NCBI GenBank assembly: GCA_019113845.1
Contig: DXGQ01000054.1
Location: 1-64,000, forward strand
Direction: 5' to 3'
Length of the DNA: 64,000 nucleotides
Source: Candidatus Anaerobutyricum avicola
GTDB lineage: Bacteria > Bacillota > Clostridia > Lachnospirales > Lachnospiraceae
Positions 1 through 64,000 of this stretch are shown one piece after another. The translations under genes were made by a program, and so were the position numbers. The notes under the pieces are model-generated. The model was not told the DNA's origin and made no database searches. It saw only the letters and a list, made by a program, of their open reading frames with translations. How positions within the stretch are numbered: position 1 is the stretch's first letter; each line of letters begins with the position of its first letter.

Positions 1-2
1 AT

Positions 3-143
3 GCGCTCGAGATGAAACGAACATTTTGCCATAATCTTAGTGATGAAGTCAGACAGAGATTTGCGGCATACTATCCAGGTAGAAAAACACAGCGGGAAAG
101 GTCGGCGACGACTGGGAGCGCAGGCGTCATGGGAAGGTTATGA
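3..143 (+). CDS. Probable 3' end of a CDS that begins before the window (…[46 protein letters not shown])
   Basis: Open frame from the window edge to TGA at 141-143 with protein-like composition; no family recognised. Confidence 0.3.
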
Positions 144-334
144 TGCTATTCCCACAATCAGCCTGCCGAGGTGGAGGAGAAGAGCTTCCCGCCTGCGTTT
201 TTCTATGGCATATACAGCGTTGCAAATCTCGTCTGTTTCCACATCCTCAGATTCTATTAAGATCGCAGTTTCATCTCGACAACCCCATCGACAAATCCCA
301 ATTGAACAATAAAAGCGTCAGGAAAGGAGAAGGA

Positions 335-688
335 ATGGATAATCAAAAAGTATTTGCAATGAGTTTCAGTAAAATATATCTGCTCTATATTCAAAAGGCA
401 GAGCGGAAAAATCAGACAAAAGAAGAAGTGGACGAGATTATATGCTGGCTTACCGGCTATGATCCGGAGAGTCTGCAGGCGCAGATTGACGGAAATGTCA
501 GCCTGCAGACATTTTTTGAGGAAGCGCCGCAGATGAATCCCAATGCGGCGTTGATCAAAGGTGTTGTCTGCGGCGTTCGTGTGGAGGAGATCGAAGATCC
601 GCTTATGCAGAAGATACGCTGGCTGGACAAGCTCATTGATGAGCTGGCAAAGGGAAAGAAGATGGAGAAAATACTGCGTTCCGTTTAA
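335..688 (+). CDS. DUF2200-type small protein
   Basis: 117-aa ORF starting [57 protein letters not shown] upstream; resembles DUF2200 proteins. Confidence 0.75.
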
Positions 689-754
689 CTCCCGGTAAAT
701 TTTTCTTCCTGCAAATTAATGAGAATTCAATTGTCTGTGTCGCTGCCGCTTTAT

Positions 755-1300
755 CTAACCCTTTTCCTCCTCCTCTGCCTGTGCCAGAAAGTCGGCGTTT
801 TTCTCTTTGAGCCGCGGGATGAACAGTCGGGCAAAACGTCCTTTTCCCCGGGTTTTCACATAGAAATAGCCGATGGTGGAAAATAGAATGGCGCCAACGA
901 AGTTGACCAGCAGGTCGTTCATGGTATCAATGAGCCCGATATCCAGATAGCCGCCGAGTCCAAGGCTTTTTCCGTTGACTGCCACGGCCTGAATGTGATC
1001 CACGGGGACGGGGATGTTACTTTTGGTCGGGTCCAGCAGCACGGACTGGAAGGAGTGGATGACGGTATCCTTCTGCATGTCCAGGGAGAAGAAGTTGTCC
1101 ATGGCGAATTCAAAAAACTCCCATACAACGCCGATGGTCATGGAAAAGCAGAAGGCGACAATAGCGAGAAATACCGGAGAGAGTTGAATGGAGAACCGTT
1201 CGCTTCGGTTTAAAATATCCACCAGAGCAAAGCCGATGGCCGCCATCAGAAAGCCGTTCAGGATGTAAAGTACAGTGTCCCAGAACGGGAAGATCAGAAT
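755..1300 (-). CDS. Integral membrane protein (DUF2238-like), apparently using a non-canonical start
   Basis: Frame open from TAA stop to MAAIGFALVDILNRSERFSI…; in-frame residues IILIFPFWDTVLYILNGF precede the first ATG (1246). SD AAGGAG sits just before ATT(1300)/CTG(1297). Confidence 0.6.
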   Translation of the reverse strand: MLIFPFWDTVLYILNGFLMAAIGFALVDILNRSERFSIQLSPVFLAIVAFCFSMTIGVVWEFFEFAMDNFFSLDMQKDTVIHSFQSVLLDPTKSNIPVPVDHIQAVAVNGKSLGLGGYLDIGLIDTMNDLLVNFVGAILFSTIGYFYVKTRGKGRFARLFIPRLKEKNADFLAQAEEEEKG

Positions 1301-1339
1301 GATATCTCCTTGCTTTCTGTTCTGTCGTAGTTACCGCTT

Positions 1340-1368
1340 ATTATAACGGCAGGATATGCAGAAGGCAA
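1340..1368 (-). promoter_or_regulatory. Sigma-A type promoter for the 755..1300 gene
   Basis: TTGCCT (1368-1363), 17-bp spacer, TATAAT (1345-1340) on the minus strand. Confidence 0.65.
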
Positions 1369-1425
1369 GGAAATGTAATGAAAAAAATAGAAAACAGTCA
1401 TAAAAGGAGAATTAGCGCTGCGCGG

Positions 1426-1896
1426 CTATTCGCTCTGTGAGACATCTGTTTCTTCTTCCTCCTGCGGGAGATGAATCCCTCTCGGCGGGACCGCCGTGGA
1501 GAACACGATCTGCGTCTGGGTGTTGCCGTATTTTTGCAGATGCCCGATAAAGGTGTCCAGTTCCATAGTGCTTGGAAAGGCGACCTTTAACATGATGGAG
1601 TAAAGGCCGGTGACGCAGTTACATTCCAGAACGTTCGGACAGTCCGTAACATAAGGATAAAACTCATCCTTTTGTTTTGGGTCCAGCGTCAGGTTAATGA
1701 AAGCGGTGATGTGGTAGCCTAAGGCCACCGGGTCCACCGTTGCATGATATCCGGTGATGACGCCGCTTTTTTCCAGCCGTTCAATGCGGGTGGAGACGGC
1801 GGGAGAGGATAAGAAGACCTTCTGTGCCAGGTACTTTAAAGGGTATCTGGCATTTTCCTGTAATAGTGAAATAATTTTTTTATCAATTTTATCCAT
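1426..1896 (-). CDS. Lrp/AsnC family transcriptional regulator
   Basis: MDKIDKKIISLLQENARYPLKYLAQKVFLSSPAVSTRIERLEKSGVITGYHA is a typical AsnC HTH; Met at 1896 preceded by GGAGGTTG. Confidence 0.9.
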   Translation of the reverse strand: MDKIDKKIISLLQENARYPLKYLAQKVFLSSPAVSTRIERLEKSGVITGYHATVDPVALGYHITAFINLTLDPKQKDEFYPYVTDCPNVLECNCVTGLYSIMLKVAFPSTMELDTFIGHLQKYGNTQTQIVFSTAVPPRGIHLPQEEEETDVSQSE

Positions 1897-2000
1897 AAAA
1901 ATCAACCTCCGGTAGAGAAACAGCAATAATGCATCCTGAGCAGTAAATTATGTATGATATATCTATGCAGTCTATCTCCTGGTAAACTACAAAAACAAGA

Positions 2001-2033
2001 AAAGGAGTATCCCTCAAACAGGGACACTCCTTT
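2001..2033. terminator. Bidirectional intrinsic terminator (gdhA 3' end)
   Basis: AAAGGAGTATCCCT…AGGGACACTCCTTT inverted repeat just downstream of gdhA. Confidence 0.75.
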
Positions 2034-2113
2034 GCGTCGTTGCTATTATATAGTACCTGCCGATATTTGGCAAGTATTTTTACAGATACAATTCCTCAGA
2101 ATTCAGGCAGATC

Positions 2114-3460
<1,347 letters not shown>

Positions 3461-3622
3461 TTAAAATGCATAAATGCTTATTCTGTTTTCTTCAACGCCA
3501 CTTATTATACTATATTGTTTTCTCATAATCAATAAAAAGAATGGGAAAAACTACAATTTTCCTTAAAAAAATTTCATATCAGGGCAGAAAAATTGGGGTT
3601 TTTAAGGAGAAAGGCAAAAAAA

Positions 3623-3697
3623 ATGATGGTTTATAAATTACTTCCTTCAAAAAAGAAGCGGAAAATGAGAGAAATTCTGAAGAAAATAATGAAATAA
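3623..3697 (+). CDS. Putative 24-aa strongly basic peptide MMVYKLLPSKKKRKMREILKKIMK
   Basis: Short ORF with AAGGAG 13 nt upstream, in the AT-rich gdhA/ABC intergenic region. Confidence 0.25.
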   Translation: MMVYKLLPSKKKRKMREILKKIMK

Positions 3698-4021
3698 CAA
3701 TAAAGTTGCGGAAAAAATAGTGTATAAAAATTAAAAAAATAAAGTTTTTCTGCATATAAATGAACTTTTGATAATAAAGATGGGGATTGGAAGAGGAAAT
3801 GGACGGCCGTACAGGTTTGTTTTCGATAAGAATACGAAAGAAATAGATTTGACAGTTTTATGAAAGTAAATCGTGAAAAAAATGTGAAATCAGCAGATTG
3901 TTCACAAAATTATCTCAAATGACTCATAGTATGTACGAAGTAAAATCACCGCAGGCCGACGGGGCTTCCTGTCAGAGGGAGATATCGAAGAGGCGCTGCG
4001 GAAAAATAATGGAGGCTGATT

Positions 4022-4975
4022 ATGATTGAAGTGACGAATCTCGTAAAAGATTATGGAAATCATCATGCTGTAAAGGGAATCAGCTTTACAGTCGGAGAGG
4101 GACAGATCGTCGGACTTCTCGGTCCAAACGGCGCGGGGAAGTCCACGACCATGAACATCATGACCGGATATATTTCTTCCACATCCGGCACGGTAAAGAT
4201 CGGGGGATACGATATTCTGGAGCAGCCCTTACAGGCAAAGAAACGTATCGGTTATCTGCCGGAGATCCCTCCGCTTTATGAGGAGATGACGGTGGAGGAG
4301 TATCTGGACTTTGTCTGCAGTCTGAAGGGAATCCGGAAGAAGAAAGACAGGAAGGAAAACATTGATGAGGTATCGGAAGCGGTAAAGATCTCTGATGTGA
4401 AGGGGCGTCTCATACGAAATCTGTCCAAAGGATATAAACAGAGAGTGGGGCTTGCCCAGGCGCTGATCGGTAATCCGCCGCTGCTCATTCTCGATGAGCC
4501 GACAGTGGGACTTGACCCGAATCAGATCATAGAGATCCGCGCGCTCATTAAGAAACTGGGAGAAAAACATACGATCATTTTAAGTTCTCACATCCTGTCG
4601 GAAGTCAATGCCATCTGTGATTATGTGCTGATCATCGACCAGGGAAAACTGGTGGCGGAGGATACGCCGGAACATCTGTCAGAGCATTTTGCGGATAAGA
4701 ACCGGATCTTGCTTTCTGTCAAGGGAGAGCGGGAGCAGATCGAGGAAGCGCTGGAGGCGTCCGAATACATTGCGTCCTATGAAGTGACGGGAGAGTACGA
4801 CGGCGTCCTCGATGTGACTGCGGAGACAGAAGGTACGGAAGATATCCGTGACGCTCTGTTTTTTGAGTTCGCAGATAAAAAACTGCCGATCGTCAAGATG
4901 GAGATGGAGACACTCAGTCTTGAGGAAGTCTTCCTGAAATTAACCGGCAGGGAAGGAGAGGAAGAAGAATCATGA
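4022..4975 (+). CDS. ABC transporter ATP-binding protein (GldA-like)
   Basis: Walker A GPNGAGKST, signature LSKGYKQRVGLAQALIG, Walker B LLILDEP; SD GGAGG. Confidence 0.93.
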   Translation: MIEVTNLVKDYGNHHAVKGISFTVGEGQIVGLLGPNGAGKSTTMNIMTGYISSTSGTVKIGGYDILEQPLQAKKRIGYLPEIPPLYEEMTVEEYLDFVCSLKGIRKKKDRKENIDEVSEAVKISDVKGRLIRNLSKGYKQRVGLAQALIGNPPLLILDEPTVGLDPNQIIEIRALIKKLGEKHTIILSSHILSEVNAICDYVLIIDQGKLVAEDTPEHLSEHFADKNRILLSVKGEREQIEEALEASEYIASYEVTGEYDGVLDVTAETEGTEDIRDALFFEFADKKLPIVKMEMETLSLEEVFLKLTGREGEEEES

Positions 4976-5838
4976 GAGCAATCTATAAAAAAGAAATGAG
5001 ATCATATTTTCACTCATTATCCGCCTATTTATTTCTGGCGTTGTTTCTCGCCATTTCCGGCGTGTATTTTTCTGTGATATGCATGTCCTATGGATACACG
5101 GATTACGCGGCGAATATTTACCCGAATATCACGATCATTTTTATTATCATCGTGCCGATCCTAACCATGCGGCTCATGGCGGAGGAGCGCAGGCAGAAGA
5201 CGGACCAGCTTCTTCTCACCGTCCCGGTGCGGGTGACGGGCATCATTCTCGGAAAATATTTCGCGGTGCTCACCCTGCTGCTCGCGGCAGTCATCATTAC
5301 ATTTTTGCAGGCGGCGGTGTTGAGCCTGTACGGGGATGTGAGCTGGATCACCGTGCTCACCGGCGGTCTTGGCTATTTTCTCGTGGGAGCGAGTCTCCTC
5401 GCCATCGGACTGTTCATTTCGTCCATCACGGAAAGTCAGATGATCGCGGCCGGTATTTCTTTCGGCGTGGTTCTGCTCTGCATGCTTCTGCCGAATCTTT
5501 CTGACATCGTGCCGGGAAGAGCAAGATACACTTACATTGTCTGCGGCGCAGTCGTTTTACTGCTGGCCTGGTTTTTCCTGGAACAGACGAAGAGCATCCG
5601 GGTGGGAGCGCTCGTGGCAGTGATCGGGGCGGCTGTCCTGGGAGTTTGCGCCTGGCAGAAACCGGAGATTTTTGATAACGGACTTTCAAAGATCATCGAC
5701 TGGTTTTCCATCATGGCCCGGTTCAATGATTTCTGTTCCGGCATTCTGAACGCTTCTTCTGTTGTGTATTATCTGTCGTTTATCGCGGTATTTCTTTTCC
5801 TGTCTGTTCAGACAATGGAAAAACGCAGATGGAATTAG
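4972..5838 (+). CDS. ABC-2 type permease (GldF-like)
   Basis: Six-TM hydrophobic ORF; ATGA overlap with the upstream ATPase. Confidence 0.85.
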   Translation: MRAIYKKEMRSYFHSLSAYLFLALFLAISGVYFSVICMSYGYTDYAANIYPNITIIFIIIVPILTMRLMAEERRQKTDQLLLTVPVRVTGIILGKYFAVLTLLLAAVIITFLQAAVLSLYGDVSWITVLTGGLGYFLVGASLLAIGLFISSITESQMIAAGISFGVVLLCMLLPNLSDIVPGRARYTYIVCGAVVLLLAWFFLEQTKSIRVGALVAVIGAAVLGVCAWQKPEIFDNGLSKIIDWFSIMARFNDFCSGILNASSVVYYLSFIAVFLFLSVQTMEKRRWN

Positions 5839-5855
5839 GAGGTGGCAGACAGGAT

Positions 5856-7427
5856 ATGAATAAGAAATTTTGGAAAAAAGATCTGAAGAAAAAGAATACG
5901 GAAACAGAAAGAATGCCTGCAGAAGAAAAGGCAGAGAGCAGAGATAAAAAGAAAATGAGCGGAAAGCAGATGTTTAAAAACCGGCATTTTAAGAAAGGGT
6001 TGTTTTCCGCGGTGGCCGTTGCCCTTGTGCTGATCCTTGCCGTGGGCGCCAACGCGCTGATCACCTGGAAGGATTTCAGCGTCGATGTGACGGCCAATCA
6101 GCTGTACTCTCTGTCTGATCAGACAAAAAGTATCGTAAAGGCGCTCGATAAGGATGTCACTTTCTATGTCATCAATGCGGAGTCTGATGTCAATGGCGCC
6201 TATGAACAGATTTTTAATGAATATAAGAAGTTATCTTCGAAGATCCACATTGAATATAAAGACCCGGAGCTGTATCCGAACTTTACGAAAGATTATGTGG
6301 ATGATTCGGAGGAAGTCAGCAATGACAGCGTCATCGTGGTCTGCGGTGACAAGAACCGGTATGTTTCCTCGAATGACTTTATCAGCTACAGCTATGACAG
6401 CAGTTATTCCTATTCCGCAGATGAACTGCAGGTGGAAAAGCTGCTCACCGAAGCCATTAATTATGTAACTTCTGCGGAGACGCCGGTCGTATATACGTTG
6501 AGCGGCCACTCGGAGAAAGATCTCTCCACGGACATTGTCAGCAGCTTTGAGGGGGACAATTACGCGGTCGAGTCCTTAAATCTGCTTTCTGCCGGCGCTG
6601 TGCCGGCAGACTGTGAGATCCTTCTGATCAACGGTGCGCAGACCGATATCACAGAGGAGGAAAAGGCGCAGATTGAAACGTATATGCAAAACGGCGGCAA
6701 GCTGTATGTGTTCCTGGACGCCAGCGTGGATGACCTGCCGCAGCTTTATGCACTGCTTGAAGAATACAATATCGGCGTGGAGCCGAGAGTTGTAGTGGAA
6801 ACGGACAGCAACATGTATACCCAGTATCCGATCTATCTGCTTCCGGAGATCGAGTACTCCGAGGTGACCGATGCCCAGTATGACAGCAATGTTTATATTC
6901 TGGCTCCGAGCGCTAAAGGTCTTAAAGACGTCACGCCGCAGGAGGAAGAAGAGACAGCGGATGGCGCGGAAGAAAGAACCGACGCCGCAGACAGCAGTGA
7001 CGAAGAAGAGGAAACGTACACAGTGACCTCCCTCCTTGCCACCAGCGACGAAGCCTACTCGAAGGTGGACACCGAAAGTTCCACCATCGAGAAAGAAGAT
7101 GGCGATATCGACGGGCCGTTCTCCATCGCCATGGCGGCTTCCGATGATACGGGAGGCCGGGTGATCGTGACCGGATGCAGCAATATGCTGGAGACCTCCA
7201 TTGACTATGCGGTCGGCGGCGCCAACACGGATTTTGTCTTAAACGGAATCAACTATTTAAGTCAGCAGGAAAGTAAAATTTCCATCCGTGCCAAAGATCT
7301 GTCTGTAGATACTGCCATCGTTCCGGCATTCAGCCAGAAAGTGACGCTGGTCGGCTGCGTGTTCGTACTGCCTGTCCTGCTCCTTGCTGCCGGTATTGTT
7401 ATGGCAATACACAGACGGAGACTGTAA
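5856..7427 (+). CDS. Gld-family ABC auxiliary/substrate-binding membrane protein (GldG-like)
   Basis: N-terminal TM then DVTANQLYSLSDQTKSIVKALDKDVTFYV…, typical of GldG-type proteins; C-terminal TM. Start taken at MNKKFWKK. Confidence 0.82.
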   Translation: MNKKFWKKDLKKKNTETERMPAEEKAESRDKKKMSGKQMFKNRHFKKGLFSAVAVALVLILAVGANALITWKDFSVDVTANQLYSLSDQTKSIVKALDKDVTFYVINAESDVNGAYEQIFNEYKKLSSKIHIEYKDPELYPNFTKDYVDDSEEVSNDSVIVVCGDKNRYVSSNDFISYSYDSSYSYSADELQVEKLLTEAINYVTSAETPVVYTLSGHSEKDLSTDIVSSFEGDNYAVESLNLLSAGAVPADCEILLINGAQTDITEEEKAQIETYMQNGGKLYVFLDASVDDLPQLYALLEEYNIGVEPRVVVETDSNMYTQYPIYLLPEIEYSEVTDAQYDSNVYILAPSAKGLKDVTPQEEEETADGAEERTDAADSSDEEEETYTVTSLLATSDEAYSKVDTESSTIEKEDGDIDGPFSIAMAASDDTGGRVIVTGCSNMLETSIDYAVGGANTDFVLNGINYLSQQESKISIRAKDLSVDTAIVPAFSQKVTLVGCVFVLPVLLLAAGIVMAIHRRRL

Positions 7428-7477
7428 GGGGAGAAATATGAGACTGCGGCCTCTGTTTTCTTGTGGTTTCCGGTCGT

Positions 7478-8296
7478 TTAACTGATCGGAATAAAGACCG
7501 GCTGCTGCGACCGGTAAAGGGCGTAATATTGAAATCCTGCCTCTGTCAGGATATCCGGCAGTCGGTCAAAGGCGTAGGCGATGTCTTCCGGCCGGTGAGC
7601 ATCGCTTCCGATGGTGATGAGTTCTCCGCCGAGAGCGCGGTAGCGCTTTAAGATCTCCATGTGAGGATTCGGCCACGGAAGCCCTTTTTTCAATCCGGCG
7701 GTGTTGACCTCCAGCGCCTTGCCGTTGTCAATCAAATACCGCAGGATCGGATCCAGGACGTCCGCATACTGCTCATAGTGAAATTCCGGGCGCGGCTGCG
7801 GGATGTAGCGGCAGATATAGTCCAGATGACCGGCGGTCTGAAAGTACGGATAAACAGTGATGTTCTCCAGGATACTCTCGAAGTAGCGGCGAATTCCCTC
7901 TTCCGGTGTGTGCGTTTCAAAAAATACTTTTTCATAAGGGTCCACGCCGTCCACCAGATGGCAGGAGTTGATGATAAAATCGTAGCGTCCGCCGATCTTG
8001 CTGTAAAAGTTGATGAGCGCCGGGCCGGACTGTTTCTGCACGCCCAGCTCGATACCGTGGAGCAGTTCGATCTGCGATGCATATTTTTCTTTCATTTTGA
8101 GAAACATGCTGTAGTAGGCGTCAAAATCCAGCTGAAAATCCAGTCCGTCCTCCGTCACAGGGAAGTCGTGATCGTAGTGCTCCGTGAAACAGAGGGTGCG
8201 AAGACCTCTGTTGATTCCGCCCAGAACCATCTCTTCCATGGAAGCCTCGGAATCTGAGGAGAAAAAACTGTGCAAATGTGTGTCACTTATCAGCAT
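7478..8296 (-). CDS. PHP-family histidinol-phosphatase
   Basis: MLISDTHLHSFFSSDSEASMEEMV…, GSDAHRPEDIA motifs of PHP phosphatases. Confidence 0.88.
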   Translation of the reverse strand: MLISDTHLHSFFSSDSEASMEEMVLGGINRGLRTLCFTEHYDHDFPVTEDGLDFQLDFDAYYSMFLKMKEKYASQIELLHGIELGVQKQSGPALINFYSKIGGRYDFIINSCHLVDGVDPYEKVFFETHTPEEGIRRYFESILENITVYPYFQTAGHLDYICRYIPQPRPEFHYEQYADVLDPILRYLIDNGKALEVNTAGLKKGLPWPNPHMEILKRYRALGGELITIGSDAHRPEDIAYAFDRLPDILTEAGFQYYALYRSQQPVFIPIS

Positions 8297-8450
8297 TAAG
8301 ATACTCCTTTCGTGTATGTTATTTATGAATAAAATCAGATTTATCGGTTACTCTATAATAATAGCATAAAATAAGGGAGAATATTTTTCTTTTTTTTATG
8401 CAAATTTTTACTTGAAAAAAAGCCATAAATTAGGTAAAATAGTTAAAGGT

Positions 8451-8479
8451 TTGACATATAAATGCAAATCTTTTATAGG
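8451..8479 (+). promoter_or_regulatory. Promoter of gap
   Basis: TTGACA, 17-bp spacer, TATAGG. Confidence 0.6.
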
Positions 8480-8542
8480 ATGTGGACAAGAAGTCCTGTT
8501 CCTGAATCTTTAACAATTTCTAAAAACTTAGGAGGAATTATC

Positions 8543-9559
8543 ATGGCAGTAAAAGTAGCAATCAATGGTTTCGGTCGTATCGGTCGTCTTGCTTTCAGAC
8601 AGATGTTTGGAGCAGAAGGTTACGAAGTAGTAGCTATCAATGACTTAACAAGTCCTGAAATGTTAGCTCATCTGTTAAAATACGATTCTTCACAGGGAAG
8701 ATACGCATTATGCGACAAAGTTTCCTACGGTGAAGACTCCATCACAGTTGACGGAAAAGAGATCAAGATCTACAAATACCCGGATGCAAACGATTGCCCA
8801 TGGGGAGAAATCGGTGTTGACGTAGTTCTGGAGTGCTCCGGATTCTACACAAGCAAAGCAAAAGCTCAGGCTCATATCAATGCCGGCGCTAAAAAGGTTG
8901 TTATCTCCGCTCCAGCTGGAAATGACCTGCCTACAATCGTTTACAACACAAACCACGAGACACTGAAAGCTGATGATACTATCATCTCCGCAGCTTCCTG
9001 TACAACAAACTGTCTTGCACCTATGGCAGACGCATTAAACAAATACGCTCCTATCCAGAGTGGTATCATGGTAACAATCCATGCTTACACAGGCGACCAG
9101 ATGACACTGGATGGCCCACAGAGAAAAGGTGACAAGAGACGTTCCCGTGCAGCTGCAGTGAACATCGTTCCTAACAGCACAGGTGCTGCAAAAGCAATCG
9201 GTCTGGTTATTCCGGAATTAAATGGTAAATTAATCGGTTCCGCTCAGCGTGTTCCTACTCCTACAGGATCCACAACAATCCTTACAGCAGTAGTAAAAGG
9301 AAAAGATATCACAGTTGACGGCATCAACGCAGCTATGAAAGCAGCAGCTAACGAGTCCTTCGGTTACAACGAAGACGAGATCGTTTCCTCTGATATCGTT
9401 GGAATGACATACGGTTCCTTATTCGATGCTACTCAGACAATGGTTTGCCAGATCGCTGACGACTTATACGAAGTACAGGTTGTTTCATGGTACGACAACG
9501 AGAACAGCTACACATCTCAGATGGTTCGTACAATCAAATACTTCGCTGAGTTAGCTTAA
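8543..9559 (+). CDS. gap: Glyceraldehyde-3-phosphate dehydrogenase
   Basis: [20 protein letters not shown]…, active site [20 protein letters not shown]. Start at MAVKV, not at the ORF-track Met. Confidence 0.98.
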
Positions 9560-9656
9560 TCAAAGACGATCAAAATATAAGAATATATAAGATCCAGACA
9601 TGGGTCCGGTCTGTTGGACCGGACCCTGTTTGTGTTATAGAGAGGAGATTACACCC

Positions 9657-10847
9657 ATGCTGAATAAAAAATCAGTAGATGATATCAATGTTAAAGGTTT
9701 AAGAGTTCTGGTTCGCTGTGACTTCAACGTACCTCTGCAGGATGGAAAGATCACAGACGAGAACCGTCTTGTCGCTGCACTGCCAACGATCAAGAAGCTG
9801 ATCGCAGACGGCGGAAAAGTGATCCTCTGCTCCCACCTGGGCAAACCGAAGGGAGAGCCGAAACCGGAATTATCCCTGGCTCCTGTAGCAGTACGTTTAT
9901 CTGAATTACTCGGACAGGAAGTAAAATTTGCTGCTGACCCTGAGGTAGTGGGACCAAACGCAAAGGCAGCCGTTGCGGCAATGAAGGACGGAGACGTTGT
10001 ATTATTAGAGAACACCCGTTACCGTGCAGAAGAGACAAAGAACGAGGACAACTTCTCCAAAGAACTGGCTTCTCTCTGTGATGTTTTCGTAAACGACGCT
10101 TTCGGTACCGCTCACAGAGCACACTGCTCCAACGTTGGCGTGACAAAATATGTTGACACAGCCGTTGTCGGATACTTAATGCAGAAAGAAATCGATTTCC
10201 TCGGAAATGCAGTCAACAATCCGGAAAGACCGTTCGTTGCTATCCTTGGCGGTGCGAAAGTTTCCTCCAAGATCTCCGTGATCAACAACCTGCTTGACAA
10301 GGTTGACACTCTGATCATCGGCGGCGGAATGGCTTATACATTTGCAAAAGCACAGGGCAATGAAGTTGGTAAATCCCTTCTGGAAGAAGACTATCTGGAT
10401 TACGCCAACGAGATGGTTGCAAAGGCAAATGAAAAAGGTGTGAACTTATTACTGCCGGTTGACACCGTTGTCGCAAAAGAGTTCAGCAATGATGCTCCTA
10501 GCCGTGTAGTTGAGGGCAGCATGGAGCCGGATGAGATGGGTATGGATATCGGACCGAAGACAAGAGAGATCTTCGCAGACGCTGTTAAGTCCGCAAAGAC
10601 CGTTGTATGGAACGGACCGATGGGCGTATTCGAGATGCCGAACTTCGCAAAAGGAACGATCGCTGTTGCAGAAGCACTGGCTGATATCGATGCAACGACC
10701 ATCATCGGCGGCGGAGATTCCGCAGCGGCCGTTAACCAGCTTGGTTTCGGTGACAAGATGACTCACATCTCCACAGGCGGCGGCGCTTCTCTGGAATTCC
10801 TGGAGGGCAAAGAGCTTCCTGGCGTTGCAGCAGCAAACGATAAATAA
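9657..10847 (+). CDS. pgk: Phosphoglycerate kinase
   Basis: [27 protein letters not shown]…, [13 protein letters not shown]. Confidence 0.98.
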
Positions 10848-10865
10848 GAAAAGAGGAAATGTATT

Positions 10866-11615
10866 ATGCGTAAAAAGATTATTGCCGGTAACTGGAAAAT
10901 GAACAAGACTCCTAGCGAGGCTGTTGAACTTGTCAATATGTTAAAACCGCTCTGCGCGAACGATGACGTGGACGTTGTATTCTGCGTACCTGCCATTGAT
11001 ATCATTCCTGCTGTGGAAGCTGCCAAAGATTCCAATATTGCAATCGGCGCGGAAAACATGTATTATGAAGAGAGCGGTGCATACACAGGTGAGATTTCCC
11101 CGGCTATGCTGGTGGACGCCGGAGTAAAATATGTTGTTCTCGGACATTCTGAGAGAAGAGAGTACTTCGGAGAGACCAATCAGGATGTCAACAAAAAGAT
11201 GCTCAAAGCATTTGAACATGGCATCACTCCGATCATGTGCTGTGGTGAGACACTGGAGCAGAGAGAGCAGGGCGTGACCATGGAATTTGTACGTCAGCAG
11301 GTGAAGGAAGGCTTCAATGGCGTGACAGCAGAACAGGCTAAGACAGCTGTGATCGCTTACGAGCCGATCTGGGCTATCGGCACAGGCAAGACTGCTACAA
11401 CAGAGCAGGCACAGGAAGTTTGTGCGGAAGTTCGTAAATGCATCGCTGAGATTTACGATGACGCTACAGCAGCAGCAATCCGTATCCAGTATGGCGGAAG
11501 CGTAAACGCTAAGACAGCACCGGAATTATTTGCACAGGCAGATATCGACGGCGGTCTGGTAGGCGGCGCTTCTCTGAAAGCCGACTTCGGACAGATTGTA
11601 AATTACAACAAATAA
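10866..11615 (+). CDS. tpiA: Triosephosphate isomerase
   Basis: [19 protein letters not shown]…, [14 protein letters not shown]. Confidence 0.98.
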
Positions 11616-11733
11616 GAATCAATGTGGGGGCTGTTGCATGAATATCTGATTTTTCGGGTATTGGCGGCAGCCCCGCTTTGCGCAGTCGGACCGACAGCGC
11701 AGAAGAATTCAGATTTTTACAGGAGATTTTATT

Positions 11734-13278
11734 ATGAGCAAAAAACCAACAGTGTTAATGATCTTAGACGGATTCGGATTAAATGACAATCCAAAGGCCA
11801 ATGCGGTTTACGAGGCAAAGACCCCGAATATCGACCGCATCATGGCAGAATATCCTTTTGTAAAAGGAAATGCCAGCGGACTTGCCGTTGGTCTTCCGGA
11901 CGGACAGATGGGTAACTCCGAAGTAGGACATCTGAACATGGGCGCCGGAAGAATCGTATATCAGGAGCTTACAAGAATCACCAAATCCATCGAAGACGGC
12001 GATTTCTTTGAGAACCCTGCTTTTCTTCAGGCAGTGGAGAACTGTAAGAAGAACAATTCCACCCTGCATCTGTATGGTCTCTTATCTGATGGCGGTGTAC
12101 ACAGTCACAATACCCATCTTTACGGTCTGTTAGAGCTGGCCAAGAGACAGGGACTTACCGATGTGTGCGTACATTGTTTCATGGACGGAAGAGATACCGC
12201 TCCGACCTCCGGCAAGGGCTATGTGGAAGAGCTGGTTGCCAAGATGGAAGAGATCGGCGTAGGTCAGATCGCCACTATCGAAGGCCGTTACTATGTCATG
12301 GACAGAGATACCCGCTGGGAGCGTGTGGAGAAAGCATATGAAGCGCTTGTTTACGGTGAGGGCGTAAAAGCCACAGATCCGGTACAGGCTATGGCGGATT
12401 CTTACGCAAACGATGTGACAGATGAATTTATTCTTCCGACTGTCATTGAAAAAGACGGTAAGCCGGTGGGAACCTTAAAAGAAAACGACTCTGTCATCTT
12501 CTTTAACTTCCGTCCGGACCGTGCAAGAGAGATCACCCGTGCGCTCTGTGATCCGGAATTTACAGGATTTGAGAGAAGAAACGGCTACTTCCCGATGACA
12601 TATGTCTGCTTTACAGAGTACGACGCAACCATCCCGAATAAGATCGTTGCCTTCCACAAAGTAGAGATTACCAATACTTTCGGCGAGTTCCTGGCAGCCA
12701 ACGGCTTAAAACAGCTTCGTCTGGCAGAGACAGAGAAATACGCCCATGTAACCTTCTTCTTTAACGGTGGCATCGAGGTGCCAAACGAAGGAGAGGACAG
12801 AATCCTTGTGAAGTCCCCTTCTGTTGCCACTTACGACCTGCAGCCGGAAATGAGCGCTCCGGAAGTAGGGGAGAAGCTGGTGGACGCTATCCGCTCCGGC
12901 AAATATGATGTGATCATCATCAACTTCGCAAATCCGGATATGGTAGGACACACCGGTGTGGAAGCCGCAGCCATCAAGGCGGTCGAGACAGTGGATACCT
13001 GCGTGGGAAATGCAGTGAAAGCCATCGAGGATGTGGACGGTCAGATGTTTATCTGTGCGGACCATGGAAACTGCGAGCAGCTCATTGACTATGAGACAGG
13101 CGCTCCTCTTACTGCACATACGACCAATCCGGTGCCATTCATCCTTGTAAACTACGATAAGGACTACACATTAAGAGAGGGCGGATGCCTGGCAGATATC
13201 GCGCCTACCCTCATCGAGATGATGGGAATGGAACAGCCGGCTGAGATGACAGGCAAATCTCTTCTTATTAAAAAATAA
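11734..13278 (+). CDS. gpmI: 2,3-bisphosphoglycerate-independent phosphoglycerate mutase
   Basis: VLMILDGFGLND…GNSEVGHLNMGAGRIVYQELTRI…. Confidence 0.97.
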   Translation: MSKKPTVLMILDGFGLNDNPKANAVYEAKTPNIDRIMAEYPFVKGNASGLAVGLPDGQMGNSEVGHLNMGAGRIVYQELTRITKSIEDGDFFENPAFLQAVENCKKNNSTLHLYGLLSDGGVHSHNTHLYGLLELAKRQGLTDVCVHCFMDGRDTAPTSGKGYVEELVAKMEEIGVGQIATIEGRYYVMDRDTRWERVEKAYEALVYGEGVKATDPVQAMADSYANDVTDEFILPTVIEKDGKPVGTLKENDSVIFFNFRPDRAREITRALCDPEFTGFERRNGYFPMTYVCFTEYDATIPNKIVAFHKVEITNTFGEFLAANGLKQLRLAETEKYAHVTFFFNGGIEVPNEGEDRILVKSPSVATYDLQPEMSAPEVGEKLVDAIRSGKYDVIIINFANPDMVGHTGVEAAAIKAVETVDTCVGNAVKAIEDVDGQMFICADHGNCEQLIDYETGAPLTAHTTNPVPFILVNYDKDYTLREGGCLADIAPTLIEMMGMEQPAEMTGKSLLIKK

Positions 13279-13307
13279 GAAAAAGCAACAGGTATTATAG
13301 ATAAAAG

Positions 13308-13390
13308 AGCCTCCGACAGAAAATAAACGGGACGGGCAGGGGCAAGACCCTGGTGTCCCGGAGAGACTTTCCTGCCGGGGGCTTTTTTAT
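13308..13390 (+). terminator. Compound intrinsic terminator after gpmI
   Basis: GCCTCCG…CGGGGGC outer stem, GGGAC…GTCCC inner stem, then TTTTTT. Confidence 0.7.
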
Positions 13391-13561
13391 TTTTGATATT
13401 GGGAACACCGAAGGTTCCCTATTGGCACAAAAGGTGCTATAATGCAAAAAGATGTGGGCGAATGACAGCGCCCGGATGCGGCACATATATTTCCGAAGAC
13501 ATTCTTTAAAGGAAGAAAAAAAGTTGTGCCGGCAAACAATTGTAACCAGGAGGGATTGACA

Positions 13562-14431
13562 TTGAAACTTGGAAGAAACGATAAATGCTGGTGCGGCAGC
13601 GGCAGAAAGTATAAATCCTGCCATATGTCTTTTGATAACAGGATCAAAGATTATCAGAACCGTGGATATGAAGTGCCGGATCATCAGATGATAAAGACGC
13701 CGGAGCAGATTGAAGGGATCCGGGAAGCGGGAAAGAGAAACACTATGGTGCTGGATTACATTTCCCCATTTGTGAAGGAAGGCGTGACGACGGAGGAGCT
13801 GGACAGAAGAATCGAGGAATACACAAGAAAGATTGGCTGTATTCCGGCTTGTCTCCACTATCAGGGCTATCCGAAGAGTGTCTGCATTTCCGTGGATGAT
13901 GTGGTCTGCCATGGCATTCCGAGCGAAAAGCAGGTGTTAAAGAGTGGCGATATCGTCAATGTGGACTGTACGACCATCTATAACGGTTATTACGGGGACG
14001 CCTCCCGGATGTTCTGCATCGGGGATGTGCCGGAAGAGAAGCGTAAACTCGTGCGGGTGACGAAAGAGTGCCTTGACCTGGCTCTCGCGGCAGTGCATCC
14101 GTGGGGGACCATGGGCGACATGGGCTATGCCTGCAACACACACGCGGAAGAGAACGGATATACCATCGTCCGGGAGATCGGCGGACATGGCTGTGGCGTG
14201 CATTTTCACGAGGACCCGTGGATCAATCACATCGGTGTGCCGGATTCCGGACTTTTATTTGTGCCGGGCATGACATTTACCATCGAGCCGATGGTCAACA
14301 TGGGCAAGCCGGACGTCTATCAGGATGAAGAGGACGGCTGGACCATCTACACGCAGGACGGCAAGCCTTCCGCCCAGTGGGAGTACACCATCCTTGTGAC
14401 GGAAAACGGAACGGAGATACTCTCTTACTAA
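13562..14431 (+). CDS. map: Methionine aminopeptidase type I with N-terminal SEC-C zinc motif
   Basis: LKLGRNDKCWCGSGRKYKSCH (SEC-C) followed by MAP catalytic domain (GHGCGVHFHEDPWI); TTG start at 13562 with AGGAGG upstream is preferred. Confidence 0.9.
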   Translation: MKLGRNDKCWCGSGRKYKSCHMSFDNRIKDYQNRGYEVPDHQMIKTPEQIEGIREAGKRNTMVLDYISPFVKEGVTTEELDRRIEEYTRKIGCIPACLHYQGYPKSVCISVDDVVCHGIPSEKQVLKSGDIVNVDCTTIYNGYYGDASRMFCIGDVPEEKRKLVRVTKECLDLALAAVHPWGTMGDMGYACNTHAEENGYTIVREIGGHGCGVHFHEDPWINHIGVPDSGLLFVPGMTFTIEPMVNMGKPDVYQDEEDGWTIYTQDGKPSAQWEYTILVTENGTEILSY

Positions 14432-14525
14432 CCGGGAGCACGATCCTGATGGCATACGATAAGATTCTGGCGATATCATCCGGTGCCGGCAGCAGGATGA
14501 GACGCCGGGGAAAAGAGGTGATGGA

Positions 14526-15434
14526 GTGAACAGAAACAGCGGCGCAAAAAAGAAATATTATTATGCCTTTTTTGACGCAGAGTATACCTGTTTTATGGAA
14601 AAGGATACCTTTTTTGATAAAGAACATGGCGGAGAACTTTTGTCCGTGGGGCTGGTACTTTGTGATAAGAGCTTTAACCTGGTGAGAACCTATTATTCAC
14701 CAATCCATCCGATATATAATGCGAGACTGACCGGATACTGTAAAGAACTCACAGGACTCACACAGAAGGAGATCGACGAGGCTCCCTCTTATGAGGCGGT
14801 TTTTCAGGAGGTCTACCTGCTGCTGCAGGAGTATCCGGTGAAGGAGATATTTACCTGGGGAAACGACGCGCACACGATCCGCCATGATATAGAAAAAAAT
14901 CACCGGTTTGTGGCAAAAAGATTCCGCAAGATCGCCGGACAGCTGCAGGATATCACCCGGAGACTGACAAAGCGTGTCTATGGAAAAGGGATCACGCTGA
15001 GTCTCTCTGATATGAAGTATATCTGCGGGATGGAACATCACACGGCACACAATGCGCTGGAAGACGCAAAAGATCTGTACAGGATCACCCGGTGCTGCCT
15101 GCAGGAGAAGTATGATAAGGAAAAGGCGGCCCGGCTCGAGCAGTACATTCACAGCCGGGATGTCTATCATCAGTATAAGAGATTTAAAAAGCCGCCGGTT
15201 GTGCCCGATGCGCAAAAGCCGGCGCAGCCGGGAGAGAGAGCCGGGGAGAAGAAGGAGACCGGAGAGACGGCAGAAAGAATGTTAAAAGAGATTTCCATGC
15301 AATATATCGATGCGCTGAAAGACTGTTACCGGAGGGCAGATGGCACCTGCCTGCCGGAAATTCTGGCTCTGTGCGACGATATCCGGAGTCTGGTCGGGAT
15401 GGAGGCCAGGGACTGTCCGAAGCTGGAAGAGTGA
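14526..15434 (+). CDS. DEDD-type 3'-5' exonuclease domain protein
   Basis: FFDAEYTC…, TWGNDAHTIRHD…, HNALEDAKDLYRI motifs; GTG start. Confidence 0.75.
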   Translation: MNRNSGAKKKYYYAFFDAEYTCFMEKDTFFDKEHGGELLSVGLVLCDKSFNLVRTYYSPIHPIYNARLTGYCKELTGLTQKEIDEAPSYEAVFQEVYLLLQEYPVKEIFTWGNDAHTIRHDIEKNHRFVAKRFRKIAGQLQDITRRLTKRVYGKGITLSLSDMKYICGMEHHTAHNALEDAKDLYRITRCCLQEKYDKEKAARLEQYIHSRDVYHQYKRFKKPPVVPDAQKPAQPGERAGEKKETGETAERMLKEISMQYIDALKDCYRRADGTCLPEILALCDDIRSLVGMEARDCPKLEE

Positions 15435-15623
15435 TTTTTTTGAAGGAAAGAATGCTTTTTCATGCAAAAACGGCAGTGAAAAACAACAAATTCGCAGCGA
15501 AAAATTGTTGCTTTTGCAAAAAGAATGTAGTAGAATCGTAAGGAAGAAGAAAGGCGTTCTTATAGGATGACTGAAGGATGCCTTTTTTCATTATTTTATC
15601 ATTCTTGTAAGGAGGAAGAAAAA

Positions 15624-16853
15624 ATGAAAAAGTTAGTGACAGCAGCCCTTGTTCTCGCGATGACAGTGGGATGTCTGGCAGGCTGTGGCGGTTCCGGCGC
15701 TTCTGAGGAAAAGGATGCCAACGCATTCTACATCGGCGGAATCGGACCGACAACAGGAGCAACGGCGATTTATGGTAATGCGGCAAAGAACGGCGCGCAG
15801 ATCGCTATTGATGAGATTAATGAGGCAGGCGGTATCAACGGTGCGCAGATCGAGTATCGTTTTGAGGATGACCAGAATGACGCGGAGAAATCTGTCAACG
15901 CCTACAACACCTTAAAAGACTGGGGTATGCAGATCCTTTACGGTGCGGTAACAACAGCGCCTAGTATCGCAGTCGCAGATATGACAGCAACGGACAATAT
16001 GTTCCAGATCACTCCTTCCGCATCTTCCACAGATGTGATCGAAGGTAAGACCAACGTATTCCAGGTATGTTTCACAGACCCTAACCAGGGTACTGCATCT
16101 GCACAGTATATCGATGAGCATAATCTTGCCACAAAGATCGGTATCATCTACGACAGCTCCGATCCATATTCAACAGGTATCGAAGATAACTTTGTGAAAG
16201 AAGCAGAGTCCAGAGGACTGCAGATCGTCGCTGAGGAGGCGTTCACCGCCGACTCCAAGACAGACTTCCAGACACAGCTTCAGAAGGCACAGTCTGCAGG
16301 AGCAGACCTGATCTTCCTTCCGATCTATTATCAGGAAGCATCCATCATCCTGCAGCAGGCAAATAACATGGGCTACGCTCCGACCTTCTTTGGTGTGGAC
16401 GGTATGGACGGTATCCTTACAGTAGAGAACTTTGATACTTCTCTGGCAGAGGGCGTTATGCTCTTAACACCATTTGCGGCAGACGCACAGGATGACGCTA
16501 CCGTAAGCTTTGTTACCAAGTATCAGGAACAGTTCGGCGAGACTCCGAACCAGTTCGCGGCGGACGGTTATGATGCGATTTATGCGATCAAGGCTGCTAT
16601 CGAGCAGGCTGGTGTGACACCGGATATGGATGCTTCTGCCATCTGTGACGCCATGAAGACAGCGATGACACAGATTACCGTACAGGGTCTGACTGGTGAC
16701 GAGGGCGGTCTGAAATGGTCTGAGACCGGTGAAGTGAACAAGTCCCCGAAAGCAGTTGTGATCCAGAACGGCGTTTATGTCGGCATGGATTCTGACGCAT
16801 CTGCTGCTACGGAAGCAGCAGCTCCGGAGGCAGATACTGCCGCACAGCAGTAG
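15624..16853 (+). CDS. livJ: Branched-chain amino acid ABC transporter substrate-binding lipoprotein
   Basis: Lipobox LAGCGG; IGGIGPTTGATAIYGNAAKNGAQIAIDEINEAGG; followed by livHMGF. Confidence 0.93.
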   Translation: MKKLVTAALVLAMTVGCLAGCGGSGASEEKDANAFYIGGIGPTTGATAIYGNAAKNGAQIAIDEINEAGGINGAQIEYRFEDDQNDAEKSVNAYNTLKDWGMQILYGAVTTAPSIAVADMTATDNMFQITPSASSTDVIEGKTNVFQVCFTDPNQGTASAQYIDEHNLATKIGIIYDSSDPYSTGIEDNFVKEAESRGLQIVAEEAFTADSKTDFQTQLQKAQSAGADLIFLPIYYQEASIILQQANNMGYAPTFFGVDGMDGILTVENFDTSLAEGVMLLTPFAADAQDDATVSFVTKYQEQFGETPNQFAADGYDAIYAIKAAIEQAGVTPDMDASAICDAMKTAMTQITVQGLTGDEGGLKWSETGEVNKSPKAVVIQNGVYVGMDSDASAATEAAAPEADTAAQQ

Positions 16854-16940
16854 ATTTCTGCAAGACAGATGCGGGAAACGGCTCCCGGAAGAGTCCCTCT
16901 TCTATGAGAAGGATGGGATGACGGAAAAGAGCCCGGAAAA

Positions 16941-16966
16941 GGGCTGCGAAAGAGCAGCCCTTTTTT
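16941..16966 (+). terminator. Intrinsic terminator after livJ
   Basis: GGGCTGC-GAAAGA-GCAGCCC followed by TTTTTT. Confidence 0.9.
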
Positions 16967-17266
16967 CCTGTTTTCGAAGATGCTGCCTGTAAAAATGTCC
17001 ATCAGGATTCCGTTTTCGGATTTACGTCGAAGAGGTTTCTTAAGGATGGCGGCGGACAGCCGGGTGAGTGTTTCGAAGGATATAATTCCGCAGTCGGAAG
17101 GGCTGTGACCGGAAAGGCATCTCTCAGGATGCGGCTTTCCGGCAGGATTATATTTTTCGGAATGCTTACAAAATGACAGCTTTGACGCAGGAGTAAGCAG
17201 GTTGCAGGTACAGCAGGAGAAAGCTTGTACGGTACAGTTTTTAAGAAAGAAAAAAGAGGTGGAAAG

Positions 17267-18148
17267 ATGAGTTTTATATCCTATTTACTCAATGGCATCA
17301 GTCTGGGAAGTGTGTATGCCATCATCGCGCTTGGATATACAATGGTGTACGGTATCGCAAAGATGCTGAACTTTGCCCACGGCGATGTCATTATGATCGG
17401 ATGCTACATCGTGTTTACCATGATGACGACGATGGGATTAAACCCGATCGTCAGTATTCTGGCAGCGATTGTCGGATGTACGGTTCTCGGTGTTGTCATT
17501 GAAAAGATTGCCTATAAACCATTGAGAAAGGCTTCGCCGCTGGCGGTTCTTATCACAGCTATCGGTGTCAGCTATTTCCTTCAGAACCTGGCGCTGATCA
17601 TTTTCGGCGCGGACACAAAGTCCTTTACCTCCGTGGTAAACATGGAGCCGATCCGTCTTGCCGGCGGCAAACTGGTGATTTCCGGTGTGACGATCGTGAC
17701 GGTAGTGGCCTGTATCATTATCGTGGCTGTACTCATGGCATTTATCAAAAAGACAAAAGCCGGACAGGCCATGTTGGCGGTTTCCGAGGATAAAGACGCA
17801 GCGCAGCTGATGGGCGTGAATGTCAATCAGACGATCTCCCTCACCTTCGCCATCGGTTCCGGTCTTGCGGCGATCGCCGGTGTGCTTCTGTGTTCCGCAT
17901 ACCCGACGCTCTCCCCTTATACAGGTTCCATGCCGGGTATCAAGGCGTTTACCGCAGCCGTTTTCGGCGGCATCGGTTCTATTCCGGGAGCGTTTATCGG
18001 TGGAATTCTTCTGGGAGTCATTGAGATCCTGGGAAGAGCCTACGTATCTTCTCAGTTATCCGACGCCATCGTGTTTGCTGTGCTCATTCTGGTGCTTCTC
18101 ATCAAGCCGACCGGAATTCTTGGCAAGCCAATTCATGAGAAAGTGTAG
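17267..18148 (+). CDS. livH: Branched-chain amino acid ABC transporter permease
   Basis: MSFISYLLNGISLGSVYAIIALGYTMVYGIAKMLNFAHGDV…. Confidence 0.95.
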   Translation: MSFISYLLNGISLGSVYAIIALGYTMVYGIAKMLNFAHGDVIMIGCYIVFTMMTTMGLNPIVSILAAIVGCTVLGVVIEKIAYKPLRKASPLAVLITAIGVSYFLQNLALIIFGADTKSFTSVVNMEPIRLAGGKLVISGVTIVTVVACIIIVAVLMAFIKKTKAGQAMLAVSEDKDAAQLMGVNVNQTISLTFAIGSGLAAIAGVLLCSAYPTLSPYTGSMPGIKAFTAAVFGGIGSIPGAFIGGILLGVIEILGRAYVSSQLSDAIVFAVLILVLLIKPTGILGKPIHEKV

Positions 18149-18160
18149 GTGGAACGCAAG

Positions 18161-19240
18161 ATGAAGAATTTCAGTTTAAAAAATATGAAAAAGACAACAA
18201 AGAATCATTTTATCACCTATGCTATGGTGATCATTGTATTTGCCGTCGTGCAGTTCATGGTTTCCGGCGGTATGATGTCCAGTCTGATGCAGGGACTTCT
18301 GGTGCCGCTCTGTACTTATTCGATCGTAGCGGTGGGGCTTAACTTATGTGTCGGCTATCTGGGCGAGCTCAGTCTGGGACATGCCGGATTTATGTGCGTC
18401 GGTGCGTTTTCCAGTGCATTTTTTACGAGATATATGGAAGATTCCGGCATGAATCCGAATCTTCGTTTTTTGCTGGCGCTGATCATCGGTACGCTGGCAG
18501 CTGCGATATTCGGCTGCCTGATCGGTATCCCGGTGCTCCGTCTCAGGGGCGACTATCTTGCCATCGTGACACTTGCTTTCGGTGAGATCATAAAAAATGT
18601 GATCAACGTTATGTATGTGGGAAAAGACAGTTCCGGTCTGCACATTTCCATCAATGATAATGCTTCCTTCACATTAGATGACACAGGAGATATGATCATT
18701 GACGGCGCCATGGGAATTACGGGAACACCCCGGCAGTCGACCTTCCTGATCGGTATCCTCATCCTTCTGGTGAGCCTTTTTGTGGTATTTAATCTGGTAA
18801 ATTCCCGCAGCGGCCGTGCGGTCATGGCGATCCGTGACAATCGTATTGCGGCAGAGTCCGTAGGGATCAACATCACAAAATATAAGCTGATGGCATTCAG
18901 CATTTCCGCAGCCATCGCCGGAGCAGGCGGCGTTCTCTATGCCCACAATCTGTCCACACTGACAGCGCTCCCGGCAAACTTTGGTTACAATATGTCCATC
19001 ATGATCCTTGTTTTCGTGGTGCTCGGCGGAATCGGAAGCTTCCGAGGCTCCATCATCGCGGCGGTCATCCTGACCATGCTCCCGGAGGTACTCCGTGGTC
19101 TGGCAGATTACCGTATGCTCATCTACGCAATCGTGCTCATTGCGATGATGCTCTTTAACTGGGCGCCGAAGGCCATTGAATGGCGGCAGAGATTCTCTGT
19201 GAAAAAGCTCTTCCATAAACAGGCGAAGGGGGTACAATAA
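18161..19240 (+). CDS. livM: Branched-chain amino acid ABC transporter permease
   Basis: VGYLGELSLGHAGFMCVGAF…, LRGDYLAIVTLAFGEI; between livH and livG. Confidence 0.95.
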   Translation: MKNFSLKNMKKTTKNHFITYAMVIIVFAVVQFMVSGGMMSSLMQGLLVPLCTYSIVAVGLNLCVGYLGELSLGHAGFMCVGAFSSAFFTRYMEDSGMNPNLRFLLALIIGTLAAAIFGCLIGIPVLRLRGDYLAIVTLAFGEIIKNVINVMYVGKDSSGLHISINDNASFTLDDTGDMIIDGAMGITGTPRQSTFLIGILILLVSLFVVFNLVNSRSGRAVMAIRDNRIAAESVGINITKYKLMAFSISAAIAGAGGVLYAHNLSTLTALPANFGYNMSIMILVFVVLGGIGSFRGSIIAAVILTMLPEVLRGLADYRMLIYAIVLIAMMLFNWAPKAIEWRQRFSVKKLFHKQAKGVQ

Positions 19241-19242
19241 TC

Positions 19243-20001
19243 ATGGCAATGCTTGAAGTAAAGAACCTGGGTATCTCCTTTGGAGGTCTTCGGGCGGTAG
19301 ATAATTTTGAGATTACAATTGAAAAAGGACAGCTGTATGGTCTGATCGGGCCAAACGGCGCCGGAAAGACCACAGTCTTTAATATGCTGACCGGCGTGTA
19401 CAAGCCGGATGACGGTCTGATCCGCCTGGACGGACAGGATCTGATCGGAAAGAATACCATTGAGATCAACAAGGCCGGTGTGGCGAGAACTTTTCAGAAT
19501 ATCCGTCTTTTCCATGTGCAGACGGTGCTGGATAATGTAAAGATTGGTCTCGCCAACCATTATAAATATTCCACGCTGACGGGAATTCTCCGTCTTCCAA
19601 AATACCGGAAGATGGAGAAAGCCATGGATGAGAAAGCCATGGAGCTTCTGAAAGTTTTTGAGATGGAGGACAAGGCCGGTTATCTGGCATCCAATCTTCC
19701 GTACGGAGACCAGAGAAAGCTGGAGATCGCCCGTGCCCTTGCCACAGAGCCGAAGCTTCTGCTTCTGGACGAGCCGGCAGCCGGCATGAACCCGAATGAG
19801 ACACAGGAGCTGATGGATATGATTCGCTTTGTCCGGGATGAGTTTGACATGACCATCCTGCTCATCGAGCACGATATGAAGCTTGTCTCCGGTATCTGTG
19901 AGGAGCTTACTGTCTTAAATTTCGGTCAGGTTCTGGCGCAGGGTAAGACCAGCGACGTGCTGAATGATCCGGAAGTTATCAAGGCATATCTGGGAGAATA
20001 G
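19243..20001 (+). CDS. livG: Branched-chain amino acid ABC transporter ATP-binding protein
   Basis: LGISFGGLRAVDNFEITIEKGQLYGLIGPNGAGKTTVFN…. Confidence 0.95.
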   Translation: MAMLEVKNLGISFGGLRAVDNFEITIEKGQLYGLIGPNGAGKTTVFNMLTGVYKPDDGLIRLDGQDLIGKNTIEINKAGVARTFQNIRLFHVQTVLDNVKIGLANHYKYSTLTGILRLPKYRKMEKAMDEKAMELLKVFEMEDKAGYLASNLPYGDQRKLEIARALATEPKLLLLDEPAAGMNPNETQELMDMIRFVRDEFDMTILLIEHDMKLVSGICEELTVLNFGQVLAQGKTSDVLNDPEVIKAYLGE

Positions 20002-20015
20002 GAGGAAACAGCAGT

Positions 20016-20726
20016 ATGGCAATGCTTGAAATAAAGGACCTGGAGGTATACTATGGTGTGATTCAGGCCATCAAGGGTATTTCCTTTGAGGTCAATCAGG
20101 GCGAGGTCATTGCCTTAATCGGCGCCAACGGCGCGGGCAAGACTACAACGCTGCAGACGATCACCGGTATGCTTCAGGCAAAAAAGGGACAGATTTTTTT
20201 TGAGGGAAAAGATATCACGAAGGTTCCGGGACATAAGATCGTATCCATGGGTATGGCGCATGTGCCGGAGGGCCGGAGAGTGTTCGCGGACCTCACTGTC
20301 CTCGAGAACCTGAAACTGGGCGCATATACAAGAAAAGACAAGGGAGAAATCGCACAGACCCTGAAGAAGGTCTATGAGAGCTTTCCGAGACTGGAAGAGA
20401 GAAAGAATCAGTCGGCGGGAACCCTAAGTGGAGGGGAACAGCAGATGCTCGCCATGGGACGGGCGCTCATGTCCAAGCCGAGGATCATTCTCATGGATGA
20501 GCCGTCCATGGGACTTTCTCCGATTTTTGTGGAAGAGATTTTTAAGATCATTCAGGATATTTCCGCTGCGGGAACGACAGTACTCCTCGTGGAGCAGAAC
20601 GCGAAAAAGGCGCTGTCCATCGCCGACCGTGCCTATGTGCTGGAGACCGGCAATATCGTTCTGAGCGGAGATGCCAAAGAACTTATGAATAATGAATCCA
20701 TCAAAAAAGCATATCTGGGAGAGTAG
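20016..20726 (+). CDS. livF: Branched-chain amino acid ABC transporter ATP-binding protein
   Basis: LEVYYGVIQAIKGISFEVNQGEVIALIGANGAGKTTTLQTI…. Confidence 0.95.
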   Translation: MAMLEIKDLEVYYGVIQAIKGISFEVNQGEVIALIGANGAGKTTTLQTITGMLQAKKGQIFFEGKDITKVPGHKIVSMGMAHVPEGRRVFADLTVLENLKLGAYTRKDKGEIAQTLKKVYESFPRLEERKNQSAGTLSGGEQQMLAMGRALMSKPRIILMDEPSMGLSPIFVEEIFKIIQDISAAGTTVLLVEQNAKKALSIADRAYVLETGNIVLSGDAKELMNNESIKKAYLGE

Positions 20727-20734
20727 GTGATTGT

Positions 20735-21355
20735 ATGGAACATACAGTAATTACGATTGCAAGAAGCTATGGAAGCGGCGGAAGAACCCTGGGCAAGCTT
20801 CTGGCCAAAGAACTGGGGATCCACTGCTATGACAGGGAGCTTCTGCGCATGGCCTCAGAGCAGAGCGGTATCAATGAGGCGCTGTTTGGGCAGGTGGATG
20901 AAAAGATAAAGAGTTCGCCTCTGTTCCGCATCAGCAAAAAGATCTATAAGGGAGAGGTTCTCCCTCCGGACAGTGATGATTTCACTTCCGAGGATAATCT
21001 GTTTAACTTCCAGGCACAGTGTATCAAAGAGCTGGCCAGGACAGAATCCTGCATTATCATCGGCCGCTGTGCGGACTTTATCCTGAAGGATGAGCCGAAT
21101 GTCATCAAGCTGTTTTTCTATGCCTCCAGGGAGGATTGTATCCGGAGAACCATGGCACAAAACGGCGGTACGGAAAAAGACATCATCAAAAAAATTGAAA
21201 AAAGAGACAAATATCGTTCCGATTATTATAAGTACCATACGGGAAGAGACTGGAATGACGCGAGAAATTATGACTTCTGTCTCAACACATCCAGCACAAG
21301 CTATGAGAAGCTGGTAAAGGTTGTGAAAGACTATATCTCCATCTGTACCCGGTAG
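20735..21355 (+). CDS. Cytidylate-kinase-like family protein
   Basis: MEHTVITIARSYGSGGRTLGKLLAKELGIHCYDRELL… matches the cytidylate kinase-like family. Confidence 0.85.
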   Translation: MEHTVITIARSYGSGGRTLGKLLAKELGIHCYDRELLRMASEQSGINEALFGQVDEKIKSSPLFRISKKIYKGEVLPPDSDDFTSEDNLFNFQAQCIKELARTESCIIIGRCADFILKDEPNVIKLFFYASREDCIRRTMAQNGGTEKDIIKKIEKRDKYRSDYYKYHTGRDWNDARNYDFCLNTSSTSYEKLVKVVKDYISICTR

Positions 21356-21504
21356 GCGGATTTATGTCCGGAGGCAGAAGATGCGTCCGGACATAAGTCT
21401 GGCAGCCTGCGGGAGGCAGTGGAATAAAAAGGAAGGAAACCACAGGGATCGGTGGGGCCGGAAAGAGGAGCCATCGAATGTCAGTTTAGTAGAAGGAGCG
21501 CAAT

Positions 21505-22920
21505 ATGGGCGGAATTTTTGGAGTAGCATCAAAAGAAAGCTGTGTATTTGACCTGTTTTTTGGAATCGATTATCATTCCCATCTGGGAACCCGGCGAGGC
21601 GGTATGGCGGTCTACAGCAAAGAAAAGGGCTTTGACCGTTCCATTCACAATATCGAGAATTCGCCGTTTCGGACCAAGTTTGAGCGGGATGTGAATGAGC
21701 TGTCCGGTTATCTGGGGATCGGCTGTATTTCTGACAATGAACCGCAGCCGCTGCTGGTACAGTCACACCTCGGCAGCTTTGCCATCACGACAGTGGGAAA
21801 GATTAACAATCAGGAAGAACTGGTGCAGAAGGCCTTTGACAATGGCCGTGCCCATTTCCTGGAGATGAGCGGCGGCGGTGTCAATCCGACAGAGCTGGTC
21901 GCCTCTCTCATCAACGAAAAGCAGAGTATATCCGAAGGTATCCGCTATGCGCAGGAGTCCATCGACGGATCCATGAGTATGCTCGTCATGAATGAGCACG
22001 GTATCTTTGCGGCGAGAGACCTGCTGGGGCGTACCCCTCTGTTTATCGGAGAAAAGAAGGAGGGATACTGCATTTCCTTTGAGGATTTTGCCTATGCCAA
22101 TCTGGGATATAAGACCTGCAAGGAGCTGGGACCGGGCGAGGTTGTCTTTGTGCGTCCGGACAGCGTGAAGACGGCGATTCCGGCGGGAGATAAGATGAAG
22201 ATCTGTTCCTTCCTCTGGGTGTACTACGGTTATCCGAACGCCACTTATGAGGGAGTCAATGTGGAAGAAATGCGGTATCGCTGCGGAGAGCTGCTGGCAA
22301 AGAGAGACAATGTGCAGACCGATTACGTGGCGGGCGTGCCGGATTCCGGTATCGCGCATGCCGTGGGCTATGCCAATGAGTCCGGTATTCCGTTTGCAAG
22401 ACCGTTTATTAAATATACACCGACCTGGCCGCGTTCGTTTATGCCGCAGAACCAGTCTAAGAGGAACCTGATCGCCAAGATGAAGCTCATTCCGGTACAT
22501 CCGCTCATCAAGGGAAAGAAACTGCTTCTCATTGACGATTCCATCGTGCGGGGAACGCAGCTCGGTGAGACGACGGAATTTCTCTACGAGAGCGGTGTAA
22601 AAGAGGTACACATCCGTCCGGCGTGTCCGCCGCTTCTGTACGGCTGCAAGTATCTGAACTTTTCCCGTTCCAAGTCGGAGCTTGATCTCATCACCCGCCG
22701 GGTGATCCTGAAGCGGGAAGGCGAGGAGAAGGCCAATGATCCGGAGATTCTGGCAGAATACGCAAATCCGGATTCTGAGAGATATCAGGCGATGCTGGAC
22801 GATATCTGCAAAGAACTGAACTTTACCTCCCTGCGCTACCACCGTCTTGATGATATGATCGAGTCCATCGGTCTGCCGAGAGAGTGTCTCTGTACCTACT
22901 GCTGGGACGGAAAGGAATAG
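21505..22920 (+). CDS. Amidophosphoribosyltransferase (PurF) paralog lacking the N-terminal Cys nucleophile
   Basis: Glutaminase-like N-terminus MGGIFGVASKES (PurF has M-C-G-I); PRPP motif KKLLLIDDSIVRGTQ intact; SD AAGGAG 6 nt upstream of ATG. Confidence 0.88.
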   Translation: MGGIFGVASKESCVFDLFFGIDYHSHLGTRRGGMAVYSKEKGFDRSIHNIENSPFRTKFERDVNELSGYLGIGCISDNEPQPLLVQSHLGSFAITTVGKINNQEELVQKAFDNGRAHFLEMSGGGVNPTELVASLINEKQSISEGIRYAQESIDGSMSMLVMNEHGIFAARDLLGRTPLFIGEKKEGYCISFEDFAYANLGYKTCKELGPGEVVFVRPDSVKTAIPAGDKMKICSFLWVYYGYPNATYEGVNVEEMRYRCGELLAKRDNVQTDYVAGVPDSGIAHAVGYANESGIPFARPFIKYTPTWPRSFMPQNQSKRNLIAKMKLIPVHPLIKGKKLLLIDDSIVRGTQLGETTEFLYESGVKEVHIRPACPPLLYGCKYLNFSRSKSELDLITRRVILKREGEEKANDPEILAEYANPDSERYQAMLDDICKELNFTSLRYHRLDDMIESIGLPRECLCTYCWDGKE

Positions 22921-23025
22921 ACTGTCACATCGAAAGAGCAGAAGTCCATGCAGGCAATGTAGAGAACAGACTTAATATCGTTATAATTTAATAAAGAAAA
23001 AGTAAGAAAATCGACATTTTCCTAC

Positions 23026-23119
23026 AAAATTCCTCCGATGTGAAAACAAAATTCGTACTTACAGTGCTATATTTAATACAACACTAGTGTACAACTTATT
23101 TCACAGAAGGAGGAATTTT
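23026..23119 (+). promoter_or_regulatory. Hairpin sequestering the aquaporin gene SD
   Basis: AAAATTCCTCC-gat-GTGAAA (23026-23045) complementary to TTTCAC-agaa-GGAGGAATTTT (23099-23119); ATG at 23122. Confidence 0.6.
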
Positions 23120-23121
23120 TT

Positions 23122-23835
23122 ATGACTGCATATCTTGGTGAATTTTTAGGTACCATGCTCCTCGTTCTTCTTGGAGACGGCGTTTGCGCCAACGTGAACC
23201 TGAACAAATCAAATTTCAAAAATGGCGGTCTGGTAATTGTAACAATCGGATGGGGTATGGCAGTACTTCTTCCGGCAGCATGTTTCAGCGGTATCTGCGC
23301 CGCATCTTATAACCCTGCACTGACGATTGCTCTGTGCATCGGTGGTTCTCTGCCATGGTCACAGTGCATCGGCTACATCGTAGCAGAGATGATCGGTGGT
23401 ATTATCGGTGGTATCCTCGTATGGATCTGCTTCAAACCTCAGTTTGATGCTACCGCTGATGAACCGGGAACCATGCTTGGCGTATTCTGCACCGCACCTG
23501 GTGTCAGAAATATTCCATATAACATTTTACAGGAAGCATTTGCAACATTCTGGCTGGTATTTGCCATTCTGGCATTCCCGAACTGTGGTGTTGTTGATGG
23601 CGGTGTTTCCAAATTCTTCGTATTTGCGATCATCGTTTCCTGCGGTATGTCCTTCGGTGGACTGACCGGATACGCTATGAACCCTGCCCGTGATATCGGT
23701 CCTCGTATCGCTCATGCAATCCTTCCTATCAAAGGAAAAGGAGATTCTGACTGGGGATACGCGATCGTTCCTATTTTAGGACCAGTCATCGGTGCAATCG
23801 TTGCCGTATTATTATACATGGCAATTCCGTGGTAG
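23122..23835 (+). CDS. MIP family aquaporin / glycerol uptake facilitator
   Basis: Two NPA motifs (SYNPALTIA, AMNPARDIGPR), GEFLGTMLLVLLGDGV. Confidence 0.93.
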   Translation: MTAYLGEFLGTMLLVLLGDGVCANVNLNKSNFKNGGLVIVTIGWGMAVLLPAACFSGICAASYNPALTIALCIGGSLPWSQCIGYIVAEMIGGIIGGILVWICFKPQFDATADEPGTMLGVFCTAPGVRNIPYNILQEAFATFWLVFAILAFPNCGVVDGGVSKFFVFAIIVSCGMSFGGLTGYAMNPARDIGPRIAHAILPIKGKGDSDWGYAIVPILGPVIGAIVAVLLYMAIPW

Positions 23836-23917
23836 AAGAAAACATGCACAGCTGCATGGAAGCTGATTACCCGCATAGCCGGAAAGGTTATTAAAAAATT
23901 CTATACATGAAAGATTT

Positions 23918-23978
23918 ACCCAGAGCAGATATTTTACTGTGAAAGAATGTCCGTCCTGGGTAAATTTGTTTTTTTGTA
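23918..23978 (+). terminator. Intrinsic terminator after aquaporin gene
   Basis: ATTTACCCAG…CTGGGTAAAT followed by a T-rich tract. Confidence 0.65.
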
Positions 23979-24137
23979 TAAAAACAGAATAAAAAAGCAA
24001 TTATTTCTTATATTTCAAATTGATATAATAAGAATACGATATATATATTATACAGATGATGTGAAAAGGGATACACTGTATGGGAAGAAAAGAGGGATTC
24101 CATTGAACTGACAAAGCAGGAGAGGAGAGAGTGCGAG

Positions 24138-24671
24138 ATGGTAAGCAGAACAAAAGAGAAACTCGCAGAGGCGTTTAAAACAGTGGTATGTCGCAAATCA
24201 TTTGCAAAAACGACCATAGCGGACATCACAAAAGAATGTGGAATGACAAGAGAAAATTTTTATTATCATTTTCGGGATAAATATGACATTTTAAACTGGG
24301 TCTGTCAGAGGCAGCTTGTGGATCACATTCCGGAGAAGGGCAGCAAAAAGACGATGGAGGAATTCATCATTTTTATGGTAAAGAAGATCAATGCCGACTA
24401 TAAATTTTACCGCACAGTCATCCGGGATATCGGCGCGGAACAGGTGCGGAAAACGATACTGCCCTATATCAAAAAGCTCACATACTGGCTGATCGATGAA
24501 ACGCTGGATGATACGGTGTGGAAGATGCGCGAAGAAAAAGAAAACTTTGCCGTGGAATTTTTCTCCGACGCTTTCATCACATTTCTGACAGATTATATGC
24601 TGGAAAATGAAAAAATGGATGAAAAAATGATGATCATGAACTTTCAGTTCCTGTTTACTCAATTTTTCTGA
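24138..24671 (+). CDS. TetR/AcrR family regulator (DhaS-like C-terminal domain)
   Basis: TKEKLAEAFKTVVCRKSFAKTTIADITKECGMTRENFYYHFRDKYDILNWV, TetR HTH. Confidence 0.88.
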   Translation: MVSRTKEKLAEAFKTVVCRKSFAKTTIADITKECGMTRENFYYHFRDKYDILNWVCQRQLVDHIPEKGSKKTMEEFIIFMVKKINADYKFYRTVIRDIGAEQVRKTILPYIKKLTYWLIDETLDDTVWKMREEKENFAVEFFSDAFITFLTDYMLENEKMDEKMMIMNFQFLFTQFF

Positions 24672-25546
24672 GTCAGCAATTCAATAAATGTTCTGGCTGC
24701 GATACTAAGCGAGTGAGAGGAGTTTTGCAGCAGGCAGATATCCCGCTTTGGAATGGATTCGTAAAGCGGGATGGAGACGATGCTCTTATCCTGAATGCCA
24801 GGCGCTGTCAGCTTCTCCGGATAAAAACCGACGCCCAGATTGTGCTGGATCAGAAGAAGGATCTGGTCCGTGGTCGCCGCCTCCATCTCTGCGTGGAAAG
24901 AAAGGTTATGCTGCAGGAAAAACAAATGCTGCAGCTGCCGGGTACTCGTATCCTTTCCCAAGGAGATAAACGGCAGATGTGCCACTTCAGAGAGATGGTG
25001 CGTCTCTTCGGCAAGAGAGGCGTACTTTGGTCCACCGATCAGGATGTCCTGGAAGCTGTAGAGAGTCGTCTTGGTGAGCGGTTTCCTTATATTTAATGGC
25101 GAGGCGACCAGAGAAAAGTCCACCAGATGATGAAGAAGCGCATCAATGGCCTGCGGTGCGGAAGTATTCATGATATGCAGGTGAATATGCGGATATTTTT
25201 CATGAAACAGCTCCAGCTTTTCAAGAAGGAACAAATGCAGCGCGATCTCGCTGGTTCCAATGGTGATACCCCCTTCTTTCATGTCTTTTTCTCTTTTTAT
25301 CTTTTCTTCTCCGGCAAGAATCTGTTCATAACCGACGGAAACATAATGGAACAGCGTCTCCCCTTCCGGCGTCAGCGACACACCCCGGTTTGACCGGATA
25401 AAAAGCTGACATCCCAGTTCATTTTCCAGAATATTCATACAGCGGGTGATATTCGGCTGACTGTTGTTAAGAAATGCCGCCGCTTTTGTAAAGCTTTTAT
25501 AGTGGGCGACATAATAAAAAATGCGGTAATAATCTAAGATGATCAT
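24659..25546 (-). CDS. LysR family transcriptional regulator
   Basis: LDYYRIFYYVAHYKSFTKAAAFLNNSQPNITRCMNILENELGCQLFIRSNRGVSLTPEG, LysR HTH; 3' end overlaps the TetR gene by 13 nt. Confidence 0.93.
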   Translation of the reverse strand: MIILDYYRIFYYVAHYKSFTKAAAFLNNSQPNITRCMNILENELGCQLFIRSNRGVSLTPEGETLFHYVSVGYEQILAGEEKIKREKDMKEGGITIGTSEIALHLFLLEKLELFHEKYPHIHLHIMNTSAPQAIDALLHHLVDFSLVASPLNIRKPLTKTTLYSFQDILIGGPKYASLAEETHHLSEVAHLPFISLGKDTSTRQLQHLFFLQHNLSFHAEMEAATTDQILLLIQHNLGVGFYPEKLTAPGIQDKSIVSIPLYESIPKRDICLLQNSSHSLSIAARTFIELLTQKN

Positions 25547-25600
25547 AAAATTCCCTCCTTGTCATAACAAAATAGAATAACAACGATACTATATATATAT

Positions 25601-25629
25601 TTTACATAATGCGTTTTGGAAAGTATAAT
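25601..25629 (+). promoter_or_regulatory. Promoter of the secreted-repeat-protein gene
   Basis: TTTACA, 17-bp spacer, TATAAT. Confidence 0.65.
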
Positions 25630-25710
25630 ACAATTGTTTCAAGGAAACAGGATTTCTTCTTCCTGAAAATTATATAACAGGAAGCATGAAGAAAGAAAGG
25701 GGATTTTATC

Positions 25711-26067
25711 ATGTTAAGGAAAAAAACATTTTTAGCATTTGGAATAATGGCAATGATGTTCGCTGCTTGTCTGGGAAATATGACCATGGTACAGGCGGCC
25801 TCCCTGAGCGGAACGCAGAGTGAACCTTCTCAAACAGAGCAAAGAGCGATGTTATCAGAGTCTAATTTCTTTTGTCCGGGACGTTTAGGACAGGCTGTGT
25901 CCCTGTATGGAACGGGTGATGAATCAAAAAAGACAGCCATTCTTTCCCCGGGAAAGTTTGGTACGATCGGTCATAAAGATAAAAATATGTGGAGTGAGAA
26001 TAAAGGTAAAAAAATCACATGGCTTTCTCCGGGACAGTTTGGAGAAAACGAGACGTATTTATCCTGA
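25711..26067 (+). CDS. Small secreted protein with three PG-x-[FL]-G repeats
   Basis: 118 aa; signal peptide to …MVQA-A; repeats NFFCPGRLG, AILSPGKFG, TWLSPGQFG; SD AAAGGGG. Confidence 0.75.
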   Translation: MLRKKTFLAFGIMAMMFAACLGNMTMVQAASLSGTQSEPSQTEQRAMLSESNFFCPGRLGQAVSLYGTGDESKKTAILSPGKFGTIGHKDKNMWSENKGKKITWLSPGQFGENETYLS

Positions 26068-26116
26068 TAATAAAGAAAAGGAATCATTTCTATCTAAAAT
26101 AGAAGCAGATGCATAA

Positions 26117-27493
<1,377 letters not shown>

Positions 27494-27501
27494 GTATGCT
27501 A

Positions 27502-27545
27502 CGCCACCGTTTGAGAACAGTAAGGTACTTGTTCTCACGGTGGCG
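27502..27545. repeat. Strong inverted repeat downstream of eno
   Basis: CGCCACCG-tt-TGAGAACA…TGTTCTCA-CGGTGGCG, 16 bp of stem with a 2-nt bulge. Confidence 0.8.
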
Positions 27546-27755
27546 ATGTCAAATGCCAGCTTTTTTTGATACTTTTCGCATTCTCCTCTTTACTTATTGG
27601 AAAATGTATTCTAATATAAGTACATATATTGCCTGAAAACGGAAGGGTGACTGTGGCGTCCGGTCAGGAATGACAGCGACAGCGACCCAAAGAGCCAGGC
27701 AGTGAGGAAAGAGGCGGCACGGGATGTTGCCGCAAAAGGAAGCAGGAGGAAGAAA

Positions 27756-29306
27756 ATGAAACGATATATTGCGATCATACTGGCTGTACTGCTGGCAGTA
27801 TCCATGATGGGCTGCGGACAGTCCGGCGATCTATTCCCGGAGAGTACCGGCGAAGAAGGAGCTGTGCAGACAGCACCGGTAGATGAGAAGGGGATGAAGG
27901 TAGGGTATCTGCTGCCTTCAGGAACCGATACAACAGATACGGAGTCCCGCATCGAGGGGATCCGGCAGATGCAGTATGAGACAGGGCTGAAGGACAGCCA
28001 GATACTGATCCGGACGGATGTGTCAAAAGACGACAGCGCCGCTGCTATTGACGAGATGGTGCGGCAGGGCTGCAACATCATCTTTGCCTGTGACGGCCGC
28101 TATGAGAATACCATGCTGGCGGCAGCGCAGCAGCATCCGGATGTGCAGTTCTGCCAGGAAGACGGAACAAAGGCGAAAAAGAGCGGACTTGCCAACATGC
28201 ATACTTACTACGTCCGTCTCTTTGAAGGATATTACGCGGCCGGTGTGATCTCCGGTATGAAGATCAACGAGCTCTTAAACAGCGGCCGGATCACCAGCGC
28301 GGACTGCATCATTGGTTTTGTGGCCAATGCGGAGGAGCCGGAGACCACCAGCTGTATCAATGCGTTTTATCTGGGCGTGGGTGAAGTATGCTCTCAGGCA
28401 TCCATGCTCGTGCGTTACACGGAGGGAGCCGGCGATTATGACGCCGATGCCAGAGCGGCACAGCAGCTGCTGGAAGCGGGCGCGTCCTTTATGAGTCAGT
28501 TTACCTCCACAACAGGTGTGGCTACCATCTGTGCGGAAAATGATATCCCGATCGTGGGAAATGCAGTCAATATCATTGATGTGGCTCCGAGCGAGGCGCT
28601 GACCTCCGTGGTGGCAGACTGGAGCGTTTACTACACGTATGCAGTCAACTGTCTCCTTCAGGGCACGGCCATCGACACAGACTGGAGTGGCGGCTATGAC
28701 GACGGCGCAGTGATCCTTTCCCAGTTAAATGACAAGCATCTGGCAGAGGGCAGTATTGAGCGCCTGACAGAGGTGGAAAAGGATCTGCGGGACGGCAAAG
28801 CTAAAGTCTTTGACACAGAGAAGTTCACAGTGGACGGAGATTCTCTGGAGACGCTGGCGGAAGATAACGATGATTTTAAAAAGTTCGCGAAGAATATTAA
28901 GGACGGAGAATACAGGGAGTCTGCAAAGCGTTCCGCTCCTTCCATGGATTTCTTTGTGGATGGCATAGAAGAAAGCACCTATGATTATCTTGGTGACGGT
29001 GAAGAGAACGCTGAGACAGACGAGGCGGATTCTGATTCTGACGAGGCTGCCGTAGACAATGAGACCGTCGACGAGGAGAATACAGACGAGGAAGATACTT
29101 CTGACGAGGATGCCGCCGACGAAGGTGATTCTGATGAAGATACCACAGAGGAAGATGACTCCGATGCGGATACTTCTGATGCAGATGATGAAGAGAGCAC
29201 CTCTGATGAGGAAAGTGACACGGAAGAGGATACCGAAGAAGAGAGCGACACGGAGACAAGAGGAGCCGCCGGCCGTTATAACTTTGCGGAAGACAGTGAA
29301 GAATAG
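27756..29306 (+). CDS. BMP/Med-family substrate-binding lipoprotein with long acidic C-terminal tail
   Basis: Lipobox MMGCGQ; KVGYLLPSGTDTTDTESRIEGIRQMQYETGLKDSQI; tail of ~95 aa dominated by D/E/S/T. Confidence 0.82.
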   Translation: MKRYIAIILAVLLAVSMMGCGQSGDLFPESTGEEGAVQTAPVDEKGMKVGYLLPSGTDTTDTESRIEGIRQMQYETGLKDSQILIRTDVSKDDSAAAIDEMVRQGCNIIFACDGRYENTMLAAAQQHPDVQFCQEDGTKAKKSGLANMHTYYVRLFEGYYAAGVISGMKINELLNSGRITSADCIIGFVANAEEPETTSCINAFYLGVGEVCSQASMLVRYTEGAGDYDADARAAQQLLEAGASFMSQFTSTTGVATICAENDIPIVGNAVNIIDVAPSEALTSVVADWSVYYTYAVNCLLQGTAIDTDWSGGYDDGAVILSQLNDKHLAEGSIERLTEVEKDLRDGKAKVFDTEKFTVDGDSLETLAEDNDDFKKFAKNIKDGEYRESAKRSAPSMDFFVDGIEESTYDYLGDGEENAETDEADSDSDEAAVDNETVDEENTDEEDTSDEDAADEGDSDEDTTEEDDSDADTSDADDEESTSDEESDTEEDTEEESDTETRGAAGRYNFAEDSEE

Positions 29307-29434
29307 AGACACGGAGGGGAAAAGCGTCTCCGCAGGCAGCAGGAGACGCTCCATCCGTTGATTTTTTGCTTGTATTCCCTGTGGGAATGTGTTATCATGA
29401 TACAAGTTGTGTGTGATGACAGGAGGTGAAGAAG

Positions 29435-29671
29435 TTGATAAGAACAGCAGTGACCATCGTTTTCATCTTAATATGTATTGCGTTAATCGTAGTTGTATTA
29501 ATGCAGGAAGGCAAGTCAGCCGGCCTCGGGGCATTAAGCGGACAGGTAGATTCTTATGTGAGAAAGAATCATGGCCGTACAAGAGAGGGAAAGCTTGAGA
29601 GAGTAACCGTTATTCTCGGTGTTCTGTTTTTCCTGATCGCCATTGGTCTTGAGTTAAAGTTTTTCTTATAG
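29435..29671 (+). CDS. secG: Preprotein translocase subunit SecG
   Basis: IRTAVTIVFILICIALIVVVLMQEGKSAGLGALSGQVDSY; TTG start at 29435 is 8 nt from AGGAGG; upstream of rnr-smpB. Confidence 0.92.
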   Translation: MIRTAVTIVFILICIALIVVVLMQEGKSAGLGALSGQVDSYVRKNHGRTREGKLERVTVILGVLFFLIAIGLELKFFL

Positions 29672-29733
29672 AAGACTGACCTGTGGAAAGAGTGACCAAA
29701 GAGAATGTATCACAGCATGTGAAAGTAAAGTAC

Positions 29734-29779
29734 CCCTTTTGCCGGAAGAATTCTGTCCGGCGGGAGGGGATTTTTTTCA
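29734..29779 (+). terminator. Intrinsic terminator/attenuator between secG and rnr
   Basis: CCCCTTTTGCCGGA…TCCGGCGGGAGGGGA then TTTTTTT. Confidence 0.7.
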
Positions 29780-29837
29780 TTCACAGGGAACTCCTGCGGC
29801 ATACGTACTAGGATAAAGAACAGGAGATTGATCATAA

Positions 29838-32165
29838 ATGGAAGAGAAAAGAATATTTGAGCAGAGAAAAGAAATGATCCGGAACATGATTTACGATGAG
29901 AGCTATGTCCCTCTCAAATTTAAGGAGATGGCTTATCTTATGCAAGTACCTCATGAAGAGAAAGAAAAGCTGCGGGAGGTACTGCAGGCTCTGCTGGAGG
30001 ATGGCAGTGTGGAATTGACATCCCGGGGCAAATATGTCAAGGCGGCGCAGGAGCATCTGACCGGCGTCTTTACCGCTCATCCGCGCGGTTTTGGTTTTGT
30101 GAGCGTGGAGGGAGAAGACGAGGATATCTTTATCCCCGCTCCTTATGTCAATGGCGCCTTCCACAAGGACATCGTCCGGGTAAAGGTGACCAGAGACGGT
30201 CACGGAGGGGGAAAACGCCGGGAGGGCGTCGTTATAAAAGTACTCAAACGGGGCACAGAGACGCTGGTCGGCACTTTTATGCTGAGCAGATCTTTTGGAT
30301 TTGTCCGTCCGGACGATACGCACTATGGACAGGATGTGTTCATTCCGAAAAAATGCTGCGGAGCCGCCAGAAACAACGATAAGGTGGTGGTACGCCTGCT
30401 GTCCTATGGTTCTGAAGGGAAGAAACCGGAGGGAGAGATCACGGAGATCATCGGAAATGCCGATGACCCGTCCGCGGATATCACTGCGATCGTCCGGGCG
30501 TTCGGAATCCCGGACACTTTCCCGGGAGAGGTCATGCGGGAAGCGCGGTCCATGCCGGACGAAGTCGTCTTTCCAAAGGGCGAGAACCGCACAGATTACC
30601 GCGACCTGCTGACTGTCACCATCGACGGGGAAGATGCCAAAGACCTCGACGACGCCATCACCCTGCGCCGCTGCGACGGCGGCTATGAGCTGGGAGTACA
30701 CATCGCGGACGTGAGCCATTATGTGAGAGAAGGGAGTCCCCTTGACAAGGAGGCGCTTTCCAGAGGAACAAGCGTTTACCTCTGCGACCGGGTCATTCCC
30801 ATGCTGCCGAGAGAACTCTCCAACGGCATCTGCTCCTTAAATGCCGGTGTGGACCGGCTGGCTTTAAGCTGTGTCATGCAGGTGGATACAAAAGGAAATG
30901 TGACGGGTCATAAGATCGTAGAGTCTGTTATCCGCGTGGACAAGAGAATGAGTTACACAGGGGTAAAGGCGATCGTGGAAGGAAAAGACCATCCGGAGGG
31001 AGAGCGGGAGGATATTCGGGAGCTTTGTTTCCTCATGAAAGAGGTGGCGGCCATTCTGAAAGAAAAGCGAAGAAAACGCGGCGCCATCGACTTTGACTTT
31101 CCGGAGTCCAAAATTGTGCTGGACAAGGACGGCTGGCCGACAGATATCCATCCTTATGAAAGAAATGTGGCGACAGATATCATCGAAGACTTTATGCTGC
31201 TCGCCAATGAGACGGTGGCGGAAGACTATTTCTGGCAGGAACTGCCATTTGTATACAGGACCCATGAGGAACCGGATCCGGAGAAAATCGCCCGGCTGGA
31301 CACATTTATCCGCAACTTCGGCTTCTACATGAAGACCGGACGGGAACATTTTCATCCAAAAGAGATTCAGAAACTGCTCTTTTCTCTGGAAGGAGAGCCG
31401 GAAGAAGCCCTGATCAGCCGTCTGGCACTGCGATCTATGAAACAGGCGCGCTACACGACTCTGAACGTGGGACATTTCGGTCTGTCCACCCAGTACTACA
31501 CCCACTTTACCTCGCCGATCCGCCGGTATCCGGACCTGCAGATACACAGGATCATCAAAGAAAACATTCACGGACGTTTAAACCGCAAGCGGGTGGAACA
31601 TTACGAGCAGATCCTCCCGGCCGTGGCAGAGCAGAGCTCCAGGCGGGAACGACGGGCGCAGGACGCCGAACGGGAAGTGGAGAAACTCAAGAAAGTAGAA
31701 TACATGCAGGGCTTTATCGGAGACGTTTTCGACGGCGTTATCTCCGGTGTCACAGCCAAAGGCTTCTTTGTGGAACTGGAAAACACAGTGGAAGGCATGG
31801 TTTCCACCCAGAGCCTGCTGGACGACTACTACCTTTTTGATGAACAGCAATACCGTCTGGAAGGAAAACGCACCGGCCGGGTCTTCACCCTCGGTCAGAA
31901 AGTCCGGGTGGTGGCAGAATCCGCCAATAAGACCATGAAAACCATCGACTTTGTGCTGGAAGAATTCTCCTCTGCCGCCGGCTGGGATGTGCACGGAGAA
32001 GAAATCCGGTTCGACGGCACCGAAGAAGACTGGTACTCTGACGACGAAGAAAACTGGATCCGGACTAAAGACGACATCGCAAAAAATGACTGGCTGGACG
32101 ACGAAGAAGCCGACCGCCTGTTAAGCCTTTACGCAAAAAAAGACATAAAGGAGATCGGGTCGTGA
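29838..32165 (+). CDS. rnr: Ribonuclease R
   Basis: 775 aa; TIDGEDAKDLDDAITLRRCDGGYELGVHIADVSHYV; C-terminal S1 domain. Confidence 0.96.
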   Translation: MEEKRIFEQRKEMIRNMIYDESYVPLKFKEMAYLMQVPHEEKEKLREVLQALLEDGSVELTSRGKYVKAAQEHLTGVFTAHPRGFGFVSVEGEDEDIFIPAPYVNGAFHKDIVRVKVTRDGHGGGKRREGVVIKVLKRGTETLVGTFMLSRSFGFVRPDDTHYGQDVFIPKKCCGAARNNDKVVVRLLSYGSEGKKPEGEITEIIGNADDPSADITAIVRAFGIPDTFPGEVMREARSMPDEVVFPKGENRTDYRDLLTVTIDGEDAKDLDDAITLRRCDGGYELGVHIADVSHYVREGSPLDKEALSRGTSVYLCDRVIPMLPRELSNGICSLNAGVDRLALSCVMQVDTKGNVTGHKIVESVIRVDKRMSYTGVKAIVEGKDHPEGEREDIRELCFLMKEVAAILKEKRRKRGAIDFDFPESKIVLDKDGWPTDIHPYERNVATDIIEDFMLLANETVAEDYFWQELPFVYRTHEEPDPEKIARLDTFIRNFGFYMKTGREHFHPKEIQKLLFSLEGEPEEALISRLALRSMKQARYTTLNVGHFGLSTQYYTHFTSPIRRYPDLQIHRIIKENIHGRLNRKRVEHYEQILPAVAEQSSRRERRAQDAEREVEKLKKVEYMQGFIGDVFDGVISGVTAKGFFVELENTVEGMVSTQSLLDDYYLFDEQQYRLEGKRTGRVFTLGQKVRVVAESANKTMKTIDFVLEEFSSAAGWDVHGEEIRFDGTEEDWYSDDEENWIRTKDDIAKNDWLDDEEADRLLSLYAKKDIKEIGS

Positions 32166-32244
32166 GCCTGTCGTCAGAAAACCGTCAGAACGAATGCAAA
32201 ATCCATCAGAATAAAAACGACGGAAACAAAAAGGAGAGGAAACA

Positions 32245-32715
32245 GTGGCAAAATCAGAAAACATCCGCCTGATTGCGAACAACAAGAAGGCATACCATGA
32301 TTATTTTATAGACGAAAAATACGAGGCAGGCATCGCCCTTCACGGCACCGAGGTGAAATCCCTCCGCATGGGCAAATGCAGCATCAAAGAATCCTTCATT
32401 ACCATCAATCGTGGGGAAGTGCTGATACAGCACATGCACATCAGTCCCTACGAAAAAGGAAACATTTTCAACAAAGATCCCCTGCGCACCAGAAAGCTCC
32501 TTCTCCACAAGGCGGAGATCCGCAAGCTGGAAAATCAGGTCAAGATGAAAGGCTACACCATCATGCCCCTGAAAGTCTACCTGAAAGGCAGCCTGGTAAA
32601 AGTGGAGATCGGCCTCGCGCGAGGCAAAAAACTTTACGACAAACGCCAGGACATCGCCAAAAAAGACGCCCAGAGAGAGGCACAGAGAGACTTTAAGATC
32701 CGGAACTTGGGATGA
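32245..32715 (+). CDS. smpB: SsrA-binding protein
   Basis: [35 protein letters not shown]; adjacent to ssrA. Confidence 0.98.
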
Positions 32716-32743
32716 GCTGGCAAAACAATAAAAACGCTCCGTG

Positions 32744-32779
32744 AGGCTCTTTTTCTTTTCCGGAAAAGAAAAAGAGCCT
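32744..32779. terminator. 36-bp perfect palindrome between convergent smpB and ssrA, likely bidirectional terminator
   Basis: AGGCTCTTTTTCTTTTCC|GGAAAAGAAAAAGAGCCT, 18-nt arms with no mismatch. Confidence 0.8.
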
Positions 32780-32802
32780 TGCATAAACAAGACTCTTAAA
32801 AA

Positions 32803-33148
32803 TGGACCTGAGGGGAATCGAACCCCTGTCCGAAAACCTATTCCGCACGGTATCTCCCATCACAGTCTTTATTTTGACATTCCCTCCGTCTGGCGTCTAA
32901 AGACAAACTCCAAACTTCAGTAGCTTCATATTACTTCATACCCGGCAAAGCTTACGGATACGAGTGTCCCACATAATCGGTGCCGGACTCTCAGTCTGTG
33001 GGTCTACTGAGGCCGACAGCTGCAACTTAGGCAGCGTATGCTAAATTATTATCTTCAGCGTTTATATTTAATTCCGAGTTTTAACGTGGTCCCGGACCAC
33101 GGATGGCTGCCCCACGTGCAAAGCCCCCGTCGAAACCAGTACAAGCCC
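32803..33148 (-). ncRNA. ssrA: Transfer-messenger RNA
   Basis: Minus strand: 5' GGGCTTGTACTGGTTTCGACGGGGGC, 3' GGACAGGGGTTCGATTCCCCTCAGGTCCA; acceptor stem GGGCTTG/CAGGTCC pairs; tag ORF 33027-33062 encodes NAEDNNLAYAA*. Confidence 0.95.
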
Positions 33149-33221
33149 GTACTGTTACGAACAGAGCAACAACGCTTTCGCAGTGCTTCTGTATCATTAC
33201 GAATAAAATCGTAGTAAATTT

Positions 33222-33249
33222 ATTATACTGGATAAAACATATTTGTCAA
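33222..33249 (-). promoter_or_regulatory. Promoter of ssrA
   Basis: Minus strand TTGACA (33249-33244), 16-bp spacer, TATAAT (33227-33222). Confidence 0.75.
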
Positions 33250-33562
33250 GACAAATTTTACTTATTTTTCCATGTTTTTTATGCCAACACATTTTTTTAT
33301 AGAATACACAAATAAAAAAGAAAAAAATTGTTTTTGTTGCGTATTTTTCACCACATGGAAGAATGAGGATGCTATAATAAAAAATATCTAGAAGAGATAG
33401 CACTTAAGATACTAAAAGATGACACAACCACATTTACTTGTCTGATATAAAAAAAATCAGAAGTTTTTGTCAAAAAGTTGTTGAAAAAACTTCGAAATTA
33501 TTATATTATAAAAAATATGAAAGCGCTGGAACCATAATAGATGGTAGCGGGAGTGATTACGG

Positions 33563-34798
33563 ATGATAACAGTATATTCTTTATTTTGGTCAATTATCAA
33601 TTGTTGTCTGATGGCATTTGTTATATTCCTTCTCAGGACAAGGACGATGCTGATTTCCAAGTACGGCACAGCAGTACTGCGTTTTCTGATCCTGTGTTGT
33701 ATCATCAGGATCCTGCTTCCGGTAGAATTTCCGGAGCACCAGTACATACTGGCAGATAACTTTCTGTACTCATGGATAGTGAAGCACTTCAAGATTGTGC
33801 TGCATCCGGATTTTAAGAGTTTGTTGCTGACATTTCTTATTATCGTGTGGATTTGCGGAAGCCTGTTCAGCGGCTGTCGGCTCCTCTTGAAGTCGAGAAA
33901 AGTACAGAAGATTATCCGGGATAATGCCTGCGTGGAGTTCACGAGAGCCAAAGAGATTCTGGAGACGATCGAGCCAGATTGTCCATTACCGGTTCGTCTC
34001 TGTTCCGGGATTTCCGTTCCCGTGTTGGCAGGATATCTTCATCCGGCGATTTATTTTCCGGAGTATCCTTATAGCGACGAGGAACTTCGTTATGTGCTGT
34101 TTCACGAACATGCGCATTGGAAGAGGAAAGATATCTGGAAGAAGCTGATCATGAATATCATCTGCATTCTGGTCTGGTGGAATCCTGCAGTTTACATTAT
34201 CCGAAGAGAGTTGTCTCAGTTGCTCGAGTTCCGCTGTGATAAGACGCTGGCAAAGGATCTGGACGACTTTGAGATTGTCGGTTATCTGAATCTTCTGATG
34301 GTCAGTTACGAGCGGGCGAAGAATCCGCTCATCAAAACAAACCTGTACACCATCGAGTTTGTAAACACAGGAAAGCAGTACACGATCATGCAGAGATTTG
34401 ACTTGTTGTTAGACAGGCATACCGTCACCTCACACAGATTGCTGCCGCAGATGGTGATCGTGCTCTTGGCACTTTTGTGGATGTTCTGTTCGTATTACTT
34501 TATTTGGCAGACGAATTACTATGCATCAGAAAGGGAAATTCAAACTGAGGATGTATTACGACAACCTGTAGTTGAATCTTCCAATAATGATAATGCTTAT
34601 CTTCAAGAACAGGTAGATGGTTCATATATATTTCATTTTAGAAGTCATGCATTAGAAGTTTCGAAAGAAGATGTAGAGGCTGGTTTATATGAATATTATC
34701 CAGTTATTGAATATGAAAAAGATAAGAACATATTTTTCGAGTTCGTAGACCAAATAAAAGAGTATATAAATATTTTTTTCATAAAGGAGGATGATTAG
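33563..34798 (+). CDS. BlaR1/MecR1-type M56 family metallopeptidase, membrane bound
   Basis: Multiple N-terminal TM segments; zinc motif YVLFHEHAHWKRKDIWKKL (HExxH); ELSQLLEFRCDKTLAKDLDDFEIVGYLNLL; last TM and short ~100-aa tail with no penicillin-binding sensor domain. Confidence 0.88.
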   Translation: MITVYSLFWSIINCCLMAFVIFLLRTRTMLISKYGTAVLRFLILCCIIRILLPVEFPEHQYILADNFLYSWIVKHFKIVLHPDFKSLLLTFLIIVWICGSLFSGCRLLLKSRKVQKIIRDNACVEFTRAKEILETIEPDCPLPVRLCSGISVPVLAGYLHPAIYFPEYPYSDEELRYVLFHEHAHWKRKDIWKKLIMNIICILVWWNPAVYIIRRELSQLLEFRCDKTLAKDLDDFEIVGYLNLLMVSYERAKNPLIKTNLYTIEFVNTGKQYTIMQRFDLLLDRHTVTSHRLLPQMVIVLLALLWMFCSYYFIWQTNYYASEREIQTEDVLRQPVVESSNNDNAYLQEQVDGSYIFHFRSHALEVSKEDVEAGLYEYYPVIEYEKDKNIFFEFVDQIKEYINIFFIKEDD

Positions 34799-34800
34799 TT

Positions 34801-35043
34801 ATGAAAGTAATGAAACGAATAATCATTGGTATAATGGCTGGAACAATGGCTTTTTCAGCGATGCCTGCTACTATACCGGCATTGTTACAGATGCCAGCAG
34901 CAGTGGAGGCGGCAGAAATTGAACCAAGAGCAGATGTGGTTTATTGGATTTATAGGGAATTGGCAGATGGTACACTTCAGAAACGTCGCTGGAATGCAAC
35001 TAGAGGTTATTGGGTAGATCCACATTGGATTACAGTTGTATAA
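34801..35043 (+). CDS. Small secreted protein of unknown function
   Basis: 80 aa; signal peptide ending …VEAAEIEPRA; mature part DVVYWIYRELADGTLQKRRWNATRGYWVDPHWITVV; SD AAAGGAGG; starts 2 nt after the M56 stop. Confidence 0.82.
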   Translation: MKVMKRIIIGIMAGTMAFSAMPATIPALLQMPAAVEAAEIEPRADVVYWIYRELADGTLQKRRWNATRGYWVDPHWITVV

Positions 35044-35056
35044 TCTTGAAAAGAGC

Positions 35057-35102
35057 TTAAGAGAGGAGATTAGCTTTTAGATAATTTCCTCTCTTAATTT
35101 TT
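35057..35102 (+). terminator. Intrinsic terminator of the M56/microprotein unit
   Basis: TTAAGAGAGGA…TCCTCTCTTAA followed by TTTTT. Confidence 0.85.
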
Positions 35103-35150
35103 AGCTTTATAATGTGTCAATTTTTTAATTTTGTTAAATCATTATATTAT

Positions 35151-37002
35151 GAGTTGCCCGACAAATGGGCAACTAACAGCACTTTGAAAACTTAACACAT
35201 TAACCTCAAATATAGTATAATGGAGACAGATTTTAAACGGGGAGTGTACAACAAATGTCATTTGCTACAAATCAATCACAACAGATTAGTCTCTTTGATG
35301 CTACTGCAAATCTTACAGATCGTGAAAAGCGGTTGTTGGAGAAGTCCTGGGCGAAATATTTTGCAGAGAACATATTTCCAGAAATAGATGAAGCACCTTT
35401 TTCTGTGCTTTACAGCGACCGTCCTTCCAGACATAATACCCCAGTGAATGTAATCATTGGAGCATTGATACTGAAAGAAATCTTTGGGCTCACGGATGAA
35501 GAAATTGTGGAAACTCTTCCGTTTGATATCCGTTATCAGTATGCCCTGCATACAACCAGCTTTGAAGAACAGCCGCTGAATGACCGTACGCTTGGAAGAT
35601 TTCGTGCCAGATGCAATTCCTATGAGGAAATGACAGGCATAGACCTTATTCATGACTGTATTATGAAACTGTCTTCGAGCATGGCTACTATGATGAAGCT
35701 GAATACGGGAATGCGCCGCATGGATTCTCTGATGGTAGCTTCTAATATAAAGAAAATGAGCCGTTTGGAACTTCTGTACACCTGTGTAGCTAATCTTGCC
35801 AGGTTGATGAAAAAGCTTGAAGATTCGGCATTGCCAGAAGGACTGCTTCACTATACGGAAGATGATGACCATAACAGGGTGCTTTATCATAACCGCAGTG
35901 AAGACACTGACTCCAAAACGGATCAAATATTAAAAGATGCGGTGTTTATCATTTCTGCCTGTGGCAGCCGTTATGATGAATACAGTGAATATCAGCTTTT
36001 GATCCGTGCCATCAGTGAACAGACAAAATCTGACGATGATGGTAACCTGACGCTTAAGAGTGCGCATGATGGTATGGATTCAAAAGTCATGCAAAATCCT
36101 GCGGATCCAGATGCTACCTATCGTAAGAAGGCGGGTACGGAATACAGAGGATATATCGCCAATGTTGTAGAAGTGGCGGACGATAACCATAACAGCATTA
36201 CAGTTGACTATCAGTATGAGAAGAATACCTATAGCGACAGTCAATTTCTTAAAGACTATATTGAGCAACAGCCGGAGGATGGAGCACATGCCATACTCAC
36301 AACAGATGGCGGATACTGCGGAATGGAAAACAGCCAGCTTGCGAAAGATAAGAACATAACCTTAGTTACTACCGACCTTAAAGGAACCGAAGTCAGTGAT
36401 CACTGGGCAGATTTTGAACTCAACGAAGACGGTACAAAACTGTTAAAGTGCGCAGCCGGCCACGAACCCAAAAGCAGCGTCTATGACAAAAATACACAGA
36501 AATGTAAAGCATCATTTCCTCTGACTACGTGCAAAAATTGCGCTTATTATAACCAGTGCCACCCAACAGAACACAAACGCGTTGCCACCATTAAAATAGC
36601 GATGCGTACAGCATTTCATGCCAGACAGCAACGTTTCTTGAAAACGGAAGACTTTAAAACATTAGCGCATTTCCGAAACGGGATAGAAACGGTTCCTGCG
36701 GTACTTCGTAGCAGACACCATGTCGATAGGATGCCAGTCCGTGGCTATATCAAAACAAAACTATTCTTCGGCTTTAAAGTTGCCGGAATGAATGCCCGAA
36801 AACTGATCAGATATCTGACCGGTTTAGTTAAAGTCGCCACTTATCCGGAAATAGCCTGAAAATCATATAGAAAATCAGCATATCCGTATGGAGAAAATAC
36901 CCTCTAGGGAGTAAAGTGATTATTTTTGAAGCTAATGTGTTAAGTTTTCAAGGTGCAAATAAAAAAAGGTTACTATAAATCACCCGATTTGTCGGGCAAC
37001 TC
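35151..37002 (+). mobile_element. Complete IS1182-family insertion sequence (1852 bp)
   Basis: Ends GAGTTGCCCGACAAAT…ATTTGTCGGGCAACTC; 7-bp duplication ATATTAT at 35144-35150 and 37003-37009; encodes the transposase. Confidence 0.9.
35255..36859 (+). CDS. IS1182-family transposase
   Basis: 534 aa; YSDRPSRHNTPVNVIIGALILKEIFGLTDEEIVETLPFDIRYQYAL…, LTTDGGYCGMEN. Confidence 0.92.
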   Translation: MSFATNQSQQISLFDATANLTDREKRLLEKSWAKYFAENIFPEIDEAPFSVLYSDRPSRHNTPVNVIIGALILKEIFGLTDEEIVETLPFDIRYQYALHTTSFEEQPLNDRTLGRFRARCNSYEEMTGIDLIHDCIMKLSSSMATMMKLNTGMRRMDSLMVASNIKKMSRLELLYTCVANLARLMKKLEDSALPEGLLHYTEDDDHNRVLYHNRSEDTDSKTDQILKDAVFIISACGSRYDEYSEYQLLIRAISEQTKSDDDGNLTLKSAHDGMDSKVMQNPADPDATYRKKAGTEYRGYIANVVEVADDNHNSITVDYQYEKNTYSDSQFLKDYIEQQPEDGAHAILTTDGGYCGMENSQLAKDKNITLVTTDLKGTEVSDHWADFELNEDGTKLLKCAAGHEPKSSVYDKNTQKCKASFPLTTCKNCAYYNQCHPTEHKRVATIKIAMRTAFHARQQRFLKTEDFKTLAHFRNGIETVPAVLRSRHHVDRMPVRGYIKTKLFFGFKVAGMNARKLIRYLTGLVKVATYPEIA

Positions 37003-37187
37003 ATATTATATAATAATTATTTTTAGTTTTGAGTAGATAACGTTTAACTGGATTATTATTCTATTTTCTTTTCTCCCCTCCACTTTACAATTGACAAACC
37101 TTTCCCCGTATATAATAATACAGGCATGGCATACAACGTATATTATCAATAAAGAATGCGAATAAAAGAATGTGAAAGGAACTGAAC

Positions 37188-37268
37188 ATGGCAATGATCA
37201 GGAGAAAGAGTGATAAATTGGACGGAGGGGTGCTGCAGTCAGAAAAGGCAGCGCTGACCGGAAGGTGA
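37188..37268 (+). CDS. Putative 26-aa upstream ORF coupled to the PPTase gene
   Basis: AAAGGA SD then ATG; MAMIRRKSDKLDGGVLQSEKAALTGR*; stop overlaps the PPTase GTG (GTGA). Confidence 0.4.
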   Translation: MAMIRRKSDKLDGGVLQSEKAALTGR

Positions 37269-37912
37269 CGGGCAGAGAGCCGGTGCGTCTGTATTTGATG
37301 GGGACGCGGGAGCTGGAAGACCCGAGAGAGCACCCGGAGTGGGCAGAGCTGCTGCCGGTGGGGCGGTGGAAGAAGGCGATTTCGCTGCTGCAGCCGGAGG
37401 ACAGAAAGAACAGTGCCGGGGCGGGATGGCTGCTGCGGTATGTACTTTGGGAGGAAGGAGTTTCGCCGGAGGCGCCGGTCCGGTATGGGGCGCACGGGAA
37501 GCCGTATTGTGACGGAATGCATTTTAATCTGTCGCATTCGGGGGAGTATGTCCTCTGCGCTGTGGGGGAGCGGGAGATCGGCTGTGATATACAAAAGATC
37601 ATGCCCTGCCGTCCGGCCATGGTGCGCCGGTTTTTTTCTCCGGAGGAGCAGGAGTACATTTTCTCTGTGGAAGGACGGGAGAGAGATATCCGCTTTATCA
37701 CGATCTGGAGTCGGAAGGAAAGTCTGTTAAAGAGGACGGGCGAGGGACTGACAAGAGATTTGCGGCAGGTTTGCTGTCTGTCCGGCGAGGGCTTTTATGA
37801 TACGCAGTGCGGGGAGTACAAGATCTGTGTCTCCTGTGAGCGGGCGGAGGATGCCGGGGAAACGTGTGTCCGCCTGATCCTGGTGGACGCCTGTCTGGCT
37901 GTCGCCCGGTGA
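37265..37912 (+). CDS. Sfp-type 4'-phosphopantetheinyl transferase
   Basis: MHFNLSHSGEYVLCAVGEREIGCDIQKI and FFSPEEQEYIFS…IWSRKESLLKRTGEGL motifs; GTG start. Confidence 0.9.
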   Translation: MTGREPVRLYLMGTRELEDPREHPEWAELLPVGRWKKAISLLQPEDRKNSAGAGWLLRYVLWEEGVSPEAPVRYGAHGKPYCDGMHFNLSHSGEYVLCAVGEREIGCDIQKIMPCRPAMVRRFFSPEEQEYIFSVEGRERDIRFITIWSRKESLLKRTGEGLTRDLRQVCCLSGEGFYDTQCGEYKICVSCERAEDAGETCVRLILVDACLAVAR

Positions 37913-38060
37913 CAGACGGGGACGGGGCGCGAAAGAGGGCGTATCCGAGGAAGCTGATTGACAATTGCTGGGGAATGCAATATAATTTTGTTGTATTTGC
38001 AGACGGATCAAGAGCCGCAGATACCCATGCACAGGAAACAGTTGTCAGGAGGACAGGATA

Positions 38061-38723
38061 TTGGAACAGTCAAAAATTGACGCCATGATGGATGGCAGGA
38101 CACTCACCAAAGAGAATATTTTAAATATGTATCAGATGGTTCAGGATGCTTCGGATACGGAGGAGAAAAAGAATGTGATGAAGCATTCCGTTTTTTTTGT
38201 CGGACAGCTTCCGCTGAAGGAGAATCATGTCGTGGATGTTGCCCGGACGGAACGGATCGTGAATACGACGGTGCCGTTGGAAGAACTTTCCACATATATG
38301 AAGTATCTGTTGGAGGGACTGGCGACCCAGACTCTTCTTTTAAAGAAGGAAGACGGCTCGTATGCGGTGAACACCAAGTATGAGAAGACGGTGGTGAAGG
38401 CCAGAAAGATCGCGAGGGCGTACCAGCTGGAACAGGAGAAGGCAAAGGAGGAAGCTCTGCCGAAGGCGAAGAAAATGTACCAGATGGGGACGAAGTATTA
38501 CCACTCCGGACAGTATACGGAGGCCGCCGCCTGTTTTTTAAATGCGGTGGAGATGGCGGATTATCGGATGGCTTGTTACAGTCTTGCCCTGCTGTATAAA
38601 GAAGGAAAGGGCGTGGACGCGTCTCTGCCTGAGGCGCTTTATTATGCCAGAAAGGCTATCGTGCAGGGCGGTGTCATTGCGGAGCCGCTGGAAAGAGAGA
38701 TCCTTGAAGAGCTCAGGGCATGA
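38061..38723 (+). CDS. Uncharacterised protein with C-terminal TPR/Sel1-like repeats
   Basis: YYHSGQYTEAAACFLNAVEMADYRMACYSLALLYKEGKGVDASLPEALYYARKA; TTG start with AGGAGG. Confidence 0.65.
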   Translation: MEQSKIDAMMDGRTLTKENILNMYQMVQDASDTEEKKNVMKHSVFFVGQLPLKENHVVDVARTERIVNTTVPLEELSTYMKYLLEGLATQTLLLKKEDGSYAVNTKYEKTVVKARKIARAYQLEQEKAKEEALPKAKKMYQMGTKYYHSGQYTEAAACFLNAVEMADYRMACYSLALLYKEGKGVDASLPEALYYARKAIVQGGVIAEPLEREILEELRA

Positions 38724-38805
38724 GAGAGGAAAATGGGGAAGGAGTTCCCCGATATTTAGCAAAGAAAACAGCCGATAAAGGCGGGAAGAAAGGAATAACA
38801 ACGAT

Positions 38806-39933
38806 ATGAGAAAAAAAGTATTTGCGGTCAGCCTGGCGCTGGCTCTGGCAGCGGCCATGATGGGCGGTTGTGGAAACAGCAAAGAGAACGATACAGCACA
38901 GGAGCAGACAACGGAGGCACAGACACAGACCCAGTCCACACCAACGGTGGATTACAGCCAGGGTCTGAACGAGGACGGCACATTGGCCGGTGAAAATAAC
39001 GGCGATTATGTGACGCTCTGTGATTATTCTGCGATCGAGATCCCGGAGAGTGAGATCGCCGTGGAGGAGAGCGAGGTGGACACCGAGGTGGATGCTCTTC
39101 TGGAGAATTACCAGACAGAGAAGCAGGTGAAAGACCGGGCGGTGAAAGACGGCGATGTGGTCAATATCGACTATGTGGGTACCATAGACGGGGAAGAGTT
39201 TGACGGCGGCAGCGCGGAGGGAGCAAACCTGACCATCGGATCGGGTTCCTTTATTGATGATTTTGAGGAGCAGCTGATCGGACACAAGCCGGGCGAGGAA
39301 GTGGAAGTCAATGTGACATTCCCGGATGATTATGCGTCTGAGGATGTAGCCGGAAAGGATGCAGTCTTTACAGTGACCCTGAATTATATCAGCGAGACAG
39401 AGCTTCCGGAACTGAATGATGATTTTGTCAAAGAAAATCTGCAGGAAGCTTACGGCTACACTTCCGTGGATGATCTGCGGACGAAGATCCGGACCAATCT
39501 GGAAAATAATAAGAAATACAATTATGTCTGGTCTTATATGATGGATAACTCTACTTTTGAGGAGATTCCGGAAGAACTGGTGAATCCGCAGCTTGATGTG
39601 ATGATTGACGGTCTGGAGGCGAGTCTTTCCCTGCAGGGCGCGACACTGGAAGATTATCTGACCAGCAGCGGATATGAAGATGAGGAGGCCATGAGAGAGG
39701 CTTACTATGCCGACTGTGAAACCATGGTCAAGACTTATCTGATCGCGGACAAGGTGGCCAAAGAGCAGAACCTGGAGGCGACCGATCAGGAAGTCACCGA
39801 CTACTTTAAAGAGTTCTACAACACCGACAACTATGACAGCTATGTGGATTATTACACAAGACCATACATCAACCGGACCGTATTGAATAACATTGTGACG
39901 GAGACATTGGCAGATATGGCGCAGGTTGGATAA
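38806..39933 (+). CDS. Trigger-factor-like FKBP peptidyl-prolyl isomerase lipoprotein
   Basis: Signal peptide with lipobox MMGGCGN; FKBP core VKDGDVVNIDYVGTIDGEEFDGGSAEGANLTIGSGSFIDDFEEQLIGHKPGEEVEVNVTFP; trigger-factor-type C-terminal helices. Confidence 0.85.
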   Translation: MRKKVFAVSLALALAAAMMGGCGNSKENDTAQEQTTEAQTQTQSTPTVDYSQGLNEDGTLAGENNGDYVTLCDYSAIEIPESEIAVEESEVDTEVDALLENYQTEKQVKDRAVKDGDVVNIDYVGTIDGEEFDGGSAEGANLTIGSGSFIDDFEEQLIGHKPGEEVEVNVTFPDDYASEDVAGKDAVFTVTLNYISETELPELNDDFVKENLQEAYGYTSVDDLRTKIRTNLENNKKYNYVWSYMMDNSTFEEIPEELVNPQLDVMIDGLEASLSLQGATLEDYLTSSGYEDEEAMREAYYADCETMVKTYLIADKVAKEQNLEATDQEVTDYFKEFYNTDNYDSYVDYYTRPYINRTVLNNIVTETLADMAQVG

Positions 39934-39958
39934 CAAAAGAAGAGAGCAGGAGGGCCAG

Positions 39959-40672
39959 ATGAAAGATTTAAAAAGTTTACACCGTGTATTATTGAAACTC
40001 AGCGGAGAGGCGTTGGCGGGAGAGAAGAAAACCGGATTTGATGAGGCGACGGTGCTTGATGTGGCAAGACAGGTTAAGCAGGTGGTGGATTCCGGTGTTC
40101 AGGTAGCCATCGTCATCGGCGGCGGTAATTTCTGGAGAGGAAGAACGAGCGAAAATATGGACAGGACAAAGGCGGACCAGATCGGGATGCTCGCCACTGT
40201 CATGAACTGTATCTACGTGGCGGACATGTTCCGGCATGTCGGCATGAAGACGAAAGTGTACACACCATTTACCTGCGGCGCGTTCACGGAACTGTTTTCC
40301 AAAGATGACGCTGTGGCGGAACTGAATAAAGGTACGGTGACTTTCTTTGCCGGCGGAACCGGCCATCCGTATTTTTCCACAGATACGGCGACAGCGCTAC
40401 GCGCCATTGAGATCGAGGCGGATGCCATCCTGCTGGCAAAGGCCATCGACGGCGTCTATGACAGCGATCCGAAGGTGAATCCGAACGCAGTGAAGTATGA
40501 TGAGATCTCTCTGGATGAGGTGCTGGCGAAAAAGCTTGGCGTCATTGACCTGACGGCGACGATCATGTGTCTGGAAAATAAGATGCCGCTGGTTATTTTC
40601 GGGCTCAATGAAAAAGAGAGTATCGTGGCAGCGATGGATGGTCGTTTCAATGGAACATATGTGACGGTCTGA
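39959..40672 (+). CDS. pyrH: Uridylate kinase
   Basis: RVLLKLSGEALAGEKKTGFDEATV…AIVIGGGNFWRGRTSENMDRTKADQIGMLATVMN. Confidence 0.97.
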   Translation: MKDLKSLHRVLLKLSGEALAGEKKTGFDEATVLDVARQVKQVVDSGVQVAIVIGGGNFWRGRTSENMDRTKADQIGMLATVMNCIYVADMFRHVGMKTKVYTPFTCGAFTELFSKDDAVAELNKGTVTFFAGGTGHPYFSTDTATALRAIEIEADAILLAKAIDGVYDSDPKVNPNAVKYDEISLDEVLAKKLGVIDLTATIMCLENKMPLVIFGLNEKESIVAAMDGRFNGTYVTV

Positions 40673-40796
40673 ACGTCTGGAAAAGCGTTGACAAAACTGT
40701 GCGATTGATGTAAATTATGTGTATACTTAAAGCCACATTTTTCGATGGGAGAGATGCTGGCACAGAATGGAAAAACAGGATGCAGGAGGTTACATT

Positions 40797-41342
40797 ATGA
40801 TAGAAAAATATACGGAGAAGATGCAGAAGTCCGTGGATAATCTGGAGAAAGAATATAATTCGATCCGGGCAGGAAGGGCGAACCCGCATGTTCTCGATAA
40901 GATCAAGGTAGACTATTACGGAACACCGACACCGCTTCAGCAGGTAGGTAATATCTCGGTTCCGGAACCGCGTATTCTTTGTATTCAGCCATGGGAGACT
41001 TCTCTTCTCAAGTCCATTGAGAAGGCGATCCAGCAGTCCGATGTGGGTATCCATCCGACGAACGACGGTAAGATGATCCGTCTGATCTTCCCGGAACTCA
41101 CGGAGGAACACAGAAAAGAGCTGGTGAAGGATGTGAAGAAGAAGGCTGAGGGAGCAAAGGTTGCGATCCGTAACATCAGAAGAGACGCCAATGATTTCCT
41201 GAAAAAGGCGAACAAGAACGGCGACATTACGGAAGATGAACTGAAGACAGAGCAGAACAAGGTTCAGAAAGAGACAGATAAGTACATTAAAGTCGTTGAT
41301 GAGGCGATGGATAAGAAGTCACAGGAGATTCTGACAGTGTAA
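40797..41342 (+). CDS. frr: Ribosome recycling factor
   Basis: EKMQKSVDNLEKEYNSIRAGRANPHVLDKIKVDYYGTPTPLQQVGNISVPEPR. Confidence 0.98.
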   Translation: MIEKYTEKMQKSVDNLEKEYNSIRAGRANPHVLDKIKVDYYGTPTPLQQVGNISVPEPRILCIQPWETSLLKSIEKAIQQSDVGIHPTNDGKMIRLIFPELTEEHRKELVKDVKKKAEGAKVAIRNIRRDANDFLKKANKNGDITEDELKTEQNKVQKETDKYIKVVDEAMDKKSQEILTV

Positions 41343-41396
41343 GAGTTATCTGCTGCAGTCCTTGTTTTGAGCATGTGGATGGAGAAAGCTTTTTCG

Positions 41397-41440
41397 AAAA
41401 CCAGGCAGCCGGGATGACTGGCTTCCTGGTTTTTCTTTTG
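41397..41440 (+). terminator. Intrinsic terminator after frr
   Basis: AAAACCAGGCAGCC…GGCTTCCTGGTTTTTCTTTT. Confidence 0.7.
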
Positions 41441-41538
41441 ACGCGGGAGGCGCTCTTTGCGCGGACAGTGTTCCCAAGGGCAGCATCCCGGGAGGAAGCT
41501 TTCAGACAACAGAGGAGGAGAGAACCGGAGGATAGATT

Positions 41539-42264
41539 ATGGAAAAGGAACTGAATGGAAAGCTGTGCCGGATCCCGGAGCACGTGGCGATCATCCTGGA
41601 CGGCAACGGGCGCTGGGCGAAGAAGCGCTTTCTGCCGAGAAATATGGGACATTCGCAGGGCGCCAAGGTGGTGGAACAGATCTGTGAGGACGCCTGGGAC
41701 CTGGGGATCAAGTACCTGACGGTCTACGCATTTTCCACAGAGAACTGGAGCCGCCCGGAGAAAGAGGTCAGCGCTCTGATGAAGCTTCTTCGGAAGTATC
41801 TGGTGGACAGTATTGAGCGCACGACCAAAAATAATATGCGTGTCCGGGTGATCGGCGAGAAGTCGAGACTGTCGGAGGATATCCGGGAGACCATTGAGAA
41901 GCTGGAGAAAGTGTCGGCGGCCAACACAGGGCTTAATTTTACGATTGCCCTCAATTACGGCAGCCGGGATGAGATGGTCCGCGCCATGCGAAGGATGGCG
42001 GCGGATTGCTGCGCGGATGTGCTGCGTCCGGAGGATATCACGGAAGAGGTTTTTAACTCCTATCTGGATACGAGAGAGCTGCCGGATCCGGATCTGATGA
42101 TCCGCACGAGCGGCGAGCAGAGACTGTCCAACTGGATGCTCTGGCAGCTGGCGTATACCGAGTTTTATTTTACTGATGTATTGTGGCCGGATTTTAACAA
42201 GCAGGAATTAATACGGGCTATTGAGTATTATAATACAAGGGAACGACGATTCGGAGGAATCTGA
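41539..42264 (+). CDS. uppS: Undecaprenyl diphosphate synthase
   Basis: PEHVAIILDGNGRWAKKRFLPRNMGHSQGAKVVE…. Confidence 0.97.
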   Translation: MEKELNGKLCRIPEHVAIILDGNGRWAKKRFLPRNMGHSQGAKVVEQICEDAWDLGIKYLTVYAFSTENWSRPEKEVSALMKLLRKYLVDSIERTTKNNMRVRVIGEKSRLSEDIRETIEKLEKVSAANTGLNFTIALNYGSRDEMVRAMRRMAADCCADVLRPEDITEEVFNSYLDTRELPDPDLMIRTSGEQRLSNWMLWQLAYTEFYFTDVLWPDFNKQELIRAIEYYNTRERRFGGI

Positions 42265-42278
42265 CGGAGAGGAGAATT

Positions 42279-43088
42279 ATGTTTAAGCAGAGATTAATCA
42301 GCGGGATCATCCTTGTTGTCATTGCGGTCATTACCCTGTACTTTGGCGGGATGCTGACCTTTCTTGTGACGGCGGGGATATCCCTCATAGGAATGTACGA
42401 GTTACTTCGGGTGATCCATGTCGAGAAGTCCGCGCTGAGCGTGACGGCGTATACGGGAGCCATCCTTTACTATATACTGCTTCTTCTGAGTCTGGATCAG
42501 TATATACTGCCGCTCTTGCTGCTCATTCTCATCGTGATGTTTTCCGTGTATGTGTTCACCTTTCCAAAATACGAGATATCCAGCGTGGCGATCACATTTT
42601 TTTCAATCATTTATGTCACAGTAACACTGTCCTGCATTTACAGGATCCGGATCCTGGAGGACGGCGCTTACATGGTCGTTCTCGTGTTCCTGAGCGCCTG
42701 GGGCAACGATACACTGGCCTACTGTGCCGGGCGGCTGTTCGGGCGGCATAAGATGTCGCCGGTGCTGAGCCCGAAAAAGACGATAGAGGGCGCAGTGGGA
42801 GGCGTGATCGGCGCCGGACTTCTGGGTGCGTTCTACGGTCTCATCGCGAGACATTTTATTACGGCGGATTTTAATCTGATCCCGGTATTTGCCATCGTCT
42901 GCGCGGTGGGCGGTCTGATCAGCATCGTGGGCGACCTCGGTGCATCGGCCATAAAACGAAACTACGAGATCAAAGATTACAGCAACCTCATTCCGGGTCA
43001 TGGCGGTATACTGGACCGGTTTGACAGCATTATATTTACGGCGCCGATCATTTATTATTTATTAGTACTGGTGGTAGGATTACAATGA
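42279..43088 (+). CDS. cdsA: Phosphatidate cytidylyltransferase
   Basis: NDTLAYCAGRLFGRHKMSPVLSPKKTIEGAVGG…GDLGASAIKRNYEIKDYSNLIPGHGGILDRFDS. Confidence 0.97.
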   Translation: MFKQRLISGIILVVIAVITLYFGGMLTFLVTAGISLIGMYELLRVIHVEKSALSVTAYTGAILYYILLLLSLDQYILPLLLLILIVMFSVYVFTFPKYEISSVAITFFSIIYVTVTLSCIYRIRILEDGAYMVVLVFLSAWGNDTLAYCAGRLFGRHKMSPVLSPKKTIEGAVGGVIGAGLLGAFYGLIARHFITADFNLIPVFAIVCAVGGLISIVGDLGASAIKRNYEIKDYSNLIPGHGGILDRFDSIIFTAPIIYYLLVLVVGLQ

Positions 43089-44221
43089 AAAAGATAGCGA
43101 TACTGGGCTCCACAGGTTCCATAGGGACACAGACCCTGGATGTGGTGCGGGAGCATAAAGAGGAACTGTGTGTCACGGCGCTTGCGGCCGGACACAATAA
43201 AGAAAGATTAAAGGAACAGATTGCGGAGTTTCATCCGTCGCTGGTGAGTCTCGCCGACGAGAAGCTGGCGTTGGAATTAAAGCACGAGCTTGCCGGAAGC
43301 GGCGTGGAAGTGTTGAGCGGCATGGATGGACTTGTGGCAGTGGCGGGAGCGAAGGAGAGCGATGTGGTCGTCACGGCGGTGGTCGGCATGATGGGGATTC
43401 TTCCGACGATGGAAGCCATCCGGCAGGGAAAAGATATCGCCCTGGCCAACAAGGAGACGTTAGTCACAGCCGGACATCTTATCATTCCCATGGCAAAGGA
43501 GTACGGGGTCTCCATTCTTCCGGTAGACAGCGAGCATTCCGCCATCTTCCAGTGTCTGCACGCATCCAGGCGGCAGGACGTGGATAAGATCCTGCTGACG
43601 GCGTCAGGCGGTCCGTTCCGTGGAAAGACGCTGGAGGAGCTTGAGAAAGTGACGCTGGAGGATGCCCTGAAGCATCCGAACTGGTCCATGGGACAGAAGA
43701 TTACCATTGATTCCTCTACCATGGTCAACAAGGGACTGGAAGTCATGGAAGCCCGCTGGCTGTTCGACGTGGATTATGACCAGATCGAGGTGGTGGTGCA
43801 GCCGCAGAGCATCATTCATTCCATGGTGCAGTTCACGGACGGCGCCATACTGGCGCAGCTTGGCACGCCGGATATGCGGGTGCCGATCGAGTATGCGCTC
43901 TTTTATCCGGAGCGGAGAAGTCTGGCGGGGGACCGTCTGGACTTTGGTTCCCTTAGGAGCATTACTTTTGAGAAACCGGATTACACAGTATTCCGGGGAC
44001 TGTCGCTGGCGCTTGCTGCCGGAAAGGCAGGGGGGACCATGCCGACTGTCTTCAATGCGGCCAATGAGAAGGCAGTGGCGAAGTTTTTAAAGAGAGAGAT
44101 CGGATATCTGGATATCATCCGGTTGATAGAGAAATGTATGGACGCGCATCAGGTGCAGGAAAACCCGTCTCTGGAAGAGATCCTTGCCACGGAGCAGTGG
44201 GTATATTCCTATATCGGGTGA
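43085..44221 (+). CDS. dxr: 1-deoxy-D-xylulose-5-phosphate reductoisomerase
   Basis: KKIAILGSTGSIGTQTLDVVREH…PVDSEHSAIFQCL. Confidence 0.97.
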   Translation: MKKIAILGSTGSIGTQTLDVVREHKEELCVTALAAGHNKERLKEQIAEFHPSLVSLADEKLALELKHELAGSGVEVLSGMDGLVAVAGAKESDVVVTAVVGMMGILPTMEAIRQGKDIALANKETLVTAGHLIIPMAKEYGVSILPVDSEHSAIFQCLHASRRQDVDKILLTASGGPFRGKTLEELEKVTLEDALKHPNWSMGQKITIDSSTMVNKGLEVMEARWLFDVDYDQIEVVVQPQSIIHSMVQFTDGAILAQLGTPDMRVPIEYALFYPERRSLAGDRLDFGSLRSITFEKPDYTVFRGLSLALAAGKAGGTMPTVFNAANEKAVAKFLKREIGYLDIIRLIEKCMDAHQVQENPSLEEILATEQWVYSYIG

Positions 44222-44314
44222 GAGAAAAGACGAAAAGATTCTGTGACTGGAACAAGAAAGAATCCTGCTTTGCAGGTCTGTTACCTGTGAGGACAAAATA
44301 GGAAAGGATGAAGC

Positions 44315-45349
44315 ATGTTAAGAATTATTCTGGCAATATTGATTTTCAGCGTGATCGTCATCATACATGAGCTGGGACATTTTCTCCTGGCGAAGAAAAA
44401 CGGAATCTGTGTGGAGGAGTTTGCCATCGGTATCGGGCCGACGCTCTTTGGTATCAGAAAAGGAGAGACGAAATACTCCATCAAATGTCTGCCCTTCGGC
44501 GGCTGTTGTGTCATGCTGGGGGAGGACGGAGAGAGCAGCGACCCGCGAGCCTTTGGAAGCAAGTCTCCGCTGGCGCGGTTTTCTGTGATTTTTGCCGGTC
44601 CGTTTTTTAACTTTATTCTGGCATTTTTGCTGGCCCTCTTTGTGGTGGGCTTTGGCGGAGCGGACCCGGCGGTCGTTGGCACGGTGGAACCGGGAAGCGC
44701 TGCCTATGAGGCGGGGCTTCAGGAGGGAGACCGGATCCTGCGGCTGGATGACTCCCGTATCTACAATTTCCGGGAGATCAGTCTGTATAATTTTATGCAC
44801 ACGGAGAGACCGGAGGTGGAGGTCACCTACGAGCGGGGCGGAGAAAAGCACACCGTAGAGGTGGACCGCCATCTGGAAAATGGATCCTATCTGTTTGGTG
44901 TGACCATGACGGATAACACGGAGGTGGGACCGCTGGGAACGCTCAAATACAGTCTTCTGGAGGTGCGTTACCAGATCAAATCCACATTTTTGAGTCTGAA
45001 ATATCTGGTCAGTGGAAGGGCATCGATGAATGATATGTCCGGACCGGTCGGTATCGTCAATATGATCGGGGATACCTATGAACAGTCCATCGTCTACGGC
45101 ATCGGCGCGGCGGCGCTGAGCCTTACGAGTTTTGCGATCCTGCTGAGCGCCAACCTCGGAGTAATGAATCTTCTTCCTCTGCCGGCGCTGGATGGAGGAA
45201 GACTGCTGTTCATCATCATCGAGATGATACGGAGAAAGAAGATAGACCCGGATAAGGAAGGCATGGTCCATTTTGCGGGGCTTGTCATTCTGCTGGCTTT
45301 CATGGTATTTGTCATGGCCAACGACATCCGAAATATTTTTATGACATAA
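44315..45349 (+). CDS. rseP: RIP metalloprotease (site-2 protease)
   Basis: VIIHELGHFLLAKKNGICVEEFAIGIGPTLF; PDZ domain; NLLPLPALDGGRLLF. Confidence 0.95.
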   Translation: MLRIILAILIFSVIVIIHELGHFLLAKKNGICVEEFAIGIGPTLFGIRKGETKYSIKCLPFGGCCVMLGEDGESSDPRAFGSKSPLARFSVIFAGPFFNFILAFLLALFVVGFGGADPAVVGTVEPGSAAYEAGLQEGDRILRLDDSRIYNFREISLYNFMHTERPEVEVTYERGGEKHTVEVDRHLENGSYLFGVTMTDNTEVGPLGTLKYSLLEVRYQIKSTFLSLKYLVSGRASMNDMSGPVGIVNMIGDTYEQSIVYGIGAAALSLTSFAILLSANLGVMNLLPLPALDGGRLLFIIIEMIRRKKIDPDKEGMVHFAGLVILLAFMVFVMANDIRNIFMT

Positions 45350-45607
45350 TGCACATAAGAAAAAAGCAAGACTGCTGCGAAAGAAAAACGGAAGGACGGC
45401 TTCCTTTTTGATGAGCGGAAGACAAAGCCGCGCGGAAAGAAAGAACTTCCCATTCTGCGGCAGTCTTTTCTTCTGACTGGTGTACCGTGTGCGAATACAT
45501 TTTCGGGCAGGGAGACTTTTTGTAGAGAAAAAGGCCAACGGTCACAGCCGGTGGCCGCCGGTTTGGAAGCATAAAGACAAGATTTAGGAAGAAAAGGAGA
45601 AGAAGCT

Positions 45608-46663
45608 ATGTATCGAGAACACACAAAAAAGATAAGGATTGGCGACCGCGTGATCGGAGGGGGCAGCCCGATCCTGATCCAGTCCATGACGAACACAAAA
45701 ACGGAGGATGTGGCAGCGACGGTGGCACAGATTCACGCGCTGGAAAAGGCGGGATGTGAGATCGTCCGCTCCACGGTGCCGAATATGGAAGCGGCAAGAG
45801 CGCTGCGCGAGATCAAAAAGCAGATCCATATTCCGCTGGTGGCGGATATTCATTTCGATTACCGGATGGCGATCGCCGCCATTGAAAACGGGGCGGATAA
45901 GATCCGGATCAATCCGGGCAATATCGGTTCCGCAGAGAAGGTGCAGGCGGTGGTCGATAAGGCAAAAGAATACGGCGTGCCGATCCGTGTCGGCGTAAAC
46001 AGCGGTTCTCTGGAGAAAAATCTTATTGAGAAGTATGGAAAGGTGACGGCAGAGGGACTGGTGGAGAGCGCTCTTGATAAGGTAAGGATGATCGAGGATA
46101 TGGGGTATGATAACCTGGTGGTGAGCATCAAGTCTTCCGATGTGCTCATGTGCGTGCGCGCCCACGAGCTTCTGGCGCCGCAGTGTCCGTATCCGCTCCA
46201 TGTGGGGATCACGGAAGCCGGAACGGTCTACTCCGGCAACATCAAATCCGCGTTGGGACTCGGTATCATCCTGCATGAGGGCATCGGCGACACTATCCGG
46301 GTGTCTCTGACAGGCGACCCGGTCAATGAGATCGCGTCGGCGAAGCTGATCCTTCGGACGCTGGGTCTTCGGAAAGGAGGCATCGAGGTGGTCTCCTGTC
46401 CGACCTGCGGACGGACGAACATTGACTTGATCTCTCTTGCCAACGAGGTGGAAAAGATGGCGGCGGAGTTTGACCATCTGAATATCAAAGTGGCAGTCAT
46501 GGGCTGTGTGGTCAATGGCCCGGGTGAAGCGAAGGAAGCGGACATCGGTATCGCAGGAGGCGTTGGGGAAGGACTTCTGATCAAAAAAGGAGAGATCGTG
46601 CGGAAGGTTCCGGAAAAGGAACTGCTCTCCACACTCCGGGATGAACTGGCACACTGGGAGTAA
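45608..46663 (+). CDS. ispG: 4-hydroxy-3-methylbut-2-en-1-yl diphosphate synthase
   Basis: PILIQSMTNTKTEDVAATVAQIHALEKAGCEIVRSTVP…, CPTCGRTNIDL. Confidence 0.97.
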   Translation: MYREHTKKIRIGDRVIGGGSPILIQSMTNTKTEDVAATVAQIHALEKAGCEIVRSTVPNMEAARALREIKKQIHIPLVADIHFDYRMAIAAIENGADKIRINPGNIGSAEKVQAVVDKAKEYGVPIRVGVNSGSLEKNLIEKYGKVTAEGLVESALDKVRMIEDMGYDNLVVSIKSSDVLMCVRAHELLAPQCPYPLHVGITEAGTVYSGNIKSALGLGIILHEGIGDTIRVSLTGDPVNEIASAKLILRTLGLRKGGIEVVSCPTCGRTNIDLISLANEVEKMAAEFDHLNIKVAVMGCVVNGPGEAKEADIGIAGGVGEGLLIKKGEIVRKVPEKELLSTLRDELAHWE

Positions 46664-46678
46664 AGACAGGAGGATGGC

Positions 46679-49600
46679 ATGTCGCTGAGGATTATTACAG
46701 GGGGCAGCGGACAGGGTAAGACGCAGTATGTGCTGGAGGAGCTCATCCGTCTGTCCGAAGAAAATCCACAACAGAATTGTTACATGATCGTTCCGGAGCA
46801 GTTCAGTCTGGAAATGCAGAGAAAGCTGGTGGAGAGTCACCCGCGGCACGGATATTTCAATATCGATGTGCTGAGCTTTTACCGCCTGGCTTACCGGGTG
46901 TTTGATGAATGCGGTTTTCAGCCGCAGGAGATTCTGGAAGATCTGGGGGTCTCCCTGATCCTGCGGAAACTGCTGGCGGAGCATGAGGAAGAGTTCCCGT
47001 TTTTTAAGAGAAATCTTCGCAAAGCAGGCTTTGTTGATGAGTTGAAATCGGTGCTTCTGGAATGCATCGGCTACGGTGTCACGGCAGAGCAGTTGTCCTC
47101 CATGGAAGGAAAGCTGGACGAGTATCCGGGACTTGCGGCCAAATGCCAGGAGATCGGACGGATCTTTGCCTATTTTGATGAGGAAATGTCGAGCCGTTTT
47201 ATGGTGGCAGAGCAGATCCTTGATGTGTTAAGCGAGCTGGTGCCGTCCTCGAAGATGCTCCGGGAGGGTATTTTTTATCTCGATGGTTTTACCGGTTTCA
47301 CACCGGTGCAGCTCACATTTCTGCGGGAGCTTTTGAAAGTTTGTCCGCAGGTACACGTGACCGTCACCATGGATGCGCCGCCTTTTGCGCGGATGCCCGG
47401 TGGGAGCGGCACAGATGAGGAATTATTTTATTTCAGTGAAAAGACCGTACACGCGCTGGCAAAGATCTGCGAGGAGGCCGGCGTAAAGATGGAAGAACCG
47501 GTGTGGCTGCATCACGAGGCACCGCCCCGGTTTCAAAATGAAGAGTTGGCTTTTCTGGAAAAACATCTGTTTCGGGCAGAGAGAAAGAGCTTTGAGAAGG
47601 CAGTGTCTCATCTGCACCTGACTGTGTGCCGCAATCCGGAGGAAGAGGCGGAGTACATTCTTCATCAGGTAGAGCGGCTGGTGCGGACGAAAGGATACCG
47701 TTACCGGGATTTTGCCATTCTGACGGGAAATGTGGAGGAGTATGCCTCTGCGTTCCGGAGAAAGGCGGAGATTTTACAGATTCCTCTGTTTGAGGATGTG
47801 AAGAAAAGAGTCTCCTATCATTCCGGGGTGGAGACACTGCGGGCGCTGCTGCATCTGGCGGCTGCCGATTATTCCTATGAGAGTGTGTTCCGCTATCTGA
47901 AATCAGGCATGTCTGACTTTACCGATGAGGAGACGGACACGCTGGAAAACTATGTGATCTGGGCGGGCATCCGCGGGTATTCCATGTGGAAGAAGCCGTT
48001 TGTGCGAAGGATGAACCGCGTGGAGGAGAGTCGGGCAGAGCGTCTGCAGGTCCTCAGGGAGAAGTTGCTGCAGGAGACGGCAGAGTGTACACAGATCCTC
48101 AGGAACAAACAGCTCACCGTCCGGGAAAAAATGGAGGCGCTCTATGCGGCCATGTGCCGGCTGCGCTATGATGCCAAATTAAAGGAGCTGGCAGAGCGCG
48201 CGCAGGAGGAAGAGGAGTATGTCCGGGAAAAAGAATACCGGCAGCTCTTTTCTCTGATCCTTGCGCTGCTGGATAAGATTGTGGGCATTTTCGGAGAGGA
48301 GCGGCTTCCTCTGGATGAGCTGGTGCAGATCATGGACGCCGGACTGGACGCGCTGGAGCTGGGCGCGCCGCCATTGTCCATGGACGCGCTTATTCTGGGC
48401 GATCTGAAGAGAACCCGTCTTTCGGATATCCGCGTTTTATTTATCGCCGGTGTAAATGACGGAAAAGTCCCGCCTTCCCTGGAAGATAAAGGGATGCTCC
48501 ATGATGAAGAAAAACAGGTGCTCGATGACCGGGGGATCCATCTTTCTCTCTGCCTGGATGAACAGGCGCTGGAGGATGATTTTTATCTGTATCTGGCTCT
48601 CACAAAACCGGAGAGGGAACTGTATTTTACATATGCGCTGCAGGATAGCGGGGGAACCGCGTTAAGTCCTTCTCCGTTTCTGAAAGAATGTCAGAAACTG
48701 TTTCCGATGCTGAAAGAACGCCGCTATCCGGAGGAGGAGCGACGGTATTATTTTAATGAGGCGGACAGTCGGGAGCTTCTGATCGAGGGACTGCAGAAGC
48801 TGAAAAAAGGAGAAGAGCCGGGTATCCCGTTTCGGATGCTCCTCACTTACTGGTATGAGGAAGAGCGGCTTCGGCCGGTGCTCGGTTCTCTCTGGTCGCA
48901 GCGGGACAGGATCTATGCGGACAAAGCGCTGCCGCGGGAACTGATGCAGGAGCTTTTCGGAAAGGAACTGAAGGGCAGCGTCACCCGTCTGGAGCGGTTT
49001 GCGGCATGCCCGTATCAGTATTATTGCATTTACGGGCTGATTCTCCGGGAGAGGGAGGAGTACACGGTGCGCCCGGTGGACCTCGGCAATCTGTTTCACC
49101 GTGCGCTGGAGATGTTCTCCAGACGACTCAGGGAATCGGATTATCACTGGAAGGATATCCCGGAAGAGGTGGCGGACGCATGGCTGACAGAGGCCGTGGA
49201 CCGCGCTGCCGGGGAGGATTCCGGGGATGTGCTGCACAGCTCTGCCAGAAATCAATATAAGGTGCAGGTGGTGGAGCGGATCCTTAAGAGAACCGTGCGG
49301 GTGCTGAAAAAACACCTGGAGAACAGCCATATGGAGCCGGACCGGTTTGAGCTTCATTTCGGGCGGACGGACAAGCTTCACTCCGTACATTTACCGCTAA
49401 AGGACGACAGCCGGATGCAGCTGGAGGGATTTATTGACAGAGTGGATGTCTGTGAGGAGGAAGACCGGATCCTGCTGCGGATCATCGATTATAAGTCCGG
49501 TATGGAGACGTTTGATATCAACGACCTGTACCATGGGCTGCAGATGCAGCTGGTCATCTATATGAATGTGGCCTCGGAGATCTATGAGGCAGAGACCGGC

Positions 49601-50068
49601 AAGGAGGCAGTGCCGGCAGGGATGTTTTACTATAATCTGAAAGACCCGATCCTGAAAGAAGAGGGCGGCGAGGAGGAAATGTACCGGAAAAACTTCCGTA
49701 TGTCCGGCTATGCCAACAGCGACGCCGATATTTTGAATAAGCTGGAGGAAGGACAGGAGAACTTTCTCTCCGCGTCGGTGCGCCTGACAAAAAAGGGAGT
49801 CCCGTACAAGACGGCTGCCGTCATGAACACAGAAGATTTCCATACGATCGGTCGCTATATGCGCCGGAAGATCACGGAGATGGGAGAGGCTATCTACGAT
49901 GGCAGGATTCCGGTCAGTCCTTATAAGAATGAGAAAGGAACGGCCTGCGATTACTGCCCGTATCATTCGGTATGCGGATTTGACGCCCGCATGGAAGAAT
50001 ATGCGTACCGGGATTTTAAAAAGCAGTCGACAGAAGAAGTACTGGAAGCGATCAGGAGGGAAGAGTAA
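46679..50068 (+). CDS. addB: ATP-dependent helicase/deoxyribonuclease subunit B
   Basis: 1129 aa; GGSGQGKTQYVLEEL Walker A; C-terminal CDYCPYHSVCGFD cluster; next to addA. Confidence 0.95.
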   Translation: MSLRIITGGSGQGKTQYVLEELIRLSEENPQQNCYMIVPEQFSLEMQRKLVESHPRHGYFNIDVLSFYRLAYRVFDECGFQPQEILEDLGVSLILRKLLAEHEEEFPFFKRNLRKAGFVDELKSVLLECIGYGVTAEQLSSMEGKLDEYPGLAAKCQEIGRIFAYFDEEMSSRFMVAEQILDVLSELVPSSKMLREGIFYLDGFTGFTPVQLTFLRELLKVCPQVHVTVTMDAPPFARMPGGSGTDEELFYFSEKTVHALAKICEEAGVKMEEPVWLHHEAPPRFQNEELAFLEKHLFRAERKSFEKAVSHLHLTVCRNPEEEAEYILHQVERLVRTKGYRYRDFAILTGNVEEYASAFRRKAEILQIPLFEDVKKRVSYHSGVETLRALLHLAAADYSYESVFRYLKSGMSDFTDEETDTLENYVIWAGIRGYSMWKKPFVRRMNRVEESRAERLQVLREKLLQETAECTQILRNKQLTVREKMEALYAAMCRLRYDAKLKELAERAQEEEEYVREKEYRQLFSLILALLDKIVGIFGEERLPLDELVQIMDAGLDALELGAPPLSMDALILGDLKRTRLSDIRVLFIAGVNDGKVPPSLEDKGMLHDEEKQVLDDRGIHLSLCLDEQALEDDFYLYLALTKPERELYFTYALQDSGGTALSPSPFLKECQKLFPMLKERRYPEEERRYYFNEADSRELLIEGLQKLKKGEEPGIPFRMLLTYWYEEERLRPVLGSLWSQRDRIYADKALPRELMQELFGKELKGSVTRLERFAACPYQYYCIYGLILREREEYTVRPVDLGNLFHRALEMFSRRLRESDYHWKDIPEEVADAWLTEAVDRAAGEDSGDVLHSSARNQYKVQVVERILKRTVRVLKKHLENSHMEPDRFELHFGRTDKLHSVHLPLKDDSRMQLEGFIDRVDVCEEEDRILLRIIDYKSGMETFDINDLYHGLQMQLVIYMNVASEIYEAETGKEAVPAGMFYYNLKDPILKEEGGEEEMYRKNFRMSGYANSDADILNKLEEGQENFLSASVRLTKKGVPYKTAAVMNTEDFHTIGRYMRRKITEMGEAIYDGRIPVSPYKNEKGTACDYCPYHSVCGFDARMEEYAYRDFKKQSTEEVLEAIRREE

Positions 50069-53000
50069 ATGAATTTTACGAGAGAACAGGAGCAGGCGAT
50101 ACGGGTGAGAGACCGGGATATCCTTGTGTCCGCCGGAGCCGGGGCGGGAAAGACCCGGGTGCTGGTCAGTCGCATGGCGGAGATGATCCTGGATGAAGAA
50201 CAGCCCCTGTCTGTGGATGCCTTTCTGGTGATGACCTTTACCAATGCGGCGGCGGAGGAGATGCGGGAGAGGATCACGTCGGAACTTCATACCCGGCTGT
50301 CCCGGGAGCCGGAAAACCGGCGTCTGCGAAAACAGATCCGGATGATGAAACACGCGGATATCTCTACGGTACACAGTTTCTGTAACCGGCTGATCCGCAC
50401 GCACTTTAATGAGGCGGGGATTGACCCTTCTTTCCGTATCGGAGAGGAGGGCGAGTTGTTCCTGCTCCGGCAAAAAGCCATGGAAGAAGTGCTGGAGGAA
50501 GCGTACACAGAGGGAAGAGAATCTTTTCTGCGATTCGTGGAAGCCTACGCGCCGGGGAAAAATGACCGGATGATCGAGACGCTCATTGAGGAGTTCTATC
50601 AGTTCTCCCGGGGATTTCCGGACAGAGAGCAGTGGCTGGCGGCGGTGATGCGGGAACAGGATTTGCTGGAATCGGCGCAGACCATCGGTGAGAGCCGGGC
50701 GCTGCGAAGCATCGTCGGGAAGGCAAAAAGAGAGTTGTCCGCGCTTGCGGAGCAGATCGCGGAAGGCGAGCAGTTCTTTGGGGGAGATACGGAACCGGAG
50801 CGGTTTTTTATGCTGCTGGAGAGAGACAGGGAAACGGTGGAGCGGTTGCTGTCGGCAGAGGGATTTGACGCACTCTGCGACGTCTTTTCCAGGCTGACCT
50901 GCCCGGATCTTCCGAGAGCGAACAAAAAAGAAAAAGAATGGCCGCATCTGGAAGCGATCAAAGCGATTCACAAGACCGTGCGGGAGACACTGTATAAGTT
51001 GCGGGACGACTTCTTTCTCTGGGATACGGAGGAGCTCTGTGCGCAGAACCGGGCGCTTCGGCCGTTTCTTCAGGAACTGGCGACGCTTGCTGTCCGGTAT
51101 GAGGAGCTGTATTTTCAATCCAAAAAAGAGAATAATGTCTTTGACTTTGATGACCTCGAACATATCGCTCTTTCGCTGCTTATCGAATCTTACGATGAAG
51201 AAGGGCGACCGGTGCCGTCCGGCGTGGCAGAGGAATTATCCAGAAAATATAAAGCGATCTTTGTGGACGAGTATCAGGATACCAACCTGGTGCAGGAAGC
51301 GATTATCACGGCCGTCTGCCGGGAGGGACGCAACCATCTGTTTGTGGTCGGCGATGTAAAACAGAGTATCTACCGTTTCCGGCAGGCAAGACCGGATCTG
51401 TTTTTATCCCGGTATGAGAGGTATCGGAGACAAGAAGAGGAAGAAGACACACAGAAAAAGCAGGGGGAAGAGGCGGAAAAAAGCGCTGGCGAAGAAGAAG
51501 GCGTCCGCATTGAGCTTCGGGACAATTTCCGGAGTGTGCCGGGCGTTCTGCATTTTTGTAATCTGGTCTTTGAGAGTCTGATGGACCGGCAGTTTGGCGG
51601 TGTGGATTACACCGGGGAGATCGCTCTGCGGCCGGGACAGGGAGGTCCGATGGAAAAAGAAGAAGAGCAGTCGGAGATGCTTCTTTTGGTAGAAGATGAA
51701 GAAAAAGCACAGCTGGCGGTGGAAGTGAATACGGTTGAGGCTGAGACTGCGTTGATCGCCCGCCGTATCCGGGAACTGTTGGAGGAAGGCTATACGTACG
51801 ATGAGATGGTGATCCTGCTGCGCTCCGGCGCCGGGCGGGCGGAGTTTATGGCGGAGTGGCTGAACCACGCCGGGATCCCGGCTGTCTGCGAGAGTCATAC
51901 CGGATATTTTCAGACCAGAGAGGTGCAGCTCGTTCTCAATTATCTGGCCATTGTGGATAATGTGTATCAGGATATCCCGATGGCATCGGTGCTGCTGTCA
52001 TCCATCGGCGGTCTGACAGAGGAAGAGCTGGCTTCGCTCCGGGTGCTCACCTCCATCCCGACCCGGCAGGAGTATGCCTTTTATGATCTGATAGAGATTT
52101 ATCTGGAGGAGGGAGAAGATGCGGAGCTTCGGAAGAAACTGGCCCGCTTTCAGGAACTGCTTTTGTATTTCCGCCGGAAGAAAAAGGAGTTGCCGCTTCA
52201 CACGCTTTTGTGGGAGATTTATGAGAAAACCGGTATCTTTTATCAGGTACAGATGCTTCCGGAGGGGGAAGCGCGCAAGGAGAATCTTCTGATGCTCTTA
52301 AAAAAGGCGGAGGATTACGAAAAAACGGTGTTTAAAGGACTTTTTTATTTTCTGCGGTACATGGAGCAGCTGCGCACTTATGAGGTGGAGATTGGAAGCG
52401 CGTCCCCACGGGAAGAAGGAAGCGGTATGGTGCGGATCATGACGATCCATAAGAGTAAGGGACTGGAATTCCCGGTTGTCTTCGTCAGCGGTCTGTCCAG
52501 ACAGTTTAATCTGATGGACGGAAACGGCCCCGTGCTGTTTCACCCGGAGATGGGTGTCGGGATGGAATATGTGGACTTATCCGCCCGGACCCACCATGCC
52601 TCTCTCTTAAAAAAGGCGATCCGGGAGCAGATGCGGAAGGAGACGCTGGAAGAAGAACTTCGCATCCTGTATGTGGCGATGACCCGGGCGCAGAGAAAAC
52701 TGATCCTCACGGGGACTGCGAAGGCGGAAAAAATCGAAAAGGCGCAGCCTGCGGGCGGCACACCGGAGCGGCCGGAGAGATCGTCAGAGAAAATCACACC
52801 GGAGCAGAGCGTGACAGAGCCAGGAAAAGGAGATACGCTGTCGTTGGAAAAACGTCTCGCGGCGCGAAGTTTTATGGACTGGCTGCTTCCGCTTCTTCCG
52901 AAACTTCCGGTAAAGAAAGTACATTTCCACGAACTGGAAGGAGAGTTTGGAGAAACGGAGGAGAAAAAAAGACCGCTCTCGCTGGAAGAATATATGCAAA

Positions 53001-53827
53001 AAGAGGAGATGCAGGTGGACATTTCCCCGGTGAAGAAAGCATTTTCTTTTGTGTATCCGCACAGGGAGGCGGCCGGCTGGAAGAGGAAGTATGCCGTATC
53101 CGAATTAAAAAAGCTTTCCATGATGCCGCTGGCAGGAGAGGAAGAAGAAGCGTTGCCAGAAGGAGAAGGGCTTTTGATACCGGGCGGTCTTTCGGGTGGT
53201 ACGGCAGGTACGGCTGCCGCCGCAGAGGCGGTTTTGCCGGAGGTAGAAGTGCCGAAGCCTCGTTTCTTATCTGAGGAAGAACCGGAAGTCGTCGGTGCGG
53301 CCCGGGGAACGATCATCCACAAGATTCTGGAGCTGCTGCCTTTTGGAGAGGTCTGCACAAAAAAGGAACTTTTTGAGGCGCTTGCCCGTATAGAAAAGCA
53401 ATATCCGGATTGTGCCCGCATTTCCATGAAGGCGGTGTACCGTGGTCTGGAGCAGCTTCTGTTTTCAGAAATCGGAGAGAAACTCCGGCAGATGGACCAG
53501 GCAGGCGCGCTCAGAAAGGAGTTGCCGTTTACGGTAGGCCTGCCATCTTCCCTTTTTCATAAGGAGGACAGGGACAGCGCGCAGGAAGAGGAGATGATCG
53601 TCGTGCAGGGAGTCATCGACGCCTGCGGGGAGACGCCGGAAGGACTTTGGCTTTTTGATTATAAGACCGATTACATTTCAGAAGGAGAAGAAGGGCTTCT
53701 TCTTGACCGATATAAGACACAAATGCTATATTATAAGACAGCCCTGGAGCAGATTCTCCGAAAAAAGGTGATACACAGCTATATTTTTTCCTTTTCTCTG
53801 GAAAAATATCTGGAGATTTCCTGGTGA
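50069..53827 (+). CDS. addA: ATP-dependent helicase/nuclease subunit A
   Basis: 1252 aa UvrD-type; FTREQEQAIRVRDRDILVSAGAGAGKTRVLVSRM; C-terminal nuclease LFDYKTD. Confidence 0.96.
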   Translation: MNFTREQEQAIRVRDRDILVSAGAGAGKTRVLVSRMAEMILDEEQPLSVDAFLVMTFTNAAAEEMRERITSELHTRLSREPENRRLRKQIRMMKHADISTVHSFCNRLIRTHFNEAGIDPSFRIGEEGELFLLRQKAMEEVLEEAYTEGRESFLRFVEAYAPGKNDRMIETLIEEFYQFSRGFPDREQWLAAVMREQDLLESAQTIGESRALRSIVGKAKRELSALAEQIAEGEQFFGGDTEPERFFMLLERDRETVERLLSAEGFDALCDVFSRLTCPDLPRANKKEKEWPHLEAIKAIHKTVRETLYKLRDDFFLWDTEELCAQNRALRPFLQELATLAVRYEELYFQSKKENNVFDFDDLEHIALSLLIESYDEEGRPVPSGVAEELSRKYKAIFVDEYQDTNLVQEAIITAVCREGRNHLFVVGDVKQSIYRFRQARPDLFLSRYERYRRQEEEEDTQKKQGEEAEKSAGEEEGVRIELRDNFRSVPGVLHFCNLVFESLMDRQFGGVDYTGEIALRPGQGGPMEKEEEQSEMLLLVEDEEKAQLAVEVNTVEAETALIARRIRELLEEGYTYDEMVILLRSGAGRAEFMAEWLNHAGIPAVCESHTGYFQTREVQLVLNYLAIVDNVYQDIPMASVLLSSIGGLTEEELASLRVLTSIPTRQEYAFYDLIEIYLEEGEDAELRKKLARFQELLLYFRRKKKELPLHTLLWEIYEKTGIFYQVQMLPEGEARKENLLMLLKKAEDYEKTVFKGLFYFLRYMEQLRTYEVEIGSASPREEGSGMVRIMTIHKSKGLEFPVVFVSGLSRQFNLMDGNGPVLFHPEMGVGMEYVDLSARTHHASLLKKAIREQMRKETLEEELRILYVAMTRAQRKLILTGTAKAEKIEKAQPAGGTPERPERSSEKITPEQSVTEPGKGDTLSLEKRLAARSFMDWLLPLLPKLPVKKVHFHELEGEFGETEEKKRPLSLEEYMQKEEMQVDISPVKKAFSFVYPHREAAGWKRKYAVSELKKLSMMPLAGEEEEALPEGEGLLIPGGLSGGTAGTAAAAEAVLPEVEVPKPRFLSEEEPEVVGAARGTIIHKILELLPFGEVCTKKELFEALARIEKQYPDCARISMKAVYRGLEQLLFSEIGEKLRQMDQAGALRKELPFTVGLPSSLFHKEDRDSAQEEEMIVVQGVIDACGETPEGLWLFDYKTDYISEGEEGLLLDRYKTQMLYYKTALEQILRKKVIHSYIFSFSLEKYLEISW

Positions 53828-53884
53828 GAAGAAGCGAAGGGCCGGTAACGGAAGAGACAGACAGAGGAGAGCAGGAGGGACAGT

Positions 53885-55426
53885 ATGAGAAAAATCTTTA
53901 AATATCTGACGCATCGTATGGCCATCGTATCTCTGCTGATACTGCTGCAGATCGGATGGGTGGCGTTTTTATTTATCCGGTTTACCTCTTACAGCCGGAT
54001 GATCTCCGTGGCTTTTCGGATTCTCAGCCTCCTGGTCGTTCTTTATATTATACGAAGATATGATAATCCGGCGGTGAAGCTGGCGTGGATCGTGGTGATT
54101 CTTTTATTTCCGCTGTTTGGCGGGCTTTTGTATCTGTATATCGGCGGGAAAAAGCCTACCCGGAATATGCGCCGGAAGCTGGAAGCCACTCTGCAGGAGA
54201 GCGCCAGATATCTGGTCTTTGACCCGAAGATACAGGAAGAACTCAACAAGACGGACACGGTGGCGGCCGGACAGGTCTACTATCTGGAAAAACAGTCCGG
54301 ATTTCCTGCCTGCCGGGATTCGGAGATCGTGTATTTTCCGTCCGGTGAGGAATGTTTTGAGTCGATGCTTGAGGATTTGAAGAAAGCCGAACGGTATATT
54401 TTTCTTGAATATTTTATCATCGAGGAAGGCATCATGTGGAATTCCATCCTGAAGATCCTCACACAGAAGGTGAAAGAGGGCGTGGACGTCCGCGTGATGT
54501 ACGACGATGTGGGAAGTATTTTTGTGCTGCCGTCCAACTATGACCGGAGTCTGCGGGAGAAAGGCATCAAATGTGTCGTATTTAACCGCTATATCCCGCT
54601 GTTGTCCACCGTGTTTAATAACCGGGATCACAGAAAGATCCTGGTCATTGACGACAAGGCGGCTTACACCGGCGGCATTAATTTTGCCGACGAATATATT
54701 AATGAAAAGCAGAGATTCGGCTACTGGAAGGATAACGGCGTCCGGCTTTCGGGCAAAGCCGTGCACAGTATGACAATGATGTTTCTGCAGATGTGGAACA
54801 CCTTTGCGGCGGATAAACTGGATTATAACCGGTTTCTCTATCGTGAGGAGGCCTATACCAGAAATGTGAAAAAGGACGCGCCGGGCATCATTCTGCCGTA
54901 TTCGGACAATCCGCTGGATTCCGAGGGCGTCGGGGAAAATGTGTATCTGAACCTGATCAACAGCGCGGTGCATTACATTTACTTTTTCACACCGTATCTG
55001 ATCATAGATAATGAGCTGATCACCTCTCTCACGCTGGCGGCGAAGCGGGGAGTGGACGTGCGGATCATCACGCCGGGGATCCCGGACAAAAAGATGGTGT
55101 TTCTGGAGACGCAGTCTTACTATGAGCAGCTGGTGGAAGGCGGCGTGCTGATCTTTCAGTACCGGCCTGGGTTTGTGCACAGCAAGGTGGCGGTCTGTGA
55201 CGACCGGTTTGCCACGGTGGGGACCATCAATCTGGACTACCGCAGCCTGTATTTTCATTTTGAAAACGGCGTCTACCTGTACGAGTGTCCGGCGGTAATG
55301 GACATCAAAGAGGATATTCTGACGGCGCTTAAGGACTGTACCAATATCACAAAGGAACTCTGCCGGAAAAATATGTTTTTTCAGCTGGTACAGGGCATCC
55401 TGCGGATCTTCGCGCCGCTTCTGTAG
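53885..55426 (+). CDS. cls: Cardiolipin synthase
   Basis: Two HKD motifs (FNNRDHRKILVIDDKAAYTGGINFAD; RPGFVHSKVAVCDDRFATVGTINLDYRSL). Confidence 0.95.
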   Translation: MRKIFKYLTHRMAIVSLLILLQIGWVAFLFIRFTSYSRMISVAFRILSLLVVLYIIRRYDNPAVKLAWIVVILLFPLFGGLLYLYIGGKKPTRNMRRKLEATLQESARYLVFDPKIQEELNKTDTVAAGQVYYLEKQSGFPACRDSEIVYFPSGEECFESMLEDLKKAERYIFLEYFIIEEGIMWNSILKILTQKVKEGVDVRVMYDDVGSIFVLPSNYDRSLREKGIKCVVFNRYIPLLSTVFNNRDHRKILVIDDKAAYTGGINFADEYINEKQRFGYWKDNGVRLSGKAVHSMTMMFLQMWNTFAADKLDYNRFLYREEAYTRNVKKDAPGIILPYSDNPLDSEGVGENVYLNLINSAVHYIYFFTPYLIIDNELITSLTLAAKRGVDVRIITPGIPDKKMVFLETQSYYEQLVEGGVLIFQYRPGFVHSKVAVCDDRFATVGTINLDYRSLYFHFENGVYLYECPAVMDIKEDILTALKDCTNITKELCRKNMFFQLVQGILRIFAPLL

Positions 55427-55597
55427 TTATTGCTGGCAGGGCGGCCCCGCCAGTGTCGGGTCAGAGAAGACAGCAGCGGCACCCCTGCACATGGACGGGG
55501 AATGTCTGCTGATGTCAGGTCAGTGATGGCGGGCAGGGCACTCCCGCATGGACAGGAAGCTGTTCACAATATTTGGATAGATTTAAGAGGAAATGTG

Positions 55598-56377
55598 ATG
55601 AAAACGTATGAAAATTTTGCCCGGGTGTATGATGAACTGATGGATAACGTACCCTATGAAGAGTGGGCGCAGTTTCTTTCGGAGAGACTGTCTGCTTACG
55701 GGATATCCGGCGGGCTTATGCTGGATCTGGCCTGCGGCACCGGAAAGATGACGGCGCTGATGGCAGAGAGAGGATTTGACATGATCGGTGTGGATTCCTC
55801 TGTGGATATGCTGCAGATTGCCAGAGAGCGGGCGGCAGAGGGCTGCCTGTATCTGCTGCAGGATATGCGAGAGTTTGAACTTTACGGGACAGTGGGCGCA
55901 GTCATCTCCGTCTGTGACAGTATCAACTATGTGACGGAGGAAGAAGAACTGCTGCAGGTTTTTTCTCTCGTCAATAATTATCTGGATCCGGGCGGCATTT
56001 TTTTATTTGACTTTAATACGGAGCACAAGTACCGGGATGAGATGGGAGAGAGCGTCATCGCTGAGGACCGGGAAGATGTGAGCTTTATCTGGTATAACGA
56101 TTATGATGAGGAAGAACATTTGAATTACATCGACCTGAGCGTGTTCGTGCAGGAGGACGGCGATCTGTTTCGCAAGTTCGAAGAACAGCATGTGCAAAAG
56201 GGGTACACGCTGGAGCAGATGAAGCGCCTGCTGGAGAAAGCCGGGATGGTGTTTCTGGAAGCCTTTGACGGTTACACGAAAGAAAAAGCCCGCGGGGACA
56301 GTGGGAGGATCGTCATTGCCGCCAGAGAGCAGGGAAAAAAGGCAGAATCTCAGATGGACGGGAGACAGGAGAACTGA
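55598..56377 (+). CDS. SAM-dependent methyltransferase
   Basis: YENFARVYDELMDNVPYEEWAQFL…GGLMLDLACGTGKMTALMAERGFDMIGVDSS. Confidence 0.88.
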   Translation: MKTYENFARVYDELMDNVPYEEWAQFLSERLSAYGISGGLMLDLACGTGKMTALMAERGFDMIGVDSSVDMLQIARERAAEGCLYLLQDMREFELYGTVGAVISVCDSINYVTEEEELLQVFSLVNNYLDPGGIFLFDFNTEHKYRDEMGESVIAEDREDVSFIWYNDYDEEEHLNYIDLSVFVQEDGDLFRKFEEQHVQKGYTLEQMKRLLEKAGMVFLEAFDGYTKEKARGDSGRIVIAAREQGKKAESQMDGRQEN

Positions 56378-56433
56378 TCGTTCCGGGACATCTGTTTACA
56401 TAAGATAGAAAATTACAGAAAAGAGGTACGATT

Positions 56434-57312
56434 ATGGAAGATTATATTATCCGCGGTATGGCGGCCGATCATCAGGTCCGCTTTTTTGCCGCATATTCGA
56501 AAAATCTGGTGGAGGAAGCGAGAAAACGACACGATACCAGTCCGGTGGCTACGGCGGCGCTGGGACGGCTGCTGACGGCAGGAGCCATGATGGGGACCAT
56601 GTGTAAAAACGACACGGATGTGATAACCATCCAGATCAAGTGCAGCGGTCCGATCGGCGGGCTGGTGGTGACGGCGGACGCCAGGGCAAACGTAAAGGGA
56701 TATGTTTACAATAAGGATGTCATGCTGCCGCCGAGCAAGGCAGGCAAGCTGGATGTGGGAAAAGCGCTGGATCTCGGTGTTCTTACGGTCATCAAGGATC
56801 TGGGATTAAAAGAGCCGTATTCCGGACAGACACATCTGGTTTCCGGAGAGATTGCGGAGGATCTGACCTATTACTTTGCCACTTCCGAGCAGATCCCGAC
56901 GTCCGTGGCTCTCGGTGTTCTGATGAATAAGGACAATACGGTACGGCAGGCAGGCGGATTTATCATTCAGATGATGCCGTTCGCGCAGGAGGAAGTGATC
57001 GCGGCGCTGGAAGCCCGGCTGAAAGAGTTCTCTTCGGTGACCAGTCATCTGGATGCGGGGGAGACGCCGGAGGATATGATGAAAAAGCTGTTTGAGGGCT
57101 TTGATATGGAGATTGAAGATAAGGTGCCGACACAGTTTTACTGCAACTGCTCCAAAGAGAGAGTCTCCAAGGCAGTTATCAGCGTCGGCAAAAAGGACTT
57201 ACAGGAGATGATCGCGGAAGGAAAGCCGATCGAGGTTAACTGTCATTTCTGTAATTCTCACTACACATTTACTGTGGAGGAGATGGAAGAGATGTTAAAG
57301 GCGGCAAAATAA
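56434..57312 (+). CDS. hslO: Hsp33 redox-regulated chaperone
   Basis: DYIIRGMAADHQVRFFAAYSKNLVEEARKRHDTSPVATAALGRLLTAGAMMG; FYCNCSKERV…CHFCNSHYTF. Confidence 0.96.
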   Translation: MEDYIIRGMAADHQVRFFAAYSKNLVEEARKRHDTSPVATAALGRLLTAGAMMGTMCKNDTDVITIQIKCSGPIGGLVVTADARANVKGYVYNKDVMLPPSKAGKLDVGKALDLGVLTVIKDLGLKEPYSGQTHLVSGEIAEDLTYYFATSEQIPTSVALGVLMNKDNTVRQAGGFIIQMMPFAQEEVIAALEARLKEFSSVTSHLDAGETPEDMMKKLFEGFDMEIEDKVPTQFYCNCSKERVSKAVISVGKKDLQEMIAEGKPIEVNCHFCNSHYTFTVEEMEEMLKAAK

Positions 57313-57387
57313 AACGCCGCCCGTGCGAACCGTTCACAGATACATACATGGAACCTGTGAGCGGCGGCAGGACGGCGGATGCTGCAT

Positions 57388-57660
57388 CTATTCAGCAGCT
57401 TCGCTTTTATGAAGCCTGATCGGAATATAACCGCGGCGAACCTTTGCGGCTGCCTTTTGCGGCTTCTCTTCTTTGACAGGCGGGGCGGCCTCCTCTTCCT
57501 CGAAGTCTTCATCGATGAAATCGAGGTCCGCGTCTTCGTCAAACAGATCCTCTTCCACATAGTCATCGAAGAGGTTTCGCACAAAGCGAAGGAGAAGATA
57601 TCCGCCGGTGAAAAGACCGATGACAACGGCTGCGGTAAAAAATAATTTGGTTTTTTTCAT
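57388..57660 (-). CDS. Small single-TM protein with acidic linker and basic C-terminus
   Basis: 90 aa: MKKTKLFFTAAVVIGLFTGGYLLLRFVRNLFDDYVEEDLFDEDADLDFIDEDFEEEEAAPPVKEEKPQKAAAKVRRGYIPIRLHKSEAAE; SD AGGAAGG. Confidence 0.65.
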   Translation of the reverse strand: MKKTKLFFTAAVVIGLFTGGYLLLRFVRNLFDDYVEEDLFDEDADLDFIDEDFEEEEAAPPVKEEKPQKAAAKVRRGYIPIRLHKSEAAE

Positions 57661-57909
57661 GGTAACATCCTTCCTGTCAGGTAAAACCCGCGGGCTTTAC
57701 CTGTGACTCTGTGTACCGTATCATTCTGCTGAAAGGGAATGGTACACTACACTAGTATTTCCTGTTCCCTATATTCTAATACTTTTTTTTATAAACCGCA
57801 AGAGAAACACTGTGAAAAAGCCTGAAAACAGCCTGAAGGACGAAGTTTGAAAGGAAACTTTCCAGTCTGCTATTATTGACGCAGTAAATGCGTCAGGGAG
57901 GAAGAAAAG

Positions 57910-58740
57910 ATGAGTTACGCAGATACCGTATTTATCAACATGTGCAAAGATATCATAGAAAACGGATACAGTACCGAGGGAGAAAAGGTACGCCCGAAAT
58001 GGGAGGATGGCTCCTACGCCTATACACTGAAGCGCTTTGGGATCATAAACCGCTATGATCTCTCGAAAGAGTTTCCTGCCATCACCCTGCGAAAGACGTA
58101 CATTCGCTCAGCCATTGATGAGATCCTGTGGATCTGGCAGAAAAAATCCAACAATGTACACGATTTAAACAGTCATATCTGGGATGCCTGGGCGGATGAG
58201 AATGGCTCCATCGGAAAGGCCTACGGCTATCAGCTGGGAGTGAAACACCAGTACAGGGAGGGGGAGATGGACCAGGTGGACCGGGTGCTCTTTGACCTGA
58301 AAGAGAATCCGTACAGCCGGAGGATCATGACCAATACGTACGTCCACGCAGATCTCCACGAGATGAACCTCTATCCCTGCGCCTACAGTATGACATTTAA
58401 TGTGACGGGCAACAAGTTAAATGCAATCTTAAATCAGCGCTCTCAGGATGTGCTCACGGCGGGTAACTGGAACGTGGTGCAGTATGCGGCGCTCCTCATG
58501 ATGATCAGCCAGGTGAGCGGATTTGAGCCGGGGGAGCTGGTGCATGTGATCGCGGACGCGCACATTTATGACCGCCACATCCCGATCGTAAAAGAGCTTA
58601 TCACCCGTCCGACCTTTGCGGCGCCGAAGGTGACGCTCAATCCGGAAGTGAAGAACTTCTATGACTTTACGGTGGATGATTTCACCATTGAAGGTTATGA
58701 GGCGGGACCACAGGTAAAAAATATACCGGTTGCCGTTTAA
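57910..58740 (+). CDS. thyA: Thymidylate synthase
   Basis: LPAITLRKTYIRSAIDEILWIWQKKSNNV…, LHEMNLYPCAYSMTF (catalytic Cys), LNQRSQDVL. Confidence 0.96.
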   Translation: MSYADTVFINMCKDIIENGYSTEGEKVRPKWEDGSYAYTLKRFGIINRYDLSKEFPAITLRKTYIRSAIDEILWIWQKKSNNVHDLNSHIWDAWADENGSIGKAYGYQLGVKHQYREGEMDQVDRVLFDLKENPYSRRIMTNTYVHADLHEMNLYPCAYSMTFNVTGNKLNAILNQRSQDVLTAGNWNVVQYAALLMMISQVSGFEPGELVHVIADAHIYDRHIPIVKELITRPTFAAPKVTLNPEVKNFYDFTVDDFTIEGYEAGPQVKNIPVAV

Positions 58741-58849
58741 AGAAGTCCGGAAGACTGCGCAGTATCCTGCGCGGCGGATGCAGTATCCAGTATAACGACG
58801 GATCATGGTGTGTCCGGACAGTAAAGAGAGACGATGAGGAGGAAAAAGC

Positions 58850-59350
58850 ATGCATGCGATCGTAGCGGCAGATAAAAACTGGGGCATCGGCAGAAATAAT
58901 GAACTGCTGGTGCGTATTCCCAATGATATGAAAAATTTCCGTCGCCTGACGGAAGGAAATGTAGTTGTGATGGGAAGAAAGACGCTGGAGAGTTTTCCGG
59001 GCGGAAAGCCGCTTCCAAACCGTGTCAATATCGTGTTGACCAGACAGGAAGGGTATGACGGGAAGGGCGCGGTAGTCGTACACAGCGAGGAGGAGCTCAG
59101 AGAAGAGCTGGCGAAATATACGGAGGAGATCTTCATCATCGGCGGGGAAAGTATTTACCGGATGATGCTTCCGTACTGTGAGGACGCTTATGTGACCTGC
59201 CTGGATTACGCCTATGAGGCGGACACCTGGATGCCGGACTTAAACAGAGAGGACGGCTGGGAACTGGCGGAAAGAGGAGAAGAGCAGACCTGCTTTGATC
59301 TCATTTATTATTTTACTACTTATAAAAATACAGCATGTAAAAAGTTTTAG
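58850..59350 (+). CDS. dfrA: Dihydrofolate reductase
   Basis: MHAIVAADKNWGIGRNNELLVRIPNDMKNFRRLTEGNVVVMGRKTLESFPGGKPLPNR. Confidence 0.96.
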   Translation: MHAIVAADKNWGIGRNNELLVRIPNDMKNFRRLTEGNVVVMGRKTLESFPGGKPLPNRVNIVLTRQEGYDGKGAVVVHSEEELREELAKYTEEIFIIGGESIYRMMLPYCEDAYVTCLDYAYEADTWMPDLNREDGWELAERGEEQTCFDLIYYFTTYKNTACKKF

Positions 59351-59362
59351 AGGAAGAAGATT

Positions 59363-59860
59363 ATGAGTACAAGAACGAAAGAAGAGTTATCCGGCATCTC
59401 GCTCCTGGGCGATCAGAGGACAAAATATCCGCAGGACTATGCGCCGGAGATGCTGGAGACATTTATCAATAAACATCAGGATCATGATTATTTTGTCAAA
59501 TTTAACTGTCCGGAGTTTACCAGTCTTTGTCCGATGACAGGACAGCCGGATTTTGCCACGATCTATATTTCTTATGTCCCGGATGTGCGGATGGTGGAGA
59601 GCAAATCTCTCAAGCTTTATCTGTTCAGTTTCCGCAATCACGGAGACTTTCATGAAGACTGTGTGAATATTATCATGAAGGATCTGATTCGGCTCATGGA
59701 TCCGAAATACATTGAAGTGTGGGGCAAATTTACGCCGAGAGGCGGCATTTCCATCGACCCGTACACCAATTATGGAAGACCGGGCACCCGGTGGGAGGAA
59801 GTGGCTGCGTACCGTCTGGAACGCCATGATCTGTATCCGGAAAAAGTGGACAACCGATAG
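59363..59860 (+). CDS. queF: NADPH-dependent 7-cyano-7-deazaguanine reductase
   Basis: [56 protein letters not shown]. Confidence 0.97.
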
Positions 59861-59911
59861 ACAGCAAAATAATGATAAAATTCTGTTTGCAGAGTACTGT
59901 CTGAAAAAATG

Positions 59912-59961
59912 CGAACAAATTTTCGAGAACACTTGTTTTGTTTTGGGACGCATGGTATAAT
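59912..59961 (+). promoter_or_regulatory. recA promoter with two LexA-like boxes
   Basis: CGAACAAATTTTCG (59912-59925) and GAACACTTGTTT (59927-59938) overlapping -35 TTGTTT; 17-bp spacer; TATAAT 59956-59961. Confidence 0.75.
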
Positions 59962-60002
59962 AGTTGCACGCGGCATGTGCCGCAGCGGGAGGATATGGAA
60001 TT

Positions 60003-61154
60003 ATGAGCAGTAGAGAAGAAAAGATGACCGCACTCAATAATGCGGTGGCAGCGATTGAGAAGAATTTTGGTAAGGGTTCCGTGATGAAGCTGGGAGACGC
60101 TTCGAATATCCAGGTGGATACGATTCCGACGGGCTCCATCAGTCTGGATGTGGCTCTGGGGGTCGGAGGGATTCCGCGGGGAAGGATCATTGAGATCTAC
60201 GGACCGGAGTCCAGTGGTAAGACGACAGTCGCCCTGCATATGATTGCCGAGGCGCAGAAGAGAGACGGTATTGCCGGTTTCATTGACGCGGAGCATGCGC
60301 TGGATCCGCAGTATGCCAAGAGGATCGGCGTGGATATTGATAACCTGTACATTTCCCAGCCGGACCACGGAGAGCAGGCGCTGGAGATCGCGGAGACGAT
60401 GATCCGTTCCGGCGCTCTGGATATCGTGATCATCGACTCTGTGGCGGCGCTGGTGCCGAAGGCGGAGATTGACGGGGATATGGATGAGCTGCAGGTGGGA
60501 CTGCATGCCCGTCTCATGTCCAAGGCCATGCGTAAGCTCACCGGTGTGATCGACAAGTCCAACTGTGTGGTCGTGTTCATCAACCAGCTCCGTGAGAAGG
60601 TTGGCGTGATGTTCGGTAATCCGGAGACGACCACGGGCGGACGGGCGCTTAAGTTCTATGCTTCCGTCCGGATGGATGTGCGCCGTGTGGAGTCCATCAA
60701 GCAGAATGGAGAGATTGTCGGCAACCATACCCGTGTGAAGGTTGTGAAGAATAAGGTGGCGCCGCCGTTCCGTGAGGCGGAGTTTGATATCATGTTCGGA
60801 CAGGGAATCTCCAGAGAGGGCGACGTCCTTGACCTGGGTGTGAAGGTCGGCGCGATCGCCAAGAGCGGTTCCTGGTATTCCTATGAGGGAGAGAAGATCG
60901 GACAGGGCAGGGAGAATGCCAAGATTTTCTTAAAAGAGCATCCGGATATCATGAAGAAAGTGGAGAATCAGGTGCGTACTTTCTACGGACTGCCGACAGA
61001 TGTGCTGGCGGATGCGCCGGAGAGCGAAGCGGCGGGAGACCGGAACAGTTCCGCCAGAGGAACGGCTGGAAAGAACGCGGCGGATGCCGGCAAAAGTACG
61101 GCTGCAAAGCAGGCCGGAGAGAATCCGTCTGCGGCAGCAGATCCTAAAGCTTAA
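60003..61154 (+). CDS. recA: Recombinase RecA
   Basis: [21 protein letters not shown]…[23 protein letters not shown]. Confidence 0.98.
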
Positions 61155-61171
61155 GCAGGACGGGACGTATC

Positions 61172-61798
61172 ATGGAGTATGTGATCCATCTGCAGGAGAC
61201 CGGAAAAAAGAAGATATATGTGGAACCGGAGTACGGGGAAGGCATCTATCTGTATCCGGGTGAGATAAAAAAACAGAAGCTTACGGAGGGCACAGTCATT
61301 TCTGAGGAGACCTTTTTTCGCCTGCGGGAGGAGTATGCCATCCCGCGGGCAAAAAAAAGGGCGCTCGGGATCCTGGTAAAAAGGGACTGTACGGAGAGAG
61401 AACTCAGGGATAAACTGAAGAACTCTCTCAACGATTCCTTCTCCGTGGACAGAGCGATCGACTTTGTGAAGGCGCAGGGATATGTGGACGATGAACGTTA
61501 CGCCGCAGAGTATCTGTCTTACAAAAGAGGAAAAAAGAGTTATCGCCAGATCCGCATGGAACTTATGAGAAAAGGGATCTCCGGCGCGACCCTCGACGCG
61601 TTGTTTGAGGAGGCCGGCGGTCAGACAGAAGAAGATCTCCGGCCGCATGTGTACCGGTATATCCGGAAGTTTCCCGTGCTGGACGCGGTGGCCAGGCAGA
61701 AGACCTGCGCGCATTTTTGCCGGAAGGGATATGCCGCGGGGCTTGTCCGGGAGATTCTGGAGGAGATCGGGTCAGAGGAGGAACAGGCAGAACTCTGA
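61172..61798 (+). CDS. recX: Regulatory protein RecX
   Basis: KRALGILVKRDCTERELRDKLKNSLNDSFSVDRAIDFVKAQGYVDDERYAAEYLSYKRGKKSYRQIRMELMRKGI. Confidence 0.93.
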   Translation: MEYVIHLQETGKKKIYVEPEYGEGIYLYPGEIKKQKLTEGTVISEETFFRLREEYAIPRAKKRALGILVKRDCTERELRDKLKNSLNDSFSVDRAIDFVKAQGYVDDERYAAEYLSYKRGKKSYRQIRMELMRKGISGATLDALFEEAGGQTEEDLRPHVYRYIRKFPVLDAVARQKTCAHFCRKGYAAGLVREILEEIGSEEEQAEL

Positions 61799-62082
61799 CG
61801 CGTCCCGCAGGCACCCGGACAGGGACCCGAAGGTGTGAGTATTTCCTTTTGATTCTTAAGAGTAACCTGTCTGTATTTGTAATAAGTTGACAGAAAAGTA
61901 ATCTTTTTAGTGAAAGTATATGTGCAATGTGAATAATAAAAAGAATTTTGCGGCATAGATTTTGCTTGACTTTTTATTAAAAAAAGTTTAGAATCTAAGT
62001 GTTGTACTTTGACATAACTTATAGACCATATGGGTTATGTTTCCGTATAATGAAAATTAAATAAGGAGGTGCTCCTGTAGAT

Positions 62083-63633
62083 ATGGGTCCAATCACTGTG
62101 ATTGCTGTTCTTATTGCAGTTGTTCTGACTGCTCCGATCTCGGCCGTGATCGCTATGAACTATCGTAAGAAGGTAGCGGAGGCGAAGATAGGCAGTGCGG
62201 AGGAGAAGGCCAGAGAGATCATCGACGATGCTTTAAAGACTGCCGAATCCAAGAAAAGGGAGGCTTTGCTTGAAGCAAAAGAAGAATCCATCAAGGCAAA
62301 GAACGATTTTGAAAAAGAAAGCAGGGAACGCAGAGCGGAGCTCCAGAGATATGAGAAACGTGTCCTGAATAAGGAGGAAGCGGTCGACCGCAAGTCCGAC
62401 ATCCTCGAGAAGAAGGAACAGTCTCTCGCTCACAAGGAGAGTTCGCTTGAGAAGCAAAGAGCAAAGGTTGAGGAGTTGCACGCAAAACGTCTGCAGGAAC
62501 TGGAAAGAATTTCAGGTTTAACCTCTGAACAAGCAAAAGACTATCTGCTTAAAACTGTCGAAGATGATGTAAAACGAGAGATGGCTGTGATGGTGAAGGA
62601 AATGGAAACCAGAGCCAAAGAAGACGCAGCCAAAAAAGCCAAAGAGTATGTCGTCACAGCGATTCAGAAATGTGCGGCAGACCATGTGGCGGAAGCAACA
62701 ATTTCTTTAGTTCAGCTGCCGAACGATGAGATGAAGGGCAGGATCATCGGGCGTGAAGGCCGGAATATCCGTACCCTTGAGACATTGACAGGCGTTGATT
62801 TAATAATTGATGATACTCCGGAAGCAGTCATCTTATCAAGCTTTGATCCGATTCGGAGAGAAGTGGCGAGGATCGCTCTTGAGAAGCTGATTGTAGACGG
62901 AAGGATTCATCCAGCGAGAATTGAAGAGATGGTCGAAAAAGCGAAGAATGAAGTAGAGCAGACCATGCGGGAGGAAGGCGAGGCCGCCGTACTGGAAGTC
63001 GGCGTACATGGCATCCGACCGGAACTGGTTCGTCTGCTTGGCAAGATGAAATATCGGACAAGCTACGGACAGAATGCTCTCAAACATTCCATCGAAGTAG
63101 CACAGTTGGCCGGTCTCCTTGCTGGAGAGATTGGGGAAGATGTACGTTTGGCAAAAAGAGCCGGACTGCTTCATGACATCGGTAAATCCGTTGACCATGA
63201 GATGGAGGGCTCTCATATTTCAATAGGTGTTGATTTATGTAAGAGATACAAAGAATCTCAAGTCGTAATAAACGCTGTGGAATCTCATCATGGAGACGTT
63301 GAACCGACCAGTTTGATTGCCTGTCTTGTACAGGCGGCAGATGCTATTTCCGCTGCGAGACCTGGTGCCAGACGTGAAACATTGGAGACGTATACGACGA
63401 GATTGAAACAGTTGGAAGAAATAGCCGACGCCCACAAGGGTGTTGAGAAGACTTTTGCCATTCAGGCCGGTAGAGAAATTCGAGTAATGGTAGTTCCTGA
63501 ACAGGTAAGCGACGCGGATATGGTTTTACTGGCCAGAGATATATCCAAGCAGATCGAGAACGAGCTTGATTATCCTGGACAGATTAAAGTAAATGTGATC
63601 CGTGAATCCAGATCGGTCGCTTATGCAAAGTAA
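62083..63633 (+). CDS. rny: Ribonuclease Y
   Basis: N-terminal TM, long coiled coil, KH ([31 protein letters not shown]) and HD ([18 protein letters not shown]) domains. Confidence 0.97.
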
Positions 63634-63683
63634 TGCCTGAGAAAACAAGACGATGCATACATCGTCAGGATGCATAGAAAGGG

Positions 63684-63730
63684 GTCGCCTTTCACAGACG
63701 GGGAGTCTGTGAGAGGCGGCCTCTTTTTCT
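63684..63730 (+). terminator. Intrinsic terminator after rny
   Basis: GTCGCCTTTCACAGAC-gggga-GTCTGTGAGAGGCGGC followed by CTCTTTTTCTTT. Confidence 0.88.
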
Positions 63731-63860
63731 TTCGCCGGGAAAACGGTACCGGGAAAAAGGGCGCCGGGAGTGACTGTGCAGAGGGATATGAAGATCTCCG
63801 GAGAAATCTGTCCCGGGCGGAGAGAAAGAAGCAGGTATAAATACGCTTTTCGTGAATACA

Positions 63861-64000
63861 ATGAATAGCAGAAAGACAAGTGTCAGTATGTCGGGGAGGA
63901 GGAGCGATGCTGCCGCGGGAGAGTGTGTTCTCGCAGAAAGGCGGGAGCGTCTGAAAAATATGTACTATACGATTGAAGGAAAACGTTTTCTCTGTATTCT
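63861..64000 (+). CDS. Possible 5' part of a CDS continuing past the window end
   Basis: Open frame to the window edge ending …RERLKNMYYTIEGKRFLCI; start uncertain (63861 or 63960). Confidence 0.3.
   Translation, partial: MNSRKTSVSMSGRRSDAAAGECVLAERRERLKNMYYTIEGKRFLCI

Follow-up and report, generated by a model that had tools for sequence, protein, structure and literature searches.

A secreted mini-protein that travels with a short-tail, BlaR1-type M56 protease in gut Lachnospirales

Gene pairs made up of a BlaI repressor and an M56 membrane protease are well known, and receptors of the BlaR1 type are familiar as sensors of antibiotics. Among the M56 proteins of gut anaerobes, many are without a recognisable sensor. 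One such protein is encoded in the window analysed here, a stretch of 64,000 nucleotides from Candidatus Anaerobutyricum avicola, where its gene is directly followed by one for a small secreted protein. The question raised by this locus is what a secreted protein of that size does beside a protease that has no sensor of its own. An earlier note, made from the letters of the DNA, described the protease as an orphan and proposed that it senses or processes the peptide.

The gene pair and its surroundings

The layout given in that note is confirmed by the open reading frames: a gene for an M56 protein with the HEHAH motif (residues 181-185) is separated by 2 nt from a gene for an 80-aa secreted protein (Table 1). 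A strong terminator was also claimed to follow. An inverted repeat with a run of TTTTT is indeed present and likely ends the transcript of the pair, but the repeat is not among the predictions of a consensus terminator scan, so the word “strong” is not yet warranted. Similarly, the DNA from about 34.5 kb onward was said to be AT-rich, and the dip is real. It also starts in the M56 tail of Eubacterium sp. An11 and of the CHKCI004 isolate, where the tails are equally AT-rich. The dip thus belongs to the gene as such, and a recent foreign import of this stretch is ruled out.

Table 1. Features of the gene pair and its flanks, with positions counted from the first letter of the window
Feature	Position	Strand	Basis
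tmRNA (ssrA), upstream of the M56 gene	32803-33148	-	
Promoter TTGAAA-N17-TATTAT, together with the overlapping candidate operator	33481-33511	+	Promoter scan
Candidate BlaI operator TATTATATTATAA, overlapping the M56 promoter	33499-33511	+	Shared 13-mer
Gene for M56 (BlaR1-type) membrane metalloprotease, short-tail form	33563-34798	+	411 aa; PF05569, E=1e-23
C-terminal tail of M56 (predicted to be extracytoplasmic), about 90 aa beyond the last TM helix	34526-34795	+	Hydropathy
Ribosome-binding site AGGAGG of the peptide gene, within the M56 3' end	34785-34790	+	Sequence
Gene for 80-aa secreted protein, M56 partner	34801-35043	+	ORF calling; no known family
Mini-domain of 40 aa, predicted mature part, with the pattern W-x-Y-x(4)-DG-x(4)-RRWN-x-T-x(2)-YWVDP-x-W	34921-35040	+	Predicted fold, conserved columns
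Likely terminator (inverted repeat) at the end of the M56-peptide transcript	35057-35097	+	19-nt repeat, then TTTTT
IS1182-family element, inverted repeats at its ends	about 35143-37010		
Transposase of the IS1182-family element	35255-36859		

The pair is flanked by the tmRNA gene upstream and by an IS1182-family element downstream. The ends of the element are 27-nt inverted repeats that are 93% complementary, and it sits between the peptide terminator and a phosphopantetheinyl transferase-like gene. At the M56-peptide locus of the sister species, the element is absent.

The protease belongs to the Pfam family Peptidase_M56 (E=1e-23) and has the hallmarks of an M56 zinc metalloprotease, namely HExxH and ExxxD on a four-TM scaffold. 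Its best relative in the PDB is the BlaR1 of Staphylococcus aureus (8exp), both by sequence (E=9e-10) and by fold. The predicted model of the protease is poor, with a mean pLDDT of 52. In an alignment of the M56 relatives, H181, E182, H185, E222, and D226 are invariant (59/59), and the loop arginine R278 is likewise kept in 59/59. The position aligned with the hydrophobic P1' residue of the BlaR1 autocleavage loop holds F or L in many members (F266 in the window protein), in a loop that aligns poorly. The C-terminal extracellular penicillin-binding domain of BlaR1 and MecR1 (class D beta-lactamase-like, SxxK) is absent from the window protein, Pfam finds no transpeptidase or beta-lactamase domain in it, and its match to the NCBIfam model blaR1_generic reaches 67 bits where the cut-off is 400. 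The absence of a beta-lactam-binding domain and the presence of a short outer tail only, both read from the letters beforehand, are thereby borne out; about 90 aa follow the last TM helix. The outward topology of this tail is predicted by analogy with BlaR1. The homologous tails of relatives are mostly 45-77 aa long with an ENxY..DG.Y.LY.NG pattern, and among the window species, An11, and CHKCI004, the rate of protein evolution in the tail is at least double that in the core.

A signal sequence and an AxA-type site can be recognised by eye in the secreted protein, and W, Y, and R abound in its mature part; here too the sequence agrees with the first description of a signal peptide and a mature part of about 40 aa. 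AlphaFold predicts a beta hairpin plus short extra strands, with a pLDDT of about 93-95 over residues 51-80, from an alignment of four sequences only. The mature part is evidently under purifying selection, with a dN/dS of about 0.07-0.18 against two sister species (An11 and CHKCI004). No significant match to the peptide was found among Pfam, NCBIfam, and PDB sequences, and a Foldseek search of its fold against known domains returned no match at E<=0.001. The peptide is an undescribed secreted protein family of gut Lachnospirales, for which there is no family model. A resemblance to WW domains was an impression that the fold and sequence searches do not support. Many family members end in a single cysteine (DWIxC) and others in A, V, or K, a possible sign of a disulfide or anchoring difference between subgroups.

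Conservation of the pair and the location of its repressor

The peptide family was searched with the window peptide and then with a 38-position profile of the mature domain. The profile finds it in 40 of 397 Lachnospiraceae genomes, in half of the genomes of the host genus (12/24), and in 16 genomes from other Lachnospirales families; beyond those, one further genome was matched among 399 of the phylum. At three places in other families of the order (L171, L176, and L180), the profile matches the genome and a complete peptide ORF is not called; pseudogenes or rare start codons are possible there.

The earlier note had suggested a search of related genomes for M56 genes followed by short secreted proteins, and such a search does reveal conserved co-occurrence. 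Once the cassette neighbourhoods had been scored with local profiles and redundancy had been removed, the peptide gene was found beside an M56 gene in 59 non-redundant loci. The two genes overlap or are at most 17 nt apart in 49 of these 59 pairs, with overlap lengths that depend on the choice of start codon (the longest ORF was taken).

The linkage was examined further in 73 M56 matches from 20 peptide-bearing genomes, 24 of which are peptide-linked. Linkage was seen for 22 of 30 M56 proteins with an open frame of up to 445 aa compared to 2 of 43 longer ones (Fisher p=5e-10), and the two long exceptions appear to have overlong ORF starts. Some of the short entries that have no nearby peptide (8/30) are fragments or lie near contig ends. 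The peptide therefore belongs to an M56 subfamily that has no large outer domain. In one genome (G201, contig C8; L093 3398-4723), the peptide domain is found at the end of the M56 outer tail itself, without a signal peptide, and this is the one natural fusion found. Peptide and tail also covary beyond the M56 core, with a partial r of about 0.2, compared to 0.23 for a control of peptide and BlaI. Because the former is no stronger than the latter, the covariation shows that the cassette is inherited together rather than that its parts touch, and peptide-tail coevolution was dropped as proof of contact, being unspecific once BlaI serves as control.

The repressor is found in the same neighbourhoods. 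A BlaI-type gene lies directly upstream of the M56 gene in at least 47 of the 59 loci, and several of the remaining ones have BlaI in another gene order (e.g., L069, L151, and L085). One locus (L101 1895-3495) has three tandem BlaI-type genes ahead of a single M56-peptide pair. In its own genome, the window's M56 gene is one of three, and there are four BlaI genes. One of these, on contig C9 (L037 2859-3287), is unpaired and stands beside cbiQ-cbiO-cbiM, with a sulfotransferase/response-regulator cluster on its other flank (gene names were assigned by reading translations). In the sister genome G802 (L158) and in the genome G800 (contig of L026), BlaI, M56, and peptide genes are found together beside the same cbi genes. 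The C9 BlaI has orthologs in An11 (88% identical) and CHKCI004 (87%), both of which have the moved M56-peptide pair; the adjoining cbi genes are visible in An11 only, as the contig of CHKCI004 stops at this point. Most simply, the pair moved to the side of ssrA and BlaI stayed where it was, a direction that we infer from comparing these genomes. The claim that there is no BlaI holds for the immediate locus but not for the genome, where a BlaI orthologous to those adjoining M56 in relatives is kept at the cbi locus. “Orphan” is thus a misnomer for this protease: most relatives have the BlaI repressor within the cassette, and in this genome it is still present in trans.

The other BlaI genes of this genome are more varied in their settings. 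A second unpaired copy, on contig C39 (L038 2939-3331), is 67% identical to the C9 copy and has neighbours that look mobile-element-like: a single-stranded DNA binding protein, a sortase-like protein, and helix-turn-helix proteins. Copies similar to it are also present in An11 and CHKCI004. On contig C32 (L036 1426-2400), BlaI is followed by an M56 frame of about 191 aa, either a truncated gene or a minimal M56, just upstream of groES-groEL. On contig C4, a long M56 of 629 aa has a BlaI partner.

A candidate for a regulatory tie between the separated genes is the 13-mer TATTATATTATAA, which overlaps the -10 box of the M56 promoter as well as that of the C9 orphan BlaI promoter. It occurs in exact form four times in the 2.87 Mb genome and its reversed control not at all; the site was picked post hoc, and as a putative BlaI operator it is suggestive only. 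The other two exact sites (C42 and C47) were considered as targets and have no convincing gene behind them. The regions ahead of 49 BlaI genes from the wider family yielded no common palindrome or operator, and a universal BlaI palindrome was rejected on that ground.

A phage or plasmid origin was also considered. No relative was found in viral contigs, and there was no plasmid match. One database entry, MT839943.1 (L251), an UNVERIFIED “bacteriophage” from human faeces in Mexico, carries a complete BlaI-M56-peptide cassette in otherwise bacterial-looking chromosomal DNA. Such an origin was rejected, given that no plasmid matched and that the single “phage” match is an unverified faecal clone with bacterial-looking genes.

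Explanations for the pairing

The conserved co-occurrence, the gene overlap, the specificity for short-tail M56, and the one natural fusion strongly support, at the level of sequence, a functional link between the M56 protease and the secreted peptide. One could consider the two as coincidental neighbours at an integration hot spot, given the tmRNA gene on one side and the IS1182-family element on the other. However, the pair is found at dozens of unrelated loci in many genera, and the sister species carry it without the IS element, so that chance can hardly account for it. The structure of BlaR1 bears on what the link may be. In BlaR1, the zinc site faces the cytosol and the sensor faces outside, autocleavage takes place in a loop between helices 8 and 9 (S283-F284), and the first outer loop contacts the sensor (PMC9834060). 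Adjacent genes would be in keeping with a protease that matures or degrades the peptide, but this is very improbable because the active site faces the cytosol, whereas the peptide carries a signal sequence and is exported. Also, the substrate expected in this family is BlaI, and the compact fold of the mature domain is conserved. Of the original proposal that M56 senses or processes the peptide, the link itself is supported and sensing is plausible, but processing is unlikely. Conservation of the catalytic residues, the predicted fold, the fusion, and the topology of BlaR1 fit a partner that acts on the outer face better than they fit a substrate or a neighbour with no relation to M56.

Such a peptide may still act in more than one way. 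That it diffuses as a quorum-type pheromone and is sensed by M56 on neighbouring cells is distinctly doubtful. The peptide is secreted and co-produced with its presumed receptor, some species have several paralogous cassettes per genome (e.g., three loci in G201), and the peptide sequence varies among lineages, all of which would suit a pheromone. Within the genus, however, the mature part is conserved rather than hypervariable, the prediction for it is a folded domain of 40 aa, fusion to the receptor would abolish diffusion, and no exporter, maturation, or modification gene was seen at the cassettes. Its compact fold, as predicted, and the one fusion with a receptor tail speak for a docked partner rather than a free pheromone. 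The peptide could also be the output of the system, a secreted protective, wall-binding, or antimicrobial mini-protein made by the operon much as BlaZ is for BlaR1/BlaI, in which case BlaI and M56 would sense an envelope threat with nothing more than the tail and loops. The effector of a BlaR1/BlaI system is typically encoded in the operon itself, the cassette neighbourhoods showed no other conserved target gene, and in its basic, aromatic character the peptide resembles many that act on walls or membranes, which lends this explanation some weight. It is nevertheless rather unlikely, as the peptide is tied to the short-tail form of the receptor and not to M56 generally, the overlapping genes suggest stoichiometric co-production, and the domain is in one instance fused to the receptor tail.

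The explanation that we prefer, with a probability of a little under one in two, is that the pair supplies the membrane and outer components of a proteolytic signalling unit of the BlaR1/BlaI type in Lachnospirales. The unit would have three components, BlaI, a short-tail M56, and the secreted mini-protein; the peptide would dock on M56, and BlaI would be cleaved. In such a unit, M56 would keep the TM scaffold, cytosolic zinc site, and autocleavage region of BlaR1 and would have lost the penicillin sensor. The co-translated peptide would be exported, fold as a beta mini-domain of about 40 aa, and dock on the outer tail or loop of M56, either as a detachable sensor subunit or as an autocrine ligand. 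A change in this contact, brought about by the peptide level, an envelope ligand, or a stress felt by the peptide, would alter the protease activity; BlaI would then be cleaved, and the cassette promoter and other BlaI targets derepressed. In this species, the BlaI gene would have stayed at the ancestral cbiMQO locus, with the M56-peptide pair now beside ssrA. The genes themselves, their conserved linkage, the separate sites of BlaI and the pair, the catalytic residues, and the fusion are observed in the sequences, whereas the docking, the gating, the direction of signalling, the cleavage of BlaI, and the target genes are steps that we infer.

Known systems and significance

The closest known systems are BlaR1/BlaI and MecR1/MecI of S. 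aureus and B. licheniformis. These share with the cassette an M56 zinc metalloprotease with a matching TM layout and HExxH...ExxxD and, in most cassette relatives, a BlaI-family repressor gene beside M56. Many cassette members may also have the hydrophobic residue of the autocleavage site, as far as the poorly aligning loop shows. The cassette differs from BlaR1 in that it has no class D beta-lactamase-like sensor (about 250 aa in BlaR1), having instead a tail that measures roughly 45-90 aa and, encoded by its own gene, a secreted mini-protein. No beta-lactamase or mecA/PBP2a gene was noted among the ORFs around the cassettes when their translations were read. The long M56 proteins of the same genomes, such as the one on contig C4, likewise form BlaI-M56 gene pairs, but they have long C-terminal regions and no peptide gene. 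In AgrD/AgrC and ComX/ComP, a small secreted product is encoded beside a membrane receptor, and in this the cassette resembles them. Their receptor is a histidine kinase, whereas that of the cassette is of the repressor-cleaving protease type; the cassette also has no linked maturation or export gene, and its peptide is predicted to be a folded domain. In the open-licence literature searched, no description of a secreted mini-protein partner of BlaI-M56 was found.

It is tentatively proposed that the cassette carries out BlaR1/BlaI signalling with a split receptor, in which the covalent sensor has been replaced by a secreted mini-protein of about 40 aa that gates a repressor-cleaving protease. 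If true, Lachnospirales would possess a transcriptional switch of a new, peptide-gated kind that is unrelated to beta-lactams, and the split-receptor switch would be present in roughly a tenth of Lachnospiraceae genomes. A mini-protein that travels with a sensorless M56, and is once fused to it, offers a concrete candidate, open to testing, for the signal or the sensor part that these proteases are missing.
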